The notes under the pieces were generated by a model that was given only the letters and a program-made list of their open reading frames with translations, did not search any database and was not told where the DNA came from. A stretch of DNA of 64,000 bases, taken from assembly GCA_027486585.1 (NCBI GenBank), contig JAIXOU010000100.1, forward strand, positions 124,001 to 188,000, read 5' to 3'. The position numbers were made by a program, and so were the translations under genes. Of the stretch, positions 1-64,000 are shown in pieces; positions within the stretch are counted from its first letter, which is position 1; each line of letters starts with the position of its first letter. The DNA is from Verrucomicrobiaceae bacterium (GTDB lineage: Bacteria > Verrucomicrobiota > Verrucomicrobiia > Verrucomicrobiales > Verrucomicrobiaceae).

Positions 1-270
1 AATCGGCATGAAGGGGCCATCTATGAGGGTGATGATCTCACCCAAGGTAACGCGCGCGGCCGATTTGTGAAATTGGTAGCCGCCGCCAACGCCCCGCTTG
101 CTTTTTAGCAGTCCGCCGTTTTTTAAAGTGAGTAGAATCTGCTCTAAAAACTTCAGGGGAATCCGCTCGCTTGCTGCGATGTCTTGGATCGCAAAAGTAG
201 GGATGTCTGGAGATCGTGCCATCGCTAGCAGGGCGCGCATTGCATATTCGGCTTTCTTGGAAAGTTTCAT
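1..270 (-). CDS. Rrf2 family transcriptional regulator, partial (C-terminus outside window)
   Basis: Only the first 90 residues lie in the window; the frame is open to the left edge. The protein opens with MKLSKKAEYAMRALLAM, the typical start of Rrf2 regulators (IscR, NsrR, CymR, RirA). A winged helix-turn-helix follows, with IQDIAASERIPLKFLEQIL as the recognition region and a wing containing SKRGVGGGYQF. Rrf2 proteins are dimeric DNA-binding repressors or activators that sense Fe-S status, nitric oxide, iron or cysteine. The cysteine cluster that would separate these subtypes lies beyond the edge, so the ligand cannot be named. A long imperfect palindrome about 65 bases upstream of the ATG is a candidate autoregulatory operator. 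The family call is firm; the specific role is open. Confidence 0.9.
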   Translation of the reverse strand, partial: MKLSKKAEYAMRALLAMARSPDIPTFAIQDIAASERIPLKFLEQILLTLKNGGLLKSKRGVGGGYQFHKSAARVTLGEIITLIDGPFMPI

Positions 271-334
271 GACACCATGCCTTAATCTTTCAGGCGGCGT
301 GATCAAGGGAAGTATTGCGCAGAAGTGATTCTCT

Positions 335-357
335 ATTCAGATCAGGCTAACCTGAAT
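335..357. promoter_or_regulatory. Candidate operator palindrome upstream of the Rrf2 gene
   Basis: A 23-base imperfect inverted repeat with perfect ATTCAG/CTGAAT ends and 18 of 23 positions symmetric. It lies about 65 bases before the Rrf2 start codon. Its length and symmetry fit sites bound by Rrf2 dimers, which commonly regulate their own genes. No matching -35/-10 pair could be assigned with confidence, so the role is inferred. Confidence 0.4.
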
Positions 358-518
358 GCCGTTAAGGAAAGTCTCTGTCCCATCCTAACAAAGCAGAGAT
401 GCGGCTAATCTGATTGAAAGGTTGAACCTTGGTGCTGACTGCGACGGCGGATGATGGGTGCATCCGTAGTTAAATAATCCCAAAAATGAAAAATACAGTG
501 AATGTAACTTAACGGCAT
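356..518. repeat. Pair of 11-bp inverted repeats flanking the Rrf2/HTH intergenic DNA
   Basis: ATGCCGTTAAG at 356-366 is matched by its exact reverse complement CTTAACGGCAT at 508-518. The two arms enclose about 140 bases of non-coding DNA between the Rrf2 gene and the excisionase-like gene. The DNA between them has no transposase or other gene, so this is either chance, two copies of a regulator site in opposite orientation, or the edges of a small non-autonomous element. Confidence 0.25.
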
Positions 519-523
519 TGGGA

Positions 524-1018
524 TTAAGCTGCCTGCGTTAACGGTTCATTGAGCATGGGTTCTACGCGATCTAGAGGTAGGACTTCAAAGCCACCGTTGG
601 AGGTCGGTGAAACGATGACCACGCAGACGGTCAGCGGCTGAGTTCCTGATGTCGTTTGTGAAGCCTGGGCATTGGAAATGGCTCTGGCAATGCTTTTGGC
701 AAGGTCTCGATTATCCGATAAGGTAGATGCTCCCTGACGCTCTCTTTTGCTGAACATAGAAGGAGAATTCACCATGGCCTTGAGGTCGCTGCGGCGAAAG
801 CGCCACCTGCCGCCGATGCGGATGGCTGGCAGCTTGTTGTTCTTGGTGAGGTAATAAATAGTCGGCAGCGGTGCACGCAGGATTTCTGCGGCTTCTTTAG
901 CACTGCATAAATGATCGGTAGGCTTGCGTTGGCCGCTGATCTGGGGGGCGTGGTCGGTAGGGGCGTCTGGGAGTTTCATAGGGGTTTTGATTTGTGCTGC
1001 TTTTTTCACTGGTGACAT
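524..1018 (-). CDS. Helix-turn-helix protein, excisionase (HTH_17/MerR-like) family
   Basis: A 164-residue protein with one recognisable domain at about residues 37-83 (LCSAKEAAEILRAPLPTIYY, then IRIGGRWRFRRSDLKAMV). This is the excisionase-family winged helix, in which the wing RIGGRWRF contacts DNA. The N-terminal 36 residues are basic and proline-rich. The C-terminal 80 residues end in a beta-rich stretch (LTVCVVIVSPTSNGGFEVLP) that I do not recognise. No integrase or phage gene is nearby, so a role as a recombination directionality factor is not supported; many stand-alone proteins of this type are small transcription regulators. The start is the first ATG of the frame. Two perfect palindromes lie about 150-190 bases upstream. 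Confidence 0.75.
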   Translation of the reverse strand: MSPVKKAAQIKTPMKLPDAPTDHAPQISGQRKPTDHLCSAKEAAEILRAPLPTIYYLTKNNKLPAIRIGGRWRFRRSDLKAMVNSPSMFSKRERQGASTLSDNRDLAKSIARAISNAQASQTTSGTQPLTVCVVIVSPTSNGGFEVLPLDRVEPMLNEPLTQAA

Positions 1019-1444
1019 GATTGAGACGACCCCCCAGAGATTGAAAATCTCCGCGAAGTCCTCGAAAGTCGCATCCCCGGACTAACCAAAGAGATGGATG
1101 CATCTGCACTGCAAATCGCGTTGGTTTGATGACTTGGAACCGACTTTTTCATGAATACCATAATTAGGCACTCAATTGAGTCCTTCGGCTATTGGACCAT
1201 GGTCCTATTCCAGCCTCTTTTTAGCTCGTGTGCGCAAGCTGGCTTGGAGTGGAATACTTTAGTAGCGGTCGATTGTGGAAGGAAGATTACCTTCAGCAGA
1301 TGAAGATGAGAAAATGCGTGGTAGGAAATTTTTCCTTACACGTTCATGGAGCCCGTCAGCATCTTTTCATCCTTTGCTCTTCTACCGCGAAGGCTAGCCT
1401 CATCGTTTTCGATAATGCCAAGCGTGCCTAGCCATCTCTGAAAT
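1019..1444. other. Intergenic region without a supported gene
   Basis: This 426-base stretch lies between the stop of the acyl-CoA ligase gene and the start of the HTH gene. Both are on the minus strand, so it should hold the HTH gene's promoter. Reading frames here are short, lack recognisable protein character and have no family resemblance. The only clear structure is the pair of palindromes at 1170-1205. Confidence 0.5.
1170..1205. promoter_or_regulatory. Two adjacent perfect 12-bp palindromes, candidate operator
   Basis: ACTCAATTGAGT at 1170-1181 and GGACCATGGTCC at 1194-1205 are both perfect palindromes, separated by 12 bases and centred about 24 bases apart (a little over two helical turns). 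They sit in the only non-coding DNA upstream of the minus-strand HTH gene. The arrangement suits binding of one or two dimeric regulators. No promoter hexamers were assigned, and the sites differ from each other, so the function is inferred. Confidence 0.35.
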
Positions 1445-2908
1445 TCACAAGCGCTTTAATTTGCCGCTGGCAGTGAGGGGGAGCTCGGTGACGACACTGA
1501 AAATGAGAGGGATCTTGTAGCCAGCGAGTCGTGTGCGGCAATGGGTGCGAATCTCCATGGTGGTGGGAGTGCCTTCGGCGCTAGGAATGTAGCGGGCGAC
1601 CGGGACCTCACCGTAAAGGGGATGCAGCCGGGCTTCGACGATGGAACGCTGAATTTTCGGATGGGAATCGAGCACGGCTTCGACCTCCTCAGGGAAGACT
1701 TTCATACCACCGACATTGATGAGGGTTTTCTTCCGTCCACAGATGAAGATTCGGCCTGCACTGTCGCGTTTGCCGAGGTCTCCCGTGGCAAACCAGCCTT
1801 CGCTATCGACAATGGCGCTGCGTGGCAGCCAGGGGTCAAGGTAGGCATCACACATGCCGGGGCCTTTGAGGCAGATCTCGCCGGGCTCGCCAGTGGCGGG
1901 CTCATGACCGCTTTCATCTTTCAAAAGGGCTTCGTAGGCAGGTAGAGGTAGGCCAAGGGCTTCGGGAGCTTCCTGAGCCCCTGTAAGATTCATGATGGGC
2001 AGGCCGAGCTCGATGATCCCCAGTCCCTGAACAAGATCACGGCCAAAGCGGGCCTGGAACTTCTGTGCTGTCGCGGCGTCGAGCGCTGCGGCGGTGGCGA
2101 CGGCTAGGCGAAGGGTGGTCCATTGCGCGACATCGGGCGCCTCCACGAGCTGGCGGTAATGCACAGGGCTGCCATACATGACGGTGGCTTTTTGCTCAGC
2201 TCCTGCACGCAGTAGATCCTCGCCAAGGTGGGTTTCCTCGATGATCGTGGTGGCTCCGTGATAAAGGTAGAGCACGATGGAAACGGCGAAGTGATGGGCC
2301 ATGGGCAGCACCCAGAGGACGCGGTCGCTAGGTCCAATTTGCAGTCCAGCATTAGCGGCGGTGATGCGGTCTAACAGGGAGGAATGCGAGAGAAGCACGC
2401 CTTTGGATTTCCCCGTGGTGCCTGAGCTGAAGCGGATGAAAGCTGGGTTCAACGCTTCAAATTCGCCGCGCGGAAAGGCGGTCTCGGATTCGGGGAGTCG
2501 GAAGATGAAAACGTTTTGGCCATTGAGCTCGAAGCTTCCGACTTTCAGGGCTTCGGCTGGAACCCATGTAGCGGCGGATTCGATGACTAGGATGGCATCC
2601 AAAGAGGTGCGCTTGAGCAGCTCATGCCGCTCTTCATCGGCGAGTTCATCTGGGATTGGGACGAAACAGCCACCAGCGGCAAGTGTGGCCAGAGCGAGCG
2701 GTACATAGTCGAGGCAGCTCGGGAAATGTACGCCGATGCGGAGTCGATCCGTCCGTCCTGGGCCAAGGTGAAGAACGGATCTCAGTGTTTCGGCAATGGC
2801 GTCGCTGCGCTGAAATAGTTCCTGATAGCTAAGGCTGCGTTCTTTTTGTACCAGAGCGATGGCTTCTGGCTTGGCGCGCTCACGGATGGCTTCGACAATG
2901 CTAAACAT
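1445..2908 (-). CDS. AMP-dependent acyl-CoA synthetase/ligase (ANL superfamily)
   Basis: A 487-residue adenylate-forming enzyme that would activate a carboxylic acid with ATP and transfer it to CoA or another thiol. The P-loop-like motif RFSSGTTGKSKG is at about residues 159-170, the hinge region reads GWFATGDLGKRDSAGRIFI, the A8-type motif is GRKKTLINVGGMKVFPEEVE, and the catalytic lysine of the mobile C-terminal domain is K483 in TASGKLKRL. The length fits medium- or long-chain fatty-acyl ligases and o-succinylbenzoate ligases; the substrate cannot be read from sequence. It starts 9 bases after the PagL-like gene and is probably co-transcribed with it. That hints at fatty-acid or lipid handling, but this is inference. 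Confidence 0.88.
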   Translation of the reverse strand: MFSIVEAIRERAKPEAIALVQKERSLSYQELFQRSDAIAETLRSVLHLGPGRTDRLRIGVHFPSCLDYVPLALATLAAGGCFVPIPDELADEERHELLKRTSLDAILVIESAATWVPAEALKVGSFELNGQNVFIFRLPESETAFPRGEFEALNPAFIRFSSGTTGKSKGVLLSHSSLLDRITAANAGLQIGPSDRVLWVLPMAHHFAVSIVLYLYHGATTIIEETHLGEDLLRAGAEQKATVMYGSPVHYRQLVEAPDVAQWTTLRLAVATAAALDAATAQKFQARFGRDLVQGLGIIELGLPIMNLTGAQEAPEALGLPLPAYEALLKDESGHEPATGEPGEICLKGPGMCDAYLDPWLPRSAIVDSEGWFATGDLGKRDSAGRIFICGRKKTLINVGGMKVFPEEVEAVLDSHPKIQRSIVEARLHPLYGEVPVARYIPSAEGTPTTMEIRTHCRTRLAGYKIPLIFSVVTELPLTASGKLKRL

Positions 2909-2917
2909 AGTATGGAC

Positions 2918-3532
2918 TTAAAAGGCCCAGGACATGCCCGTGGTGAAACCGAGAGAATTCACGCCGGGATTGGGGTTAGTGGCACCACCATTGGAAAGAT
3001 GCTGGAACATGGCACCGACACGAATTTGCAGGTGGTCATTGATGGCGTGGGCTACTCCAACTGTGCCGAACCAGTTCAGAGTCAGGTCCCGCCCCTGACC
3101 ACCGGTCACGCCTTGGGAGTCGATCAGGCCAATGCCACCGCCAATGCCACCAAAGAGGGACCAAGTGCCGGCCGCATTCCACCACTCGATACTCGGTGCG
3201 CCCATGAGGCCGAAGTAATGATTCTCAGGACCCGTTTCCACCCATTGAGCCAAGAGGGAAAGTCGATTGCGCACGATCAGCTTGGAGCCGCTGGCGAAGT
3301 CGTAACCGATGACGCGTGGGCCGCGGTAAGTGAGCATCACGGGCAACATGCCGTAATCCTGAGTGGTGCTTCCGCCGACTTTCCAGAGATAACCTGCTTC
3401 CAGATCCACGTAGCGTTGATCCCAGGGCTTCACTGTGGGTGAAAGCACGGGTGAAGTGACGGCTTTACTATCCTGCGCACTCACTGAAGAGATGGCTAGG
3501 AGAGTGATGAGGGCTGTGAGTGGGCGGATCAT
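2918..3532 (-). CDS. PagL-like lipid A deacylase / acyloxyacyl hydrolase family outer-membrane protein
   Basis: A 204-residue protein with a cleavable signal peptide (MIRPLTALITLLAISSVSA) followed by alternating amphipathic strands and a C-terminal aromatic residue, as in small outer-membrane beta barrels. The C-terminal segment FQHLSNGG...NPGVNS matches the PagL active-site region: His178 and Ser180 occupy the catalytic His and Ser positions. The third catalytic position, Glu in the Pseudomonas enzyme 14 residues after the His, is Asn192 here. PagL removes the 3-O acyl chain of lipid A. With the Glu replaced, activity is uncertain and the protein may be a structural relative. It lies 28 bases after the topoisomerase gene and 9 before the acyl ligase. 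Confidence 0.72.
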   Translation of the reverse strand: MIRPLTALITLLAISSVSAQDSKAVTSPVLSPTVKPWDQRYVDLEAGYLWKVGGSTTQDYGMLPVMLTYRGPRVIGYDFASGSKLIVRNRLSLLAQWVETGPENHYFGLMGAPSIEWWNAAGTWSLFGGIGGGIGLIDSQGVTGGQGRDLTLNWFGTVGVAHAINDHLQIRVGAMFQHLSNGGATNPNPGVNSLGFTTGMSWAF

Positions 3533-3560
3533 GATTAGGAGGCGTGAAGGATGAGTTAAA

Positions 3561-5480
3561 CTACGCAGCTGCGGCTAAGGCTTTGTCTTCTTCCGTGAAG
3601 TCGAGTTCCTTCTCGATGCGCAGATTGTCCACGATGAACATTTGGCGATCAGGGGTGTTTTTGCCCATGTAACGGGTCAAAATTTCCTTGATGCTGCTGT
3701 GATGCTTGTTGTGTTCTTCATCGCTGCTGTGCTGGAGGGGCATCTCGATACGAATCAGGCGCATTTTGGGTCCGATGAAGTGCTTGAACTCATCCGGTGA
3801 GATTTCACCCAGACCTTTAAAGCGAGTGATCTCCGCGTTCTTGCCACACTTGTGCATGGCGCGCTGGCGGTCTTCGTCGCTGTAGCAGTAGAAGGTTTCC
3901 TTCTTATTGCGCACACGGAAGAGTGGCGTCTGAAGGATGTAGAGGTGGCCTGCGCGGACGATCTCGGGAAAGAACTGCAGGAAATACGTCATGATCAGCA
4001 GACGGATGTGCATGCCGTCCACATCGGCATCAGTCGCTAGGACGATTTTGTTGTAGCGCAGTTCCTCGATATTTTCATCAATCTGTAGGGCATTGGCCAG
4101 GAGGTAAAACTCCTCGTTCTCATAAACGATCTTCCGGCTGAGACCAAAGCAGTTGAGGGGTTTTCCCCGCAGGGAGAAGACGCCTTGGGTATTCACATCT
4201 CGGCTCTTCGTGATGCTGCCCGAGGCGCTGTCACCTTCGGTGATGAAGAGGGTGCTTTCTTCACGCTGCTTGTCTTTGGTGTCGAAGTGGATGCGGCAGT
4301 CACGCAGCTTTTTATTATGGACCTTGGCCTTGCGGGCAGATTCACGGGCCGCTTTCTGGATGCCGCTGATCTCTTTGCGCTCTTTCTCGTTGGAGAGGAT
4401 TTTCTCTTGCAGTGATTTGGCGATCTCAGCGTTTTTATGCAGGTAGTTGTCCAGTTCCTTCACCACCGTATTGATGATGTGGGAGCGCAGGTTTCGCCCC
4501 TTGGGCTCCATTTGTGTTGAGCCTAACTTGGTTTTCGTTTGGCTCTCGAAGATAGGTTCTTGAACCTTGACGGAAACCGCGGCGATGATGCCGGTGCGCA
4601 CGTCGCTTGGTTCGAACTGCTTTTTAAAGAAATCGCGGCACTCCTGGACAATGGCCTCGCGGAAAGCGGCCATGTGCGTGCCACCCTGAGTGGTGTGCTG
4701 GCCATTGACGAAGGTGTAGAATTCTTCGCCATAGCCTGTGCCGTGGGTGAAGGCCACCTCGACGTCGGTGCCGTCGATATGAATAACGGGATACAGTGGC
4801 TGCTCTGCAATCTTTGCAGCGATCAGGTCGCGCAGGCCATCTTTGGATTTAAAGGTCTCGCCATTGAGTTTCAGGACGAGGCCTGGGTTGAGCCAGGAGT
4901 AGAAACGCAGCATTTCACGCACGTAATCCAGCTTGTAGTGGAGATCTTCACTGAAGCTTTCTGGGTCAGGCCGGAAGCAGATGCGGGTGCCGTCAGCCTC
5001 CTCGCAGGGCTTGGGTTTACCCATGTCGTATTTCACCAAACCTTGGCTGAACTCGATGGAGCGTGTCTGTTTCTCACGGTAGGCCTGAATTTCAAAAAAG
5101 GTGCTGAGCGCATTGACGGCCTTGATGCCGACGCCGTTTAGACCGACTGACCGCTTGAAGACTTCGCTATCGTATTTGGCCCCGGTATTGATCTGAGCGG
5201 AGCATTCGAGCAGCTTCCCAAGAGGCACGCCGCGTCCATAATCGCGGACGGTGACTTGTTGAGCTTCAGTGATTTCGACCTCGATCAGCTTACCGAAACC
5301 CATGACGTGCTCGTCGATGCAGTTATCGATGACTTCTTTGAGTAAGACGTAAATGCCGTCCTCAGGCTGGGATCCATCCCCAAGTTTGCCGATGTACATC
5401 CCAGGGCGGAGCCGGATGTGCTCCCGCCAATCGAGGGACTTGATGCTGTCTTCGGTGTAATTGTGGGCAGGAGTGGACAT
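3561..5480 (-). CDS. Type IIA DNA topoisomerase subunit B (topoisomerase IV / gyrase B type)
   Basis: The ATP-hydrolysing subunit of a DNA gyrase or topoisomerase IV. The GHKL ATPase domain shows LRPGMYIG and EVIDNCIDE (catalytic Glu49, Mg-binding Asn53), then GRGVPLG and [14 protein letters not shown]. The TOPRIM domain has [12 protein letters not shown] and [13 protein letters not shown], and the C-terminal end contains [13 protein letters not shown]. At 639 residues it has the ParE-like length and lacks the long insert of enterobacterial GyrB. The frame extends upstream to a GTG at 5564, but the ATG at 5480 ([16 protein letters not shown]) matches the family N-terminus and was chosen. No A subunit is adjacent. 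PagL-like and acyl-ligase genes follow on the same strand. Confidence 0.9.
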
Positions 5481-5569
5481 AGGACGTGAGCGAGTGACGA
5501 AAAGTGACGTTCTCTTCGGATAGGAGGGAATGCCCTGTGAGTCAAATTCGCGGTTAGTGTTCACCTGCG

Positions 5570-5603
5570 AAAAGAAACACCCCGTCCGAAGGCTCGGATG
5601 GGG
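5570..5603 (-). terminator. Rho-independent terminator after the small membrane protein gene
   Basis: On the minus strand a 10-base-pair GC-rich stem (arms 5594-5603 and 5580-5589, one G-T pair) closes a four-base loop and is followed by the T-rich run GTGTTTCTTTT. It lies just after the stop of the DUF5362-like gene and before the topoisomerase gene, so it should separate the two transcription units. Confidence 0.7.
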
Positions 5604-5635
5604 TGAAAAGGCAGGCTGAGAATGGCAAGACTTGG

Positions 5636-6154
5636 CTATTTGGGCATGCTACCACCAGCAGCCATGGCACTGAATGTAAACACTGCGACTCCTACCATGA
5701 CAACGATATAAACGACGATCATGATGATCGCCATGATGCCAACAAACTTCCAGAAACCGCGCTGCTGATTGAGGGCTTCCTCAAGATCTGCGTTGCTGCC
5801 AGACTTGACCAATTTACCGATGCTGGTGCCATATTTCCAGATTTTGATGGCGGGGAACATGTACAGTACCGCCAAGAAAATGTACAGAACCGCGATTCCT
5901 GTCATGAATCCGGTAGGCATACCAGGATTGGCTTGCGCCATGACATTGCCCATTGTTGCGCCACCGAGTAGCATGGCTGCTGCTGCTAATGACATGAAGA
6001 TAACGCCGATCCAGAGTAAGACGCCCATAAAACGCACCCAGGGCTTGGTGCGTTTGAGTTGATTGATGACGCCTGCGGAGACAGACTCAACGGAGGTGCC
6101 ACTGGTGCTGCCAAAGAGATTGGCGGCGGGAGATGAGTAGGGATTGCTTTCCAT
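5636..6154 (-). CDS. Small integral membrane protein, DUF5362-like
   Basis: A 172-residue membrane protein. The cytoplasmic-looking N-terminus ([15 protein letters not shown]) is followed by four hydrophobic segments at roughly residues 42-68, 82-103 and 135-165, the last long enough for a hairpin. A soluble loop, [20 protein letters not shown], connects them. The layout and the N-terminal NPYSSP signature resemble the DUF5362 family, whose function is unknown. It is transcribed divergently from the RDD operon across 122 bases and ends at a strong terminator, so it is probably monocistronic. Confidence 0.6.
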
Positions 6155-6276
6155 AGAGTGGATCTTTTTAGGGTTGATTCAGTGTTGGATCAGAAAAACA
6201 ATCGTAACCGATGCAGTTGTCGATTGTCAAAATGAATCGCGGGCGCTTCATTTCCTGATCTGATCGCCTTCTTTTC

Positions 6277-7008
6277 ATGCCCACTGCGCTTGCCGACACT
6301 TTAGAATCTGTAGAACTCGCTGATGGGGTGCAGATTCATCTGCGCGTCGCGGGGCCTGCTGCACGCAGCGTGGCTTGGCTGATCGACGTGCTGATTTTTG
6401 TGGCGGTCATTTTCATCGTTAGCATGGGGATCAATCTCCTCAGTGACTTGTTGATCGGTGAGCAGGTTGGGCAGGGTCTGCTGCTGCTGGCGCTGTTTCT
6501 ATTAAACTGGTTTTACAATGTGTTCTTCGAAATGTCAGGAAAGGCCGCGACGCCTGGCCAGCGGCACATGGGGCTGAAGGTCGTGAGTGTCAGTGGTGGT
6601 CCCGTGCGGCTGCCGCAGTCGATGATTCGCAATATCCTGCGTGTGGTCGATTTCATGCCTGGAGCCTACCTTTTTGGTCTGACCTGCTGCCTTTGCACGA
6701 GTCGTTTTCAAAGGCTGGGTGATCTGGTGGCTGATACAGTGGTGGTCTACGCAGATAAACCTCAGCACGAGGGCGTGGCGATGAAGGTCAATGCGGATCC
6801 GCTGCCGCCGCCCTTGCCGCTCAATCGTGAAGAGCAGGCGGCGATGCTGCAGTTTTTAGAGCGTTCACCCCGCTGGTCAGATGCTCGCAAAATGGAGTTA
6901 AGTGATGTTTTAGAACCACTGACGAAGCGTCGTGGCATGGGCGGTCTATTAGACACGGTGCGCATGGCGCTCTGGCTGCAAACCGGAGGAGGCGGTCGGG
7001 GGCGCTAG
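6277..7008 (+). CDS. RDD family membrane protein
   Basis: A 243-residue protein with the RDD domain: Arg30 and Asp37 (RSVAWLID) start the first membrane helix, a second helix follows around residues 65-85, and GKAATPGQRHMGLKVVSV connects to a third hydrophobic segment (GAYLFGLTCCLC). The C-terminal tail of about 80 residues (EEQAAMLQFLERSPRWSDAR...) is soluble and typical of RDD proteins encoded next to SpoIIM and MoxR genes. RDD proteins are poorly understood and have been linked to ion transport in some bacteria. It is the first gene of a compact five-gene operon, 16 bases before the SpoIIM-like gene, so a role with the MoxR/DUF58 proteins is more likely than independent transport. Confidence 0.88.
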   Translation: MPTALADTLESVELADGVQIHLRVAGPAARSVAWLIDVLIFVAVIFIVSMGINLLSDLLIGEQVGQGLLLLALFLLNWFYNVFFEMSGKAATPGQRHMGLKVVSVSGGPVRLPQSMIRNILRVVDFMPGAYLFGLTCCLCTSRFQRLGDLVADTVVVYADKPQHEGVAMKVNADPLPPPLPLNREEQAAMLQFLERSPRWSDARKMELSDVLEPLTKRRGMGGLLDTVRMALWLQTGGGGRGR

Positions 7009-7024
7009 CGCTTGATTCATCAGC

Positions 7025-7993
7025 ATGACTCCGAAGCAGTTTGAAAACGATCATGGTCAGTCTTGGCAGCGCCTGGAAGGGATGATCGAGCAGGTGGAAA
7101 AGGGAAAGCCGGTGCTGAATGTCGATGAAATGCCAACTCTGTTTCGGCAGGTCTGTCATGATCTAAGTCTGGCGCAGCATCGCATGTTTGGGCGAGTCAT
7201 CGTAGAGCGCCTGAATGCGTTGGCCATTTCTGGTTTCCGAGTATTGGAGCGCCGATCCTCTGGTGGCTGGGAGCGTCTGTGGCAGATGATGATGCAGGAT
7301 TTTCCGCGTGCAGTGCGGGCAGAGTCACGGCTGTTTTGGTTTTGCAGTGCGGTCTTTTGGTTGCCGTTTTTGGCCTTTGTCATCATCACGCCATTTGATC
7401 CACAGTGGACCATGAGCATACTCGGCACAGAGGGCATGATGAGCATGGAGGGCATGTATGGAGAGGGCACCGATCCGCGGGAGTTCATGCGTGAGGAGTA
7501 TGGTTCAGACTTCGGCATGTTTGCCTTCTACATTTGGAATAATGTCAGCATCAATCTGCGCACATTTGCGGGTGGCTTGCTGGGTGGAGTCGGCAGTCTG
7601 GTGATCCTGCTTTTTAATGGCGCACACATTGGCGCAGCCACAGCTTATGTGAATCACGCCTGTAATCCCCAGACGTTTTATTGCTTTGTCGTGGGTCATG
7701 GAGCGCCTGAATTGTTGGGCATTGTCATCAGTGGCACTGCGGGCATGCGTTTGGGATTGAGCCTAGTCAAGCCGGGGTCTTATGATCGGAAGACAGCGCT
7801 GGTTCTTGGCGGTAGAAAAGCCATGACCCTCATCACCGGCGCGGCTTTGATGACTGCCTTTGCGGCGATTCTTGAGGGCTTTTGGTCCGCCACGCCGATG
7901 GAACCCTGGATTAAATACACCTTTGGTGCCTGCATGTGGACTGCGACCATTGGTTACCTGGTTTTCTGCGGAAGGGAGCGTCATGAAGCTTGA
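7025..7993 (+). CDS. Stage II sporulation protein M (SpoIIM/DUF95) family membrane protein
   Basis: A 322-residue protein with a soluble helical N-terminus of about 100 residues and five or so membrane segments (SRLFWFCSAVFWLPFLAFVI, then WNNVSINLRTFAGGLLGGVG, and HGAPELLGIVISGTAGMRLG). The NVSINLRTFAGG and HGxPEL blocks are hallmarks of the SpoIIM family. In Bacillus, SpoIIM acts with SpoIID/SpoIIP in engulfment. This organism type does not sporulate, and outside Firmicutes the family occurs with MoxR, DUF58 and DUF4129 genes as here, with unknown function. Its stop codon overlaps the start of the next gene, indicating translational coupling. Confidence 0.88.
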   Translation: MTPKQFENDHGQSWQRLEGMIEQVEKGKPVLNVDEMPTLFRQVCHDLSLAQHRMFGRVIVERLNALAISGFRVLERRSSGGWERLWQMMMQDFPRAVRAESRLFWFCSAVFWLPFLAFVIITPFDPQWTMSILGTEGMMSMEGMYGEGTDPREFMREEYGSDFGMFAFYIWNNVSINLRTFAGGLLGGVGSLVILLFNGAHIGAATAYVNHACNPQTFYCFVVGHGAPELLGIVISGTAGMRLGLSLVKPGSYDRKTALVLGGRKAMTLITGAALMTAFAAILEGFWSATPMEPWIKYTFGACMWTATIGYLVFCGRERHEA

Positions 7994-10805
7994 GGACCTG
8001 ACCGTCGTGTTGCGTCCGCGTCAGCCCTGGGAAGCGGTGGATCTTGGCTGCGCACTGGTGCGTCGAGATTATGGTCGCATTCTGGCGCTTTGGGCGACGA
8101 CCGTTCTGCCCATTTGGGGAGTGCTGGGACTCTGCCTGCATGACTGGCCCGGTGTTTTTGGTCTGGTCGTTTGGTGGCTTAAGCCGCTTTATGATCGTGT
8201 GCCGCTGCATTTCATGAGCCGCGCGGCCTTTGGTGTGCGGCCAGGTTTTATCGAAACCTGGAAGCAGTGGCCACGTCTCTGGAGCCGCTTTCTTTTTTCG
8301 GCGCTGATCCTGCGGCGTCTGTCGTTCATGCGCAGTTTCACTTTGCCTGTGCTCATGCTCGAAGGGCAGCGTGGTAAGGCTGCCTGGCAGCGGGTGAAAG
8401 CTTTGGCGACCGATGGTGGTAGCTCGGGAGCTATGGTGACCTGGGTTTTTTACAAACTAGAGATCGTGGTCTTCATCGGGCTGTGGATTCTGACAAAAGA
8501 TCTGGCGCCCGCGACGGATATGCCAAGCCTGCTGGACCTGATCGATGGAGCTGATTTCCCCAAAGAAATCCAGATGGCTTACCTGTGGTATTTGAACATC
8601 GTTTATCTTTTCGCCGTGACGGCGATCGAGCCCTTTTTTGTGGGTGCTGGCTTCGGCCTTTATTTGAACTCTCGTACGCATTTGGAAGGTTGGGATGTGG
8701 AATTGACCTTCCGTAGAATAGCTGCCCGCTTGCAGCCTTTCATGGTGCTGCTGTTGTTCTTTTGTTTGTCCGCCTCGACCCTGGCTAAGTCCGTATCGCC
8801 TTCTCCTGCACCGACACCCGCTGTGGAGAAGAAGGTTGAACCTGATCCGGTTAAACTGTCTGCCCAAAAGATTCTTGAGCACCCCGACTTTAAGGTGCAC
8901 AGCCGCACCCAAAAGGAATTCGTGCCAGATCATTCGGACGATGATGGTGATGAGGATGAATCATCGAGTTCTCCCCCCATGGCCCTATTGATGAATGGTC
9001 TCTTCTGGGTGATCGTCGCCGCTCTTATCGCCTTCGTGATTTATCTGATCGTGGTGAATCGGCATCTTTTGAGTCGCGGATTCCGAGCTGGAAAGGTGAG
9101 TCTTCCTGATAGGCCTGGGCCCCGTGTTATCATGGGCATGGATATCACACGGGAAAGTCTGCCTGCGGATGTGGTAAGCGCTGCTCGTGCGGCTTGGTTG
9201 ATCGGTGACTTTCGTCTTGCTTTGAGCTTGCTGTATCGAGGTTCACTCTCTCGCTTGGTCGAACAGCAGCGTCTGCCCATCCGCAGCAGCGATACCGAGG
9301 ACGATTGTCTTGGGCATCTACTGCGTGCCAAGCCAAGTGGACAAGAGACGGACTATTTTACTCAACTGACCAGAGTTTGGGTGCGTGCGGCCTATGCAGG
9401 ACAGGAGGCAAGCCCAAGTGAATTTGATGAACTCAGTGCCGCTTGGCCATTTGAGGTGAAGTCGTCGCCCGCATCTGCGGCAAAGTCTGTCTTGGTGATC
9501 TTGTCACTGCTTTTCATGGTCGCTTGCAGCGGCAAATGGGAGGACGTCGAACGTAAGACCGGTTACAAGGGAAAGGCACGGACGGAGTGCTTCCTGGCGG
9601 CTCATCAATTGCTCGAGGAATATGGCTTTCAGCCCGAGCGCCGCCCCATGCTGGATCGACTGCCAGTAGATGAATCAGGGGTCATGCTGCTTTCTGCGGA
9701 GAATGGGATCACCAGTCTGCGGGCTAAAGAAGTGCTGGACTGGGTCCAGGGCGGAGGTCATGTCATCTATGTCATGGCAGGATGCACGCCATACAATGAT
9801 TGGGGCCGATTTTCGTCCATGACGGGTTATGGCTACTTTGGCAACGATGAGCGTCCGGATGCCATGCTCAAAGAGTTAAACGTGACCATCACAGATCGCC
9901 GCACGGAGATGCTGAATGAATTCACTCAGAAGGGAAAAAAGAAAAAGCCAGCTGACAAAAAGAAGGCTGTTGATCCCAAGGCGGACGAAAAAGCCACATC
10001 TGGAGTCGAGCCAAAACCCGAGGTCGAGGTCATCACCCAGAAGCCTGATCGTTCTCAACCGGAGGTGAAAAAGCCGCGCATTCGCGATGCTGCGGATGTG
10101 ACCACGGCGATCACCCAACTGTCCTGGGATGGCAGGACTTATGCAGTGGAGTTGCCGGACTTTGTTTCCTTCAAACTGGAGCGCGATCTAGGCAAATCAG
10201 AGTTCTTGGCCGGCGCTAAGGACAAGGCTTTGATTCTCGGTCTGCGCCACGGTCTGGGCCGCATCACTCTGATGAATCACGCACGTCCTTTCCGCAATCG
10301 TTACCTCGGCGACCACGATCATGCTAGCTGGTTCATCGCATTGATGGGCGAGGATGCTTCGGATGTCTGGTTCATTAGCGGGATGGAGAAAAGCTTCATG
10401 AGCCTGCTTTGGGATCATGCCTGGATGGTCATTCTGACTTTAATCGCGCTGCTTATTTTTTGGCTCTGGTGTCATGTGCCACGCTTCGGGCCGATGCGTC
10501 AGGTGGCGCTGCATGAGACCAAACATTTTGTCGATCACATCGGTGCCCTGGGGCATTTCTTCCATCGCCTGAAGCGCGATGATGTGCTGCTGTTTGATTC
10601 CGCGCATCAAGTGCGCGCCAGAGCCCTGATGCGCTTTCCGCAGTTGCATGGGGCAGGGGATGATCTGCTGCTACCGAGACTGGCGGAAGTCAGTGGATTG
10701 CCCATCGAACGCATCCAATCAGCGCTCATGCCGCCAGCCAAGCCCGCCCCGTTTCAGCTCGTCGCCCTGCTCAAAGATCTCCAAACCCTCCGTCAATCCC
10801 TATGA
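7983..10805 (+). CDS. DUF4129-DUF4350 fusion membrane protein
   Basis: A 940-residue protein in which two partners that are usually separate genes in this cluster are joined. Residues 1-500 hold a membrane region (from MKLEDLTVVLRPRQPWEAVD, several helices, then PFMVLLLFFCLSASTLAKS, a signal-like segment), a helix at about residues 333-355 (VIVAALIAFVIYLIVV) and a DUF4129 domain ending near FDELSAAWPFEV. At residue 515 comes a lipobox-like sequence, VILSLLFMVACSGKW, followed by a DUF4350 domain (LLSAENGITSLRAKEVLDWV) with a lysine-rich insert, another helix (HAWMVILTLIALLIFWLWC) and a soluble tail. The frame opens earlier at 7860, but the ATG at 7983 overlaps the SpoIIM stop and begins the conserved sequence. 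The stop overlaps the MoxR ATG (ATGA). Function unknown; probably an envelope partner of the MoxR ATPase. Confidence 0.82.
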   Translation: MKLEDLTVVLRPRQPWEAVDLGCALVRRDYGRILALWATTVLPIWGVLGLCLHDWPGVFGLVVWWLKPLYDRVPLHFMSRAAFGVRPGFIETWKQWPRLWSRFLFSALILRRLSFMRSFTLPVLMLEGQRGKAAWQRVKALATDGGSSGAMVTWVFYKLEIVVFIGLWILTKDLAPATDMPSLLDLIDGADFPKEIQMAYLWYLNIVYLFAVTAIEPFFVGAGFGLYLNSRTHLEGWDVELTFRRIAARLQPFMVLLLFFCLSASTLAKSVSPSPAPTPAVEKKVEPDPVKLSAQKILEHPDFKVHSRTQKEFVPDHSDDDGDEDESSSSPPMALLMNGLFWVIVAALIAFVIYLIVVNRHLLSRGFRAGKVSLPDRPGPRVIMGMDITRESLPADVVSAARAAWLIGDFRLALSLLYRGSLSRLVEQQRLPIRSSDTEDDCLGHLLRAKPSGQETDYFTQLTRVWVRAAYAGQEASPSEFDELSAAWPFEVKSSPASAAKSVLVILSLLFMVACSGKWEDVERKTGYKGKARTECFLAAHQLLEEYGFQPERRPMLDRLPVDESGVMLLSAENGITSLRAKEVLDWVQGGGHVIYVMAGCTPYNDWGRFSSMTGYGYFGNDERPDAMLKELNVTITDRRTEMLNEFTQKGKKKKPADKKKAVDPKADEKATSGVEPKPEVEVITQKPDRSQPEVKKPRIRDAADVTTAITQLSWDGRTYAVELPDFVSFKLERDLGKSEFLAGAKDKALILGLRHGLGRITLMNHARPFRNRYLGDHDHASWFIALMGEDASDVWFISGMEKSFMSLLWDHAWMVILTLIALLIFWLWCHVPRFGPMRQVALHETKHFVDHIGALGHFFHRLKRDDVLLFDSAHQVRARALMRFPQLHGAGDDLLLPRLAEVSGLPIERIQSALMPPAKPAPFQLVALLKDLQTLRQSL

Positions 10806-11872
10806 ACTCAGAATCCATGCCACCCATCCTGCCAGCTCCGCCGCCGCCACCAGAGCTGAGTTATGTCGGTCCTGCGAGTTATGCACCGCCCTCGTATGAG
10901 CCGGTCATGGCTCCGCCGATGCCGCGTTCGGCGCAGATCATGAAGTCCATTCGAGACGCTGTGGCGCAGGTTTTTGTAGGTCAGGATGAGGTCCTCTATC
11001 AAGTGCAGGCGGCACTGCTTGCCGGTGGCCATGTGCTGCTGGAGGGCAAGCCAGGACTCGGCAAAACGCATCTCGTCTTGGCCCTCGCGCAGACCTTTGG
11101 TGCCAGCTTCCGACGCATTCAATTCACCCCAGATTTAATGCCGTCGGATGTGACGGGGCACACGCTTTATGATCTCGGCAGCCAGAGTTTCCGAGTGCGT
11201 CATGGGCCTGTCTTCACTCAGTTGCTGTTGGCGGATGAAATCAATCGTGCGCCGGCAAAAACACAGTCTGCTTTGCTGGAGGTTATGCAGGAAGCCCAGG
11301 TGACCATCGATGGTGAGACCCATACCTTGGCAGCGCCTTTCATGACCTTTGCCACGCAGAATCCGATCGAGCAAGAAGGCACCTATCCACTGCCTGAGGC
11401 GCAGTTAGACCGCTTCCTGCTCAAGGTTGTGATCGACTACCCACAGGCCGAACAAGAAGCTTGGATTGTCAAAGCAGCGTCTTCCATCGCTGGTGGTCGT
11501 GGTTTGAATGCTGCCAGTGTGCAGCGGATCTGTAGCACCAATGATATCCTGCAAGCTCAGCAGGAAGCCGCTGGTGTGCAGGCCGTGGAAAGCGTCGTCA
11601 ATTACGCGGTGAATCTGACTCGCGCGACCCGCTCAAACGGTGCCATCGCTCTCGGAGCAGGCACTCGTGGAGCCATCAGTCTGGTGCGTGTGGCCAAAGC
11701 TTACGCGCTGCTGGATGGCCGTCATTACATCACTCCGGCAGATGTGAAACGTGCTGCCTTACCGGTGCTGCGCCATCGCATCACCCTGGCGCCTGAGGTC
11801 TCCATCAGCGGTCAGACGGTCGATCAGGTTTTAGAATCCGTCATCCGCAGCGTCGAAGCCCCACGTCAGTAA
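10802..11872 (+). CDS. MoxR family AAA+ ATPase
   Basis: A 356-residue AAA+ ATPase. Walker A is GKPGLGKT (residues 82-89), Walker B is LLLADEINRAP (Asp145/Glu146), and the sensor region reads FATQNPIEQEGTYPLPEAQL, which is diagnostic for MoxR proteins. The C-terminal lid domain ends with ITPADVKRAALPVLRHR. An unusual 40-residue proline- and tyrosine-rich leader precedes the ATPase core. MoxR proteins act as chaperone-like ATPases that remodel or insert metal into partner complexes, usually with a vWA-containing DUF58 protein, which is encoded immediately downstream. Translation is coupled to the preceding fusion gene through an ATGA overlap. Confidence 0.95.
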   Translation: MNSESMPPILPAPPPPPELSYVGPASYAPPSYEPVMAPPMPRSAQIMKSIRDAVAQVFVGQDEVLYQVQAALLAGGHVLLEGKPGLGKTHLVLALAQTFGASFRRIQFTPDLMPSDVTGHTLYDLGSQSFRVRHGPVFTQLLLADEINRAPAKTQSALLEVMQEAQVTIDGETHTLAAPFMTFATQNPIEQEGTYPLPEAQLDRFLLKVVIDYPQAEQEAWIVKAASSIAGGRGLNAASVQRICSTNDILQAQQEAAGVQAVESVVNYAVNLTRATRSNGAIALGAGTRGAISLVRVAKAYALLDGRHYITPADVKRAALPVLRHRITLAPEVSISGQTVDQVLESVIRSVEAPRQ

Positions 11873-11882
11873 TCCTCTGCCC

Positions 11883-13187
11883 ATGCGCCCGACTCAGAGC
11901 CTCCTCAAACTGCTCGGTCTTTTGACCGTGTTGGCCCTGCTTGGTGCCTTTTTGCCTGGCTTGGAAAGGCTCTGGATAGGCGCTTCGGGTCTGCTCTTGT
12001 TGCTCGCCCTTTGGGATGCATGGACACTGCCACGATCTGGTGATTTTGACGCCAGCCGGGAAACACCCGGACGCTTTGCGCTGGGGATTCGCTCGACTGT
12101 CCGACTCTTGGTCAAACATCGCCTGCGTCGTGACCTCCGCATCCTCCTGCATGATGGGCTACCTTTGGAGGCTGAAAGTGAAGGCCTGCCCTGGTCTGGT
12201 CCGCTGCCAGCCGGAGAGGTGCTGGATCTGGCCTATGATCTGCATTTTACCAAGCGTGGACTGCATCGCTTTGAGCCCATGCATTTACTGGTCGATTCCC
12301 GGCTCGGCTTGTGGCGGCAGCTCTGCCGTGTGGGCCTGCCCACGGTGACGCATGTGTATCCGAATTACGAGCCTGTGCTGCGCTTTGCCCTCCTAGCCAC
12401 GGCCAATCGTGAGGAGCAGATGGGCATCGTCAAACGCCGTCGGAATGGTGCCACGTTGGATTTCCATCAGCTGCGTGAGTATCAGGATGGCGATGTCCTG
12501 GCGCGTGTGGATTGGAAAGCCACCTCACGCAGGCAAAATCTCATCAGTCGCGATTACGAGGAACAGAAGAATCAAAGCGTCCTGCTGGTGCCAGACTGCG
12601 GGCGTCGCATGCGCGCCATGGATGGTGAGCTCAGTCAGTTTGATCATTGCCTGAATGCCATGCTCTTGATCTCTTACATCGCGCTCAGGCAGAGTGATGA
12701 AGTGGGGGTCGTCGGTTTTGGGGGAGTGCAGCGCTGGCTCAAGCCGGTCAAAGGACCGCCAGCCATGCCGAAGATCCTCAATCACCTCTACGACTACGAG
12801 ACCACCACCCAGCCGAGCGATTTTGGGGAAGCCGCAGAGCGGGTCATGGCCTGCCAAAAGCGTCGATCACTCGTCATCCTGCTGACCAATCTACGGACGG
12901 AGGACTCCGCCGACCTGATCAAAGCCGTGCGGGTCATGCAAAAGCGCCATGTCGTGCTTGTGGCCACTTTGAAGGAAGCTGAAATGGAAGCCCGCACCAG
13001 CCAGCCCATCAGCACTCTCAATGACGCCCTGACCTATGGGGCCCTCAGTAATTACCTCCAACAGCGCCAGCAGGTCTTGGATCAGCTGCGTGCCCACCGC
13101 ATTTTCACCGTCGATGAGACCGCTCAAAATTTAGCCGTGGCACTGGCGAACAAGTATCTGGATGTTAAAGCTGGCGGGTTGCTTTAA
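11883..13187 (+). CDS. DUF58 domain-containing protein (MoxR partner, vWA-like)
   Basis: A 434-residue protein with two hydrophobic N-terminal segments (about residues 8-40), a beta-rich middle domain, and the DUF58 signature YQDGDVLARVDWKATSR followed by SRDYEEQKNQSVLLVPDCG. The latter begins a von Willebrand A-like fold whose metal site is DCGRRM rather than the classic DxSxS. The rest of the vWA fold is present (LISYIALRQSDEVGVVGFGG, RRSLVILLTNLRT). DUF58 proteins are the usual partners of MoxR ATPases and probably present the substrate or act as a metal-dependent adaptor. It starts 10 bases after the MoxR gene and ends the operon; a 52-base gap follows before the E2 gene. Confidence 0.92.
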   Translation: MRPTQSLLKLLGLLTVLALLGAFLPGLERLWIGASGLLLLLALWDAWTLPRSGDFDASRETPGRFALGIRSTVRLLVKHRLRRDLRILLHDGLPLEAESEGLPWSGPLPAGEVLDLAYDLHFTKRGLHRFEPMHLLVDSRLGLWRQLCRVGLPTVTHVYPNYEPVLRFALLATANREEQMGIVKRRRNGATLDFHQLREYQDGDVLARVDWKATSRRQNLISRDYEEQKNQSVLLVPDCGRRMRAMDGELSQFDHCLNAMLLISYIALRQSDEVGVVGFGGVQRWLKPVKGPPAMPKILNHLYDYETTTQPSDFGEAAERVMACQKRRSLVILLTNLRTEDSADLIKAVRVMQKRHVVLVATLKEAEMEARTSQPISTLNDALTYGALSNYLQQRQQVLDQLRAHRIFTVDETAQNLAVALANKYLDVKAGGLL

Positions 13188-13239
13188 GCACCGCCCAGCC
13201 TTGACTCTGTGCCCAGCCTCTTTCAATCATCCTTTATTC

Positions 13240-14469
13240 ATGCCGACCATTCCGATCCTCATGCCTCAGCTCGGCGAGTCTATTGCCGAAGCCACTCTTG
13301 TGCGCGTCCTTGTCGAGCCAGGTGCTCTCGTCGAGGCGGGTGCTGATATTTTTGAAGTTGAGACCAACAAAGCTTCCATGGCTGTCGGTTCACCCTGCGC
13401 TGGTCGTATCGTCCAAGTCACAGGCAAAGTGCAGACGAGTTACGCCGTCGGCAGCAATCTCGCCACGTTTGAGATTTCTGACGAAGATGCGCTAGCTCTC
13501 GGCTTCAGCGAATCTGAGAACGCTGTGTCGGCTCCAGCCGTGACCGTCCCCAAAGCCACGGAATCCCTCCACTTTCATTTTAGCGAGGAGGATAACATCA
13601 CCTCCTACCAGCCCAAGGTCGAGCCCGTCGTCGGCGGCTTGCCGGTCCCAGCGGGAGCTACGGGGGCCAGTTATATTTCTCCGCGTATGAGAGCCCGAAT
13701 GACCGAACTTGGTCTGAACGCCTCCGACCTTGCCGGCATCGCCGGAACAGGGGCTGGCGGACGTGTCACGGTCGAGGACTTTGAAAGTTTCCTGCGCAGC
13801 CTTGAGCAGCACCGCCTGACTCCAGCGTCCTCCATGCGTATCGCTGTGGCAGACTCGATGCGCCGCAGTTGGAGTCGCCCCTTGGCCACGGTGGGCAGCC
13901 CTGTCATGCTGGATGCTCTTTTGGCGCATCGCCGAAAGACAGATCCCAAAGCGGGTCCAGCCCTTTATGCCATCCGCGCCCTCGCCATTGCCCTTGCCGA
14001 AAATACGGCGGTTGCAGGTCGCCTCATTGGCAATCGCATCGTGCATCCGCAGGCCATCGACATCGGTTTCGCGGTCGAAGTGGAAGACGGCGTGCTCGTC
14101 CCCGTCCTTCGTGAGGTGGATAAGACCCCGCTGGTCAAATTGGTGCCTGCTTACAACAAGCTCGTCGAACAAGCCCGCGCGCGTCGTTTGCCGCATGATC
14201 CGAAGCACCCAGGCATCGCTACGGTGACCAACTTTGGCACCTTTGGCATCGTCTGGGCCACCCCGATCCCGCTGCCGGAACAGAACCTCGTGCTTGGTCT
14301 TGGAGCCGGTAGTAAAGTCCCGCACTGGAGTGACGAAGTGAATCAATTCATTCCCGTCACCGAAGCGGAACTTACCCTCAGCTTTGACCACCGAACTCTC
14401 GATGGCGGTGGGGCTGGGCGACTGCTGGCGCGTGTGGCCAAGTTACTGCAAGAGCCTGAAAAACTGTAA
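13240..14469 (+). CDS. 2-oxo acid dehydrogenase complex E2 component (dihydrolipoamide acyltransferase)
   Basis: A 409-residue acyltransferase core protein of a 2-oxo acid dehydrogenase complex. It has one lipoyl domain with the modified lysine K44 in VETNKASMAVGS, a linker, a peripheral-subunit-binding domain (YISPRMRARMTELGLNASDL...GAGGRVTVEDFESFL, about residues 130-170), and the catalytic domain ending in SFDHRTLDGG, where His384 and Asp388 are the catalytic pair. It would transfer the acyl group from lipoamide to CoA. The frame opens 26 codons earlier, but the ATG used here begins the lipoyl domain (MPTIPILMPQLGES). No E1 or E3 gene is adjacent, so pyruvate, 2-oxoglutarate and branched-chain substrates cannot be told apart. 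Confidence 0.92.
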   Translation: MPTIPILMPQLGESIAEATLVRVLVEPGALVEAGADIFEVETNKASMAVGSPCAGRIVQVTGKVQTSYAVGSNLATFEISDEDALALGFSESENAVSAPAVTVPKATESLHFHFSEEDNITSYQPKVEPVVGGLPVPAGATGASYISPRMRARMTELGLNASDLAGIAGTGAGGRVTVEDFESFLRSLEQHRLTPASSMRIAVADSMRRSWSRPLATVGSPVMLDALLAHRRKTDPKAGPALYAIRALAIALAENTAVAGRLIGNRIVHPQAIDIGFAVEVEDGVLVPVLREVDKTPLVKLVPAYNKLVEQARARRLPHDPKHPGIATVTNFGTFGIVWATPIPLPEQNLVLGLGAGSKVPHWSDEVNQFIPVTEAELTLSFDHRTLDGGGAGRLLARVAKLLQEPEKL

Positions 14470-14478
14470 TCGGCGCTC

Positions 14479-15360
14479 ATGTCCTTTCGTCTCGAAATGC
14501 TGCAAGTCGCCAGACTTGCACCCAAAATCCTCGGTGAATCGAGCGAGCTCGTGGCAGAGTTTCTCAGCTCTCGATTGCATCCTGACGGTGGCTTCATGGA
14601 TCGTGCCGATCGGCCTGATCTCTACTACAGTGTCTTTGGCATGGAGGGCCTCGTCGCTTTGCAAAAAACGCTGCCTCATGAGTCCATGCGGCACTGGCTG
14701 AGCAGTTACGGAGCAGGGGAGGAGCTCGACTTTGTGCATCTCTGCTGCCTCGCCCGCTGTTGGGCAGGATTGGGTGGTGGACTCAGTGCCGAACAAAAAG
14801 AACGACTCACACAGCGGCTGGAAAATTGGCGCACACCCGATGGGGGGTATCATCAGTCACCGGGCCGGAAAAACGGCAGCGCCTACGGTTGTCTCATTGC
14901 TTTTGGAGCCTATCAAGATCTCGACATGCTGCCGCCAGATGCCATCCGCATCGCCAGTTGCATGGATCGTCTGGAGACCCCTGACGGAGCCTGGTCCAAT
15001 GAGCCCGGACTCACTCTAGGCTCCACCACGGCCACTTCCGCCATGCTGTCACTTTATCGACACATGCAATTACCCGCTCCCGCTGCGGGAATCGACTGGC
15101 TCGTTCGCCAATGCTTGCCCACAGGTGGCTTCCTCGCCGTTCCTGGAGCGCCATTGCCCGACCTGCTCTCCACCGCTGTCGCCCTGCACGCCCTCTCGAA
15201 CCACCCTGAAGCCATTGCTCGTGTCAAAGAGCCCTGCCTCGACTTCATCGACTCCCTGTGGAGCGCCGCCGGCGGCTTTCATGGCAACTGGGCCGATGAC
15301 ACGCTCGATCCTGAGTACACCTATTACGGCCTGTTAGCGCTGGGGCATCTGGCGCTTTAG
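14479..15360 (+). CDS. Prenyltransferase beta-subunit-like alpha/alpha-toroid protein (zinc site degenerate)
   Basis: A 293-residue protein built from repeated alpha-hairpins with glycine-rich turns (DGGFMDRADRPDLYYSVFG, PDGGYHQSPGR, PDGAWSNEPG, GGFLAVPGAPLPDLLSTAVA, DPEYTYYGLLALG). This is the pattern of prenyltransferase/squalene-cyclase toroids and most like the beta subunit of protein geranylgeranyltransferases. In those enzymes Asp, Cys and His bind zinc. Here Asp228 is kept, but the Cys position is Leu230 and the His position is Tyr280, so zinc-dependent prenyl transfer is doubtful. It starts 9 bases after the E2 gene and precedes the AraC gene by 8 bases. The actual substrate or binding role is unknown. 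Confidence 0.78.
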   Translation: MSFRLEMLQVARLAPKILGESSELVAEFLSSRLHPDGGFMDRADRPDLYYSVFGMEGLVALQKTLPHESMRHWLSSYGAGEELDFVHLCCLARCWAGLGGGLSAEQKERLTQRLENWRTPDGGYHQSPGRKNGSAYGCLIAFGAYQDLDMLPPDAIRIASCMDRLETPDGAWSNEPGLTLGSTTATSAMLSLYRHMQLPAPAAGIDWLVRQCLPTGGFLAVPGAPLPDLLSTAVALHALSNHPEAIARVKEPCLDFIDSLWSAAGGFHGNWADDTLDPEYTYYGLLALGHLAL

Positions 15361-15368
15361 AATTTGTC

Positions 15369-16208
15369 ATGCCTGACACCGCTGCCCCACTCCTTGAAAC
15401 GACCGTTGATGGTGCCAAGACCACGCGCTGGGTCATGGAGGCTGGGGATTGTCGGGCGCTGGCGGTGCATCGCATTGCGCGTCTGGGGATCGATCAGGCG
15501 GTGGCTCCTTATGAGCGAGTGAGGCTGGCACCCAGTGGCAGTTTTTTCATGATCGTGCTGAAGGGCTCGGGTCGTGTCTTGCTCGATGGTCGCTGGCAGA
15601 CCGTCAGCGCGGGTTGGGCCTGCATGGCTCCGCCGCGTGTGCCGAATGCCTTTCATGCTCTGCCACGGCAAAGCTGGCATTTCCTCTGGATGCGTTATGA
15701 CGAGCCGAGTTTTGTTTCCCCCCAAGTCAGTGCGACCTCGCCCCTGAAAGTGAAGGTGGATGTCCATCAGCTTCAGCGCATTTGGGAAGGGCTGCGTGGA
15801 GAATGGGATTCAGCTCGCGATCCTCAGGCCTTGCATCACTGGATCGAGCTGGTGCATCATCACACGCGTCGCTTATCCGAACCTTGGCGGCGTGACGAAC
15901 GCTTGCGTCTGCTCTGGGAAGAGGTGCAATCTCGCTTGGTCGAAGATTGGACGCTGAAAGCCTTGGCTCATGCCGCGCATGTCAGTGAGGAGCACTTCCG
16001 ACGGCTTTGCTGGAAGGAGCTTGGGCGCAGCCCCATGGCCCATCTGACTTCGTTACGAATGCAGGCGGCTCAAAGCTTGCTCGTCAGCACCAAGGATAAG
16101 CAGGAGACCATTGCCATCTTGGTGGGTTATCGCAGCCCGATTGCCTTTGCTCGCGCTTTCAAGCGCTGGGTCGGCTGTCATCCTTCGGAGTATCGGGCTC
16201 GCAGTTGA
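15369..16208 (+). CDS. AraC family transcriptional regulator
   Basis: A 279-residue regulator with an N-terminal cupin-like sensing domain (LAPSGSFFMIVLKGSGRVLL...GWACMAPPRVPNAFHAL) and a C-terminal pair of helix-turn-helix motifs (about residues 190-279): LKALAHAAHVSEEHFRRLCW and ETIAILVGYRSPIAFARAFK, ending with WVGCHPSEYRAR, the classic AraC signature. Proteins with this layout usually bind a small molecule, often a sugar, and control a neighbouring gene. The next gene downstream is the large DUF1080/cytochrome chimera, a plausible but unproven target. The gene is tightly spaced after the toroid gene. Confidence 0.92.
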   Translation: MPDTAAPLLETTVDGAKTTRWVMEAGDCRALAVHRIARLGIDQAVAPYERVRLAPSGSFFMIVLKGSGRVLLDGRWQTVSAGWACMAPPRVPNAFHALPRQSWHFLWMRYDEPSFVSPQVSATSPLKVKVDVHQLQRIWEGLRGEWDSARDPQALHHWIELVHHHTRRLSEPWRRDERLRLLWEEVQSRLVEDWTLKALAHAAHVSEEHFRRLCWKELGRSPMAHLTSLRMQAAQSLLVSTKDKQETIAILVGYRSPIAFARAFKRWVGCHPSEYRARS

Positions 16209-16222
16209 GGCGGCGCGCCGCC
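16209..16222. repeat. Perfect 14-bp GC palindrome directly after the AraC gene stop
   Basis: GGCGGCGCGCCGCC is fully self-complementary and begins right after the TGA of the AraC gene. No T-run follows on the plus strand (CGAAGGTGGG comes next), so it is a poor intrinsic terminator. It may be a protein-binding site in the 90-base gap before the cytochrome chimera gene, or simply a GC-rich hairpin. Confidence 0.3.
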
Positions 16223-16298
16223 GAAGGTGGGTTTTAGTCAGCTTGTAGTGGACGCTTTCTGCGGAATCTGATGCAATCATCACGTTCTATCTGCCACC

Positions 16299-19200
16299 AT
16301 GCGCTTCCTCCTCGCTCTATCGCTCCTCTCGGCTCTTTCTCAAGCCGCGCCGGTTTCTCTCTTCGATGGCAAAACGCTCGACGGATGGGATTTCGATCCC
16401 GCCATGTGGCGTGTGGAAGACGGTGTCATCACTGGCGGTTCGACCACGGAGAAGATCAAGAAGAACGACTTCATCAGCACGAAGAAGAGCTATCAAAACT
16501 TCGAGCTGAAACTCAAAATCAAAGTCAGTGGCGATCCGAAGACCGGCCTCATCAACAGCGGCATCCAAATCCACTCGGTCCGTGATGGCAGCGCCATGAG
16601 TGGTTATCAGGTGGATTGCGGTGCAGGCTGGTTCGGTAAAATCTACGATGAGCACCGCCGCAACAAGGTCATCTGGGCACCCAAACCCGAGCAGCAGGCC
16701 GCGCTCGACAAGGGCATCGACGTCTTCGGCTGGAACGAATACCGCATCCGCGCCGAGGGGCCGCGCATCCAGACTTGGATCAATGGTGTCCACTGCATGG
16801 ACTACACCGAGACCGATCCCAACATCGCGCTCGATGGCCACATCGCCCCGCAGGTACACAGCGGCGGTGTTTGTCTGGTGCAGGTCAAAGAGGTCACGAT
16901 AGAAGAACTGCCCGCCACGCCCGGCGTGCCGACCTGGAAAACCGTCAAAAAAATCGATCACGCCAAACCGGCGAAACCCGACAGCTCAAAACGCAACATC
17001 AGCTACAACGATGTGCAAGGCACCGCCAAATCGGCCGAAGAGCAGCAAAAGCTTTTCCACTTGCCTGAAGGTTATGAGATCGAACTCGTCGTGCAAGAGA
17101 GCGAAGGGTTGGGCAAATTTGTCAGCGTTTACTTTGATCAACGCGGACGGATGTGGACGCAGACGGCCATGGAGTATCCGCTGGATGCCAATGAGAACCC
17201 AGCCGCAGCGGAAGCCGTGTATGCGAGCAAGGCCAAAGACAAAGTGATTTACTACTCGCGTGAGGCCATCGGTGGACCGATACCCGCTGGCGGGCTCAAA
17301 AACCCAACCATCTTTGCCGATGGACTGGCCATCCCCACCGGCATTCTACCCTGGGGCAATGGCGACACCTGCTACGTTCAGCACGGTCATGATTTAAAGC
17401 TCTTCAAAGACACCAACGGCGATGGCAAAGCGGATACGTTTGAGGTGATACTCACGGGCTTTGGCGTTCAGGATAGTCATCTGTTTCCTCATCAGCTCAC
17501 TCGTGCTCCAGGCGGCTGGATCTGGATGGCGCAGGGTCTCTTTAACAATAGCAAAGTCCACCAACCGGGCAGCGATCTCATCATCGACTACCCCAAGTGC
17601 GGCATGGCCCGCATGAGACCTGATGGCAGCGAGTTCGAAGTCACCAGTGTCGGTCCGAACAACATCTGGGGATTGGTGATCACAGGTGAGGGCGAAACCT
17701 TCATCCAGGAGGCGAACGACTATGGCTACCCCATCATGCCTTTCCATGAATACGCTTATTATCCCGGTGGCATGGATGCCCTCAAAAAGAGCTACCAGCC
17801 CGACTTCCCGCCGCAGGCCGAGTTCCGTATGGGCGGCACTGGCTTGAGCGGGTTAGCGCTCATCGAAAGCGGTCCGCTGAAGGACCAACAGGCTACGCAC
17901 ACCATGGCCGTCGCCAATCCCATCATCTCCAAGATCCAAACCATCGCCATGCATCGTGACGGTGCGTATTGGAAGCTTGCGCAACTTCCCGATCTCATCA
18001 CCTGTGACGATCCCTTCTTCCGCCCTGTCGCCCTCACCAATGGCCCCGACGGCTGCATCTACATCGTCGATTGGTATAACAAAATCATCTCCCATAATGA
18101 AGTCCCACGTGCGCATCCGGATCGCGACAAGACTCGGGGTCGCATCTGGCGGGTGAAGCCGAAAGGCGCGAAAGCCGAAGTGGCTGACTTCACCCAACTC
18201 AGCACCGAGGAACTTGTTGCGTCGCTTGGCAAACAACCTGTCGCAAAGGCGCATCTCGCTTGGCAGACGTTGGCAGATCGAGGAGTGCGTGTTGATCATT
18301 GGTCCAACGAAACCTATCTCAATGGTGGAAACCTTGACACTATCCTAGCGCTTGGTCGATACCTTCCGAAGTCATCTACTCCTGCACTTAGCCAACTGCT
18401 TGCATACGCCAAACCCTCCCTGACCAACGGCCCCAGCATCCAATCCTCCCGTGGCGCCAAGCAAATCCCCGTGCGCGAGGCTTATGACCGCGAGTTCGAG
18501 CGCTTCCTCGTTCGTATGTTCCTAGAGCGTCATCCCGAGATTGTCGCGAAGTTCCTCGACTCCGAAGCCGCGGCGAAACTGCCCGTCGAGGCCCGCGTGC
18601 TTGCTTCGCTCGCGTTGGAGCCAAAGGCCAGCGCTTCCCGCGTCGCCAAACTGCTCCCGCAGCTCGACCGCGCCCCGAATGACGAAGAGCTCCTCCGCCT
18701 CGCCCAGTTCCCCGCCGAAGCTGGCGTGGGTGAGGCTCTCCAAGCACTGCTCACTCAGGAAAAATCCCGCGCCGCAGTGGTCGAGAATCTGCTCTCCCAA
18801 CGCACCAAGCTGGATGCCAAGCAGGTGGCACCGCTGTTGATCGATACGGCCAAGCATATGCTGCAAACATCCCCAGCGTTTGCCTCGCAACTCATCAGTG
18901 GTTTCCAGCTCACGGCGCTTGAGGGTGATCTCGTGGCCTTACTGAAGGACGGAAAAGACCGAAAGGACAAAAGCGACATTCTACGAGGACTCCGCGATCT
19001 TCGCAGCGGCGAGGCCGAGCTCTTTGCCTCCCTCGCGAAATCCGATTCTGATCCCCTCACGCGCGATGCCGCGTTGGAAGCTCTCGCCGCCTCACGGGCA
19101 CCCGAGGCTGCCAACAAGCTCCTCGCGATTTATCCTTCCCTTCAGCCGGCGCAGCGCCGCAGCGCTCTCAATGCGCTTTCCAGCACCAAGGCCGGTGCCA

Positions 19201-20357
19201 AGACCATCGTCACCGCTTTGCTCGACAAAACTCTCCCGCAGGCTGACCTTGATGGTCCGACGGTCGAGCGACTTGCCACCGTGCTGGGGGATGATCCTGC
19301 CATCGCCAAGCTCCAGCAGCAGCTGGGTGGCATTTTCCGCGAGGTCTTGCTGCTCGACGGCCAGGACAGCGCTTGGGTTGATTCTAAGATCACGCTCGAC
19401 GGTCCCTTCACCGTTGAGGCTTGGGTGCGTCTTGCGCCCGGCATTGGCAACGAAGACGGCCTGCTCGGCGTGGGCGGCGGCGTGGACATGAATTTCTTTG
19501 GTGGCAAATTCCGTGTCTATGCTGGCTCTGAGCTGCGCGACGTCTGTGTGGCAAACAAACCCATGACGCCTGACCTTTGGACTCACCTCGCCGTCACTCG
19601 CGATGCCAAGGGCATCCTGCGGATCTATCAAAACGGCGAGCTCGATGCCGAAGGCAGCAAGCCCGCGCCGGCGAAGTGGGAAAATTGCCGCATTGGCTGG
19701 AGCGGCCCCGGCAAAGGTACTGAAGGTGCCATGATGGAGTTCAGGGTTTGGTCACTAGAGCGCAGCGCTGCTGAGATTCGCGGCGGATTTGATAGGTCGT
19801 ATGAGTCCCATAAGACCTATCTCAAAGCCGACTCTCAATTCGGCAAAGGTGCCCGCCTTGCTAAAACCATCGACACCCCGCCACTGCTCACTGAGGAGCA
19901 AGCCAAGGCTCTGGATGCCAAGTTTGCCAAGCTCACCGCGCTGGCACCCAAGGGGAATGCCGCCAATGGCAAAACCCTTTCAGCTCTCTGCATGGCCTGC
20001 CATCAGATTGGCGCGGCTGGCGGTCAGATCGGCCCGAACCTCTCTGGTGCGGGTGCCATGGGCCTAGAGGCCGTCTTGCGCAACATCCTCACGCCCAACG
20101 CTGCCATGGAGCCCGGCTACCGCATCTACCGGGTCGAAATGAAAAACGGCGATCTCATCGATGCCTTCTTCGTCAGTGAAGACAAGCAAGCCATCGTCAT
20201 CCGTCAGCCCGGCTTCCCGGATCGTCGCCTGGATAAAAAAGACATCCGCAGCACCAAGTTCATTCGCCGCTCCCTCATGCCCGAAGGTCTCTTGGATTCG
20301 TTGCCTGATCAAAGCACCGCTGACTTGTTAGCCTACCTCATGACGTTGAAAGGCTAG
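16299..20357 (+). CDS. PVC-type multidomain protein: DUF1080 + heme-binding dehydrogenase + LamG + cytochrome c
   Basis: A 1352-residue secreted chimera with a signal peptide (MRFLLALSLLSALSQA). Domains in order: a DUF1080/3-keto-disaccharide hydrolase-like jelly roll (about 17-205, VSLFDGKTLDGWDF...GLINSGIQIHS); a six-bladed propeller dehydrogenase typical of planctomycete/verrucomicrobial PVC-type heme-binding proteins (about 245-620, LPEGYEIELVVQESEG, FKDTNGDGKADTFE); a HEAT-like helical region (about 640-1010); a LamG/concanavalin-like domain (about 1014-1165, GPFTVEAWVRLAPG); and a C-terminal cytochrome c domain with heme site CMACH (Cys1231, Cys1234, His1235). It is likely periplasmic or surface-bound and couples sugar binding or oxidation to electron transfer. 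The exact substrate is unknown. Confidence 0.9.
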   Translation: MRFLLALSLLSALSQAAPVSLFDGKTLDGWDFDPAMWRVEDGVITGGSTTEKIKKNDFISTKKSYQNFELKLKIKVSGDPKTGLINSGIQIHSVRDGSAMSGYQVDCGAGWFGKIYDEHRRNKVIWAPKPEQQAALDKGIDVFGWNEYRIRAEGPRIQTWINGVHCMDYTETDPNIALDGHIAPQVHSGGVCLVQVKEVTIEELPATPGVPTWKTVKKIDHAKPAKPDSSKRNISYNDVQGTAKSAEEQQKLFHLPEGYEIELVVQESEGLGKFVSVYFDQRGRMWTQTAMEYPLDANENPAAAEAVYASKAKDKVIYYSREAIGGPIPAGGLKNPTIFADGLAIPTGILPWGNGDTCYVQHGHDLKLFKDTNGDGKADTFEVILTGFGVQDSHLFPHQLTRAPGGWIWMAQGLFNNSKVHQPGSDLIIDYPKCGMARMRPDGSEFEVTSVGPNNIWGLVITGEGETFIQEANDYGYPIMPFHEYAYYPGGMDALKKSYQPDFPPQAEFRMGGTGLSGLALIESGPLKDQQATHTMAVANPIISKIQTIAMHRDGAYWKLAQLPDLITCDDPFFRPVALTNGPDGCIYIVDWYNKIISHNEVPRAHPDRDKTRGRIWRVKPKGAKAEVADFTQLSTEELVASLGKQPVAKAHLAWQTLADRGVRVDHWSNETYLNGGNLDTILALGRYLPKSSTPALSQLLAYAKPSLTNGPSIQSSRGAKQIPVREAYDREFERFLVRMFLERHPEIVAKFLDSEAAAKLPVEARVLASLALEPKASASRVAKLLPQLDRAPNDEELLRLAQFPAEAGVGEALQALLTQEKSRAAVVENLLSQRTKLDAKQVAPLLIDTAKHMLQTSPAFASQLISGFQLTALEGDLVALLKDGKDRKDKSDILRGLRDLRSGEAELFASLAKSDSDPLTRDAALEALAASRAPEAANKLLAIYPSLQPAQRRSALNALSSTKAGAKTIVTALLDKTLPQADLDGPTVERLATVLGDDPAIAKLQQQLGGIFREVLLLDGQDSAWVDSKITLDGPFTVEAWVRLAPGIGNEDGLLGVGGGVDMNFFGGKFRVYAGSELRDVCVANKPMTPDLWTHLAVTRDAKGILRIYQNGELDAEGSKPAPAKWENCRIGWSGPGKGTEGAMMEFRVWSLERSAAEIRGGFDRSYESHKTYLKADSQFGKGARLAKTIDTPPLLTEEQAKALDAKFAKLTALAPKGNAANGKTLSALCMACHQIGAAGGQIGPNLSGAGAMGLEAVLRNILTPNAAMEPGYRIYRVEMKNGDLIDAFFVSEDKQAIVIRQPGFPDRRLDKKDIRSTKFIRRSLMPEGLLDSLPDQSTADLLAYLMTLKG

Positions 20358-20435
20358 CACCTCTAGCTTTGTGAGTGCTTCTGCCAATCCTGCACTTGGC
20401 AAGATCCACTCCTTGGCATACAGCCACCTTTTCAC

Positions 20436-21644
20436 ATGTCGACAGCTACTCCCGAATCCACCCCCAAATCCGCCGCTCCGGTGGATTTGGAGATCAAAGA
20501 TGCCCAGCTCATTTTTAACCATGTCTGGAAGCAGTTGGAAGAAGACTACGGGCGGGAAAACCTTCGTTTCCCGAAAGAGCTGATCCTGCTTGGTGGTGCT
20601 CCCGGTGCGGGGAAGGGCACCAATACGGATTTCATCCGTGAGCTGCGCGGCATCACCGCAGAGCCCATTGTCGTGAGTGCTCTACTGGACAGTCCAGAGG
20701 CGCAGAAACTGAAGTCTCAGGGCGGCATGGTCGGTGATCGTGAGGTCGTCGGGATTCTAATCCGCAAACTGCTGGAACCTGAGCAACAAAATGGGGCGAT
20801 CCTAGATGGTTTCCCACGAACGAAGGTGCAGGTCGAGTGTCTGAAGATGCTCTTTGATGAAATGATGCGCCTGCGGCGTGATTTTGCGCACACGCCAGAG
20901 GCCGCTCATTTTAAGCAGCCCATCTTCCACATCATGGTCCTCTTTGTCGATGAATCGGAAAGCATCGCCCGACAGATCAAGCGCGGCCAAGAGGTCATGG
21001 CGCACAATTCAGAAGTTCGCAGTTCAGGCCTTGGCGAGCTTTGGGAAGAGCGTGCCACCGACTTTGATGCGCGGCTGGCGCGGAATCGCTACAAGGTTTT
21101 CAAAGAGAAGACCTATGATGCGCTGGTCTCCCTGAAAGAGATTTTTCATTACCACTTCATCAATGCCCAGGCTCCGCTGGAACTGGTGCAGGAAAACATC
21201 GTCCGCGAGCTGGAGTATCAAAGCTCTCTGGAGCTCGATCCCCGCACCTTTGACCTGCTGCGGAAGCTGCCCTTGGCCAGTGAGATCGTCCGCCACGCCC
21301 GCCAGGATTTGGTGCGGCGTCTGGATGGCTACAAAGTCGAGAAGCCTGAGATGATGGCTGCTGTCGTTGATTTCATCGAAGTGAAGATGATGCCCATCAT
21401 CGTGCGCCATGCCATTTCAGGCCGGGCCGACGTCAACTCGGAAAACAAGCTTTTCCATGAGCCCGAAGCCATCGCCATGCTCATCGACATTTTCTCCGAG
21501 CGAGGTTTCCATGCCACCGTGGACCTACATCACATCGAGATCCCCGAGCGCTTTGACATGACGACCGGCGAGATCCACTGCCGGAAAAAGAAAGTCTTCC
21601 GCTTCAACGTCCGCTTCAAAGGCTCCGAGATCCGCCGCGGGTAA
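20436..21644 (+). CDS. Adenylate kinase-like nucleoside monophosphate kinase with C-terminal extension
   Basis: A 402-residue protein. Residues 46-265 are an adenylate-kinase fold: P-loop GGAPGAGKGT (53-62), NMP-binding segment, GAILDGFPRT (120-129) and a lid-like region with FVDESESIARQIKRGQEVM. True adenylate kinases are 180-230 residues. Here about 45 residues precede the P-loop and about 130 follow the kinase (from DPRTFDLLRKLPLASEIVRH), ending in a basic strand-rich stretch (CRKKKVFRFNVRFKG). I do not recognise the extension. It ends 4 bases before tgt, suggesting co-expression. It may be a specialised NMP kinase rather than the housekeeping Adk. Confidence 0.8.
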   Translation: MSTATPESTPKSAAPVDLEIKDAQLIFNHVWKQLEEDYGRENLRFPKELILLGGAPGAGKGTNTDFIRELRGITAEPIVVSALLDSPEAQKLKSQGGMVGDREVVGILIRKLLEPEQQNGAILDGFPRTKVQVECLKMLFDEMMRLRRDFAHTPEAAHFKQPIFHIMVLFVDESESIARQIKRGQEVMAHNSEVRSSGLGELWEERATDFDARLARNRYKVFKEKTYDALVSLKEIFHYHFINAQAPLELVQENIVRELEYQSSLELDPRTFDLLRKLPLASEIVRHARQDLVRRLDGYKVEKPEMMAAVVDFIEVKMMPIIVRHAISGRADVNSENKLFHEPEAIAMLIDIFSERGFHATVDLHHIEIPERFDMTTGEIHCRKKKVFRFNVRFKGSEIRRG

Positions 21645-21648
21645 GCTC

Positions 21649-23391
21649 ATGCCCCCATCTCGTCTTAGTTTTCAACTCGAAGCGCAAGCATCAGATTCAC
21701 GCGCCCGTGCGGCGACCTTTCAGACGCTGCATGGGGTGATCAAGTCGCCTCTGTTCATGCCGGTGGGGACGCAGGCGACGGTGAAGGCGCAACTGCCTGA
21801 GGCGCTGGAGGCTGCGGGCTCGCAGATCCTGCTGGCAAATACGTATCACTTACTGCTGCGGCCAGGGCCGGAGGTGTTTCGGAAGATGGGTGGGATTCAT
21901 CGGTTCATGAAGTGGCCCGGATCGGTGCTGACGGACTCGGGCGGGTATCAGATCTTTTCCCTGCCGCACTCGCGGTCGATGACGGAGGCGGGGGCGGTTT
22001 TTCAAAGTTATGTGGATGGACAGCGCATCCTGCTGAGCCCTGAGCTGAGCATTCAGACGCAGATGGCGATCGGCAGTGACATCATGATGGTGCTGGATCA
22101 GTGCATCCCGAGCACGGCGGATGAAAAGGCGGCGCGTGCGGCGCTGCAGGTGACGCAACGCTGGGCGGTGCGTAGTTTGGCCGCGCGGGAGGAGTCGCCC
22201 CAGTCGATGTTTGCCATTGTTCAGGGGGCGCTGTATCCGCAACTGCGGCGGGAAAGTGCGGAGGGGCTGATGCAGATGCCGTTTGATGGTTTTGCCATCG
22301 GTGGTCTGGCGGTGGGTGAGGCGAAGCAGGAGCGGGAAGATGTCTGTGAACTGACGGCGGCCCTGCTGCCGGCAGATCGTCCACGTTACCTGATGGGGGT
22401 GGGCACGCCACTGGATGTGCTGGAGGCGGTGCATCGCGGGGTGGACATGTTTGACTGCATCATCCCGACGCAGGTGGCGAAGCGTGGGTCCTGCTTCACG
22501 TCGCGGGGAATCGTGGAGCTGCGTCGATCCGTCTATAAATTTGCGGATGAGCCACTGGATCCGGTGTGTTCTTGCCCGGTGTGTGCCAAGTATTCGCGGG
22601 CTTATCTGCATCATCTGACCAAGACGCAGGAGCCGCTGGGCTGGCAGCTGATGGGGCAGCACAACATCCATTTCTACCATGAGCTGATGCGGGAGATCCG
22701 TCAGAGCATCCTGGAGGATCGGTTTCTCAAGCTCTACCAGGAAAAGCGGCAGTGGCTGCAAGTGGATGATGTGGATCATCCGATCACGGGAACTCGACCG
22801 ATCCCCAATAGCCGGACGCCGAGCCTGAGGGAAGGTGACTATGAGCTGGTTCTGAAAGAGGGGGAAGCAGCCGTGATGCGGAATCTGGTGACGGGAACCG
22901 TGCTGCCGACGGAGGTAGGCAGTCTGCTCTGGCTGGAGGAGGTGCAGCTCACGCGTAAGCTGTTGCTACCTGAATCGGAGTCTGCCGAAACGGTTGCTCC
23001 TTTGATCATCTGGGATCTGGGGCTTGGGGCGGCGGCGGCGGCGATGGCGCTGATCCTGGCCTATGAAAAGATTGCTGAAGAGGGACCGGTGAGACCGATG
23101 CAGATTGTGAGTTTTTGTGCGGATTGGTCGCCCCTCCGATTGGCCTTGAGTCATAAAAAACGATTCCCCTATCTGCGCCATGGCGCTGCTGACACGATCA
23201 TTCATCGTGGAGCCTGGGAGTCACGCTTTCGGAAAGGACTGAGTTGGCGGGTGGTTCGGGGGACAATCGAGGCGACTGACTTTAGCGATTTTCCTGAGCC
23301 TGAGGTCATTGTGGATCACTTCGGTCTGAAGGCCGAGTTTGGGGGTAACTTTGAGTTAACCTTGAGTGACCTACAAAAAAGGTTAGCTTAA
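21649..23391 (+). CDS. tgt: tRNA-guanine transglycosylase fused to an MnmC-like methyltransferase domain
   Basis: Residues 1-375 are a bacterial queuine tRNA-ribosyltransferase: Asp96 (LTDSGGYQIFSL) as general acid/base, Asp269 (DMFDCIIPTQ) as nucleophile, and a zinc site of Cys307, Cys309, Cys312 and His338. It exchanges G34 of GUN anticodons for preQ1. Bacterial Tgt usually ends near residue 375-380, but here about 200 residues follow. That part has the layout of MnmC-type/DUF752 methyltransferases: an opening GDYELVLKEGEAAVMRNLV, a glycine-rich SAM-loop counterpart IIWDLGLGAAAAAMALILA, and an acidic-end motif FPEPEVIVDHFGLKAE. The loop is less glycine-rich than in active enzymes. The fusion links two anticodon wobble-base modification activities. 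An ECF sigma gene follows 47 bases later. Confidence 0.9.
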   Translation: MPPSRLSFQLEAQASDSRARAATFQTLHGVIKSPLFMPVGTQATVKAQLPEALEAAGSQILLANTYHLLLRPGPEVFRKMGGIHRFMKWPGSVLTDSGGYQIFSLPHSRSMTEAGAVFQSYVDGQRILLSPELSIQTQMAIGSDIMMVLDQCIPSTADEKAARAALQVTQRWAVRSLAAREESPQSMFAIVQGALYPQLRRESAEGLMQMPFDGFAIGGLAVGEAKQEREDVCELTAALLPADRPRYLMGVGTPLDVLEAVHRGVDMFDCIIPTQVAKRGSCFTSRGIVELRRSVYKFADEPLDPVCSCPVCAKYSRAYLHHLTKTQEPLGWQLMGQHNIHFYHELMREIRQSILEDRFLKLYQEKRQWLQVDDVDHPITGTRPIPNSRTPSLREGDYELVLKEGEAAVMRNLVTGTVLPTEVGSLLWLEEVQLTRKLLLPESESAETVAPLIIWDLGLGAAAAAMALILAYEKIAEEGPVRPMQIVSFCADWSPLRLALSHKKRFPYLRHGAADTIIHRGAWESRFRKGLSWRVVRGTIEATDFSDFPEPEVIVDHFGLKAEFGGNFELTLSDLQKRLA

Positions 23392-23438
23392 ATTTGATTT
23401 CAATTTTTCTTAAGCGATGGCAGGGCCCGCCTTTCTTT

Positions 23439-24167
23439 ATGCAGACACCTCAATCCGAGTTTCCTCACACACGCTGGACACTACTCCTAACTCTACGCGA
23501 GGGGTCGCCGGAGAAATCGAAGGATGCTTTAGAGGCGCTGTGTCGGGCCTATTGGTTCCCTCTGTATGTGGTGGCAAGGAAGCGTTTGTCTGAGTTTGAT
23601 GCGGAGGATGCGGTTCAAGGTTTTTTCCTTTCTCTTTTGCGACGTGATGCCTTAACTCAGGTGGATGAGAGCCGAGGGAGACTGCGGACGTTTTTACTGA
23701 CGGCTTTTGAGAATTTTTGCAATCAGCAGTGGGAGCGTCAGAACACGCAGAAACGGGGCGGGGAAATCGAGCACATTCAGCTATTCACCGTGCATGGAGC
23801 AGAATCGCGCTACATCAAGCACGCAGAGGCAAGCACGGATGATGTCGAAACTCTCTACAACCGTGAATGGGCACGCACGGTTCTGGAGGGGAGTTTAGAA
23901 GCGCTGAGTCAAGACTACGCTGAGCGTGGACAAAAAGCGCGCTTTGACCTGCTGGCAGCGCATCTCACCCAGGAAGATCCTGAGATCAGCATGGCGCAGT
24001 CGGCACTCTCCGCAGGTATGACGGCTGAAGCCTATCGTACGGCTTTACATCGTCTGCGGCAGCAGTATCGCGGTAAGATCGAAAGTGAACTAGCTCGGAC
24101 TCTGGATACGACAGATGCAGGCGTCATTCGGGAAGAGTTGCATGAGTTGTTCCGCGCGTTTAGTTAG
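23439..24167 (+). CDS. ECF-type RNA polymerase sigma factor (kinase-associated)
   Basis: A 242-residue sigma-70-like protein. Region 2 is visible as LEALCRAYWFPLYVVARKRL...FDAEDAVQGFFLSLLRRD, with ECF-like RGRLRTFLLTAFENFCNQQWER. Region 4 is degenerate but covers about residues 160-225 (ISMAQSALSAGMTAEAYRTA). The DAVQGFF motif and PHTRWTLLLTL opening are characteristic of the large sigma factors found next to Ser/Thr kinases in Verrucomicrobia and Planctomycetes. The start was placed at the ATG before QTPQSEFPHTRW; an upstream start would add 15 residues without family resemblance. The kinase gene follows after 8 bases, so kinase and sigma factor probably form one pathway in which phosphorylation replaces a classical anti-sigma factor. 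Confidence 0.88.
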   Translation: MQTPQSEFPHTRWTLLLTLREGSPEKSKDALEALCRAYWFPLYVVARKRLSEFDAEDAVQGFFLSLLRRDALTQVDESRGRLRTFLLTAFENFCNQQWERQNTQKRGGEIEHIQLFTVHGAESRYIKHAEASTDDVETLYNREWARTVLEGSLEALSQDYAERGQKARFDLLAAHLTQEDPEISMAQSALSAGMTAEAYRTALHRLRQQYRGKIESELARTLDTTDAGVIREELHELFRAFS

Positions 24168-24175
24168 ACCGGATT

Positions 24176-26791
24176 ATGCCAGACAGCATCTCCAATATCG
24201 TTTTTGGCAATGAGCAGCAATTGTTCAAACATTTGCTCCTAGAGGATGATGAACCCGCCGTGAAACTTGAGGACAAATGGATCGGCCCGTATCGGCTGAT
24301 GAAGCTTCTCGGTGAGGGTGGTTTTGGCCAAGTTTGGCTGGCTGAACAAAATGAGCCGGTGCGCCGTGAAGTGGCGCTGAAGCTACTTAAACGTGGCATG
24401 GACAGTGATCAGGTGCTGGCTCGTTTCAGTCTGGAGCGCCAAGCGCTGGCAAGCATGGATCATCCCAACATTGCTGCTCTGCTGGATGCCGGCAGCACGC
24501 CGGATGGACGTCCCTACTTTGTCATGGACTACGTGCAGGGAGTGCCAGTGACGACTTGGTGCCAAGAAAAACACGCCTCGATACGAGAAAACGTTGGGCT
24601 CTTTAAACAAATCTGCTCCGGGTTACAGCACGCTCATCAAAAGGGCATCATTCACCGTGATTTAAAGCCTTCCAATGTGTTGGTGACGGAAGTGGATGGT
24701 GTGGCCATTCCGAAGATCATTGACTTTGGGATTGCAAAAGCGACGAGCGATCAGTTCCAAGACCAGCCGTGGGTGACGCGGCAGGGTCATGTCATGGGCA
24801 CACCACTCTACATGTCCCCGGAGCAGTTGGCGGGTGGGCTGGACGTGGATACTCGGAGTGACATCTATTCTCTGGGCGTGCTGTTTTATGAGATGCTGAC
24901 GGGGACGGCTCCGCATGAAGGCAAGACCCATGCAAGCATGAGCCATGAAGAAATGCGAAGAATCGTGGATGAGACGCGGCCAATACGCCCTTCGGTTCAT
25001 TTGACTGAGCTGAAACGTCAGCGTGGTATTTTCACAAAAGTTCACGATCTCAAGTCTGAAAGCGCGCTGATCATTCCTGCCGATTTGGATTGGATCATTT
25101 TAAAGGCCTTGGAAAGGGATCGGGATCGCCGCTATGACAGCGCAGCGCTGATGGCGACGGACTTGCAGTGCTTTCTGAATGATGAACCGATTTTGGCGCG
25201 TCCGCCGACGGCTCATTATCTGGTCAGTCTGTGGATAAAGCGAAACAGCATTATCTTTGTTGCGGCCTGCATCTGTGCCCTGGCACTTTTGGTGGGAACA
25301 GGTCTGGCTCTCTGGCAGGCTCACGAAGCGCGTCAAGCTCAGGCCAGAGCCGAGACCGAGTCGCAGCGGGCTCGGCAGGCGGTGGACTTTTTGACGACGA
25401 TGCTAGATCGAGTGGCTGATGAGGTGGCCAATGGGCGCAATCCTGAAGCGCTCAAACTGGCCTTAGATGGCAGTCAGGAAAAGATCAGCCAACTCAAAAG
25501 CGACCCGCTGCTGCAAAGTGATCTCTTCAATCGAATCGGTTTGCTTTATCAAAAAATGGGTGAGCGCGGGCTGTCCATTCCCATGTTAAAAGCTTATGCC
25601 GATGCCATGGCGGCGCTTCACGGTCCTGATAGCCATGAAGCTTGGAATGCTGAGTTAACGTATCTCAGCCAAATGATGCAGCATGGCGCACGTATCCTGG
25701 TGCCAGAGATGCTGACCAATCTTTTAAACAGAATTGAAGCGGCTGGGCAAGGCGGAAAACCCCATTGGTTTAGTGGTCAGCGCTTGATGATTCAGATTTG
25801 GGGGAAGCTTCGAAAACCCGCCAAAGCCAGTAAGGTAGCCCATTTGGTGATTGAAGATCCGCGACTTGAAAGCGTTGTGTCTCCAACCCGCTTACTCATT
25901 AAGACGGCGTGTGCCAATGCCTTTGAGAGCACGAAAGAGTATGATCTTGCTGACAAGGTGTTGATGGATTGCCACCAGCTTTGTTTGAGTGATCCAAGCC
26001 TTACGGATAGGCTGCCATGGCTGGCTGAGCAGCGCTTAATTGTGCAGAAAAGTAAGGGTGATCATCGTAGAGGAGCTGAGCTTGCCAGGGAGCAAATCGC
26101 CATATTGAAATTTCAATCGAGTGGCAAAGATCCTTACCTTGTTAAGCTTCTGCTCAGACTGGCTGAGTTTGAAAGTGCCTTAAAGCATTCGACGGAGGCG
26201 ATTGCCATTTCGCGGGAGGCTCTCAAACTGGCAGAGGACTTAGCTCCATCACCGGAGGCTCTGAAGCTGAATTCCAATTTAGCCACTTTGCGCTCAGATC
26301 AAATGCTTGCTCAGTTCAGCATTGCCAATTACGAATACAAAGCAGGACACCGCGAAGAGGCTGTGCACATGTCACGCGAGGCTTATCGGATTGCAGATGA
26401 AGCGGGCAACAAATCGGATTTGGCCGAGGCCATGCTCTATTTAGCCCAAATGCTAGAGAAGACTGGCGATCTCGAGGGAGCCTATCAAACCTACGAGCTT
26501 CGGGAGCAACGTTCAGCTGCCGGAGGTGCAAACTATCAGCGCTGGCATGAGGACCTGAATTTCAGATGTGGTATCCGATTAAAACAAGGACGAGCGAAGG
26601 AAGCCATGATATTGGCCCAAGAACTTTGGTCGAGAGAAATCCAGAGCCCGGAGGCCCGAAAGGACACGGAACATCTGGGAGACGTCGCTACACTGGCGCT
26701 ACGCTGCCATGCTGCGTTACTGAAGCAAGATCCCAAAACGCCCGCTCCCGTTGAGCTGTTAGAATGGCAAAAGCTGCGGAATGGGAAGTGA
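24176..26791 (+). CDS. Membrane-anchored serine/threonine protein kinase with TPR-like sensor region
   Basis: An 871-residue Hanks-type kinase. The kinase domain covers residues 39-340 with GEGGFGQV (46-53), the ATP-binding Lys69 (VALKLL), HRDLKPSN (catalytic Asp162, Asn167), DFG at 183-185, and the activation segment ending in GTPLYMSPEQ. A single membrane helix (about 359-380) separates it from an extracytoplasmic region of about 490 residues rich in helical repeats resembling TPRs (LFNRIGLLYQKMGERGLS, AEAMLYLAQMLEKTGDLEGA). All catalytic residues are intact. The preceding gene encodes an ECF sigma factor 8 bases upstream, the likely phosphorylation target. The external signal is unknown. 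Confidence 0.93.
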   Translation: MPDSISNIVFGNEQQLFKHLLLEDDEPAVKLEDKWIGPYRLMKLLGEGGFGQVWLAEQNEPVRREVALKLLKRGMDSDQVLARFSLERQALASMDHPNIAALLDAGSTPDGRPYFVMDYVQGVPVTTWCQEKHASIRENVGLFKQICSGLQHAHQKGIIHRDLKPSNVLVTEVDGVAIPKIIDFGIAKATSDQFQDQPWVTRQGHVMGTPLYMSPEQLAGGLDVDTRSDIYSLGVLFYEMLTGTAPHEGKTHASMSHEEMRRIVDETRPIRPSVHLTELKRQRGIFTKVHDLKSESALIIPADLDWIILKALERDRDRRYDSAALMATDLQCFLNDEPILARPPTAHYLVSLWIKRNSIIFVAACICALALLVGTGLALWQAHEARQAQARAETESQRARQAVDFLTTMLDRVADEVANGRNPEALKLALDGSQEKISQLKSDPLLQSDLFNRIGLLYQKMGERGLSIPMLKAYADAMAALHGPDSHEAWNAELTYLSQMMQHGARILVPEMLTNLLNRIEAAGQGGKPHWFSGQRLMIQIWGKLRKPAKASKVAHLVIEDPRLESVVSPTRLLIKTACANAFESTKEYDLADKVLMDCHQLCLSDPSLTDRLPWLAEQRLIVQKSKGDHRRGAELAREQIAILKFQSSGKDPYLVKLLLRLAEFESALKHSTEAIAISREALKLAEDLAPSPEALKLNSNLATLRSDQMLAQFSIANYEYKAGHREEAVHMSREAYRIADEAGNKSDLAEAMLYLAQMLEKTGDLEGAYQTYELREQRSAAGGANYQRWHEDLNFRCGIRLKQGRAKEAMILAQELWSREIQSPEARKDTEHLGDVATLALRCHAALLKQDPKTPAPVELLEWQKLRNGK

Positions 26792-26897
26792 TAGAAAAGG
26801 TTAAAATTGCGGGAATCGGATGCATGATTCTTGATCTTTCTCACTTGCGGAGAAGGCAGCTACGCGCCATCTCAGGTGAACCCGCCCTTCACTAACC

Positions 26898-27653
26898 TTG
26901 GCTGCTCTAGAGACTCCACGCACACTCGTTGCTATACCTGCCCGCTGGGGATCGACTCGATTCCCCGGGAAAATGCTCCACCTCATCGCTGGGAAGCCCT
27001 TGGTTCAGCACACTTGGGAGCGCTGTCAGGCCTGTTTGGAGGTCGATGACATCATCATTGCCACAGATCATGAGAAGATTGTCGAGGCAGCCGCTTCCTT
27101 TGGAGCTAAAGCGGTGCTTACCTCGCCAGACCACCCAAGCGGAACAGATCGGATCGCTCAGGCGGCTGGGATGTTTCCAGAGCATGAGTTCATCATCAAT
27201 GTGCAGGGAGATGAGCCGCTGATTTCTCCGGCTTTGATTGATCAACTGGCCCTTCAGTTGCGCAAAGATCGCTTGATCCGTATGATCACAGCGGCAGCTC
27301 CAATACAGGATGAAAAGCAGGTGGCCGATCCCAATGTGGTGAAGGTTGTCTTCGATGTGAATGGCGACTCGCTGTACTTCTCCCGGTCACCGTTACCGTT
27401 TGTCAGAAACGCTGGTGATGGAGTCACTCACTACCGCCATCTCGGCATTTACGGGTTTCAGCGTGATTTTTTACTCCAATTTGTCAGCTGGCCGCCATCT
27501 CGGCTTGAAATGACCGAGTCTCTGGAGCAGTTAAGAGCGCTGGAAAATGGCACCCGCCTGCGCGTGGTGTTGACGGATGAACTGTCTCCTGGAGTGGACA
27601 CCCTTGAGCAGGCTGTCGCTATCGAAAATCATCTCCGCTCACGATCGGTTTGA
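26898..27653 (+). CDS. kdsB: 3-deoxy-manno-octulosonate cytidylyltransferase (CMP-KDO synthetase)
   Basis: A 251-residue enzyme that activates KDO with CTP for lipid A core assembly in the cytoplasm. The nucleotide-binding motif AIPARWGSTRFPGKML is at the start, then SPDHPSGTDRIAQA and NVQGDEPLI, all standard for KdsB, and the length matches the family. The start is TTG, the only start codon ahead of the conserved N-terminus (LAALETPRTLVAIPARWGS); an ATG start would cut off the active site. It confirms a lipopolysaccharide-bearing Gram-negative cell. The pyrG gene follows after 33 bases; since CTP synthase supplies the co-substrate, the pairing makes metabolic sense and is common in Gram-negatives. 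Confidence 0.94.
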   Translation: MAALETPRTLVAIPARWGSTRFPGKMLHLIAGKPLVQHTWERCQACLEVDDIIIATDHEKIVEAAASFGAKAVLTSPDHPSGTDRIAQAAGMFPEHEFIINVQGDEPLISPALIDQLALQLRKDRLIRMITAAAPIQDEKQVADPNVVKVVFDVNGDSLYFSRSPLPFVRNAGDGVTHYRHLGIYGFQRDFLLQFVSWPPSRLEMTESLEQLRALENGTRLRVVLTDELSPGVDTLEQAVAIENHLRSRSV

Positions 27654-27686
27654 CCTTATCAACTTTTGAATACTAAAAATCCCCCC

Positions 27687-29306
27687 ATGAAATACATCTT
27701 CGTCACCGGCGGCGTTGTCAGTTCTCTCGGCAAAGGCTTGGCAGCCTCCTCTCTTGGCACTCTTCTCGAACTACGTGGCTTGAAGGTGATCATGCAGAAA
27801 TTTGATCCGTATCTCAACATTGATCCGGGCACGATGAATCCTTATGAGCACGGGGAAGTGTATGTGCTGGATGATGGAGCCGAGACCGATTTGGATCTGG
27901 GGCACTACGAAAGATTCACACACACGAATCTGTCCAAATTGAACAACCTCACCAGCGGCCAGGTTTATCAAAGCGTGCTGGATAAAGAGCGTGCGGGGAA
28001 GTATCAAGGCCGCACGGTTCAGGTGATCCCGCATGTGACCAATGAGATCAAGGCCCGTATCCAAGCTGTCGCTGATACCATGGGTGGCGATGTGATCATT
28101 ACCGAAATCGGTGGAACGGTCGGGGATATTGAGGGCCTGCCTTTCTTGGAGGCCATTCGCCAGTTTGCCCACGAGTCGGGACCTGGAAATGTGCTTTTCA
28201 TTCATGCAACTCTGGTGCCTTACATCAAGGCTGCCCAGGAGCTGAAGACTAAACCAACGCAGCAGTCGATCGCTAAGCTGCGAGAGATCGGCATTGCGCC
28301 CCACATCATTCTTTGCCGCACGGAGCATCCGCTGGATCTGGATGTGCGTGAGAAGATCTCTCTTTTCGGCAACGTGCCGATTGAGGACGTGATCGAAGTC
28401 CGTGACGTGAAGCATAGCATCTATGAGGTGCCATTGAAGCTGCATGAAGAACGTCTGGATGACGTGGTCTGCAAGCAATTGAAACTGGAGACACCTCAGC
28501 CAGATCTCACAAAATGGCGCCACTTTGTTCAGCGCGTGATTCATCCGACGCACCATGTGCGTATCGGAGTCGTGGGCAAATACATCGAACTGCAAGATGC
28601 TTACAAGAGTATTTATGAGGCCTTGACCCATGCAGGTGCGGCCAATGACACCAAGGTGGATATTGTGCGTGTGGATGCTGAATCCATCGAGAAAGCAGGT
28701 CCAGATATTTACCTCAATGGCTTGCAGGGAATCCTTATTCCAGGCGGCTTTGGAGATCGTGGCACGGAAGGCAAGATTGCCGCTACAGGTTATGCTCGCA
28801 CAACAGGCATTCCGTTCTTCGGCATCTGTCTTGGGATGCAGATCGCTGTGATCGAATTTGCCCGCAACGTCTGCGGCTTAAAGGACGCGACCAGTACGGA
28901 GTTTGATAAAGGTACTGCCAATCCAGTCATCAGCATGATGGAAGAGCAAAAGAAGATCAAGCAACTGGGCGGCACCATGCGCCTAGGCACGTGGGTGACA
29001 GACCTCAAGCCAGGAACCAAGGCTCACCAGCTCTATCAGGCCGATACAATTAAAGAGCGTCATCGCCACCGCTACGAAGTGAACGAGGACTATAAAGATC
29101 AGTTCGAAGCTGCAGGCATGGTCATCAGTGGCATTTCACCCAAAGGTGATCTGACAGAGATGATTGAGCTTCCAAATCATCCGCACTTTGTTGCCTGCCA
29201 GTTTCATCCTGAATTTTTGAGTAAGCCCAATAATCCACATCCGCTCTTCAATGGTTTTGTGAAGGCCGCCTTGGCGCACCATCACGCGCCAGAGGCTCTG
29301 AGCTAA
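27687..29306 (+). CDS. pyrG: CTP synthase
   Basis: A 539-residue enzyme that aminates UTP to CTP with glutamine. The N-terminal amidoligase domain starts [17 protein letters not shown] and contains [15 protein letters not shown] and [20 protein letters not shown]. The C-terminal glutaminase domain has FFGICLGMQ with the catalytic cysteine, and FHPEF supplies the His-Glu pair. Length and motif order match the family throughout. A TTG seven codons upstream is in frame, but the ATG before KYIFVTGG is the conserved start. It follows kdsB closely and ends 19 bases from the convergent DUF2452 gene. Confidence 0.98.
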
Positions 29307-29325
29307 GCGAGTCGATTTGGACGTG

Positions 29326-29766
29326 TCATTCGACGGATGTGCTGACAAAGTTACGAAGATCAAAGTCTTCAGACACTTTGTCAGCCTGCCAGCGACCGTC
29401 GGCATTCAGCCTGAAACTGCCTATCCACCGCTGGTGCCAGGATTCAGGCTCGATCATACTCAAGTGGTAGTTTCCTTCGACGTCGTAGAGATGATACATC
29501 TCGCCGATAACTGGCTCGAAACCAAACTTGGCTTCATAAAGGAGTTTGTTCCAATTGAAAGCGTCGATGACGCGCATGTAGCGCTCTCGCAGTTCAATGA
29601 GTTCTTGTTGCAGTTCTCGTTCAACTCTGGAGACACCACGACTCTTAAAGTTGGTCAAATCCTGTGGAATGATCTTGGCCGCAAGTCTGGAAACAGGGTA
29701 GGGCAGGTAATTTCCACGCGGTTCTGTCTGGGCGAGGTCGAAATCAATAGGGTCGGCGTTTGTCAT
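29326..29766 (-). CDS. DUF2452 (C1orf50-like) family protein
   Basis: A protein of about 146 residues with the conserved blocks LPYPVSRLAAKI, AFNWNKLLYEAKFGFEP, GEMYHLYDVEGNYHLSMIEP and WIGSFRLNADGRWQ, which match the DUF2452 family found in bacteria and, as C1orf50, in animals. No enzymatic function is known. It has no signal peptide or membrane segment, so it is probably cytoplasmic. The start chosen is the ATG before TNADPIDF; another ATG ten codons upstream is possible. It is convergent with pyrG and divergent from the small lipoprotein gene. Confidence 0.75.
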   Translation of the reverse strand: MTNADPIDFDLAQTEPRGNYLPYPVSRLAAKIIPQDLTNFKSRGVSRVERELQQELIELRERYMRVIDAFNWNKLLYEAKFGFEPVIGEMYHLYDVEGNYHLSMIEPESWHQRWIGSFRLNADGRWQADKVSEDFDLRNFVSTSVE

Positions 29767-29844
29767 GCGTGAATTGGTCTTAAATAACGTTTCCAAAGCT
29801 GTCTTGGTTGAGATAGAAATAGAAAAAGCCTCACGCCAATTATC

Positions 29845-30309
29845 ATGACTCTCATTCGCGCCATCCTTTGCTTCTCATGCGTTGTTCTAGTGAGCTGTGG
29901 ATCTACCATGCCAACCGCCGCTCAAATGGATCAACTGGAGAGTCAGGTGCGCCGTGAGGAAGAGCCCGAATACGCAAGGCTGTCTCAAATGCGCGCTGCC
30001 GGTCAGCTCAGCCCAGGGGAATACGAAGTTCAGAAGCAGTCGCTGGACCTTCGAGTGCAAAACAAAGTGGATAACATGGTCTGGAGCCGGCACGCCCTTG
30101 CCCAGAGCCATCTGAAATCCATGGGAATGCCCACTCCTGATCTTCCAGTGTCCAATCTTCCGCCAGGCGTTGGGAGCATTCAGGGTTCTCTCTATACCTC
30201 CTCTCGTTTGAATGGACTTGGCAATCAGATTCAAGCAAATGCCATGCAAAGTATGGGAACCTCGTCTTTCCAAAAGGGCACTAGTGCAGGCACTGCCTAT
30301 GATCCATAA
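29845..30309 (+). CDS. Small lipoprotein of unknown function with SHOCT-like motif
   Basis: A 154-residue protein with a lipoprotein signal (MTLIRAILCFSCVVLVSCGS, cysteine after LVS). The mature part contains RAAGQLSPGEYEVQKQSLDL, which resembles short SHOCT-type segments (a glycine followed by an acidic EYE/KxxL helix). The tail is glycine-, serine- and glutamine-rich and probably disordered. No family could be named. It is likely anchored in the outer membrane or periplasmic face. It stands alone between DUF2452 and tatA. Confidence 0.7.
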   Translation: MTLIRAILCFSCVVLVSCGSTMPTAAQMDQLESQVRREEEPEYARLSQMRAAGQLSPGEYEVQKQSLDLRVQNKVDNMVWSRHALAQSHLKSMGMPTPDLPVSNLPPGVGSIQGSLYTSSRLNGLGNQIQANAMQSMGTSSFQKGTSAGTAYDP

Positions 30310-30419
30310 TCGGCGTCAGCATGATCTGTATCAGAGCTCTTTTGTACGTTTGAGAAAGATGATTCTGAAGAAAGGCTTGCTTGCGCCGTCCCGTTTGTAG
30401 TCTTAACAATACCAAAGCC

Positions 30420-30683
30420 ATGAATATCCCCCACATCCTCGCAGGTTTCGGGCCGCTCGGCACTCCTGAGCTGCTCATCATCGCCGTCCTCGTCCTTGTT
30501 CTCTTCGGTGCTAAAAAGCTGCCGACCTTTGCCCGCAGCCTTGGCAAGAGCATGGGTGAATTTAAAAAAGCCCGTGAAGAGTTCGAGCATGAACTCACCA
30601 AAGCCTCTGATGAAGTTGAGCGCCCGACGATCCCGCAGACGGCGGAAAAGCGTCAACCCGTGGCCTCTTCCCAAGACATTTGA
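30420..30683 (+). CDS. tatA: Twin-arginine translocase subunit TatA/TatE
   Basis: An 87-residue protein with the TatA layout: a short N-terminal region, one membrane helix (ELLIIAVLVLVLFGAKKLP), a hinge, and an amphipathic helix (TFARSLGKSMGEFKKAREEF), then an acidic variable tail. The GAKKLP turn is diagnostic of TatA/TatE. It forms the pore-building subunit of the Tat system, which exports folded proteins. The start is the ATG before NIPHILAGF; the frame extends 13 codons upstream without TatA character. No tatB or tatC is adjacent. A protein with a twin-arginine signal is encoded about 1 kb downstream. Confidence 0.92.
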   Translation: MNIPHILAGFGPLGTPELLIIAVLVLVLFGAKKLPTFARSLGKSMGEFKKAREEFEHELTKASDEVERPTIPQTAEKRQPVASSQDI

Positions 30684-30702
30684 TTTTTACACTTTTTCCG
30701 GG

Positions 30703-31614
30703 ATGATCACCACGGGCATTCTTCGGCGGGCCATTTGGCTCGCCGTTTTTGCAGTAAGCTTGCCTGTTTTGTCCCAGGAGCCGAGTGAGTTCATCTTTTG
30801 CTCCTATAATCTCAAAAACTGGCTTTCCATGGAGCGCTATCTAGGCGGTGCTTCTGAAGTGGTGGCCCCGAAGCCGATTGAGGAACGGAAGCGCTTGGTG
30901 GAGATGCTGGCCGAAATTCATCCTGATGTGCTCGGCGTCTGCGAGGTGGGCACTGATGAGGATGTGGCCGATTTACAAAAGCGCCTAAAGTCTCTTGGGG
31001 TGGATCTGCCTCATGTGGAGCGCGCTCACGGTGGTGATAGTACCCGCAGTTTGGCACTGCTATCGCGGTTTCCGATCTCTGCACGAAAATCCCAATTGGA
31101 TCTGAAGTACCAGATTGGAGATCAAACGTTTCCCATGCAGCGGGGTATCCTGGATGCCACCGTGGCTCTGAGTGCTACCCTGCAGGTGCGCTTTCTCGGC
31201 GTGCATCTCAAGTCAAAGCGGGCCATTCCTGAAGCCGACGAGGCGATGATGCGGCGTAATGAGGCTCATCTTCTGCGCTCTCATATGGATTCCATTTTCA
31301 ATCAAGACATTGGGGTGAAGATGCTCTGCTATGGGGACTTTAATGAGCACCGCAATGAACCTGCGATCAGTGAGATTATCGGTAGCCGATCTTCAGAGAC
31401 TTACATGACCGATCTTCCGCTGCATGACTCTGATGGCCTCGTCTGGACTCACTTTTGGGACGCTGCGGATGTCTATTCACGCCTCGATTTCCTTTTTGCC
31501 AGCCGCAATCTACGCCCCCTGATTGATCTGCGTAAAGCCCGCATCTACACGGCGCGTGACTTTGATAAAGCCAGTGACCATCGTCCTCTGGTTTTGACGA
31601 TTGCAGAGAAATAA
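30703..31614 (+). CDS. Endonuclease/exonuclease/phosphatase family secreted protein
   Basis: A 303-residue protein with a hydrophobic N-terminal signal (ILRRAIWLAVFAVSLPVLSQ) and the exonuclease III/DNase I-like metallo-phosphoesterase motifs: FCSYNLKNW, LGVCEVG (metal-binding Glu), LGVHLKSKR, CYGDFNEHRNE (Asp/Asn pair) and the final SDHRPLVL. The family cleaves phosphodiester bonds in nucleic acids, phospholipids or inositol phosphates. With export predicted, extracellular or periplasmic nucleic-acid or phosphate scavenging is likely. The start is the ATG 19 bases after tatA; upstream codons in this frame overlap tatA and lack family character. Confidence 0.88.
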   Translation: MITTGILRRAIWLAVFAVSLPVLSQEPSEFIFCSYNLKNWLSMERYLGGASEVVAPKPIEERKRLVEMLAEIHPDVLGVCEVGTDEDVADLQKRLKSLGVDLPHVERAHGGDSTRSLALLSRFPISARKSQLDLKYQIGDQTFPMQRGILDATVALSATLQVRFLGVHLKSKRAIPEADEAMMRRNEAHLLRSHMDSIFNQDIGVKMLCYGDFNEHRNEPAISEIIGSRSSETYMTDLPLHDSDGLVWTHFWDAADVYSRLDFLFASRNLRPLIDLRKARIYTARDFDKASDHRPLVLTIAEK

Positions 31615-31634
31615 GTGGGGATGTATTTGAATCC

Positions 31635-32561
31635 ATGAAACGACGTCATTTTTTACAGTCGGCTGCCGCTGCCTCTTTTCCTGCGCTTGCTGCTTCAGTC
31701 GAAAGTAATGGAGCGACTCGGGTGGTGGATACGCACACGCATTTTTATGATCCGACACGTCCGCAAGGTGTGCCGTGGCCAGCTTTGGGGACCAAACTTT
31801 ATCGTCCTGTTCTTCCTGCCGATTGGCGTGCCCTTGCTGAGCCTCACGGGATCAAGCAAACAGTGGTCGTAGAAGCCAGCAAGTGGCTAGAAGACAATCA
31901 GTGGATCCTGGATCTAGCTTCACAGGAGAAATGCATTGTTGGATTTGTCGGTCATCTTGACCCTGAAGATGCCGCCTTTGCTACGAACTTGCGGCGCTTT
32001 GCGGCTAATCCTCTTTTCCGAGGCGTGCGTTGGAGCGGGGCGGCATTGATGAAATCAGAGCTTAAGTCTGCGGTTTTGGTGGGGGCTAAGTTGCTTGCAG
32101 ATCATGGATTGGAGCTTGATGTGAATGGTCCGCCTGAGACACTTTCAGCGGTTGCTGACCTAGCTTTGGCGGTGCCTGATTTGAGGCTGGTGATCAATCA
32201 CTTGGGGTCTAGTGGAGACCCTCAATCGTTGAAGCCTGCCTGGCGTGAGGGTATTCAAGCGGTGGCAAAATGCTCCAATGTGTGGATGAAGGTTTCTGCT
32301 TTGGTCGAACAGGTGAAAGGCTCTGAAGGTGCGGCGCCAACGGATGTGAGTTATTATCTGCCGATTTTGGATCATCTCTGGCAGTGCTTTGGCGCAGACC
32401 GTTTGATCTACGGCAGCAATTGGCCAGTCAGTGATCGTGGTGCCAATTACGACAAGGTTTTTGGCTTGGTTAGCGACTACTTCAGCAACAAAGGCAAAGA
32501 GGCCTGCGAGAAGTATTTTTGGCAAAACTCGCGAGAGGTCTATCGCTGGATCGAGCGTTAA
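31635..32561 (+). CDS. Tat-exported amidohydrolase (TIM-barrel metal-dependent hydrolase)
   Basis: A 308-residue protein with a twin-arginine signal (MKRRHFLQSAAAASFPALAA) and an Amidohydro_2 TIM barrel: metal site VVDTHTHFYDP, then VVVEASKWLEDN, LVINHLGSSGDP and the closing DRLIYGSNWPVSD. It is related to 2-pyrone-4,6-dicarboxylate lactonase and L-fucono/rhamno-lactonases, which open sugar or aromatic lactones. The substrate is not readable, but the nearby SMP-30-type lactonase and sugar-binding chimera suggest carbohydrate chemistry in this cell. It starts 20 bases after the exonuclease/phosphatase gene. Export of a folded metalloenzyme fits the Tat signal and the tatA gene about 1 kb upstream. 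Confidence 0.87.
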   Translation: MKRRHFLQSAAAASFPALAASVESNGATRVVDTHTHFYDPTRPQGVPWPALGTKLYRPVLPADWRALAEPHGIKQTVVVEASKWLEDNQWILDLASQEKCIVGFVGHLDPEDAAFATNLRRFAANPLFRGVRWSGAALMKSELKSAVLVGAKLLADHGLELDVNGPPETLSAVADLALAVPDLRLVINHLGSSGDPQSLKPAWREGIQAVAKCSNVWMKVSALVEQVKGSEGAAPTDVSYYLPILDHLWQCFGADRLIYGSNWPVSDRGANYDKVFGLVSDYFSNKGKEACEKYFWQNSREVYRWIER

Positions 32562-32573
32562 TGATGAATCCTT

Positions 32574-35042
32574 TTACTGTGCTTCATTCACGGTCGCATC
32601 AGTTGCCGAGCCGACGAGTTTGATGACTTGGCCGCCATTGGATTGATTTGGCGCAGGCGGTGTTGCCTGAACTGGTTGCGGGGCTGGTTTTGGCGTGACT
32701 TGGCCTTGCTTGAACTTCGCAATCTCTTCTGCAGACGGCATGATGGCTTTGCGAATGATAACTGGATTTGGCACCGTGACTGGAGCTGGCGGAGTTATCG
32801 GTACAGCGCTTGCAGGTGGATTTGGCTTCGCTGATGCAGGAGGTGTGCTGACCATCGCGCTTGGTGTTTCTTTCTTGGGAGCTTCTTTGGGTGGTTCCGT
32901 TTTGGCTATGGTTGTTTTTTGTGGCTCGGCTGCTTTTGGCTCGGGCATGACCGGAGGTTTTACCTTTGCTGCTACATCCACATTCGCGGGCTCGGATGCT
33001 ATGGGCGGGGTGTTTGTCACCTTTGGGGTGACAACTGGCTCCGTAGGTTTGATTCCCGGCGCTGTGATGGGTTTTTCGGTCTGTGTGTTGAGAGATGGGA
33101 TGGCGAGATCGCTGGTCGATGGCGCACTAGGACGAGAACTCAGCCACCAGGCGAGCATGCCGAAAATCACGACGGCAGCCGCAGCCCAAACTGGCCAAGC
33201 CGATTGACGTTTGCTTGAGCGATGGTCGAATTCATGGGCGTGAAGCCTACGGGAGATCGGGCTGACATCGTCATGCTCCTCAAACATAGTGGATTCATCA
33301 TCGTCAAAATCTGAAACGCTGCCAACGCTTTCCATCTCTTCCAGAGCAACATTACTGCCACGTAATCTAGTGGCCAGATCGCTTGTGGCCGGGGCTGCTA
33401 GGAGAGCATCAAAACGCTCTAAAAACTCGCTAGGACTTGGCGTGTCGCCGTTCTGATTGGCAATCTCCAAGGTCTGACGAATGTACAGGCTGAGTGATTC
33501 TGGAATCGTTTCCGGGAAGGCTGAAGCTTCCCTTGGATTCCTTTCTCCCGTCAGCAAGTAGGCGGCTAAAGCAACAAAAGAGCGGTGTCTGTGCTCGCGA
33601 TCTTTTTGATGAGCTCCTTCGTAGGCTGATGAATCAGGTGTTTCAACAAGAGGAGCCTCGTAAAGATGGCGCATCGTGAGATGGGCACGCACTTTGACTA
33701 AAAAGGGCGGCCAAGCGTCGATACGCTTTTGCAAAAGACGATCCAATTCACGGGCTTGCAGTCCACCACCTTTGCCAACTTTCAAAAAGATGTTTGAAGG
33801 GTGCAGATCAATTTTATCAACGGAGCAGTCTAATGCCTGATCAAGCGCCGAGCGAGTCTGCCGTAGCAGGATGGATACCTCAGCAGGATTCAGGGTTAAA
33901 CGATCCATGAGTAGCCGACTCAGGGTGAATCCTGGATCACGCTCTTCTGTTAAAAAGCTCCACTCATTGCTCTCCCATAGGCTGAGGCTGCGGAGAATGT
34001 GCGGGTGCTTGTCTGGACTGAAGCGCCAGCTTTGAAGAGGGACGGCATCGTAGTTTGCCTTCTCGATTAATCTGGAAGGTGGAAGCAGGTGAACGGTGAT
34101 GGGCTGATCGTTTTTGACGCTCAGACAAGGAATGGCAAACGGGTATTGGCGGGCATTGTCTTCTTCTGCAATGCGGAAGCGGTTGCCAAGAATTTTCTCC
34201 ACAGAAACACCATCCAACAATAAACTTTGCAATTGTGAATGCGGCTGAAGCGTGGTGGTGGCCAGCAATTGCTTGCGAGCTGTGCGCATCTGAATGCTGC
34301 TGACTTGAGCGCTGTGAGCTTCTTTGATGTCTTCACGCAACCTTTCCAGTGAGTTAGGCGCATTGCCTCTTTCTGTCAGCGCTGCACGCACGGTCGTGCG
34401 CAGATTGCCTGGCAGGGAAGTCATGGTTGGAAAGCGGTCAGGGTTTTCTCCCGCATAAACCTGTCCTGTGAGCATGAGGAAAAGAACCTCGCAAATTTGC
34501 TGCACTTGGTAGGCTGCATCAGTCTCTTGGTTTTCCGGTAAGGATAGACCAAAGTCACAGACGCGGAGCTGGAGGAAGGTGTCCTCGATCGCTGTGATCA
34601 TGACCTTATCAAACTGCATTTGCAGAGGCAGTGATTGCCTCCGCAGTGTGCTTGTCAGGTCGTTTAAAAGATTCAGAAGAAGTGAATAGACCGTGGCTGG
34701 TGGAAGAGCTCCACGACGCTGAATGTAGTCAGTCAGAAACTCTCCGTCATTCAGATTGCTCGTGTAATAGATCAATCCCTGATCTTCACCCGATTCCAGA
34801 ATGCTCATGAAGCTCCCGGACTTAAATTGCATCGCCTGCCTGATCCGATCCATGGCAATACGTCGATCATTCCCAATGAGAGGTCTGCCTGCGCTGAGGA
34901 CATGTAGCTCGACCAGCCTACCAATTTGTGTGTCAAAGGCGAGAAACACCATTTCCTCAGCTGAACGCACAACGCGCACCGGCTCGCCCGAAGCACGGCG
35001 GGCGATGGTGAGGTGTCCGAAGCTTTCGAGATCAGCGGCCAT
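32574..35042 (-). CDS. Single-pass membrane protein with tandem pseudokinase-like domains
   Basis: An 822-residue protein. Two protein-kinase-like regions lie in the cytoplasm-facing part. The first (about 20-250) keeps VCDFGLSLPE (163-165 as DFG) and a QICEVLFLMLTG helix, but has no HRD loop and has His47 where the ATP lysine should be (VELHVL). The second (about 285-550) keeps KIDLHPSNIFL, matching the catalytic loop with Asp412 and Asn417, but has His318 at the lysine position (ITVHLL) and no DFG. An acidic stretch (575-595) precedes one membrane helix (about 615-634), followed by a proline/lysine/threonine-rich exported tail of about 190 residues. It is probably a scaffold or regulator rather than an active kinase. 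It is convergent with the amidohydrolase gene and divergent from the MFS gene. Confidence 0.75.
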   Translation of the reverse strand: MAADLESFGHLTIARRASGEPVRVVRSAEEMVFLAFDTQIGRLVELHVLSAGRPLIGNDRRIAMDRIRQAMQFKSGSFMSILESGEDQGLIYYTSNLNDGEFLTDYIQRRGALPPATVYSLLLNLLNDLTSTLRRQSLPLQMQFDKVMITAIEDTFLQLRVCDFGLSLPENQETDAAYQVQQICEVLFLMLTGQVYAGENPDRFPTMTSLPGNLRTTVRAALTERGNAPNSLERLREDIKEAHSAQVSSIQMRTARKQLLATTTLQPHSQLQSLLLDGVSVEKILGNRFRIAEEDNARQYPFAIPCLSVKNDQPITVHLLPPSRLIEKANYDAVPLQSWRFSPDKHPHILRSLSLWESNEWSFLTEERDPGFTLSRLLMDRLTLNPAEVSILLRQTRSALDQALDCSVDKIDLHPSNIFLKVGKGGGLQARELDRLLQKRIDAWPPFLVKVRAHLTMRHLYEAPLVETPDSSAYEGAHQKDREHRHRSFVALAAYLLTGERNPREASAFPETIPESLSLYIRQTLEIANQNGDTPSPSEFLERFDALLAAPATSDLATRLRGSNVALEEMESVGSVSDFDDDESTMFEEHDDVSPISRRLHAHEFDHRSSKRQSAWPVWAAAAVVIFGMLAWWLSSRPSAPSTSDLAIPSLNTQTEKPITAPGIKPTEPVVTPKVTNTPPIASEPANVDVAAKVKPPVMPEPKAAEPQKTTIAKTEPPKEAPKKETPSAMVSTPPASAKPNPPASAVPITPPAPVTVPNPVIIRKAIMPSAEEIAKFKQGQVTPKPAPQPVQATPPAPNQSNGGQVIKLVGSATDATVNEAQ

Positions 35043-35327
35043 TGAGTGTGTTATTTATGCTTGAAGTATGCCGCAAGAACCGGTTCGAAGACCAGCCGAT
35101 TCTTTCGTCTTGTTTCATTTTCGAGTCTGATTCTAATTCTTGGGGCGCAATAATGCAAAGTTATTCTTGAAAATACAGTAATTTTACAATTGAGGATATT
35201 GAATCTATATGAAGATTATACTGCGATTGATAGTTATAGTCAATGCCTTCTTGAATAAGTTGGGGCCAAATAGCGATTATTGCGGGCTTGCCATTTCTGT
35301 TCTAATCATCAAATCTTTAAGTTATTC
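35043..35327. other. AT-rich divergent promoter region
   Basis: This 285-base region separates the minus-strand pseudokinase gene from the plus-strand transporter gene and is clearly richer in A and T than its flanks. It contains a perfect palindrome GAACCGGTTC at 35077-35086, close to the pseudokinase start. TATACT around 35217 could be a -10 element but lacks a well-placed -35. No gene is supported here. Confidence 0.45.
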
Positions 35328-36587
35328 ATGTCAACTCCCGCCATTCAGCCTGAAGTCACCCGTCTCCGCGATCTTTCACCTCATCAAGTTCGCTCAGGTA
35401 TCGCAGCTTGGTTGGGCTGGCTGTTTGATGGTTTGGACATGCATCTATACACCTTGGTAGCGACCGCCTTTGTGGCACAGCTTATGGTATTGCCAGAGAG
35501 TGATCCTTCAGTTGGTCAGCATGGGGCCATTATTCAGGCTGCTTTTCTGGTCGGTTGGGCTTTGGGTGGGGCGTTTTTTGGTCGTGTAGGGGATGTGCTC
35601 GGGCGGAGCCGAACGCTGACACTCACGATTCTGACTTATGCCTGCTTCACAGGCTTGTCTTTCTTTGCTCAGACCTGGTGGCATCTGATGATTTTCCGCT
35701 TTCTCGCAGCGCTTGGGATTGGTGGCGAGTGGGCCGTGGGGGCTTCCTTGCTTTCTGAGACTTGGCCTAAAAAATGGCGTCCATGGGTGGCGGCTACGCT
35801 GCAATCAGCCGTGAACTGCGGTGTCTTGCTGGCTTGCTTTGCTGGTTGGCTGCTAGCTGGACATGAGCCGCGCAATATTTTCCTCATTGGTGTACTGCCT
35901 GCCTTCATCACGCTTTGGATTCGCAAAGCCGTACCTGAGACGGAGACTTGGGAAAAGGCCCGTGAAGGACAGCCGGTGCCGAGAATCAGCGATCTCTTCG
36001 GCCCAGCGGTGCGTGGGGTGACTTGGCGGGTGATGATCATCTGTGCAGTCTCGCTGACGGCCCATTGGACCTTTCTTTTTTGGCAGCAGAAACATGTGCT
36101 AAGTCTGCCTGAGATCGTCACTCTATCTAAAGAGGGTAAAGACGGTGCTCTGGTGACCGCGCTGATGTGGATCATGCTGGGGAGTCTGATCGGTAACTAC
36201 ATCGCGGGAGCTTTGGCCAAGTGGCTGGGCTATCGAAAAGCCATTGTGGGGATGATGCTTGCTTACTTCATCATCATGTATGTTTCCTTCTCGAAGCCTT
36301 GGGATTGGGAGACAACGAAGGTTCAATTTGCCATTATTGGTGCCTGCCAAGGTGTGTTTGGCCTCTTCACCATGTGTCTGCCACCACTTTTTCCTGTCCT
36401 GTTACGCACCACTGGTTCAGGTTTTTGTTACAATATCGGACGCATCGTCGCGGCTGCTGGCACGGTGTTCTTTGGGATCTTTGTCAAGGTAGGCGATTAC
36501 CGCGAAGCTTTATTGTATGCGGGCTTTCTCTTCATTCCAGCCACCTTGGTCTCGATGATGTTGCCTCTCGAAAAAGAGGAGCCTTGA
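35328..36587 (+). CDS. MFS transporter (metabolite:H+ symporter type)
   Basis: A 419-residue protein with 12 predicted membrane helices. The MFS signature GRVGDVLGRSRTLT lies in the loop between helices 2 and 3, and the first helix contains GWLFDGLDMHLYTL, similar to aromatic-acid and sialic-acid symporters (AAHS/SHS type), where the early acidic residue couples protons. FGLFTMCLPPLFPVLLRTTGSGFCYNIGR is the conserved late-half region. The start is the ATG before STPAIQPEVTRL; the frame opens 16 codons earlier in AT-rich non-coding sequence. The substrate is not determined, but a carboxylic acid or sugar acid is the best guess. It ends directly against the convergent small membrane protein gene. 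Confidence 0.88.
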   Translation: MSTPAIQPEVTRLRDLSPHQVRSGIAAWLGWLFDGLDMHLYTLVATAFVAQLMVLPESDPSVGQHGAIIQAAFLVGWALGGAFFGRVGDVLGRSRTLTLTILTYACFTGLSFFAQTWWHLMIFRFLAALGIGGEWAVGASLLSETWPKKWRPWVAATLQSAVNCGVLLACFAGWLLAGHEPRNIFLIGVLPAFITLWIRKAVPETETWEKAREGQPVPRISDLFGPAVRGVTWRVMIICAVSLTAHWTFLFWQQKHVLSLPEIVTLSKEGKDGALVTALMWIMLGSLIGNYIAGALAKWLGYRKAIVGMMLAYFIIMYVSFSKPWDWETTKVQFAIIGACQGVFGLFTMCLPPLFPVLLRTTGSGFCYNIGRIVAAAGTVFFGIFVKVGDYREALLYAGFLFIPATLVSMMLPLEKEEP

Positions 36588-36833
36588 TTAAAGTGGCTTG
36601 GATTGCACGCGCACCCGGCCCTCTTCTTGAGTTTCAGAGGCACTCGGAGCCTGCAGGATGGCGACTAGGTTTGAGGCCAAAAGATAGATGAGCGCTGAGC
36701 CCAGGGCACCGCCGATGGCAATGAGTCGGCGCTGCACGATGTTTTCAGAAGATATCATCGTGTAGATCCGCAGACAGATCAGTGCCCATAAGATCGTGAG
36801 AACGGGCGCGACGACGGGGAGATAAGTTTCCAT
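36588..36833 (-). CDS. Small two-helix membrane protein of unknown function
   Basis: An 81-residue protein with two hydrophobic helices (VAPVLTILWALICLRIYTMI and IAIGGALGSALIYLLASNLV) joined by a short basic loop, and a charged C-terminal tail. I do not recognise a family. It lies 60 bases after the toroid-like gene on the same strand and may be the last member of the ECF sigma operon, or have its own promoter in that gap. Confidence 0.6.
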   Translation of the reverse strand: METYLPVVAPVLTILWALICLRIYTMISSENIVQRRLIAIGGALGSALIYLLASNLVAILQAPSASETQEEGRVRVQSKPL

Positions 36834-36893
36834 GAATAGAGGCTAGCTCTAGAGGGAGGTGTTCGTCATGTGGTTTTTGAGATTTACAATCTC

Positions 36894-38300
36894 TCACGGC
36901 ACATGAGGCACCGCGGCGAGCTGATTTGGCTGAGCGCCCATTTTGACATTCTTGCCGTCGGTACACTTTTCGATCAGAGAGCTGGCCATCGCTGAAACGG
37001 CGGTTTTGAGCCTCGTATCCTCTGGGTAGAGTCTGGAAAGAGTCAGCAACTCAGGCAGGGCCTCAACGGTGATGCCCATGGCATCGAATTCATCCAGCAG
37101 CGCTTTGATGGCGGGCTTGGCTACAGCATCGACTTCAGCCCGTTCTTCTTTGACCACGCTCCCGAGATCTCCAAGAGCGCGAAGAATGATGATGTGGTAA
37201 ACGGTGCGTGCATTGTGGGCATCCATCCAACGGCCATTGGGTGCCTGACCTGGGGCCACACCGACTCGGAATTTATGCAGGGCAGCTTTCAAAAAGCGCT
37301 CATCCCGAGAATGGCGATAGGCATCGGCCAGAAGGCTGATGGAAAAGGCATTGTAATTGAAGTTGGGGCAGCATTTCTGTTTCAGTGCCCATTCTGCGGC
37401 TTTCATGCCAGAGGCAGCCCAGGATTCATTTTTAAAGACAGCGCCTGCTTTGAGTAAAGCAGTGCCACAAACACCGGTATCAAATTGAGATCCGCCCTCG
37501 GGGTCGGCGGTGATGAGCCAGCCATCTTTCACCTCCACTTTGCCGGCGTCGAGTTGGCGGTTGATCATGTCACCGAAGCGGATGTTTTTTCCACGGAGGT
37601 CAGGGAAGGGGAGGTGTCCCTCGGGTTGCTGAAGACTGATGAGGATCTTGGCGCAGCCCTCGGCTAATCGCTGCAAGTCGGCCAGTTCGGATGGATCATG
37701 CTTTTGCACGAAGGGCTGGATGTCAGTACAGGCGTTCAGAACGTAGCCATAAAGTCGCACCATTTGATCTGGGAGCGGCCTGCCCTCCATGAGCCGTTTG
37801 ATCGGACTGCCCAGACTTTTCATCGCGTCGAGAAAGAGTTTCGTAGACTCTGCTTCCGTGAGGCTTATTCCCTTTGGCTTTCTGCCGATGCGGCGACCAT
37901 CTGGCAGACCTGCTTGATTGCCTAAAACAGTGAGCATTGCCTGCGTCGCTAATTTCACTCGGGCTGAGTCATCGCTAGCCATGGCCTCTTGCAGTTGCTG
38001 TCCGAGAAGCTGCTTTTTTTCCAGGATCTCGCGTGTCGGGTGAAACAAAGGCTGCCCAGCCATGGACCAGCCACCGGCATCAATACCGACCTTTGTTTCT
38101 AACTCGCTTAACTGGGCCTCAGCATCACTGGGGAGAGCTTCTTTAAATTGGCGTCCCAAAGTCTCGACCTGAGTGACGAGTCCACGATCATTGTGTTCTC
38201 GGGCAATCTGTAAGGCCATTTTTAAACGAGCTTCTGCGTCATTCGGAGTGAGGGCTTCAGCAAGGAGAGTGAAGCTGAGCCAAAAGAGAAGGGCGCGCAT
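36894..38300 (-). CDS. Secreted alpha/alpha-toroid-like protein of unknown function
   Basis: A 468-residue protein with a short signal sequence (MRALLFWLSFTLLAEALT), a charged helical N-terminal part (about 20-140, rich in Glu/Lys/Gln), then a helical-repeat region (about 160-440) with SLQQPEGHLPFPDLRGKNI, GVCGTALLKAGAVFKNESWA and AFSISLLADAYRHSRDERFL. These resemble the paired helices of (alpha/alpha)6 barrels seen in prenyltransferase-like and polysaccharide lyase proteins. No catalytic motif could be identified. It starts 4 bases after the Spy-like gene and so belongs to the ECF sigma operon, probably as a periplasmic effector of the stress response. Confidence 0.65.
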   Translation of the reverse strand: MRALLFWLSFTLLAEALTPNDAEARLKMALQIAREHNDRGLVTQVETLGRQFKEALPSDAEAQLSELETKVGIDAGGWSMAGQPLFHPTREILEKKQLLGQQLQEAMASDDSARVKLATQAMLTVLGNQAGLPDGRRIGRKPKGISLTEAESTKLFLDAMKSLGSPIKRLMEGRPLPDQMVRLYGYVLNACTDIQPFVQKHDPSELADLQRLAEGCAKILISLQQPEGHLPFPDLRGKNIRFGDMINRQLDAGKVEVKDGWLITADPEGGSQFDTGVCGTALLKAGAVFKNESWAASGMKAAEWALKQKCCPNFNYNAFSISLLADAYRHSRDERFLKAALHKFRVGVAPGQAPNGRWMDAHNARTVYHIIILRALGDLGSVVKEERAEVDAVAKPAIKALLDEFDAMGITVEALPELLTLSRLYPEDTRLKTAVSAMASSLIEKCTDGKNVKMGAQPNQLAAVPHVP

Positions 38301-38304
38301 TTGA

Positions 38305-39141
38305 TTATCGATGGGAGAGCTTTTTTTCGCCCCAGGTCAGGATGCGTCCAACTAACTCGGCATCTTGAGCTTCTTTGGCTTCTTCGAGCGCTTTTTTAGC
38401 CTGAATGAATTGACGGATAAGAGGCAGTGAAATGATGGATTCAGCGCCTTCTTGCACATCGGCTAAACGTTGTTTGAGGACTTCGAGATCTACGTTGCCA
38501 GACTCTTCTTGGCTGAAATCTAGGGATTCGGTGGATTCGGGTTCATCCACGCCGCTTTCAGCCACGAGCTTGTCGAGTTCTTCATCAGCTTTGGACCATT
38601 GACCTTGACGAATCAGCGCTTCGATCTCGCTGCCCCGTTTGGTCATGGCTTGAGTGGCTTTGATCCCCAGGGAATCCACGGCAGCTCGCAGTTTGCCCAC
38701 TTTGTCCCGCACTCGTGGTTCTACATCAGATTTTTTAGCCAGCTTTCCTGGGGCCAATTGCATGGCTTTTTTCTGCTGCTCAGGACTCATGCAGTCCCGT
38801 AATTGGATCAGGGTTCGTAATTGCAGCTGTTTCACGGGAGCCTCTGCCTCCAAAAGCCCACTCAGAGCCTTGCTGGCAGATTCTGCGCTGGTCTCACGAT
38901 TTTTGAGTGATTCATTGAAGGCTTTCTGTGTTTGCTTGACGGCCTTTTCCAGGGGCTCAGCAGTTTCCCGTGCTTCATTCACGATACTGAGCATTTTTGA
39001 TTCTTGGTCTGAGGTCAGTTCAAGTTCAGCTCGGAGCTGGGCAATCGTCTCTGGCATAATCAGGCCATGCTGAAGCCAGTTTTCAGGCCCGGCATGGGCG
39101 GTCAGTGACAGTGCGATGAATGAGAGAAGGAGGGGCTTCAT
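38305..39141 (-). CDS. Spy/CpxP-like periplasmic protein
   Basis: A 278-residue protein with a signal peptide (MKPLLLSFIALSLTAHA). The mature part is almost entirely charged helix. LELTSDQESKMLSIVNEA and, about 80 residues on, CMSPEQQKKAMQLAP are two copies of the LTxxQ-type motif of Spy, CpxP and CnrX proteins. Those proteins act in the periplasm as chaperones or stress/metal sensors and are often encoded beside ECF sigma and anti-sigma factors, as here. It is longer than Spy (about 160 residues) because of a second helical half rich in Glu and Lys. Its start overlaps the stop of the anti-sigma candidate by 4 bases. Confidence 0.65.
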   Translation of the reverse strand: MKPLLLSFIALSLTAHAGPENWLQHGLIMPETIAQLRAELELTSDQESKMLSIVNEARETAEPLEKAVKQTQKAFNESLKNRETSAESASKALSGLLEAEAPVKQLQLRTLIQLRDCMSPEQQKKAMQLAPGKLAKKSDVEPRVRDKVGKLRAAVDSLGIKATQAMTKRGSEIEALIRQGQWSKADEELDKLVAESGVDEPESTESLDFSQEESGNVDLEVLKQRLADVQEGAESIISLPLIRQFIQAKKALEEAKEAQDAELVGRILTWGEKKLSHR

Positions 39142-39476
39142 GGAAGTTGGAGGGTTAGATAAGCAGGAAGAAGAAAATTGCTGGGCGTGGATGGGCTGTC
39201 GTCTAGACCGGCAAAAAGTGGCTCGGACGGAGAATCGAAGAGGGCAGGAAGTGCAGTGACGAGATTGGGCTCCCTTTCCTGGTGGAAAAGTGTGACGCTC
39301 AGAATCAAGCAGGCAGCAGCAGCGGTGGTCATCATCAGCCAGTTCGTTAAGGCGTAACGTGGTGGCTGGATCGGAGCTTCAATCTGACGTGGATTCCAGG
39401 CTGGGGCCTGTTCTCGATCTGCCTTACGCAGAGCGGCAAAGCGCGACTGTAGGTCTGGATTGCTTTCAGGATTCAT
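39138..39476 (-). CDS. Putative membrane anti-sigma factor
   Basis: A 112-residue protein with a charged cytoplasmic N-terminus (LQSRFAALRKADREQAPAWN), one membrane helix (TNWLMMTTAAAACLILSVTL, about residues 44-63) and a short exported tail. There is no recognisable zinc-binding HxxxCxxC motif, so this is not a classical ZAS anti-sigma factor. The call rests on topology and position: it overlaps the end of the ECF sigma gene by 11 bases and the start of the Spy-like gene by 4. That arrangement matches sigma/anti-sigma/periplasmic-sensor operons such as cnrYXH. Confidence 0.6.
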   Translation of the reverse strand: MNPESNPDLQSRFAALRKADREQAPAWNPRQIEAPIQPPRYALTNWLMMTTAAAACLILSVTLFHQEREPNLVTALPALFDSPSEPLFAGLDDSPSTPSNFLLPAYLTLQLP

Positions 39477-39990
39477 GTTGAGAAATGGGGGTTAAGAGAC
39501 TGCGTAGGCGTGCTTTTCCTCGTTCATAATGCTGGCGCACCGAGCCTAGGCTGATTTTCATGATGACTGAGGCCTCGTTCAAAGTGAGGTCCTGATAAAA
39601 AACGAGATGCAGCACCTCTGCCTGACGGGCCGGAAGCTGGCAGAGGCAGTCGCGTAACTGCTGTGTCTGTTCGTCTAGCTGTATCTGCTGTGATGGGCAT
39701 GGCTGAGTGTCCTGGCTGTCTCCGCTGAACTGCCGTATCAGTTTTCCCACCAAGGACTCGCGATAGCGCAGTCGGCGGAATTCTTCGTGAGCAGTGTATC
39801 GAATCACACCGAACCACCAGGTCTTGAAGCTGGAGCTGCCAGAGTGGGATGTGCGGCCAGCGGCTAGTTTGAGATAAGCGTTCTGTAAAACATCCTCGGC
39901 CCGCGAATGATCGCCTGCACAGCAATGCAGCGCCCAACCAAACGCGTCGGGATGTAGGGATTCGAGTTGATCGGCAATTTCGCGCTCCAT
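39466..39990 (-). CDS. ECF RNA polymerase sigma factor
   Basis: A 174-residue sigma-70 protein of ECF size. Region 2 covers about residues 10-75 (AFGWALHCCAGDHSRAEDVL, then FKTWWFGVIRYTAHEEFRRL) and region 4 about 115-165 (CQLPARQAEVLHLVFYQDLT, then IMKISLGSVRQHYERGKARL). It would direct RNA polymerase to a stress regulon. The gene leads a minus-strand operon whose next members are a membrane protein, a Spy-like periplasmic protein and a secreted helical protein, the usual layout for envelope-stress sensing. A 225-base divergent gap separates it from the 3D-domain lipoprotein gene and should carry its promoter. Confidence 0.92.
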   Translation of the reverse strand: MEREIADQLESLHPDAFGWALHCCAGDHSRAEDVLQNAYLKLAAGRTSHSGSSSFKTWWFGVIRYTAHEEFRRLRYRESLVGKLIRQFSGDSQDTQPCPSQQIQLDEQTQQLRDCLCQLPARQAEVLHLVFYQDLTLNEASVIMKISLGSVRQHYERGKARLRSLLTPISQHES

Positions 39991-40215
39991 TCATTTCCCC
40001 GTGAGTGATCTGGGGTGGTTGACTGTATGACAGCTGTAGATTTTTTATCTTAATTACTTTTAAAGCGATTGGGAATTGGATCGTTTCCTGCTGAAGATGA
40101 GGCTGAAACTGCGATTGCTCACCCCATAGCAAAATCCGTGATTGCAATTTGGAGCCCAATGCCCAACAATGAACAAGACTCCGAGTAATTGTTGAAATTC
40201 AATATCTCTTAAAGA

Positions 40216-40707
40216 ATGACTCCAAAAATTTCCTTCCTCTTTGTTAGCGCCATTTGCGTTCTCCTGAGTTCATGTGCCAGCTCCTTTGGAGGACGGGCCA
40301 TCTCGTCGAAGGGTACCCGCATTACTTCGGTCCGCACGACGGCTTACACTCACAGTGAATCCGATCACATCGTTTATGGTGCACGAACAGCGGTGGGCAC
40401 TCCCTTAAAGTATGGCATGGTCCGCAGTGCGGCTGCTGATTGGTCCGTTTTCCCAGTGGGAACTATTTTCCAGATCGAAGGTACCCCCCACATCTATCAA
40501 GTGGACGACTACGGCTCTGCCCTCGTCGGGACAAACACGATCGATATCTACCAGCCAAGTAAGAGCCAGATGAACGCCTGGGGTGTCAAGAACGTCAATA
40601 TCCGCGTGCTCAAATGGGGCTCATTCTCCAAGAGCGTGGCCATCATGAAGGAGCGCCAGGGCTACGGCCATGTTCGGAACATGGTGAACCGTATTCAGCG
40701 TAGCTAG
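40216..40707 (+). CDS. 3D-domain (RlpA/MltA-type double-psi barrel) lipoprotein
   Basis: A 163-residue lipoprotein (signal ending CVLLSSCASS). The mature domain contains TTAYTHSESDHIVYGARTAV, PLKYGMVRSAAADWSVFPVG, IYQVDDYGSA and NTIDIYQPS, the pattern of 3D domains. These are named for three aspartates and form the double-psi barrel of MltA-type lytic transglycosylases and related peptidoglycan-binding proteins. It probably acts on or binds peptidoglycan in the periplasm. It precedes nth by 12 bases but is functionally unrelated, and is divergent from the ECF sigma gene. Confidence 0.8.
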   Translation: MTPKISFLFVSAICVLLSSCASSFGGRAISSKGTRITSVRTTAYTHSESDHIVYGARTAVGTPLKYGMVRSAAADWSVFPVGTIFQIEGTPHIYQVDDYGSALVGTNTIDIYQPSKSQMNAWGVKNVNIRVLKWGSFSKSVAIMKERQGYGHVRNMVNRIQRS

Positions 40708-40719
40708 AACTGGCCTTTT

Positions 40720-41376
40720 GTGATAAAGTCGGAGCGCGTCAGCTATATCCTTCAACGGTTAGAGGAGCTCTATCCAGAAACTCCGGTTCCTTTGGATCAT
40801 AGCGATCCCTTTACTCTGCTGATCGCTGTTTTATTGTCGGCCCAATGCACCGATGTGCGAGTGAATCAAATCACGCCAAAGCTGTTCGGCGAATTAGGCA
40901 AAACGCCGCAAGCTCTCGCCGCCCAGCCAGTGGCTAAAATCGAAGCCATCGTCAAACCCTGTGGACTAGGCCCTCAGAAAGCCAAGGCAATCCAGAAGCT
41001 TTCTCAAATCCTCCTCGATCAGCATGGTGGGCAGGTTCCTTGCGATCTTGCTGCTTTAGAAGAGCTCCCGGGAGTCGGCCATAAGACGGCGCAAGTCGTC
41101 ATGGCGCAGTCCTTTGGCGTGCCCTCTTTCCCGGTCGATACCCACATTCATCGCCTGGCTCAGCGCTGGAAACTGACCGATGGGAAAAATGTCACCCAAA
41201 CCGAGCGTGATCTGAAGCGCCTCTTCCCTGAAGCTTCCTGGAACAAACTGCACCTTCAAATCATCTTTTATGGTCGCGAGTTCTGCTCAGCTCGCGGCTG
41301 CGACGGCACCGTCTGTGAGATCTGCACGACCCTTTTTCCTGAGCGGAAACGTGCTCTTAAAACGAAGAAGGCTTGA
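40720..41376 (+). CDS. nth: Endonuclease III (DNA glycosylase/AP lyase)
   Basis: A 218-residue base-excision repair enzyme that removes oxidised pyrimidines and cleaves at the abasic site. The helix-hairpin-helix LPGVGHKTAQVV carries the Schiff-base lysine Lys122, and VDTHIHRLAQR supplies the catalytic Asp140. The C-terminal Fe-S loop has Cys189, Cys194, Cys199 and Cys202, spaced C-x4-C-x4-C-x2-C instead of the usual C-x6-C-x2-C-x5-C, so cluster ligation may differ. The start is GTG, the first possible start after the lipoprotein gene. Length and core match the family. Confidence 0.93.
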   Translation: MIKSERVSYILQRLEELYPETPVPLDHSDPFTLLIAVLLSAQCTDVRVNQITPKLFGELGKTPQALAAQPVAKIEAIVKPCGLGPQKAKAIQKLSQILLDQHGGQVPCDLAALEELPGVGHKTAQVVMAQSFGVPSFPVDTHIHRLAQRWKLTDGKNVTQTERDLKRLFPEASWNKLHLQIIFYGREFCSARGCDGTVCEICTTLFPERKRALKTKKA

Positions 41377-41439
41377 GTTTGCTTCCCATCCAGCTAGCGG
41401 AGACGTAACCCAGATTCCCTAGCTCACTTTTTCCCCACT

Positions 41440-42492
41440 ATGCCAACCGATTCCGACATCCGCACCGCTCTTTCCCAAGTTCGTTACCCAGGCTTTAGCC
41501 GAGACATCATTTCCTTTGGCCTCGTTAAAGGCATTAGCATTGAGGCTGGCAAGGTCATCATTGATATCTCCGTCGCCACTCGTGATCCAAACATCCCGCG
41601 TCTGATTCATGAGCAGGCCATGGACGTGCTGATGAAAGTTGCTGGCGTCACGGAAGCTAAGCTGAATTTCGACATCAAGGAGCCGCCAAATACCGCTACG
41701 GCAACGGCCGACAAATTGCCCAAGTCCAGCATTCCTGGCGTGAAGAAAATCATCGCCGTTGGCTCCGGTAAAGGCGGGGTAGGGAAGAGCACGGTGGCCT
41801 CTAACTTAGCCGTCGCGCTTGCAAAGACCGGTGCCCGTGTCGGTCTGTGCGACTGCGATCTTTACGGTCCCAGCATCGCCCACATGTTCGGCAGCAACGA
41901 CCGCCCGTTCCAAAATGAAGAGCAGCAAATCGTGCCGATCGAGCGTTACGGTCTGCAACTGATCAGCATGGGCTTCCTCTTGGATGACGACAGCGCCGTG
42001 ATCGTCCGTGGCCCCATCGCCACCCGCTACATTCAGCAGTTCTTGCGTCAGGTCGCCTGGGATAATCTCGACTATCTTGTGCTCGATCTTCCTCCTGGCA
42101 CGGGCGACATTCAGCTCACCATCGTGCAGACCGTGGCCCTGGATGGCGCTGTGATCGTCACGACCCCGCAAGAGGTTGCTTTGATCGATGCCCGTAAAGC
42201 CGTCTCCATGTTCCAAAAGGTCAACGTCCCTATTCTTGGCATCATTGAAAACATGAGTTACTTCCTCTGTCCTAGCGATGGCCAGATCTATCACATCTTT
42301 GGCAAAGGCGGCGGTGATCATGAAGCCAAGCGTCTCGGCGTCCCGCTACTCGGTCAGATCCCCATCGAGATGAGCGTCCGCGAATCCGGCGACGAAGGTC
42401 ACCCCATTGCCCTCGAAGAAACCGCTCAAAGCCTCGCCTCCAAAACCTTCCATGAAATAGCCGCGAAGCTTACCCTAGCCGTGCCGCTTTAA
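41440..42492 (+). CDS. Mrp/NBP35 family iron-sulfur cluster carrier ATPase
   Basis: A 350-residue P-loop ATPase. Residues 1-95 are a MIP18/DUF59 domain (ALSQVRYPGFSRDIISFGLV). The deviant Walker A motif GSGKGGVGKSTVASNLAVAL follows at about 107-126, with DCDLYGPSIAHMFG and LDLPPGTGDIQLT as the switch regions. It is expected to bind and hand over Fe-S clusters. The C-terminal segment reads ENMSYFLCPSDGQIYHIFG: only the first cysteine of the CxxC pair found in many cluster-binding members is present. The gene stands alone, 63 bases after nth, which itself needs an Fe-S cluster. Confidence 0.92.
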   Translation: MPTDSDIRTALSQVRYPGFSRDIISFGLVKGISIEAGKVIIDISVATRDPNIPRLIHEQAMDVLMKVAGVTEAKLNFDIKEPPNTATATADKLPKSSIPGVKKIIAVGSGKGGVGKSTVASNLAVALAKTGARVGLCDCDLYGPSIAHMFGSNDRPFQNEEQQIVPIERYGLQLISMGFLLDDDSAVIVRGPIATRYIQQFLRQVAWDNLDYLVLDLPPGTGDIQLTIVQTVALDGAVIVTTPQEVALIDARKAVSMFQKVNVPILGIIENMSYFLCPSDGQIYHIFGKGGGDHEAKRLGVPLLGQIPIEMSVRESGDEGHPIALEETAQSLASKTFHEIAAKLTLAVPL

Positions 42493-42523
42493 AACCTTTT
42501 GGGTCAGTGTTCCCACCTCCCAT

Positions 42524-42539
42524 CCCCCAAAACTGGGGG
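42524..42539. terminator. Weak hairpin between the Mrp and cupin genes
   Basis: A six-base-pair stem (CCCCCA / TGGGGG) with an AAAC loop lies about 30 bases after the Mrp stop. No T-run follows on either strand, so termination is uncertain. The convergent cupin gene ends about 200 bases further on, and the DNA in between shows no supported gene. Confidence 0.3.
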
Positions 42540-42739
42540 GCTTCAAAAGCGTGAAGAGGCTTGTTCAGGATTCGCTGCACAAGAACTGCTGTTGCCTTGA
42601 GCGTAACGATTCAGAGGTTTTGTTTTTTCTGGCCTCTTTCTTTCTGCCAGTGTTCAGGAATCAGGCAGCAAAGGCTCTGCGGCAGTCATTGGCTTGCTCG
42701 TTCTTCGCAGGCATGCACCCTTGAATGTTTGACGACTTC

Positions 42740-43108
42740 TCAGCTGAAGAAAGTATCTTCGTGGGAATAGGGCGGAGCGCAGCAGCAGAGCAGGCGGAGA
42801 GTCTGGGTGGCAGTGATCTGGTGCCAGGCGCTGGGGGGAATAAGGATGGCATCACCTGGGGAGACAGCGCGGGTTTCGCCATCGATTTCCATGGTGCCGT
42901 GGCCTTCGAGGATGAAGTAGAACTCCTCACTGAGCTTGTGATAGTGACGCTGGGTCGGTTGACCAACGGGAATGGTGGCTTCGGCGAGGGATTGGTTTTG
43001 AACCGGTGCGTTGGTTTGATCCAGGATGCTGCGGATCGTGCTGCCGTCTTTGGTGGTGAATGGCGTTTGTTGGGAAAGCTGGTTGATCGTCATGGTTGCG
43101 TCTGTCAT
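42740..43108 (-). CDS. Cupin domain protein
   Basis: A 122-residue single-domain cupin. Motif 1 is RHYHKLSEEFYFILEGHGTM (metal-binding His, His and Glu) and motif 2 is PGDAILIPPSAWHQI (His). Such proteins bind a divalent metal and act as isomerases, dioxygenases or ligand binders; the substrate is unknown. The first ATG was taken; a second one five codons in is equally possible. It is divergent from the SDR gene, whose start is 35 bases away, so the two share a very small promoter region. Confidence 0.85.
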   Translation of the reverse strand: MTDATMTINQLSQQTPFTTKDGSTIRSILDQTNAPVQNQSLAEATIPVGQPTQRHYHKLSEEFYFILEGHGTMEIDGETRAVSPGDAILIPPSAWHQITATQTLRLLCCCAPPYSHEDTFFS

Positions 43109-43143
43109 CGTCGGGCGCTATCACACGAAAGGCAAGCCCACGC

Positions 43144-43959
43144 ATGAAGTTCTCTACCCGTAACTGCACAGCCATCATCACTGGGGCCTCCTCGGGTCTG
43201 GGGGCGGAATTCGCACGGCAGTTGGCGCGCGAGGCGAATACCCTGATCCTAGTGGCTAGACGGTTGGATGCCATGGAGTCGGTCAAGGCGGAACTCTTGA
43301 GTTTGAAGGCTGAGCTGAAGGTCGAGCTCGTCGTTGCCGATCTATCCACGGACGCTGGACGAGCGGCTCTAGTGAGCTGGGTGGATCAGGCTATTGTGAA
43401 GCCTAATTTACTGATCAATAACGCAGGTCTGGGGGATTACGGCAGCTTCGCCAGTGCCTCTGAAGATCGGCTAAAAAGGCAGATCGACGTGAATGTTTCC
43501 GCGCTCGTTTTGCTTTCTCGGGCGCTGCTGCCCGTGCTGATGAAAACGGCCCCTGCGGGCATTCTCAATGTGAGCTCGTTGGCAAGCACTCTGCCCATGC
43601 CTGACTTGGCCGTGTATGCGGCTTCTAAAGCTTTTGTCTCAAGTTTTAGCGAAGCGCTGGCCATTGAATTGGCACCGCAGCAGATCCAGGTGACCTACGT
43701 CTGCCCTGGGCCGACGCCGACCAATTTCAGCAAAACAGCCAAGCGTGACGATGGCACGGATACCAATCGCGATGGCCAGGGCTTGCTGAGAATTCCCGCG
43801 AGCCAAGTCGTCGCAGAAGCCTTGGCGGCCTTGAGTGCTGGAAAAACCTGCGTTTTCCCTGGGCTCGGTGTCTCAATCGCTGCCCCACTTTTTTGGCATA
43901 TGCCGCGTTCTTTGCTGCGCTGGGTCTTGCGCCGCCGTCACTCTCAATCCAAGGTTTAA
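43144..43959 (+). CDS. Short-chain dehydrogenase/reductase (SDR)
   Basis: A 271-residue NAD(P)-dependent oxidoreductase of the classical SDR type. The cofactor-binding motif TGASSGLG is at 13-20, NNAG at 92-95, the catalytic serine in LNVSSLAS (143-149), and the catalytic YxxxK is Tyr158/Lys162 (VYAASKAF). The C-terminal part (VLRRRHSQSKV, basic) suggests peripheral membrane contact, as in related YqjQ/DltE-like SDRs. The substrate is not determined. The frame opens upstream, but the ATG before KFSTRNCTAIITG is the natural start. The GH75-like gene follows 8 bases later. Confidence 0.9.
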   Translation: MKFSTRNCTAIITGASSGLGAEFARQLAREANTLILVARRLDAMESVKAELLSLKAELKVELVVADLSTDAGRAALVSWVDQAIVKPNLLINNAGLGDYGSFASASEDRLKRQIDVNVSALVLLSRALLPVLMKTAPAGILNVSSLASTLPMPDLAVYAASKAFVSSFSEALAIELAPQQIQVTYVCPGPTPTNFSKTAKRDDGTDTNRDGQGLLRIPASQVVAEALAALSAGKTCVFPGLGVSIAAPLFWHMPRSLLRWVLRRRHSQSKV

Positions 43960-43967
43960 AGAAGCCT

Positions 43968-45494
43968 ATGAAGCCCCCCATCGACACCACCTCATTGAAT
44001 CCCAACCAGGGGCCATCCCAATGGGAGCCTCGTCAGCCCAGAGGTGCGCTGAGTTCACTGATTCGACTGTTGGTGCTCATCATCATCTCCCTGCTTCTGG
44101 TCATCCCTTTTACACCGTTTGCCGGCAAGATTAAGCAGGGCATCAAAGAGATCGTCAGTGCAGGGCGCAGTAGCACCGAGGTGATCACGCGGGAGATCGA
44201 GCGACGTGTCGAAGTGCCTGTGGAGGTCGTCAAAGAGGTGATCAAAGAAGTGCCTGCACCACCGCCGCCGCTGCCAGATGATTTTATTCCACGCAAGGAG
44301 GCCGATGTCTCCACTTTCTTTAACGGCATCACCATTAAGACCAAGCTTCTGACGGAGCAGGGGACTTACGCCAGTCTGGAGCGTCTAGACCCCGAGGCCT
44401 ACAAGGCTGAGTTCCAACTCAGTGTCCGTGTGCCAAAGGCCAATCAAACCGTGGCAGAGCTTTCCCGGATCAATCCTTCGCTGCCAAGTCTGCTGCCCGA
44501 TCTCGCAGCCATGCTACCTACCGCCAAGGTCTCCGGTTTCTACCATAAACTCTACGAGAATAAGACCAACGGCATCCAGCGCGACATCACCCGCCTGAAC
44601 AAGATCCTGGATCGGCATAACTTTTTTGATTGTGAGACCATCCTGGAGATGAGCCACCCGACGAGTCAGCGCAAAGCCCTGCTGATTCAGTCGGAGATGG
44701 ATGTCGTGTGTGATGGCACGGATGGCGACCGCATGGCCACGCTGGACGAGTTCATCTACATGTCGGATTATTATCAGCCTTTCACCAGCTATGCTTGGGC
44801 AAAGAAAACCAAGACGCCGAATCCGCTTCTGGCTCGCTGGGAGGCCCGACTGGCCAAGGCCACTGAGCAATTCAATGTGAAAGGTCTGCCTGCCGAAAAG
44901 AATCGCGAGCTCAAAGCCCTGATTGATACGCTGAAAGTCGAGATCAGTGAGATGAAAGCCCGTAGTAGCCTCATTGCCGAGAAAGATCCTTTCATTGTGC
45001 TTTCATTGCTCTTCCGTGGATATACTTCCACCAATAAATACACACCTCAGATGGGTGACTATGCCGTCGTTATCTATGGCGATAAAATGTATCCAGCCAT
45101 CTGCGGTGACTACGGACCCACTCAGAAGATGGGCGAGGCCTCCCTCTTCATGGCCAAAGCTGTCAGTGAAAAGGCGACTCCCTACAGGCGTCCCGAAAGC
45201 GACCTTAAAATCACCTATCTCATCTTTCCAGGAACAGCAGAAAAGCCGAATGCCCCGCCAAATCTGGATCACTGGCATGACAAGTGCAGCGCCTATCTGA
45301 AAGAACTCGGTGCCCCAGGTTCGGGTCATGAGCTTCATCGCTGGGAAGATCCCTTCAAAAAGCCTGAGCCCGTCCCTGCTGTCATAGTGCCTATCGACGG
45401 GACTACTCCGGTGGTCCCAAGCGTTGCTCCAGCAGCGGCTCCGGCCGGCGCTTCAGCAACTCCAGCTGGATCGACGGCTCCCAAAACACCTTGA
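43968..45494 (+). CDS. Membrane-anchored GH75 (chitosanase)-like protein
   Basis: A 508-residue protein. A proline-rich cytoplasmic start is followed by one membrane helix (about 30-52, LIRLLVLIIISLLLVIPFTP), a stalk with VEVPVEVVKEVIKEVPAPPP, a short unassigned domain (115-200), and a domain resembling glycoside hydrolase family 75. The latter has ALLIQSEMDVVCDGTDGD (Asp245, Asp249), PFIVLSLLFRGYTSTNK, YAVVIYGDKMYPAICGDYGP, KMGEASLFMAKAVS (Glu390) and LKITYLIFPGT. A helical insert (about 285-335) splits this domain, and the tail is alanine/proline-rich. GH75 enzymes hydrolyse chitosan. The acidic residues are kept, so activity is possible, but a peptidoglycan or other glucosamine polymer may be the real target. 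Confidence 0.72.
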   Translation: MKPPIDTTSLNPNQGPSQWEPRQPRGALSSLIRLLVLIIISLLLVIPFTPFAGKIKQGIKEIVSAGRSSTEVITREIERRVEVPVEVVKEVIKEVPAPPPPLPDDFIPRKEADVSTFFNGITIKTKLLTEQGTYASLERLDPEAYKAEFQLSVRVPKANQTVAELSRINPSLPSLLPDLAAMLPTAKVSGFYHKLYENKTNGIQRDITRLNKILDRHNFFDCETILEMSHPTSQRKALLIQSEMDVVCDGTDGDRMATLDEFIYMSDYYQPFTSYAWAKKTKTPNPLLARWEARLAKATEQFNVKGLPAEKNRELKALIDTLKVEISEMKARSSLIAEKDPFIVLSLLFRGYTSTNKYTPQMGDYAVVIYGDKMYPAICGDYGPTQKMGEASLFMAKAVSEKATPYRRPESDLKITYLIFPGTAEKPNAPPNLDHWHDKCSAYLKELGAPGSGHELHRWEDPFKKPEPVPAVIVPIDGTTPVVPSVAPAAAPAGASATPAGSTAPKTP

Positions 45495-45670
45495 GCTTGA
45501 GTTGCTGAAACCATTCATTTCTGAGACTGCTTGCCAGGCTCAGAGCGAGAAATCTGGCATTTGGCTCCTATTTCATCTTCTGAATGGATGAAGCCGCAAG
45601 TTTACCTGGGCGCTAACTCCGCCTTGCACTCTCGTGATTTCCTCCGAACTTCCGCGCCCAATTTTCAGCT

Positions 45671-47503
45671 ATGATTCCTAACGCCTACCGCTCCCTCCAC
45701 TGCAACGCCGTCCGCCCTGAGCACATCGGTCAGACTGTCACTCTTTGTGGCTGGGTGAATTCGGCGCGTGACCATGGCGGCGTCATTTTCATCGACTTGC
45801 GCGACCGCGAGGGTCTGACTCAGGTCGTCTTTCGCCCAGAGGAAAATGCAGCCCTAGCTGAGCAAAGCCACACCCTGAGGGATGAAGACGTCATCCAAGT
45901 TATCGGAAAAGTCGCTGCTCGGCTGACTGGCACTGAAAATTCAAAGCTCGGCACCGGCGAAGTCGAAATCGTCGCCACCGAACTGAAGGTGCTGAACAAG
46001 TCTGAAGTCCTGCCGTTCCACCTCGATCGCGAGATGTCGAACGAAGACCTGCGCATGAAGTACCGCTACCTGGATCTGCGCCGCGAGCGCATGAACCGGA
46101 ACATCCGTACGCGTCACAAGATCACCACCGCGGCCCGTAATTACCTCGACGCTACCGGTTTCATCGAGGTCGAAACGCCGATCCTCTCGAACCCAACGCC
46201 AGAAGGGGCTCGTGACTTCCTTGTGCCTGCCCGACTCAGCCCAGGCAAGTTCTTTGCGCTGCCTCAGGCACCCCAGCAGTACAAGCAGCTCCTTATGGTC
46301 GCTGGCCTTGAGCGTTATTTCCAAATCGCCCGCTGCTTCCGTGACGAAGATCTGCGCGCCGACCGCCAGCCAGAGTTCACCCAGATCGATATCGAGGCCA
46401 GCTTCATCGTGCAAGACGACATTATCCAGCTCGTCGAAGGCCTGCTCGCTAGCATGTTCAAAGCCGGCCAAGGCGTGGACATCCCAGCCTCCTTCCAGCG
46501 CATCACCTACCAGCACGCGATGGATGTTTACGGCTCGGATAAACCCGACACTCGCTACGGCCTGGAGATCGTCGATATGGCCGATGTCTTCGCGACCAGC
46601 GGCTTCAAGATCTTCCGCACCATCCTTGAAGGCGGAGGCGTCGTCCGTGCCATCAATGCCAAAGGTTTCGCCGGCATCACCACGGGCCAGATGATCCGCC
46701 TGAACGAGCTCGCGATTCAGGCTGGCATGAAGGTCAAGCAGCTCGCCTTCATCAAGGTGGAGCGCAACGCAGAAGGCGTGCTCGAATACAAGAGCCCGCT
46801 ATGGAAGTTCTTCGGCGAAGACGAACAAAAAGCACTCATCGCCAAACTTGGTGTTGAGGAAAACGACATCGTCTTCTTCTACGCTGGCACCTGGGATGAC
46901 GCCTGCAACATCCTTGGCAAGGTCCGCCTTGAGATCGCCTCCATGCAAAAGCTCACCGAAGGCAGCACCGCGCTAAACTTCCTCTGGGTTGTCGATTTCC
47001 CACTGCTCGCCTACAGCCCTGAAGATCAGAGCTGGGTCGCCGTGCATCACCCCTTCACCCGCCCGAAGGCCGAAGACGTGCCGCTTCTCGATGCTGGTGA
47101 ATACGGCAAAGTCCGTGCTGAAGCCTACGACGTCGTCCTCAACGGCTACGAACTCGGCGGCGGCAGCATCCGAATCCACGAAAGCGACCTCCAGGCCAAA
47201 ATGTTCAGCGTTCTCGGCGTCACGCCAGAGGAGCAGGAGCTCAAATTCAGCCACATCCTCGAAGCCTTCAAATTCGGTGCCCCTCCACACGGTGGCCTCG
47301 CCCTCGGCCTCGACCGCATCGCCATGCTGGTTAGCGGAGAAGAAAGCATCCGCGAAGTCATCGCCTTCCCGAAAAACAACAAAGCCTGCGATCTCATGAC
47401 CGACAGTCCGACGAATGTGGACTTTAAATCCCTGCGCGAGCTTTATGTTCAGAGCACCTGGAAGGAAAAGAAAAAGGAAGATGCCGAAGCCCCTGCTGCT
47501 TAA
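45671..47503 (+). CDS. aspS: Aspartyl-tRNA synthetase
   Basis: A 610-residue class II aminoacyl-tRNA synthetase of the bacterial type. The N-terminal OB-fold binds the anticodon (VTLCGWVNSARDHGGVIFI). Motif 1 includes FIEVETPILSNPTPEGARD, motif 2 is FRDEDLRADRQPEFTQID, motif 3 is GLALGLDRIAMLVSGEESI, and a GAD insertion domain lies between motifs 2 and 3. It charges tRNA-Asp in the cytoplasm; whether it also charges tRNA-Asn cannot be decided here. The length is normal. It stands alone, with 176 bases upstream and 349 downstream without genes. Confidence 0.97.
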   Translation: MIPNAYRSLHCNAVRPEHIGQTVTLCGWVNSARDHGGVIFIDLRDREGLTQVVFRPEENAALAEQSHTLRDEDVIQVIGKVAARLTGTENSKLGTGEVEIVATELKVLNKSEVLPFHLDREMSNEDLRMKYRYLDLRRERMNRNIRTRHKITTAARNYLDATGFIEVETPILSNPTPEGARDFLVPARLSPGKFFALPQAPQQYKQLLMVAGLERYFQIARCFRDEDLRADRQPEFTQIDIEASFIVQDDIIQLVEGLLASMFKAGQGVDIPASFQRITYQHAMDVYGSDKPDTRYGLEIVDMADVFATSGFKIFRTILEGGGVVRAINAKGFAGITTGQMIRLNELAIQAGMKVKQLAFIKVERNAEGVLEYKSPLWKFFGEDEQKALIAKLGVEENDIVFFYAGTWDDACNILGKVRLEIASMQKLTEGSTALNFLWVVDFPLLAYSPEDQSWVAVHHPFTRPKAEDVPLLDAGEYGKVRAEAYDVVLNGYELGGGSIRIHESDLQAKMFSVLGVTPEEQELKFSHILEAFKFGAPPHGGLALGLDRIAMLVSGEESIREVIAFPKNNKACDLMTDSPTNVDFKSLRELYVQSTWKEKKKEDAEAPAA

Positions 47504-47852
47504 CGGCCTCGATTCCCATTCATCACGTTGGCTTGGAAGTGACTTGGTCTCTGCAGTTTCCCAAAAGGGGAATGTGGCAGATCAAAGTCTTACTTCTCCG
47601 CATCAATCAGAGTGAGTTACTCATGGACGTAAATCCCCGTTCTACACGTTCTGGATGAGATGAAAATGCTGTGAGGCGGGTTTCGGACCCTACATCACAG
47701 GAATGGATGCTGATCTGTAAATGATCTCGGATTCCCGTATTAAAGCAGAGGATCTACTGCGGCCTTTTGGGCTGACTTTGATGAACATCAGGCTGGCTGA
47801 GATTGATGAGGTGGATCGCACTTGATTGGCGCGACCCACCATCACGGTAACC
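47504..47852. other. Intergenic region between convergent genes
   Basis: This 349-base gap separates the end of aspS from the end of the large FG-GAP protein gene. I see no coding sequence in it. The only structure is an imperfect hairpin (10-base arms 47810-47819 and 47831-47840, one mismatch) close to the stop of the minus-strand gene. It could help terminate that transcript, although no T-run follows. Confidence 0.45.
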
Positions 47853-50729
47853 TTACAGTTTGCCCTTCATGATCTGGCGCACGCCATTGTCGAATTCTAC
47901 GACAATGACAGAATCGTTAATGGCGTCAGAATCAGTGCCTTCTTGAATGGCTTTGCCAAGACCCGTAGCACCGGCACCACCAGCTGTGAGATTGTTCGCT
48001 GGAAGTGAGAAGGACTTCACTTTGCTTGGTTGGTTGTTGAATAGTTGGCCCTTACGAAGGACCAAATAAGGACGGCGCAGAGTGTCTGTCGTTGCGGTCA
48101 CGGGTAGGGAGCTTGCTCCCTGGAATAGTGCCAAGTCGGTGCCTTTGGCTGCACCGACCAGCGTGGTAAGCACGAGGTAGGTTCCACGATGAGGCTCTAC
48201 TTCAACACGGTTGATCACACCAATCGTGGCGTTACCGCAGTTGGGCGCTATTTGTCCTTCACGAATCAGGACTGCGAGCTGGTTTGCTGGATTGCTTTGC
48301 AAAAGAAGCAGAGCCTGATCATTGGCCGCGGTGACGCCGGTGCCTGCTAGTTGAACTAATGCCAGTTGCTGACCATTGGTTTGCCAGAAGGCAAGGAATT
48401 TGGCGATTCTTACTCCTGCAAGGCCCTGCGGTGGAATGAAGTTGTCTGTGCTTGCACCTAAATTGACACCTTTGCGCAGAATCTGGCGGCCAATCGTTCC
48501 ATTACCATTGTATAGCCAGAGTCCTTCATTTTCAGCGGCGGGGAAAGCGGATGCTGGTGTGCCAGCAATGGTTGCACGGAAGAGCACGTTGGTCGCATCT
48601 GCCGTTTCACCAATATAGCTGGCGAAAGTGGCACCTGTTATTGGCGTCGATTCAGCATTGTGAACTGGAGAAACTCCCTTTTGAGAGACGGTTGCGGTAG
48701 CACCGCCGAATGTCCGAGAGAAAATAGCCTGGTCTTGAGTTTTCGGCGCACCACCTGCCACAGCCGTGGCAAACACAGTCAAGGCATCGTACTGAGCCAC
48801 TCTGCCGGTGAATTGACCCAGTGTCGGACCAGAGACGAAGGCTGCGAAGCCTTCCCGCCTAGTTTCAATGGGCGTCGCGAAATTAGAACTAAAAAGACCG
48901 CTGTCATTTGTGGGTAACGTACCATTCACATTGGGGCGGAGTGTGCAGGTCACTGATAGCAGATCAGCCGTGCGGGATTGGACGACTTGGATAAAGCCCA
49001 GAGGCACGGCACCATCAGGGGCGTTGGCTCCTGGCAGCCCGGTAGTATCAAAAGTGCCAAAAGTGGTGCCTGTGCGATAAAAGTCTAATGTTCCTGTTCC
49101 AAAATAAATGGCCTGGTTATTGATGGGGGTAATGGCAGCGCTTTTCCCTACTGGAAGCAAGCTGGCCTGATAAATGGCGCGGCTTGGTGTATTCAAAAGG
49201 GCTCGTGTGAGCACATTGATCGTTCCAACGCCACCGACAGACAGATTACGGCTTTTGTTGCCCAATTCAAGGCCTGTGGGATTCAGGGTGCTCCAAATCC
49301 CCGTATCTTTGCCAGCGTTAGATCCTGGACCCGTGAGCGTGCTTGTGAAGGCAATCTCGCTATCAGCGTTGATGCAGACATCGCTAAAAGCATTGAAAAG
49401 AATGCTTTCGGCTCCAGGAGCAAAGTCACCTCTGGCGGCGACTTTTTTCAAGGGCATTTGGCTCGTGATGGGTTTGATGACATAAACGGAGCCAACGTTG
49501 GGCCCTGCTGTAGAATCATTTGAGGCAGCGATGATGGCTGTTTCACCAAAGAGGGCAACCGCTGAACCAAAAGCTTGAGCTGTGTTTTGCAGCGCCGGAA
49601 TTTTCATCAGCTCCGTGGTGTTGGTGCTGCTGATGGTATTGAGGTCATAAATGTAAGCTGCACCCTGATTTGTGTTTTTGCCAGGTGCACCAATGATGAT
49701 GAGACCGCTTTGAGTGCTGCTGATGCTTCTGCCAAATAGATCACCTGCTGCGCTGTCGCTCGGAGCCAGGGTGATTTCTTCACCTGTCAGTAGATTGTAT
49801 GTCACCACCTTGCCTGTGGTTGGGCTTGCTGCGCTGGTTGCGTGCATGATCACCAGTCCCTTTGCGAGAGCGACGGCTGAGCCGGCGGTGTCGCCTGCTG
49901 CGGCACCTGTTGGGGTGAAGCGCTTTAGACGTGCGCCAGTTGTCATATCAAAGGCTAGGAAGCCTCCTGTTTTAACCGTTAATTCATTGCTCATATTGGG
50001 TGAGCCAACAATTCCTATATTCCCCTCGACCGCGACACTAGTGCCGAACCTATCACCTGCGAAAGTGCCGAGCCCGTCAGCTGCTAGGCCCAAGGTATCC
50101 GTCAATGGGATCGGATTAAATGTAGGGTTGGCATAGTCGTAAATGTAGGCCCTTCCTTTGCCTGCATCAGCTGCTGGGCTACCAATAAGGAGGCGAGTGC
50201 CAAAAATGGCCAGAGATGTGCCAAATTGATCGCCTGCCTTACCAATTTCTCCTTCACCGCTCGGGAGAATAATGGTCGATAAAATTTTACCCGAAGTCGC
50301 ATTGAAAATAAAGACGCTGCCAGTTGTGGCGTTGCTAACGTCGGGCGCTCCAACAGCGATCACGTCTCCAAAGATCGCGCAGCTTTGGCCCAGGCGTCTA
50401 TTGTTATCGGCGGCAATCGGGTAACTGAGCTTGCGTGTCCAGAGTCCTGTCACGGCGTTGAAGACCTGAACGGATCCTTGATTAGGCGCACCCTCATTTG
50501 CCGATGGAGTCCCGACGACAATCCATTTTTCAGAGACAGCAAGCGTGCCATGAGCATTGCCCATTTCAAAGTTGGCGGGGTTCATATTCCATCTACCGAA
50601 AAGTTTTTGAGCACTCAAATCCACGGCAGAAACATTCAAAGATAAGGCAAGCGTTAATCCTGATAGCAGAAAGGCTAAGGATCGTTTCTTCGATGGTGTG
50701 GCTAGGTTAGTTGAAAAGGGTGTTTTCAT
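47853..50729 (-). CDS. Large secreted FG-GAP/propeller repeat protein
   Basis: A 958-residue exported protein (signal through LALSLNVSA). Residues 45-430 contain about seven repeats of the FG-GAP/integrin-like propeller type, each with a pattern like FGDVIAVGAPDVSNATTGSV or FGTRLLIGSPAADAGKGRAY. The C-terminal half (from GDFAPGAESILFNAFSDVCI) is a second beta-rich region of the type found in choice-of-anchor proteins of Verrucomicrobia and Planctomycetes, with recurring blocks ending in GIWS or GLWLYNGNG. It has no obvious sorting signal at the very end. It is probably a surface or secreted adhesion or sensing protein. It is a long monocistronic gene. Confidence 0.75.
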   Translation of the reverse strand: MKTPFSTNLATPSKKRSLAFLLSGLTLALSLNVSAVDLSAQKLFGRWNMNPANFEMGNAHGTLAVSEKWIVVGTPSANEGAPNQGSVQVFNAVTGLWTRKLSYPIAADNNRRLGQSCAIFGDVIAVGAPDVSNATTGSVFIFNATSGKILSTIILPSGEGEIGKAGDQFGTSLAIFGTRLLIGSPAADAGKGRAYIYDYANPTFNPIPLTDTLGLAADGLGTFAGDRFGTSVAVEGNIGIVGSPNMSNELTVKTGGFLAFDMTTGARLKRFTPTGAAAGDTAGSAVALAKGLVIMHATSAASPTTGKVVTYNLLTGEEITLAPSDSAAGDLFGRSISSTQSGLIIIGAPGKNTNQGAAYIYDLNTISSTNTTELMKIPALQNTAQAFGSAVALFGETAIIAASNDSTAGPNVGSVYVIKPITSQMPLKKVAARGDFAPGAESILFNAFSDVCINADSEIAFTSTLTGPGSNAGKDTGIWSTLNPTGLELGNKSRNLSVGGVGTINVLTRALLNTPSRAIYQASLLPVGKSAAITPINNQAIYFGTGTLDFYRTGTTFGTFDTTGLPGANAPDGAVPLGFIQVVQSRTADLLSVTCTLRPNVNGTLPTNDSGLFSSNFATPIETRREGFAAFVSGPTLGQFTGRVAQYDALTVFATAVAGGAPKTQDQAIFSRTFGGATATVSQKGVSPVHNAESTPITGATFASYIGETADATNVLFRATIAGTPASAFPAAENEGLWLYNGNGTIGRQILRKGVNLGASTDNFIPPQGLAGVRIAKFLAFWQTNGQQLALVQLAGTGVTAANDQALLLLQSNPANQLAVLIREGQIAPNCGNATIGVINRVEVEPHRGTYLVLTTLVGAAKGTDLALFQGASSLPVTATTDTLRRPYLVLRKGQLFNNQPSKVKSFSLPANNLTAGGAGATGLGKAIQEGTDSDAINDSVIVVEFDNGVRQIMKGKL

Positions 50730-51120
50730 GGCTAGGAGGGGGTAAGTCTGGCGGGCTATTTTCTGTTATGGCAGTTTATCAGAATGTGGATCATCTCAGG
50801 CTGCTCAAATTTTACAAGAAATAAAGAGATCCAGATCAAACTTCAAATCAGGTAATCTGCGTCGTGTGAGCAAGCTTTTAATGAATCCATGGGCCTTGCG
50901 GATCCTTTAAACAGATATCGGAGCAGGAGGTGTGTGTGTGGCGCAATCCATGAATTGCCTAGCTACTGTGGGCTTTCGCGGCATCTCATGACCTCTTTTC
51001 GGAATAGGTCATGCTCGACTCGGTTTCCATTTTCCGAGAATAAGAATCCTTTCATCAGATTAAATTTCCTCTTTGCAGAGGGCTAAAGTCCGCTATTCTG
51101 CGCGCCCCCTTTCAACTCTG
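50730..51120. other. Divergent intergenic region upstream of hisG
   Basis: This 391-base, comparatively AT-rich region lies between the FG-GAP gene and hisG and must hold both promoters. I see no supported gene. Two hairpins (50987-51013 and 51019-51038) lie about 100 bases before the hisG start. No run of histidine codons was seen nearby, so a classical his attenuator is not supported. Confidence 0.5.
50987..51038 (+). promoter_or_regulatory. Tandem hairpins upstream of hisG
   Basis: A perfect 8-base inverted repeat (CATGACCT / AGGTCATG, 11-base loop) is followed 5 bases later by a 5-base stem (CTCGG / CCGAG, 10-base loop). Both lie 80-135 bases before the hisG ATG. The first could equally be an operator. 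Their role is inferred from position only. Confidence 0.3.
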
Positions 51121-52005
51121 ATGCCCGATCCTAAAAACATTCTCCGACTTGGTCTGCCTAGTGGCAGTCTCCAGGAGCCGACGCTGGAACTCTTCAAGCG
51201 TGCGGGTTTTCATATCGTGGTTCCTTCCCGCTCCTATCGGCCTACAGTCGATGATGCTGACCTGGAACTGCGTCTGCTGCGCGCTCAGGAGATCGGTCGT
51301 TACGTGGACCATGGCTTTCTCGATTGCGGGATCACTGGCCGTGACTGGATCGCTGAAAACAATGCCGATGTCGAAGTGCTGACGGACATGCGTTATTCGA
51401 AAGCCACCTCCATGCCGACCCGCTGGGTGCTTGTGGTGCCGAATGATTCTCCGATTCATTCAGTCAAAGATTTAGAAGGCAAGCGCATCGCCACTGAGGC
51501 GGTGGACATGACGAAGGCTTACCTTGCCAGAAATGGTGTTCAAGCTGAAGTGGAATTTAGCTGGGGCGCTACCGAAGTGAAGGTGCCTGAGCTGGTCGAT
51601 GCCATCGTGGACATTACCGAGACTGGTAGCTCGCTGCGCGCAAACAAGCTGCGCATCGTGGATACGATCATGGAGAGTTATCCGCAGTTTGTCTCCAGCA
51701 AGTCGGCTTTTCAGGATCCCTGGAAGCGGCAGAAAATGGAGACGCTGGTTCTTTTACTCAAAGGCGCATTGGAGGCTCGTGACAAGGTCGGCCTCAAAAT
51801 GAATGTGCCTGCGAAAGCCTTGCAGGAAGTCGTCGCCACTCTTCCGAGTGAGCGCTCACCCACTGTCTCCCAGCTTGCTTCGCAGGACTGGGTAGCCGTC
51901 GAGACGGTCATTGCGGAATCCGTCGTGCGGGAGATTATCCCGCGGCTAAAATCTCTCGGTGCCGAAGGCATCGTGGAGTACCCGCTGAACAAAGTCATTC
52001 CTTAA
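51121..52005 (+). CDS. hisG: ATP phosphoribosyltransferase (long form)
   Basis: A 294-residue enzyme catalysing the first step of histidine synthesis, ATP plus PRPP to phosphoribosyl-ATP. The periplasmic-binding-protein-like catalytic domains contain [47 protein letters not shown] and [18 protein letters not shown]. The C-terminal part from about residue 220 ([18 protein letters not shown]) is the regulatory PII-like domain of the long HisG form, which feeds back on histidine and needs no HisZ. The ATG before [12 protein letters not shown] was chosen over an upstream in-frame start. No other his genes are adjacent. The small ribosomal protein gene follows after 34 bases. Confidence 0.95.
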
Positions 52006-52039
52006 CCGGAAGAAAAAAGAAAACAAGAGAACAACCACT

Positions 52040-52144
52040 ATGGGATCACTTAAAAAGCGCAGAAAGACGAAGATCAATAAGCACAAGCGTAAGAAGCGCA
52101 TGCGCGCCAACCGTCATAAGAAGCGTTTGCGCTATAAATCATAG
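52040..52144 (+). CDS. AURKAIP1/COX24-domain ribosomal protein (bS22-like), 34 residues
   Basis: A 34-codon gene starting MGSLKKRRKTKINKHKRKK and ending KKRLRYKS. More than half of the residues are Lys or Arg. The MGS-x-KKRRK-x-x opening and the following KHKRKKRMRANRHKKR match the AURKAIP1/COX24 domain, the family of the small mycobacterial ribosomal protein bS22 (mitochondrial relatives are mS38/COX24). Such proteins bind rRNA in the small subunit near the decoding region. The gene lies 34 bases after hisG and 17 before the TPR gene. Its size makes it easy to miss, but the ATG, composition and stop are clear. Confidence 0.85.
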   Translation: MGSLKKRRKTKINKHKRKKRMRANRHKKRLRYKS

Positions 52145-52161
52145 TCGTTAATCTCGACCGT

Positions 52162-54063
52162 ATGATTCGTCTCCGTTCAGCGAAGAGAAAACCTCGACTC
52201 GCTAATGGAGCCTCATGCTCCGAAATGTGGTGCAGCCTCCTAGGTTGCACCCTTTTCTTTTTTTCTGCGTCCCTGACTCAGGGGCAATCACAGAACCCGG
52301 TGAAGCTGCCGGCGGCAAAGCCTAGTGCGACGGGCACCTCCTTTAAACTTCAGGCGTCAGGTTCGACTGTCAGTCAGAGCACTGATCGACAAGGCGTTCG
52401 TGCCGACCTGTCTTTGCCTAAAATCAACACGAAGCTGCCTGCCGACCTTCAGATCCAGGCAGGTGCAGAAAAACTGGCTGAAGCCTTGGCGCATTACTCC
52501 ACGGCACTGCAACTGGAGAAGTCTGGGCAGATGCGGGAGGCGCTGGCGCATTTCCTGGCAGTTTTACAGTTAGACCCGGCCAACCCTGAACTAGCGGCAC
52601 ACACAGCAGAATTGGTTTACCATTATCAAGGCCGGAAGGAAGCGGTGGCTTTGCTGAATCAGGCCGTCACTTTACGCCCAGATCAGCCTGCGCCCTACCT
52701 TAATTTGGTCAGGTTTCTCACGACCTACACGGCAGAGGATGCTTTTGAAGTTGATCGTGCTAAACAGGTGCTGGAGGATGCACTGAAACGGTTCCCGACC
52801 CGTTCGGAAGTCTATGCGTTTGCCAGCCTGAGTTATCTGAGCAGAAACATGCGGGCGGATGCTGTCGCCGTGATGGATCAGGCACTCAAGCAGACTGTCG
52901 CAAGTGCTGCATTTTGGATGGAGGTCGGGCGGGCTGCACAGCAGGTCTGGCCACTGGCGCAGACTGAAAATCAGGCCGAGCACCTGCGCCGAGTGAATGT
53001 CTTTTTTGATAAGGCGCTAGCGCTATCTCCAATAGGAAAAAAGGGGGAGAGCACTCGCTTGGAGGTGGCTCAATACTACCTGCTCAGCAATCAACTGGAT
53101 CGCGCTAGAGTCCTTTGTGAGCAGTTGAGTACACAGACCGGTAACTTGCAGGCGCGGAAGTTGCTCTATCGCCTTTATGAAGCCGCTGAAGAAAAAGATA
53201 AGTCCCTGAATGTGCTGGAAAAGATCGTCGCTGAAGTCCCAAGTGACGTGGAGCAGAGGCGGTTGCTGGTGAATGCTTACATGCTCCGCGAAACGCCAGC
53301 GAAAGCGGTGCCTCACCTTGAAGCCGCGATTCAGCTAGCGGGTGGAGAGGCTGGTGATTATCAAGAATTAGGAGACCTACTGCTGAAGTCCCAGCTTTAT
53401 GACAAACTGATTCAACTCAGCGAGCGCAGTGTGAAGTTGTATCCTGAGGTGCCTATTTTTCACGTTCAAGCCGCTTTGGCTCACCGCGCCTTATTGCATT
53501 GGGAAAAAGCGATTCAGAGTTTCGAGCGGGCTCATGTCATGGTCGAGAATAGTCAGTCTGAGCTGGTCAATCACCGTTTTTACTTTCAATACGGTCTGAC
53601 TTTAGAGCGTGCAGGGCGTGCCGATGATGCTGGGAAAATGTTTGAAAAAGCCATCACGCTCACGCCGAAAGAAGAGATTGAGGATGCAGCTAATACGATG
53701 AATTATCTCGGCTTTATGTGGCTGGATCAGGAGAAATACCTAGACAAGGCTGGCGAGCTGATCCGTAAAGCCAATGAACTCCAGCCTGACAATGCTGCCT
53801 ATATTGATAGCCTCGGCTGGTGGCATTTCAAAAAAGGCGATTACCCCAATGCACTCAAAGAGCTTCAGCGTGCTCTTGGTCTGATCAAAGAACTGGAATC
53901 GGAAGATGCAGAGATCATCGAGCACATCGCTCAAACGTATTTAAAGATGAATGAACTGGAAAAGGCGCGTGAGTCCTTTGAGAAAGCCCTCGCTTTGCTG
54001 CCAACAGAGCCAAAGCTTTTGATGCGGCTCAAAGAGGGGCTGAGGCAGACGGCAAGACCTTAG
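52162..54063 (+). CDS. Secreted TPR-repeat protein
   Basis: A 633-residue protein. A basic start and hydrophobic stretch (LLGCTLFFFSASLTQG) indicate export; an internal ATG at 52225 would give an equally good signal peptide. About residues 90-630 consist of tetratricopeptide repeats, for example GQMREALAHFLAVLQLDPAN, GRKEAVALLNQAVTLRPDQP, GRADDAGKMFEKAITLTPKE and GDYPNALKELQRALGLIKEL. TPR proteins of this kind act as scaffolds in the periplasm or at the outer membrane. No catalytic domain is present. The stop overlaps the convergent dus gene by four bases. Confidence 0.85.
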   Translation: MIRLRSAKRKPRLANGASCSEMWCSLLGCTLFFFSASLTQGQSQNPVKLPAAKPSATGTSFKLQASGSTVSQSTDRQGVRADLSLPKINTKLPADLQIQAGAEKLAEALAHYSTALQLEKSGQMREALAHFLAVLQLDPANPELAAHTAELVYHYQGRKEAVALLNQAVTLRPDQPAPYLNLVRFLTTYTAEDAFEVDRAKQVLEDALKRFPTRSEVYAFASLSYLSRNMRADAVAVMDQALKQTVASAAFWMEVGRAAQQVWPLAQTENQAEHLRRVNVFFDKALALSPIGKKGESTRLEVAQYYLLSNQLDRARVLCEQLSTQTGNLQARKLLYRLYEAAEEKDKSLNVLEKIVAEVPSDVEQRRLLVNAYMLRETPAKAVPHLEAAIQLAGGEAGDYQELGDLLLKSQLYDKLIQLSERSVKLYPEVPIFHVQAALAHRALLHWEKAIQSFERAHVMVENSQSELVNHRFYFQYGLTLERAGRADDAGKMFEKAITLTPKEEIEDAANTMNYLGFMWLDQEKYLDKAGELIRKANELQPDNAAYIDSLGWWHFKKGDYPNALKELQRALGLIKELESEDAEIIEHIAQTYLKMNELEKARESFEKALALLPTEPKLLMRLKEGLRQTARP

Positions 54064-55103
54064 TCGTCCGCGATTTCGCTCAGGCTTGCTTCCTCGTGGT
54101 CACCATTCTCCTGCCGGGCCATGTGGGATTCCCGATGCACATAGTAATCGGCTAAAATATCGTCCAGCTCCATGAGGCTACCGATGTGGGTGAAGCGACC
54201 ACGCAGGTATTTCCCAGCGGGGATGCTGCGGGTGTAACTCATCAAGCGTGAACGCATGGAGCGGATCACTTCAAACTCGCCCCCACGCGTGCTGCGCGGG
54301 ATGGCCATTTCACAATGACGGCGCATCAGGGCGAAGCGCTGTTCGATGGTCGCTGGCTCGGCGTGCTTGCCGGTCTTGAGGTAGTGTTTGGCTTCTTGAA
54401 AGACCCATGGATTGGCCATGGCGGCTCGTCCGATCATGACACCACGGACATTGGTCTGAGCGCGCCGCACTTCGACATCGGCACCGCTGCAAATGTCACC
54501 ATTGCCAATGACAGGGATTTTGACCGCATCAGCCACCTGGGCGATGACGTCCCAGTCAGCCAGTCCACTGTAGCCCTGGGCACGCGTGCGACCATGCACG
54601 GTGATGGCCTGAATACCTGTGTCTTCGAGGAGTTTGGCCACAGTGACCGCATTGATCGTTTGGGCATCCCAGCCGATGCGCATTTTGGCGGTCACGGGAA
54701 TCGGCACAGATTTCACCACATCCCGTGCCACGCTGGTCAGTAGTGGGCAGTCTTTCAGCAGCGAAGAACCGCCATTTTTGGAGACCACTTTATTCACGGG
54801 ACAACCGAAATTGATGTCGATGAAGTCAGGCTGCTTCCAATCAATGATTTTCCGTGCGGCCTCGCCCATGCGAATGCCGTCCGCACCAAAAAGCTGCACG
54901 CCGAGCGGGCGCTGGGCGTCATCAAAGTCGGTGTAGTGGCGTGTGCGGTCATCGCGCTGCATGATGCCCTCGGCTGAGACAAACTCAGTGACGACGACAT
55001 CCGCTCCGAGTTCCTTGCACAGGGAACGAAAGACCATGTCCGTCACACCCGCCATCGGGGCGAGGTAGATGGGGAAGGCGTCGTTTTGAAACCAAGGCAG
55101 CAT
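54060..55103 (-). CDS. dusB: tRNA-dihydrouridine synthase
   Basis: A 347-residue FMN enzyme that reduces uridine to dihydrouridine in tRNA D-loops. The TIM barrel opens with IYLAPMAGVTDMVFRSLCKE and contains the catalytic cysteine in INFGCPVNKVVSKNGGSSLL, the substrate/FMN-binding ITVHGRTRAQGYSG and PVIGNGDICSG, followed by a helical C-terminal domain. The sequence is closest in pattern to DusB; the exact subtype is an inference. The frame extends 36 codons upstream, but the ATG before LPWFQNDAFPIYLAPM is the family-like start. It is divergent from the SMP-30 gene. Confidence 0.92.
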   Translation of the reverse strand: MLPWFQNDAFPIYLAPMAGVTDMVFRSLCKELGADVVVTEFVSAEGIMQRDDRTRHYTDFDDAQRPLGVQLFGADGIRMGEAARKIIDWKQPDFIDINFGCPVNKVVSKNGGSSLLKDCPLLTSVARDVVKSVPIPVTAKMRIGWDAQTINAVTVAKLLEDTGIQAITVHGRTRAQGYSGLADWDVIAQVADAVKIPVIGNGDICSGADVEVRRAQTNVRGVMIGRAAMANPWVFQEAKHYLKTGKHAEPATIEQRFALMRRHCEMAIPRSTRGGEFEVIRSMRSRLMSYTRSIPAGKYLRGRFTHIGSLMELDDILADYYVHRESHMARQENGDHEEASLSEIADD

Positions 55104-55183
55104 GGCACATGCATAGCTGCACTTTACGGTCATGGCAAGGATGGCGCACTTGACCACGCCGCAGGCATCAGCGAAGAAAGAGT

Positions 55184-56035
55184 ATGATCCAAGTCGAAAC
55201 CGTTGGCACACAAATCTCTGTTTGGGGCGAAGGCCCTATCTGGCATCAAGATCGTCTGCTCTATGTGGACATCGAGTCTCACAAAATTCATGCCTTTGAT
55301 CCTGCTTCTGGCGCTGAGCAAACTTGGGATGTCGGCCAGCGTGTCGGCGTGGTCGTGCCACGAGCTTCGGGCGGGTTCGTCTGGGCAGGGGATACAGGCT
55401 TTCATTTTCTGGATGAAGCCACCGGTCTCAGCACCTTCATTGGTGATCCAGAACCGGAGCTTCCAGACAATCGCTTCAATGACGGCAAATGTGATCCTGC
55501 TGGCCGTTTCTGGGCAGGCAGCATTTGTTTGAAAAAGCGCCAGGAAGCAGCGCTCTATTGCCTGCATCAAGATCTCAGCATCGAAAAGAAATTCAGTCCC
55601 GTCACCAATTCCAATGGCATCGTCTGGTCTCGGGATGGTCGCACGATGTTCTACATCGACACGCCGAGTAAGAAAATCCGTGCCTTTGATTTTGATGTCA
55701 GCACCAGCGCTATTTCTAATGAACGCGTTGTTTGGGATACCTCAGAGGATGTCACCAGTCCAGATGGCATGACCATCGACAGTGAAGATCGGCTCTGGGT
55801 GGCCTTTTGCCACGGTGGAAAAGTGATCTGCTATGATCCTGCCACACGCAGCGTGCAGCAGCAGATCGACTTCCCTTGCATCGAGACCACCGCCTGCGCC
55901 TTTGGTGGGCCTGACCTCACTGATCTATATGTCACCACAGGTCTGAAACCGGGCCTCTACGAGCCTCACGCAGGTCGCCTGTTTGTCTGCCGACCAGGGG
56001 CGCAGGGTGTGCCTGCTTCCGCCTTTTTGGGGTGA
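55184..56035 (+). CDS. SMP-30/gluconolactonase/LRE family protein
   Basis: A 283-residue six-bladed propeller. The metal ligands of the family are all present: Glu16 (WGEGPIW), Asn144 (TNSNGIVWS) and Asp194 (SPDGMTID), with substrate-side Asn99 in DNRFNDGKCDPAGRFWAGS. Such enzymes hydrolyse sugar lactones (gluconolactone, arabinonolactone) or act as lactonases for other small esters. No signal peptide is visible, so it is probably cytoplasmic. The aldonate or sugar-acid pathway it serves is not encoded nearby. Confidence 0.9.
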   Translation: MIQVETVGTQISVWGEGPIWHQDRLLYVDIESHKIHAFDPASGAEQTWDVGQRVGVVVPRASGGFVWAGDTGFHFLDEATGLSTFIGDPEPELPDNRFNDGKCDPAGRFWAGSICLKKRQEAALYCLHQDLSIEKKFSPVTNSNGIVWSRDGRTMFYIDTPSKKIRAFDFDVSTSAISNERVVWDTSEDVTSPDGMTIDSEDRLWVAFCHGGKVICYDPATRSVQQQIDFPCIETTACAFGGPDLTDLYVTTGLKPGLYEPHAGRLFVCRPGAQGVPASAFLG

Positions 56036-56146
56036 TTGAATGAGTGACGGTTTGAGCTTCGCGGGTGAAATTCCGTCTCCAATCAGATGCGGGTGCCTGC
56101 ATTGTCTCTTGCTTTCCTCTGCGAACTGCTTAAACACCCCCGCTCT

Positions 56147-56713
56147 ATGGCATCCACCCCCGTCATCAACCTCCGTAAAGGCCACGCTGTCCGTCATAAC
56201 AACGAAGTGTGTGTCGTCTCCGCTTTCGAACTGAAAACGCCACCTCGTATGGCATCCTTTGTCCAGATGTCCGTGAAGGCTCTGAGCACAGGCAAAGTTT
56301 ACAACCTCCGCATGACTTCCAATGAGTCTCTGGAGTCTGTGAATCTCAATCGTGAGCCACATGAGTATAGCTACAAGGATGGCAGTGACTATCACTTCAT
56401 GCATCCTGAGACTTTTGAAGACGTGGTCCTCATGGCCGATCAAATCGGTGATGCTAAGAACTACCTCATCGAAGGTCAGAAATACACCGTTCAATTGGCT
56501 GATGACATTGTCGTCGGTATTGAACTGCCACCTTCCGTCGTCATGGCTGTCGCTGAAGCCCCAGAAGGCGTCAAAGGCGACTCTGCTAACAATGTTTACA
56601 AAGCCGCTGTGATGGAGACTGGACTCATCGTTCAGGTTCCTCTCTTCATCGGTCCTGGTGACAAAATCACCGTCAAGACCGAAGACAACAGCTATCTCGG
56701 CCGCTCGAACTAA
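56147..56713 (+). CDS. efp: Elongation factor P
   Basis: A 188-residue three-domain protein that enters the ribosome between P and E sites to rescue polyproline stalling. The KOW-like N domain opens MASTPVINLRKGHAVRHNNE and the two OB domains follow (NYLIEGQKYTVQL, GIELPPSVVMAVAEAPEGVK, ending GDKITVKTEDNSYLGRS). The functional loop that reads KPGKGQ in E. coli is KTPPRM here, placing Arg34 at the position of the modified Lys34. The loop contains two prolines. The upstream in-frame start was rejected because the family begins at this ATG. A strong terminator follows. Confidence 0.92.
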   Translation: MASTPVINLRKGHAVRHNNEVCVVSAFELKTPPRMASFVQMSVKALSTGKVYNLRMTSNESLESVNLNREPHEYSYKDGSDYHFMHPETFEDVVLMADQIGDAKNYLIEGQKYTVQLADDIVVGIELPPSVVMAVAEAPEGVKGDSANNVYKAAVMETGLIVQVPLFIGPGDKITVKTEDNSYLGRSN

Positions 56714-56733
56714 TCTTTCTTCAACCGACTTCC

Positions 56734-56767
56734 AACCCGTGCCCGCTTCGGTGTGCACGGGTTTTTT
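56734..56767 (+). terminator. Rho-independent terminator after efp
   Basis: A seven-base-pair GC-rich stem (CCCGTGC at 56736-56742, GCACGGG at 56755-56761) with a 12-base loop is followed directly by six T residues, about 20 bases after the efp stop codon. This is a textbook intrinsic terminator on the plus strand. Confidence 0.85.
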
Positions 56768-56917
56768 GCGGTTTGATCAAATTCTGCGCTACTTCCCAAT
56801 CGCTTAAACTTTAGATTTTTGTAGGCGATCATCGCCATGGTGGGGCACCAAGATAGCCTGCTCCAAGACAGAAGATCTTCATGATGGAAGGGAAGGGGAC
56901 TTGTTCAGTGCGAACGG

Positions 56918-57277
56918 TTATTGTTCAGCTGGAATGTCGGCTTTGCCATCGCCATCAAAGTCTAGCCGTGATTGCATTTTGGCTAAGGACTTGGGGCCGA
57001 TACCTGGGACACGTTTTTCAAAGTCGGCGCTGTCTTTAAAGGGGCGTAGTTTGAGGATCTTTGTCGCTGTCTCAGGACCGATTTCAGGCAGGGTGATCAG
57101 ATCTTTGGCAGAAGCTGTATTGGGATTGATCAGGCCTTCGCGATCACGCAGAAAAAGAATGACCACGGCAACCACCAGCACGATGCCGCCTGCTATCATG
57201 AGGAGCCTTTGAGTGCGTGCTTCTGATTCCGATCGGAGCTTGCGCTCCTGCATCATTTTATCAAAGGCTTCACTCAT
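56918..57277 (-). CDS. ComEA-like helix-hairpin-helix protein with membrane anchor
   Basis: A 119-residue protein. A charged N-terminus (residues 1-23) precedes one membrane helix (about 24-43, LLMIAGGIVLVVAVVILFL), then a helix-hairpin-helix pair: LINPNTASAKDLITLPEIGP and DFEKRVPGIGPKSLAKMQSR. The second half resembles the DNA-binding region of ComEA, the competence DNA receptor, but the protein is shorter, and it ends in DFDGDGKADIP, a calcium-loop-like sequence. It is the last gene of a minus-strand unit with DUF5069 and glycogen synthase genes. A role in DNA uptake is possible but not shown. Confidence 0.8.
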   Translation of the reverse strand: MSEAFDKMMQERKLRSESEARTQRLLMIAGGIVLVVAVVILFLRDREGLINPNTASAKDLITLPEIGPETATKILKLRPFKDSADFEKRVPGIGPKSLAKMQSRLDFDGDGKADIPAEQ

Positions 57278-57310
57278 GAGGCTGGAAGAGGCGGAAAGTT
57301 TGGGCTTCGT

Positions 57311-57838
57311 TTAAATTCTTGGCTTCTTGACGTAGGCCAGCACTTTTTGATCGTCGTCTCCGGCAGCCCAGACCACGCGCAGGAAGTCGGCGGGATGGAT
57401 GTCGTATTTGGCCAGAAAGGCGCGGTCACCACCACAGCCAAACATCATGTCAGGATGCATTTCCCCACGCAGTTTAGCACGGGCTTTGCCTAGAATGCGG
57501 GGCAGCCAGACGATGCCATCCAACTCGGCTGTTTTAGCGGGTAGCTCAGCAGGTGTTACGATTTTGAGGCTGGGCACTCCGTGCTGAATGGTCAGGAAGT
57601 AATCCCGACGAACGGCAGCAATGAGCAGAGCCGCAATGGCGGTTGGATCTTCACCACCGGAGCTGACATTGTCATCGACAAAGTCAAAGAACTCGCGCTC
57701 GCGGCAACCGATGGCTTTGAGGAAGTCCTGATCTTCGTCGCTGAACCAGGCTTCGAAGTCGTGATTGCCTTCGTCCATCTCATCGACACAGGCGTCAAAG
57801 AGTTCAACAAAATAGGAGTCCCAGGTGTAATTTGGCAT
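57311..57838 (-). CDS. DUF5069 domain-containing protein
   Basis: A 175-residue soluble protein without signal or membrane segments. The C-terminal half carries the DUF5069 pattern: LDGIVWLPRILGKARAKLRG, then FGCGGDRAFLAKYDIHPADF and LRVVWAAGDDDQKVLAYV. The family is frequent in Verrucomicrobia and related phyla and has no known function. The N-terminal part is acidic (YFVELFDACVDEMDEGNHDF). It starts 21 bases after the glycogen synthase gene on the same strand, so the two are likely co-transcribed. Confidence 0.75.
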   Translation of the reverse strand: MPNYTWDSYFVELFDACVDEMDEGNHDFEAWFSDEDQDFLKAIGCREREFFDFVDDNVSSGGEDPTAIAALLIAAVRRDYFLTIQHGVPSLKIVTPAELPAKTAELDGIVWLPRILGKARAKLRGEMHPDMMFGCGGDRAFLAKYDIHPADFLRVVWAAGDDDQKVLAYVKKPRI

Positions 57839-57859
57839 AAGCTTTAGAGGAGTGTGAGG

Positions 57860-59062
57860 TTATTTAACAAGGGTTTCATAGAGCGCCTTGGTGCGCTCTG
57901 CAATGCTGGTCCAGCTGAAACGCTCGACGGCACGTTTGCGGCCAGCTAGGCCCATCTGACGGCACTTTTCTGGATCAGCCATGAGACGGTTGATGCCTTC
58001 AGCCAGGTCCTTGGCAAAGCGCGCGGGATCAATGGCCTCAAAGGGGCTGACGGTTTGCTGATCGAGTGGCACAAGGATGCCGGTTTCTTCCGGTACGACG
58101 ACTTCCTTGATGCCTCCGACCGCACTTGCGACGACGGCAGTTTCACAGGCCATCGCTTCGAGATTGATGATGCCAAAAGGCTCATAAATGGACGGGCAGC
58201 AAAAGACGCTGGCATGGGAATACATGGCGATTTTTTCCTGCACTGGCAGCATGGACTGAATCCAGACAATGCCTTCGCGCTTGGCCTGAGTGGCAGCCAC
58301 GGCGGCTTCCATCTCCGCAAGAATTTCAGGCGTATCAGGTGCGCCAGCGCAGAGCACGATCTGGAAACCTAGGTCCATCTGCTCAATGGCGCGGACGAGG
58401 TGGATGATGCCCTTCTGGCGTGTGATACGCCCAACAAATAGAATAAAGGGGATATCAGGATTGACCCCATGCTTGCGCAGCACGTCAGGAGCCTCGATAC
58501 GATGGTATTCATCTGGGTCGATGCCGTTGTGGATGACATGAATCTTATGCGGATCGACGTGGAAGAGGCGGGAGATGTCCACCTTGGTTTCTTCAGAGAC
58601 TGCAATGACCGCATCAGCCATTTCGATGGCGGTCTTTTCCAGCCAGCAGGTGAAGTCATAGCCGCCACCCAGCTGCTCACGCTTCCAAGGGCGCAGTGGC
58701 TCCAGCGAATGCACGGTCAGCACCATGGGGATGCCGTAGTTGAGTTTGGCCAGGATACCGCCGAAATGGGCATACCAGGTATGCAGATGTACGACTTGGG
58801 CATCAATGTGCCGTGTATTGAAGTCAAGATTGCGCTGCAAGGCACCAAAAACCGATTTCAAATTGGCTGGGCTGGTCCAGGCAGAACTATCCAGACCTGC
58901 ACCATGCACGGGAATGCCACTTTGCTCACCTTCCTGGTCACCAAAGCAGCGGACTTCGACTTCCATGAGCTTGGCAAGCTCGCGTGTCAGGTATTCGACA
59001 TGCACACCGGCTCCGCCGTAAATGTAAGGCGGAAATTCGTTGGTAAGGAAGAGGGACTTCAT
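57860..59062 (-). CDS. GT4-type glycogen synthase / glycosyltransferase
   Basis: A 400-residue GT-B glycosyltransferase. The N-terminal acceptor domain starts MKSLFLTNEFPPYIYGGAGV and has HTWYAHFGGILAKLNYGIPM. The C-terminal nucleotide-sugar domain has PFILFVGRITRQKGI and the donor-binding EPFGIINLEAMACETAVVAS. The KxGG-like opening and overall pattern match the actinobacterial-type glycogen synthase, some members of which make maltose-1-phosphate from ADP-glucose. It is shorter than the GT5 glycogen synthase. The frame extends 54 codons upstream, but the ATG before KSLFLTNEFPP is the family start. It leads a unit with DUF5069 and HhH genes and is divergent from the MBL gene. Confidence 0.88.
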   Translation of the reverse strand: MKSLFLTNEFPPYIYGGAGVHVEYLTRELAKLMEVEVRCFGDQEGEQSGIPVHGAGLDSSAWTSPANLKSVFGALQRNLDFNTRHIDAQVVHLHTWYAHFGGILAKLNYGIPMVLTVHSLEPLRPWKREQLGGGYDFTCWLEKTAIEMADAVIAVSEETKVDISRLFHVDPHKIHVIHNGIDPDEYHRIEAPDVLRKHGVNPDIPFILFVGRITRQKGIIHLVRAIEQMDLGFQIVLCAGAPDTPEILAEMEAAVAATQAKREGIVWIQSMLPVQEKIAMYSHASVFCCPSIYEPFGIINLEAMACETAVVASAVGGIKEVVVPEETGILVPLDQQTVSPFEAIDPARFAKDLAEGINRLMADPEKCRQMGLAGRKRAVERFSWTSIAERTKALYETLVK

Positions 59063-59183
59063 GGGCAAGTTGGTTCTATGGTGATGCTGAGACCGTTGGC
59101 AAGCAAAAGACTTGAGACATGATTCCTCATGCGGAGTGATTTTCGTCCTTGATGCAACGGCTGGATGGTCTTGGATGCGGGTC

Positions 59184-59990
59184 ATGATTCCTCTCGAAGA
59201 CTTTTTTAATGATGTGGTCGGCAAAGCACAGCGCGGACTTGGGCTGACGAATGAAGTTCTGGCTCAAAAGGCTGATTTGAGCGTGGACCAGATTCTGGCT
59301 GCGAAAGAAGGGGCCAAGGATGCGGACACTCTTCTCAAGCTAGCTCCAGTACTGGGGTTGGATGGTCCGGCTCTTGTCACCATGGCAGAAGGTGGCTGGT
59401 ATCCGCAGCCGGTTGATTTGGCGGGACTGGCGCAATGCAATACAACCTATCATGACATGACGGTGAATGCTTACCTGCTGTGGGATCCAGCAACCCTGGA
59501 AGCGGTGGCCTTTGACACGGGCGCGACGGCAGAACCCATGGTCGCTAAAATCAAAGAACTCGGGCTGAAGCTGAAAATTCTTTTTCTCACCCACACCCAT
59601 CCAGATCATGTGGCAGATATTGGTTCATTGGCGGCTCCATGGGTGCTGATCAGTGATCGCGAGCCTCTAGCAGCGGCGCAAACCTTCACGGTGGGTGAAA
59701 GCTGGCAGGTGGGTGGTCTGAGCATCGAGTCGCGCTCGACCTGGGGGCACTCGAAAGGCGGCACAACCTTTGTGGTGCGAGGATTGGCACAGCCTGTGGC
59801 CATTGTCGGGGACGCTTTGTTTTCTAGCTCCATGGGGGGCGGGGCTGTTTCCTTTGTGGATGCCTTGGCGACGAATCGGAAGGAGATCTTTTCTTTGCCA
59901 GATGAGACGGTGATCGCTCCAGGCCACGGCCCCATGACAACGCTAGCTGAGGAAAAAGCGCACAATCCTTTTTACCCCGAGTTCAAGTAA
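59184..59990 (+). CDS. MBL-fold metallohydrolase with N-terminal helix-turn-helix-like domain
   Basis: A 268-residue protein. Residues 1-60 form a small helical domain resembling XRE-type DNA-binding domains (LGLTNEVLAQKADLSVDQIL...LLKLAPVLGL). The rest is a metallo-beta-lactamase fold: the metal site HTHPDH in LFLTHTHPDHVADI, the later ligands in GHSKGGTTFVV and GDALF, and the closing APGHGPMTTL. It is probably a glyoxalase II-like hydrolase. Two in-frame ATGs 9 bases apart are possible; the second was chosen. Confidence 0.85.
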   Translation: MIPLEDFFNDVVGKAQRGLGLTNEVLAQKADLSVDQILAAKEGAKDADTLLKLAPVLGLDGPALVTMAEGGWYPQPVDLAGLAQCNTTYHDMTVNAYLLWDPATLEAVAFDTGATAEPMVAKIKELGLKLKILFLTHTHPDHVADIGSLAAPWVLISDREPLAAAQTFTVGESWQVGGLSIESRSTWGHSKGGTTFVVRGLAQPVAIVGDALFSSSMGGGAVSFVDALATNRKEIFSLPDETVIAPGHGPMTTLAEEKAHNPFYPEFK

Positions 59991-59991
59991 G

Positions 59992-60942
59992 TCAGGGAGC
60001 AAAGCGCAATTCGATGCCTTTTAGGCTAGCAGCGATCTTGGATCCTTCAGTTTTTCCTAAAACGCACATGGCTGTGGCCAAGGCATCGCTCGTCGTGCAG
60101 TCGGGCGCGATGACGGAACAGGCGATCGGTGTCGTCAGACCGGAACCTGTGCGAGGTGAGATGATGTGAGAAAAGCGCTGACCATCGATTTCAACAAACT
60201 GGTAAAGATCTCCTGAGGTGGATACGGCTTGATGGATCAAGTTGATCGAGGTCTCATGCGCAGCATCCGTACGCAGCGTGATCGGCCAAGCCTTCTTTCC
60301 AGAGGGCGCATCGCTGGCAGCAGTGTCTCCACCAGCCTGAACAACGGCCCGAGTGATACCGTGTTCCTGCAAAATGCGCTGGCATTCATCAGCGGCGTAA
60401 CCTTTGGCGATGCCCCCTAGATCCAGCAAGGTGCCTTTCTCTAGCGTGACACTGCGGCTATCAGGATGCAGGGTGATGCGCTGCCAGTCGGTAGCTTCCA
60501 TGGCTTTTTTGAGGCGATCAGAGGGCGGCAGTTTGCCCTGACGTTTGGCGCGCCGCCAGAGCTGGGAAAGATGCCCGCAGGTCGGATCAAAGGCACCCTG
60601 AGTCTGCTCAGCGAGTCGGCAGGCACGCTGGAGGATGTCGTAAAGCGGGGCGCTGACGAAGGCGGGATACACAGCCTCGGGCGCACAAAGTCGCATCAGC
60701 TCGCTGGTGGGATCGTAGTCAGTGAAGATAGCATTCAGTTCGGCGATGCGTTGGAAACAGGCGTCTGTAGCCTTTTCAGCCTTGGCTTTATCCTCGGCAT
60801 AACAAGCGATCCGAAAAGTGGTGGCCATTCCCGGACCAGAGAAATCAAAACGCGGCAGTTCTTCTGCCTGAGCTAGGCTGACCAGCAACCAAGCCACCAA
60901 AAAGAAGGGCGGGCGCAGTGCCCGCCCTCCAGAAGGGTTCAA
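59992..60942 (-). CDS. apbE: FAD:protein FMN transferase (ApbE)
   Basis: A protein of about 316 residues that attaches FMN covalently to flavoproteins such as Rnf/Nqr subunits. Family motifs: GPGMATTFRIACYAED near the start, TLLDLGGIAKGYAADECQRI (FAD binding, Mg site), AVVQAGGDT, VSTSGDLYQF and FSHIISPRTG. The start is uncertain. No ATG gives a sensible protein; the TTG at 60942 yields a good signal peptide (MNPSGGRALRPPFFLVAWLL...SLAQA), and later TTG/GTG codons at 60900 and 60897 are alternatives. A strong terminator-like hairpin lies inside this 5-prime part. The gene begins about 13 bases after the cytochrome-FGE gene. Confidence 0.88.
   Translation of the reverse strand: MNPSGGRALRPPFFLVAWLLVSLAQAEELPRFDFSGPGMATTFRIACYAEDKAKAEKATDACFQRIAELNAIFTDYDPTSELMRLCAPEAVYPAFVSAPLYDILQRACRLAEQTQGAFDPTCGHLSQLWRRAKRQGKLPPSDRLKKAMEATDWQRITLHPDSRSVTLEKGTLLDLGGIAKGYAADECQRILQEHGITRAVVQAGGDTAASDAPSGKKAWPITLRTDAAHETSINLIHQAVSTSGDLYQFVEIDGQRFSHIISPRTGSGLTTPIACSVIAPDCTTSDALATAMCVLGKTEGSKIAASLKGIELRFAP
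60899..60928 (-). terminator. Terminator-like hairpin at the apbE start
   Basis: On the minus strand a perfect nine-base-pair stem (AGGGCGGGC / GCCCGCCCT, five-base loop) is followed by TCTTTTT. It lies 28-57 bases after the stop of the cytochrome-FGE gene, and overlaps the signal-peptide region of apbE if the TTG at 60942 is the start. It either ends the upstream transcript, with apbE starting later, or acts as an attenuator. Confidence 0.7.
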
Positions 60943-60955
60943 AATCGACGTTTTG

Positions 60956-62704
60956 TTATTCACGGGCGACGCCGTTATTCCATGCCGAGTACATTTCTTC
61001 CACCGTCGGCACTTCCAGTGTGCGCACGATGCGGAAGCCGAGCCAAGTGGCATCGGTGAGATACCAAATACTCTTCGGCAATTGTGGGTCCTGCTGCTTC
61101 CAGCCGGGCTCAGAAGGCTTGCGTGATGCACTACGGCACATGTCGGCATCGTCATCATAGGTACCGCCTCTGGCGACATGCGGATAGGGGGTCTTCGATT
61201 TCACCCAAGTACTGCCAAGGCTGCCCGTCGCTGCGTCCGCAGCCCAGGATTTGTAGGTGGTCTCAGCATATTGGTCGATGCACCACTCGCAGACGTTGCC
61301 ATAGATGTCGTAGAGGCCCCATGGGTTTGGCTTCTTCTTGCCAATGAGACTGTATTGGAAGTTGGGTGCGTTTTCAAAGAACCAGGCGTACTCGCTGAGC
61401 TTGGAGGCGTCATCGCCCCAGAAGTAGGCGGTCGTCGTGCCGGCGCGGGCGGCGTATTCCCACTCGGCTTCCGTCGGTAAGCGATAGAAGTGCCCTGTCT
61501 GAGCGCTGAGCCATTGGCAATATTTGTTGGCCGCATGTTGGGTCATGCAGATAGCTGGGAACCCATTACGACCCATGCCAAAGTCCATCGGTTGGTAAGG
61601 TGGGGTTGGTTGGGAAATAAGGTCTTCTGGCTTGTCATTCGGAGTCCACACTTTGCGGCTGCCATCTTTGTTGCGGCCGTCGCTGGTGAGTTGGAAGGGT
61701 TCGTATTCATCCCAGGTGACTTCGTATTTGCCCATCCAGAAAGGTTTGATCTGCTTTTTCACCTGCGGACCTTCATCGTCGATCCGGTCAGCTTCGCTAT
61801 CTGGGCTCCCCATCAGAAACTCGCCGCCCTTGATGGCGACCATGGAGTATGGCGCACCTGTTTTAGGGACTTTGGTGTCATAGGACTTCATGTCTGCCTC
61901 TGTTTTTTCTTTGGAGGTCTGGACGATGAAAGCGTGGATCTTTTTGACCAGTTCCAGGGTATCGGGGTTGTTCGTGGCGACGGCACCTTTCTCTTTGGCT
62001 TTCAGTTTGATGTCGTCTGGCCAGACTGCCCCCTGCTCGACCCAGCCTTTCAGCATGGCGATCTCTTCTTTCTTCAGCGGGCCACCACTTTTCTTGGGTG
62101 GCATCAGGTCATCATCCTCAGCATCCAGCGTGGTCGAGTGATAGATGGCGCTCTTGGCAAGGTCGAAAGGAACGATGTTTGGAGCGTTTTCGCCGGTTTC
62201 AAAAGCTTCCTTTTTGCTACTCAGAATCCAGTCACCCTTGGCTTTTTCAGGGTTATGGCAGCTGACACAGTTCTGCTCAAGAATGGGCTGAATGTGCTTC
62301 ACAAAGTCGATGCGTGGTTTCACGGCCAAAGTCACACCAGCAGGCCAGTCAGCACCCTGCTCGATCCAGCCTTTGATGACTTCGATCTGGGTTTTATCCA
62401 GCAGACCTTCTTTTTCCGGTGGCATGACCATTTCATCGTCATGCGGGAGAATCAGCGTCGTGTAGATGGCACTCTTCGTTGCATCTTTGGCAGTCAACCC
62501 TGGGCCGTTTTCATTTCCCTTCATCATGTCTTCCTTCGTGTGCAGACGGAAGTCGCCTTTGTCTTTCTCAGCGCCATGGCAATGGGTGCAGGCTGCTTCG
62601 AGTATGGGTTTCACTTGGTTGGAGAAATCCACTTTCTCTGCCGCTGGGGCGGAAAGGGCTGCTAGGGCCAAAAGGGCGGAACTGAGATAACGGTGATCAG
62701 ACAT
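60956..62704 (-). CDS. Formylglycine-generating-enzyme (SUMF1)-like protein with two cytochrome c domains
   Basis: A 582-residue exported protein (signal ending ALSAPAA). Two planctomycete/verrucomicrobial-type cytochrome c domains come first: heme site 1 CTHCH (Cys39, Cys42, His43) with ligand-like MPPEKEG at about 94, and heme site 2 CVSCH (Cys146, Cys149, His150) with LMPPKKSGG. A SUMF1/FGE-like domain follows (about 295-565: GGEFLMGSP, FWMGKYEVTWDEYEPF, YRLPTEAEWEYAARAGTTTA, WGLYDIYGNVCEWCID, WLGFRIVR). Many bacterial members of this fold are not sulfatase activators, so the catalytic role is open. An upstream ATG (62722) would add six residues. It is followed closely by apbE. Confidence 0.9.
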   Translation of the reverse strand: MSDHRYLSSALLALAALSAPAAEKVDFSNQVKPILEAACTHCHGAEKDKGDFRLHTKEDMMKGNENGPGLTAKDATKSAIYTTLILPHDDEMVMPPEKEGLLDKTQIEVIKGWIEQGADWPAGVTLAVKPRIDFVKHIQPILEQNCVSCHNPEKAKGDWILSSKKEAFETGENAPNIVPFDLAKSAIYHSTTLDAEDDDLMPPKKSGGPLKKEEIAMLKGWVEQGAVWPDDIKLKAKEKGAVATNNPDTLELVKKIHAFIVQTSKEKTEADMKSYDTKVPKTGAPYSMVAIKGGEFLMGSPDSEADRIDDEGPQVKKQIKPFWMGKYEVTWDEYEPFQLTSDGRNKDGSRKVWTPNDKPEDLISQPTPPYQPMDFGMGRNGFPAICMTQHAANKYCQWLSAQTGHFYRLPTEAEWEYAARAGTTTAYFWGDDASKLSEYAWFFENAPNFQYSLIGKKKPNPWGLYDIYGNVCEWCIDQYAETTYKSWAADAATGSLGSTWVKSKTPYPHVARGGTYDDDADMCRSASRKPSEPGWKQQDPQLPKSIWYLTDATWLGFRIVRTLEVPTVEEMYSAWNNGVARE

Positions 62705-62804
62705 GGAGAGAGGAGTTAACATGAAGACGGCTAGGTGGCAACAGTGGAACGTTTATTCGAGACTCATCGTGACGGGTGAAAAACGCCTTTTCCTTCATTC
62801 GGAT

Positions 62805-63143
62805 TCAAAGAAAGACGATTCCGGCAACAATGACGCTGATGATGGCACAGACTAGGACTGCGCCTGCAGCCGCGTCTTTGGCTCGGCGGATGTGCTCGTC
62901 GGGATCGGTGGTGATGCGGTCACAGAGAACTTCTAACGCGCTGTTCATGAGCTCGGCCATCCAGACGAGGCTGATGCAGCCGAGAATGGCACACCATTTC
63001 CAGGCAGTTAGGTTGACGGCGAAGCCAAGACTGACAACGCAGAGGGTGGCCAGTGCATGAATCCTCAAATTTCTCTGGGTGCGCAGTGCCCAGCCAATGC
63101 CGGCAAAGGCACAGCGAAAGCTGCGAAGCAGAGCAGAGACCAT
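62805..63143 (-). CDS. Diacylglycerol kinase (DgkA family)
   Basis: A 112-residue integral membrane enzyme with three helices. FRCAFAGIGWALRTQRNLRI is the amphipathic start, and VWMAELMNSALEVLCDRI carries the conserved catalytic glutamate and asparagine (the E-x-x-N-x-A-x-E pattern of the family), followed by RRAKDAAAGAVLVCAIISV. It phosphorylates diacylglycerol or undecaprenol in the inner membrane. The chosen ATG overlaps nothing; a GTG two codons earlier overlaps the stop of the preceding gene. It is translated right after the partial gene at the window edge. Confidence 0.92.
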   Translation of the reverse strand: MVSALLRSFRCAFAGIGWALRTQRNLRIHALATLCVVSLGFAVNLTAWKWCAILGCISLVWMAELMNSALEVLCDRITTDPDEHIRRAKDAAAGAVLVCAIISVIVAGIVFL

Positions 63144-63145
63144 GA

Positions 63146-64000
63146 TCACTTGGAATCAGGCTTATCAGCCTCACTGCTGATAGGCGTGGGGGATGACTGA
63201 TTGACCAATTGGCGTAACTGTTGGACCCAATTTGGGGCATCCGCGTGGCCGGGGTTTTCTTTGATGTTTTTCAGCATATCACCCATGGCATTGATGGCCG
63301 AGGGACCTTTTTCATAAAGGTAGGTGGCACGCTCCCAACGCAGAGCTGGAAGTTCATTTTGAAGCCAAAGCGCATGCTCAGGCACCGTCATGTTTTCTTT
63401 GCGGAAGGCGGCATCAGCCGTGATCCGCGAATCCCAGAGGGTGGGAAGGCTATCCTTGGCATCGGTTTCAGCCATTTTTAAAATCGTTTCGCTATACATG
63501 CCGCCGATTGCCGTCGGGTTGTTGCTCCAGCCTTCCCGTTCTAAGTATCGGTCTAATTGAAAGGCTTCTACCACGGGGCTGCCTTGATTGCACACACGAT
63601 TGATCATGGTTAAAGCACGGCCTTTGAGCTTAGGCGCAGAGGCGACGAGGTCTTGGATATAAGTTTGGAGCTTGGGCACCATCTTTTTAAAATCTTCCTC
63701 TTTGGCCTCATGGGCCTCTAAAGTCATGACGAGGTATCGCAAGCCGAGACGAATGCCCAGTGCGGGGTCACCCTCGTCGGTCGTGTCGGTGCCTTTGCCC
63801 TTGCCTCCCTCAAGTCGGCGCTCAAGCTGCTCAGCGCGCGCGCGGGCTTCGGCTTTGCTTTCTTCTTTGCGCTCACTGTTCACCACGAGTTCACATTCCG
63901 TGTAGAGCTTTTGTGCAGCGGCATCGCTGGCCATGCCATCATTGAGCTTTGCCATGATGGAGGCAAGGCTGGTGCCGCGCTTGGTCAGGATGTCTGCCTC
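63146..64000 (-). CDS. Hypothetical helical protein, partial (N-terminus outside window)
   Basis: The frame is open to the right edge, reading EADILTKRGTSLASIMAKL... before an internal ATG at 63955, so the true start lies outside the window. At least 284 residues are visible, helical and charged throughout: TECELVVNSERKEESKAEAR, then LGLRYLVMTLEAHEAKEEDF, a possible repeat-like middle, and a proline/serine-rich end (SSPTPISSEADKPDSK). It resembles TPR-like periplasmic scaffolds but no repeat could be fixed. Whether it has a signal peptide cannot be seen. DgkA follows immediately. Confidence 0.7.
   Translation of the reverse strand, partial: EADILTKRGTSLASIMAKLNDGMASDAAAQKLYTECELVVNSERKEESKAEARARAEQLERRLEGGKGKGTDTTDEGDPALGIRLGLRYLVMTLEAHEAKEEDFKKMVPKLQTYIQDLVASAPKLKGRALTMINRVCNQGSPVVEAFQLDRYLEREGWSNNPTAIGGMYSETILKMAETDAKDSLPTLWDSRITADAAFRKENMTVPEHALWLQNELPALRWERATYLYEKGPSAINAMGDMLKNIKENPGHADAPNWVQQLRQLVNQSSPTPISSEADKPDSK

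Follow-up and report, generated by a model that had tools for sequence, protein, structure and literature searches.

A tandem pseudokinase encoded next to the bacterial tubulin genes in many relatives of Prosthecobacter

What task may be assigned to a membrane protein that carries two kinase-like regions, neither of which appears equipped for catalysis? The question is raised by a gene in a stretch of 64,000 nucleotides (the window in the following) from a Verrucomicrobiaceae bacterium (assembly GCA_027486585.1, contig JAIXOU010000100.1), a relative of Prosthecobacter. An initial annotation described a tandem pseudokinase with complementary halves of the catalytic machinery and proposed duplication followed by reciprocal loss, possibly leading to one composite or purely regulatory unit. 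The DFG, the KIDLHPSN motif and the two histidines on which that description was built are all present in the 822-residue product (Table 1). The gene adjoins bacterial tubulin genes in many relatives and its product may therefore hold or control tubulin filaments at the membrane.

Table 1. Features of the tandem pseudokinase gene (positions are counted from the first nucleotide of the window)
Feature	Position	Strand	Remarks
Tandem pseudokinase gene, A-type	32574..35042	minus	822 aa, ATG start, stop included
Pseudokinase domain 1, residues 1-247	34302..35042	minus	predicted fold and profile match
His47 at the place of the ATP-binding (VAIK) Lys, domain 1	34902..34904	minus	alignment
DFG, residues 163-165, domain 1	34548..34556	minus	preceding HRD Asp absent, Gln141 in its place
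Pseudokinase domain 2, residues 284-548	33399..34193	minus	predicted fold and profile match
His318 at the place of the ATP-binding Lys, domain 2	34089..34091	minus	alignment
KIDLHPSN, residues 410-417, degenerate catalytic loop of domain 2 (Asp412, His414, Asn417)	33792..33815	minus
Arg452-Ala453-His454 at the putative place of the lost DFG, domain 2	33681..33689	minus	placed by alignment
Predicted single membrane span, residues 618-636	33135..33191	minus	hydropathy
Proline-rich tail, residues 637-822, 39 of 186 residues Pro	32577..33134	minus	probably periplasmic
Conserved tail motif IIRKAIMPSAEEIAKFKQGQV, residues 762-782	32697..32759	minus

Two predicted kinase folds with incomplete catalytic sets

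Modelling predicts that the gene encodes the bilobal kinase fold twice over. The AlphaFold2 model of residues 1-560 (pLDDT 82.7, pTM 0.82) was calculated from an alignment of 43 homologous rows, termed A2, from which L046, being 99% identical to the window, and the second fragment of L069 had been removed. It contains two kinase folds, rather than one or none. Residues 1-246 match PknA (4x3f; Z 19.2, rmsd 2.9, 230 residues aligned) and residues 284-548 match Pim1 (8r0q; Z 17.2, rmsd 3.5, 224 residues aligned). Modelled by itself, domain 2 reached a Z score of 17.9 to Pim1 and PknI; the single-domain alignments A3 and A4 comprised 18 of the 43 A2 rows. Profile searches against the PDB point in the same direction, with Staphylococcus aureus PknB for domain 1 (E=5e-9) and StkP for domain 2 (E=9e-6). 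With PF00069, the single sequence was matched in the second domain only (residues 345-421), at 22.2 bits and hence below the cut-off of 31.7 bits, which the orthologue at locus L004 exceeds (34.3 bits). This was the sole family matched in a Pfam scan at E values up to 5, and PASTA domains were not among the matches. The NCBIfam model PknB_PASTA_kin covers residues 32-167 at 8.8e-7; the score of 28.3 bits compares with an equivalog cut-off of 450 bits for NF033483 (PknB/PASTA kinases). A canonical Ser/Thr kinase encoded in the same window (24176-26791, plus strand) with VALK, HRDLKPSN and DFG motifs was detected by PF00069 at 155.9 bits, so that the method works on this window. Weak C-terminal TPR matches were seen in that canonical kinase.

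A scan of public genomes yielded 43 loci, 36 of the A-type and seven of the B-type, the titles of which mostly read Prosthecobacter or Verrucomicrobiaceae. Broken A-type copies are present at three of the 36 loci (L054, L063, L069). We examined 35 genomes of the genus and found in most of them, as well as in the window's own genome, a deeper, C-type paralogue of about 25% identity. C-type genes live without btub genes, and no conserved neighbourhood was found in the C-type loci read. The B-type paralogue (L080, L084-L088) has a basic C-terminus and a conserved neighbourhood of its own, with gene c11 on the 5' side and c12 and c13 on the 3' side, none of which was named by any search. At an order-level locus, a DnaK-like gene and a gene for a weak DnaJ-domain protein (L106:3117-6565, plus strand) are situated about 2.3 kb from the tandem pseudokinase gene, and the DnaJ-domain protein exhibits slight similarity to c3 (E=4e-5), a protein described below.

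Residues were counted in 36 A-type rows including the window, with gapped rows omitted from each count. The histidines at both ATP-binding lysine places are strictly kept (His47 in 35 of 35 rows, His318 in 36 of 36), and lysine occurs at neither place in any A-type row. The assignment of these places rests on profile alignments of His47 with the ATP-binding lysine of PknE and PknB and on a domain-domain comparison in which His318 aligns with His47. As originally described, domain 1 retains DFG without the HRD aspartate: D163 and G165 are present in all 36 rows and the place of the catalytic aspartate is taken by R (18), Q (10), K (2), G (2) or H, S, N and L (1 each), never by D. Domain 2 displays the converse, as had also been noted. 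H414 is found in 36 and N417 in 35 of 36 rows, and the place of the DFG aspartate is occupied by P (23), A (9) or T (3) in 35 of 35. The equivalents of Arg452 and His454 are kept in 35 of 35 rows of the alignment. The conservation expected of Asp412 holds in part, with D in 31, E in four and A in one of 36 rows. The VAIK lysine, the HRD aspartate and the DFG aspartate of an active Ser/Thr kinase are not united in either domain of the protein, and no A-type row has such a normal set in either domain. In both domains, a predicted kinase fold is combined with a loss of catalytic residues that is conserved across orthologues, which defines a pseudokinase. Since the pattern of loss is conserved, we regard the protein as a tandem kinase inactive by motif; it is apparently catalytically dead in both domains.

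A wider set of 29 rows comprised the A, B, C and order-level types and single rows of G167, G201 and the genus g16. The histidine of domain 1 is kept in 28 of these and is therefore a deep feature of the family, while His318 and Asp412/Asn417 are largely confined to the A and B types. Five C-type and four order-level rows lack His318 as well as Asp412/Asn417. In the g16 row, Asp and Asn are kept and Gln replaces His318; the outlying row L127 reads LH at the His318 place. For the kinase region of the window and of G003, dN/dS is 0.09, indicating purifying selection; the synonymous distances of several other pairs were saturated.

These observations bear directly on the proposal that the two half-sets form one active site, with the DFG aspartate contributed by domain 1 and the catalytic Asp and Asn by domain 2. 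Most A-type rows do have this distribution of residues. Deep relatives, however, lack the second half-set, and Asp412 varies even within the A-type, and for these reasons a composite active site is disfavoured. Both domains are moreover modelled as complete, separate folds, and the half-sites would therefore sit in different pockets. We consider a composite kinase extremely improbable; this reading and that of reciprocal loss were rejected on conservation in the 36 A-type rows and the 29-row set. An origin by duplication is unproven: hhalign of domain 1 with domain 2 gave E=0.012 and a probability of 3.5%, and with such weak similarity two separately acquired kinase domains are conceivable. 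A related reading is that domain 1 or 2 still binds nucleotide or metal, or catalyzes a non-canonical transfer with histidine at the lysine place. The strict conservation of His47, Asp163, Gly165, His318, His414 and Asn417 is indeed more than a free scaffold would call for. Against this stand the dispersal of Lys, catalytic Asp and DFG Asp, which neither domain unites, the replacement of Asp412 by Glu or Ala in five of 36 rows and the absence of the domain-2 set in C-type and order-level rows, and we judge residual binding or transfer to be very unlikely.

The description as a single-pass membrane protein with a proline-rich tail agrees with the hydropathy prediction, from which the span is taken, and with tail composition. 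At the hydropathy threshold used, no span is seen in the near-full-length orthologues L048 and L049, and a further hydrophobic segment appears within the kinase region of L059, L060 and L081. Motifs similar to the one near the end of the tail occur in most A-type rows that extend so far; the search pattern gave no match in L071 and L075. In six of the seven B-type rows, a shorter version is found at the extreme C-terminus, and the seventh row is cut.

PknB consists of a cytoplasmic kinase part, one membrane span and an outer tail, a layout also predicted for the pseudokinase. Hanks-type Ser/Thr kinases such as PknA, PknB, PknI and StkP have the fold predicted for both domains at remote sequence similarity. 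The protein described here differs from them by its two domains, incomplete catalytic sets, lack of a PASTA match and proline-rich tail. In Rv3910 (MviN), one pseudokinase is coupled to an MviN/MurJ part with several membrane spans. This bacterial pseudokinase (3oun) has the same fold, with a Z score of 17.0 to domain 1, whereas in our case a tandem is placed on one predicted span and the protein does not belong to the MviN/MurJ type. In tandem kinase-pseudokinases of the Yr15 and obscurin type, one domain is usually active, whereas here both lack catalytic residues. Two kinase-fold domains per chain are likewise reported for plant Yr15 and animal obscurin.

Gene order at the bacterial tubulin locus

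The gene btubA is located directly 3' of the pseudokinase gene and on the same strand at 22 of the 36 A-type loci. It is absent from this position at ten, including L081 where only 801 bp are readable, and the contig ends in the gene at four. The distance between pseudokinase gene and btubA ranges from 134 to 345 bp with a median of 263 bp (20 loci measured). In 20 of the 22 linked loci btubA is followed by btubB and bklc; at L060 and L061 the match breaks off. At L061 btubA was matched in part, and at L056 it is broken in frame. The gene names were checked: the BtubA encoded in the window's genome is matched to 2bto with E=3.5e-280, and the bklc product of L057 to 5o01 with E=1e-157.

On the 5' side of the linked block, c3 is present in many loci and also at L076, and other genes are found at L059, at L060, at L061/L064/L079, at L070, at L071/L073/L075 and at L074, i.e. 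at least six different ones. Because the 5' neighbours vary, the block has been kept while its flanks change. The c3 gene (L057:6161-7714, plus strand) encodes a protein of 518 residues; a Pfam scan of one copy gave no family match. Homologues of c3 exist in most genomes of the genus, in some of them away from btub. The constant neighbours in the linked loci read are btubA, btubB and bklc, and none of these loci has a kinase gene as a fixed neighbour.

Linked pairs are not restricted to Prosthecobacter but also occur in other genera of the family (G060, G106, G123, G165, G171, G179, G192). In G167, which belongs to another family and has a BtubA of 64% identity, a pseudokinase gene of 25% identity resides between btubA and another tubulin-like gene. 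The latter (L121:3476-4951, minus strand) shares 33% identity with BtubA and matches PF00091 at 4e-40. Proteins of about 600 residues with a tubulin/FtsZ-like GTPase region (about 30% identity to BtubA) are encoded in G053, G044 and G050 (L111:8625-10556, minus strand; L112:6149-7930, plus strand; L113:8890-10656, minus strand). The region matches PF00091 at 1.2e-20 in the L111 protein, the one scanned, and lies behind a weak helix-turn-helix match, such that a tubulin-like transcription factor is possible.

In the window's genome, btubA, btubB and bklc reside on a contig other than that of the pseudokinase gene, and it is for this reason that the linkage was invisible to the initial annotation. 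Separation was read at the btub loci of six genomes of the window's clade (G000, G009, G018, G019, G024, G034), in which the pseudokinase gene is not at the btub locus; G018 contains two btub operons in addition to its unlinked pseudokinase gene. In this clade the pseudokinase gene has been split from the tubulin operon, and the window's genome retains both. Its position off the btub locus in these six genomes could explain why the gene has been overlooked.

Published accounts of Prosthecobacter present the locus as btubA, btubB and bklc/btubC only, as far as the accessible parts of PMC5372463, PMC3232192 and PMC9871819 go; the last describes btubA/B plus btubC. The pseudokinase gene shares genomes with this locus and lies directly upstream of it at the 22 linked loci given above. 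The words "kinase" and "upstream" are absent from the main text of PMC5372463 and of PMC3232192. The available portion of PMC3232192 mentions two btub operons for P. debontii, and that of PMC13394414 treats tubulin evolution. No match was obtained in the accessible text of PMC7203096, and that of PMC12283558 contains nothing on these genes. The consulted part of PMC9871819 describes FtsZ-like (Tubulin_2) proteins of planctomycetes that carry a kinase domain at the N-terminus; there a kinase-like part is fused to an FtsZ-like protein, whereas here the genes are separate, the tandem kinase is inactive and the tubulins are eukaryote-like. Nowhere does the literature found, as far as its text was available, join this pseudokinase to bacterial tubulin, and an earlier mention of the open reading frame in a btub gene-walking study is possible. 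Pilhofer et al. 2007, a study of this kind on btub operons, could list the open reading frame beside btub. What is new here is the gene context, i.e. the pseudokinase beside btubA.

Distribution and history of the linkage

BtubA (E<=1e-100) was detected in 44 of 386 genomes of the order searched and in nine of 50 genera. For the pseudokinase, a first genome search was complemented by 29 chosen genomes, and btub-less genomes outside the genus were covered in part, by these and by the order members of the first search. It is present in 41 of the 44 btubA-containing genomes: 22 stem from the first search and 17 from the 29 chosen genomes, to which G021, where it was found by its tail at a contig end, and G167 with its divergent copy are added. 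The gene adjoins btubA in 27 of these 41. In 12 genomes, the window's own included, the two genes are on different contigs or at a large distance from each other; six of these were judged by reading around btub, and G057, G058, G142, G151, G162 and G195 were assigned by coordinates alone. In G020 and G213 btubA runs off the contig, and these were counted neither as linked nor as unlinked. An A-type copy was not found in the btubA-containing genomes G005 and G201, so the pseudokinase does not accompany btubA without exception. G174, in which the contig starts 252 bp before btubA, was not counted as present or absent. On contig C334 of G201 (L122), a btubA of about 60% identity, a btubB-like sequence and a distant bklc (31%) occur without an adjoining pseudokinase gene; its tubulins fall well outside the genus.

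Within the genus (48 genomes), 33 of 34 btub-positive genomes possess the pseudokinase compared with five of 14 btub-negative ones (Fisher p=1e-5, in a test that ignores shared ancestry). Some btub-negative assemblies in this count are poor (G022 52%, G006 74% and G032 78% complete). The five btub-less genomes with the gene are G003, G006, G025, G010 with a broken copy and G031 with a copy cut by the contig end. Degenerate btubB fragments lie beside an intact bklc in G031 (C108:50218-50684), and in G012 btubA is spread over two frames (C74:23639-25056), reflecting assembly error or decay. In G013 the pseudokinase gene, btubA and btubB are all missing and c3 and bklc are about 170 bp apart; as the three genes are contiguous elsewhere, one deletion suffices to explain this arrangement.

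In the tree of A-type proteins, from which L066, L077 and the second fragment of L069 were excluded and to which three rows were added, the 12 unlinked rows require two changes and the 22 linked rows three. The means after shuffling were 10.7 and 15.0, and none of 500 shufflings was as low. When outside rows are included in the tree, the B-type is placed within A, and rooting of the A tree with B-type rows was therefore discarded as unsafe. The four unlinked rows used in that tree form one clade (100/98) among linked ones, and unlinked rows are nested among linked rows in both trees. Linkage would thus most simply be ancestral in A and have been lost once, in the window's clade. It has probably been gained once, and the linked loci consequently do not represent independent trials.

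Two genomes of genus g16, G077 and G059, make up a special case. No BtubA was found in them at 1e-100, and an A-like pseudokinase gene (33.5%) adjoins a bklc homologue (36-37%). The Bklc rows of both group with Btub-linked Bklc rather than with background TPR proteins (99/98), but their branch is very long (2.71). The bklc homologue is a moderately better match (E=1e-35) than the second-best TPR gene in that genome (E=6e-31). The pair may be what is left of a locus after loss of the tubulins, or it may represent an older state.

A possible role at the membrane

The fold, the motifs and the linkage were computed here, and from these we infer a function. On balance, we favour the view that the tandem pseudokinase is a hitherto unrecognised partner of bacterial microtubules, a transmembrane scaffold that acts together with Bklc. 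The cytoplasmic pseudokinase pair would bind Bklc and/or Btub filaments and be fixed in the inner membrane by the single span. From there the tail, rich in proline and with a conserved motif near its end, may cross the periplasm to a partner in the envelope. In this way the pseudokinase might anchor, place or nucleate filaments, or report their state, at the membrane. Its location beside btub, and beside bklc even where tubulin is missing, fits such a scaffold holding the system at the membrane. Binding of Bklc to both Btub filaments and lipid vesicles has been reported (PMC5372463, accessible part), and the available text of PMC3232192 describes Btub filaments that are located mainly in the stalk or at the stalk base and run parallel to the membrane.

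The gene could also encode a stand-alone envelope or signalling pseudokinase that shares no function with btub and whose place beside it is a chance gene order passed on by descent. There are indeed C-type paralogues and order-level relatives without BtubA, one clade has separated the two loci and G005 has btubA without the pseudokinase. The gene persists in the btub-less genomes G003, G006 and G025, and purifying selection acts on it in G003, so that some function need not involve tubulin. Against mere accident stand the retention of the block amid changing flanks across genera and in one further family, the persistence of the pseudokinase gene beside bklc without tubulin, and the lack of a comparable constant neighbour of the C-type genes in the loci read. 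We regard the stand-alone explanation as rather improbable. Pseudokinases often regulate active kinases allosterically, and the protein could control an active Ser/Thr kinase in trans, for example the canonical membrane kinase encoded about 6-7 kb away in the window, and thereby growth of envelope or stalk. The near gene order of that kinase is kept in btub-less G003 (L097). The missing fixed kinase gene beside the pseudokinase in the linked loci read speaks against such control, which appears unlikely to us.

Returning to the scaffold beside the filaments, one may speculate further that btubAB, once acquired, were inserted into a verrucomicrobial membrane module that pseudokinase and Bklc had formed earlier, the dead-kinase scaffold turning into a membrane anchor or nucleation site for microtubules. 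The pairs in G077 and G059 would then be ancestral and not relics, a scenario that we put forward as doubtful.

Bacterial microtubules are known from few bacteria, and the accessible literature describes one accessory protein, Bklc. A conserved transmembrane pseudokinase at the btub locus would be the second. It could explain how filaments are held along the stalk membrane and would offer a testable entry to the function of these filaments.
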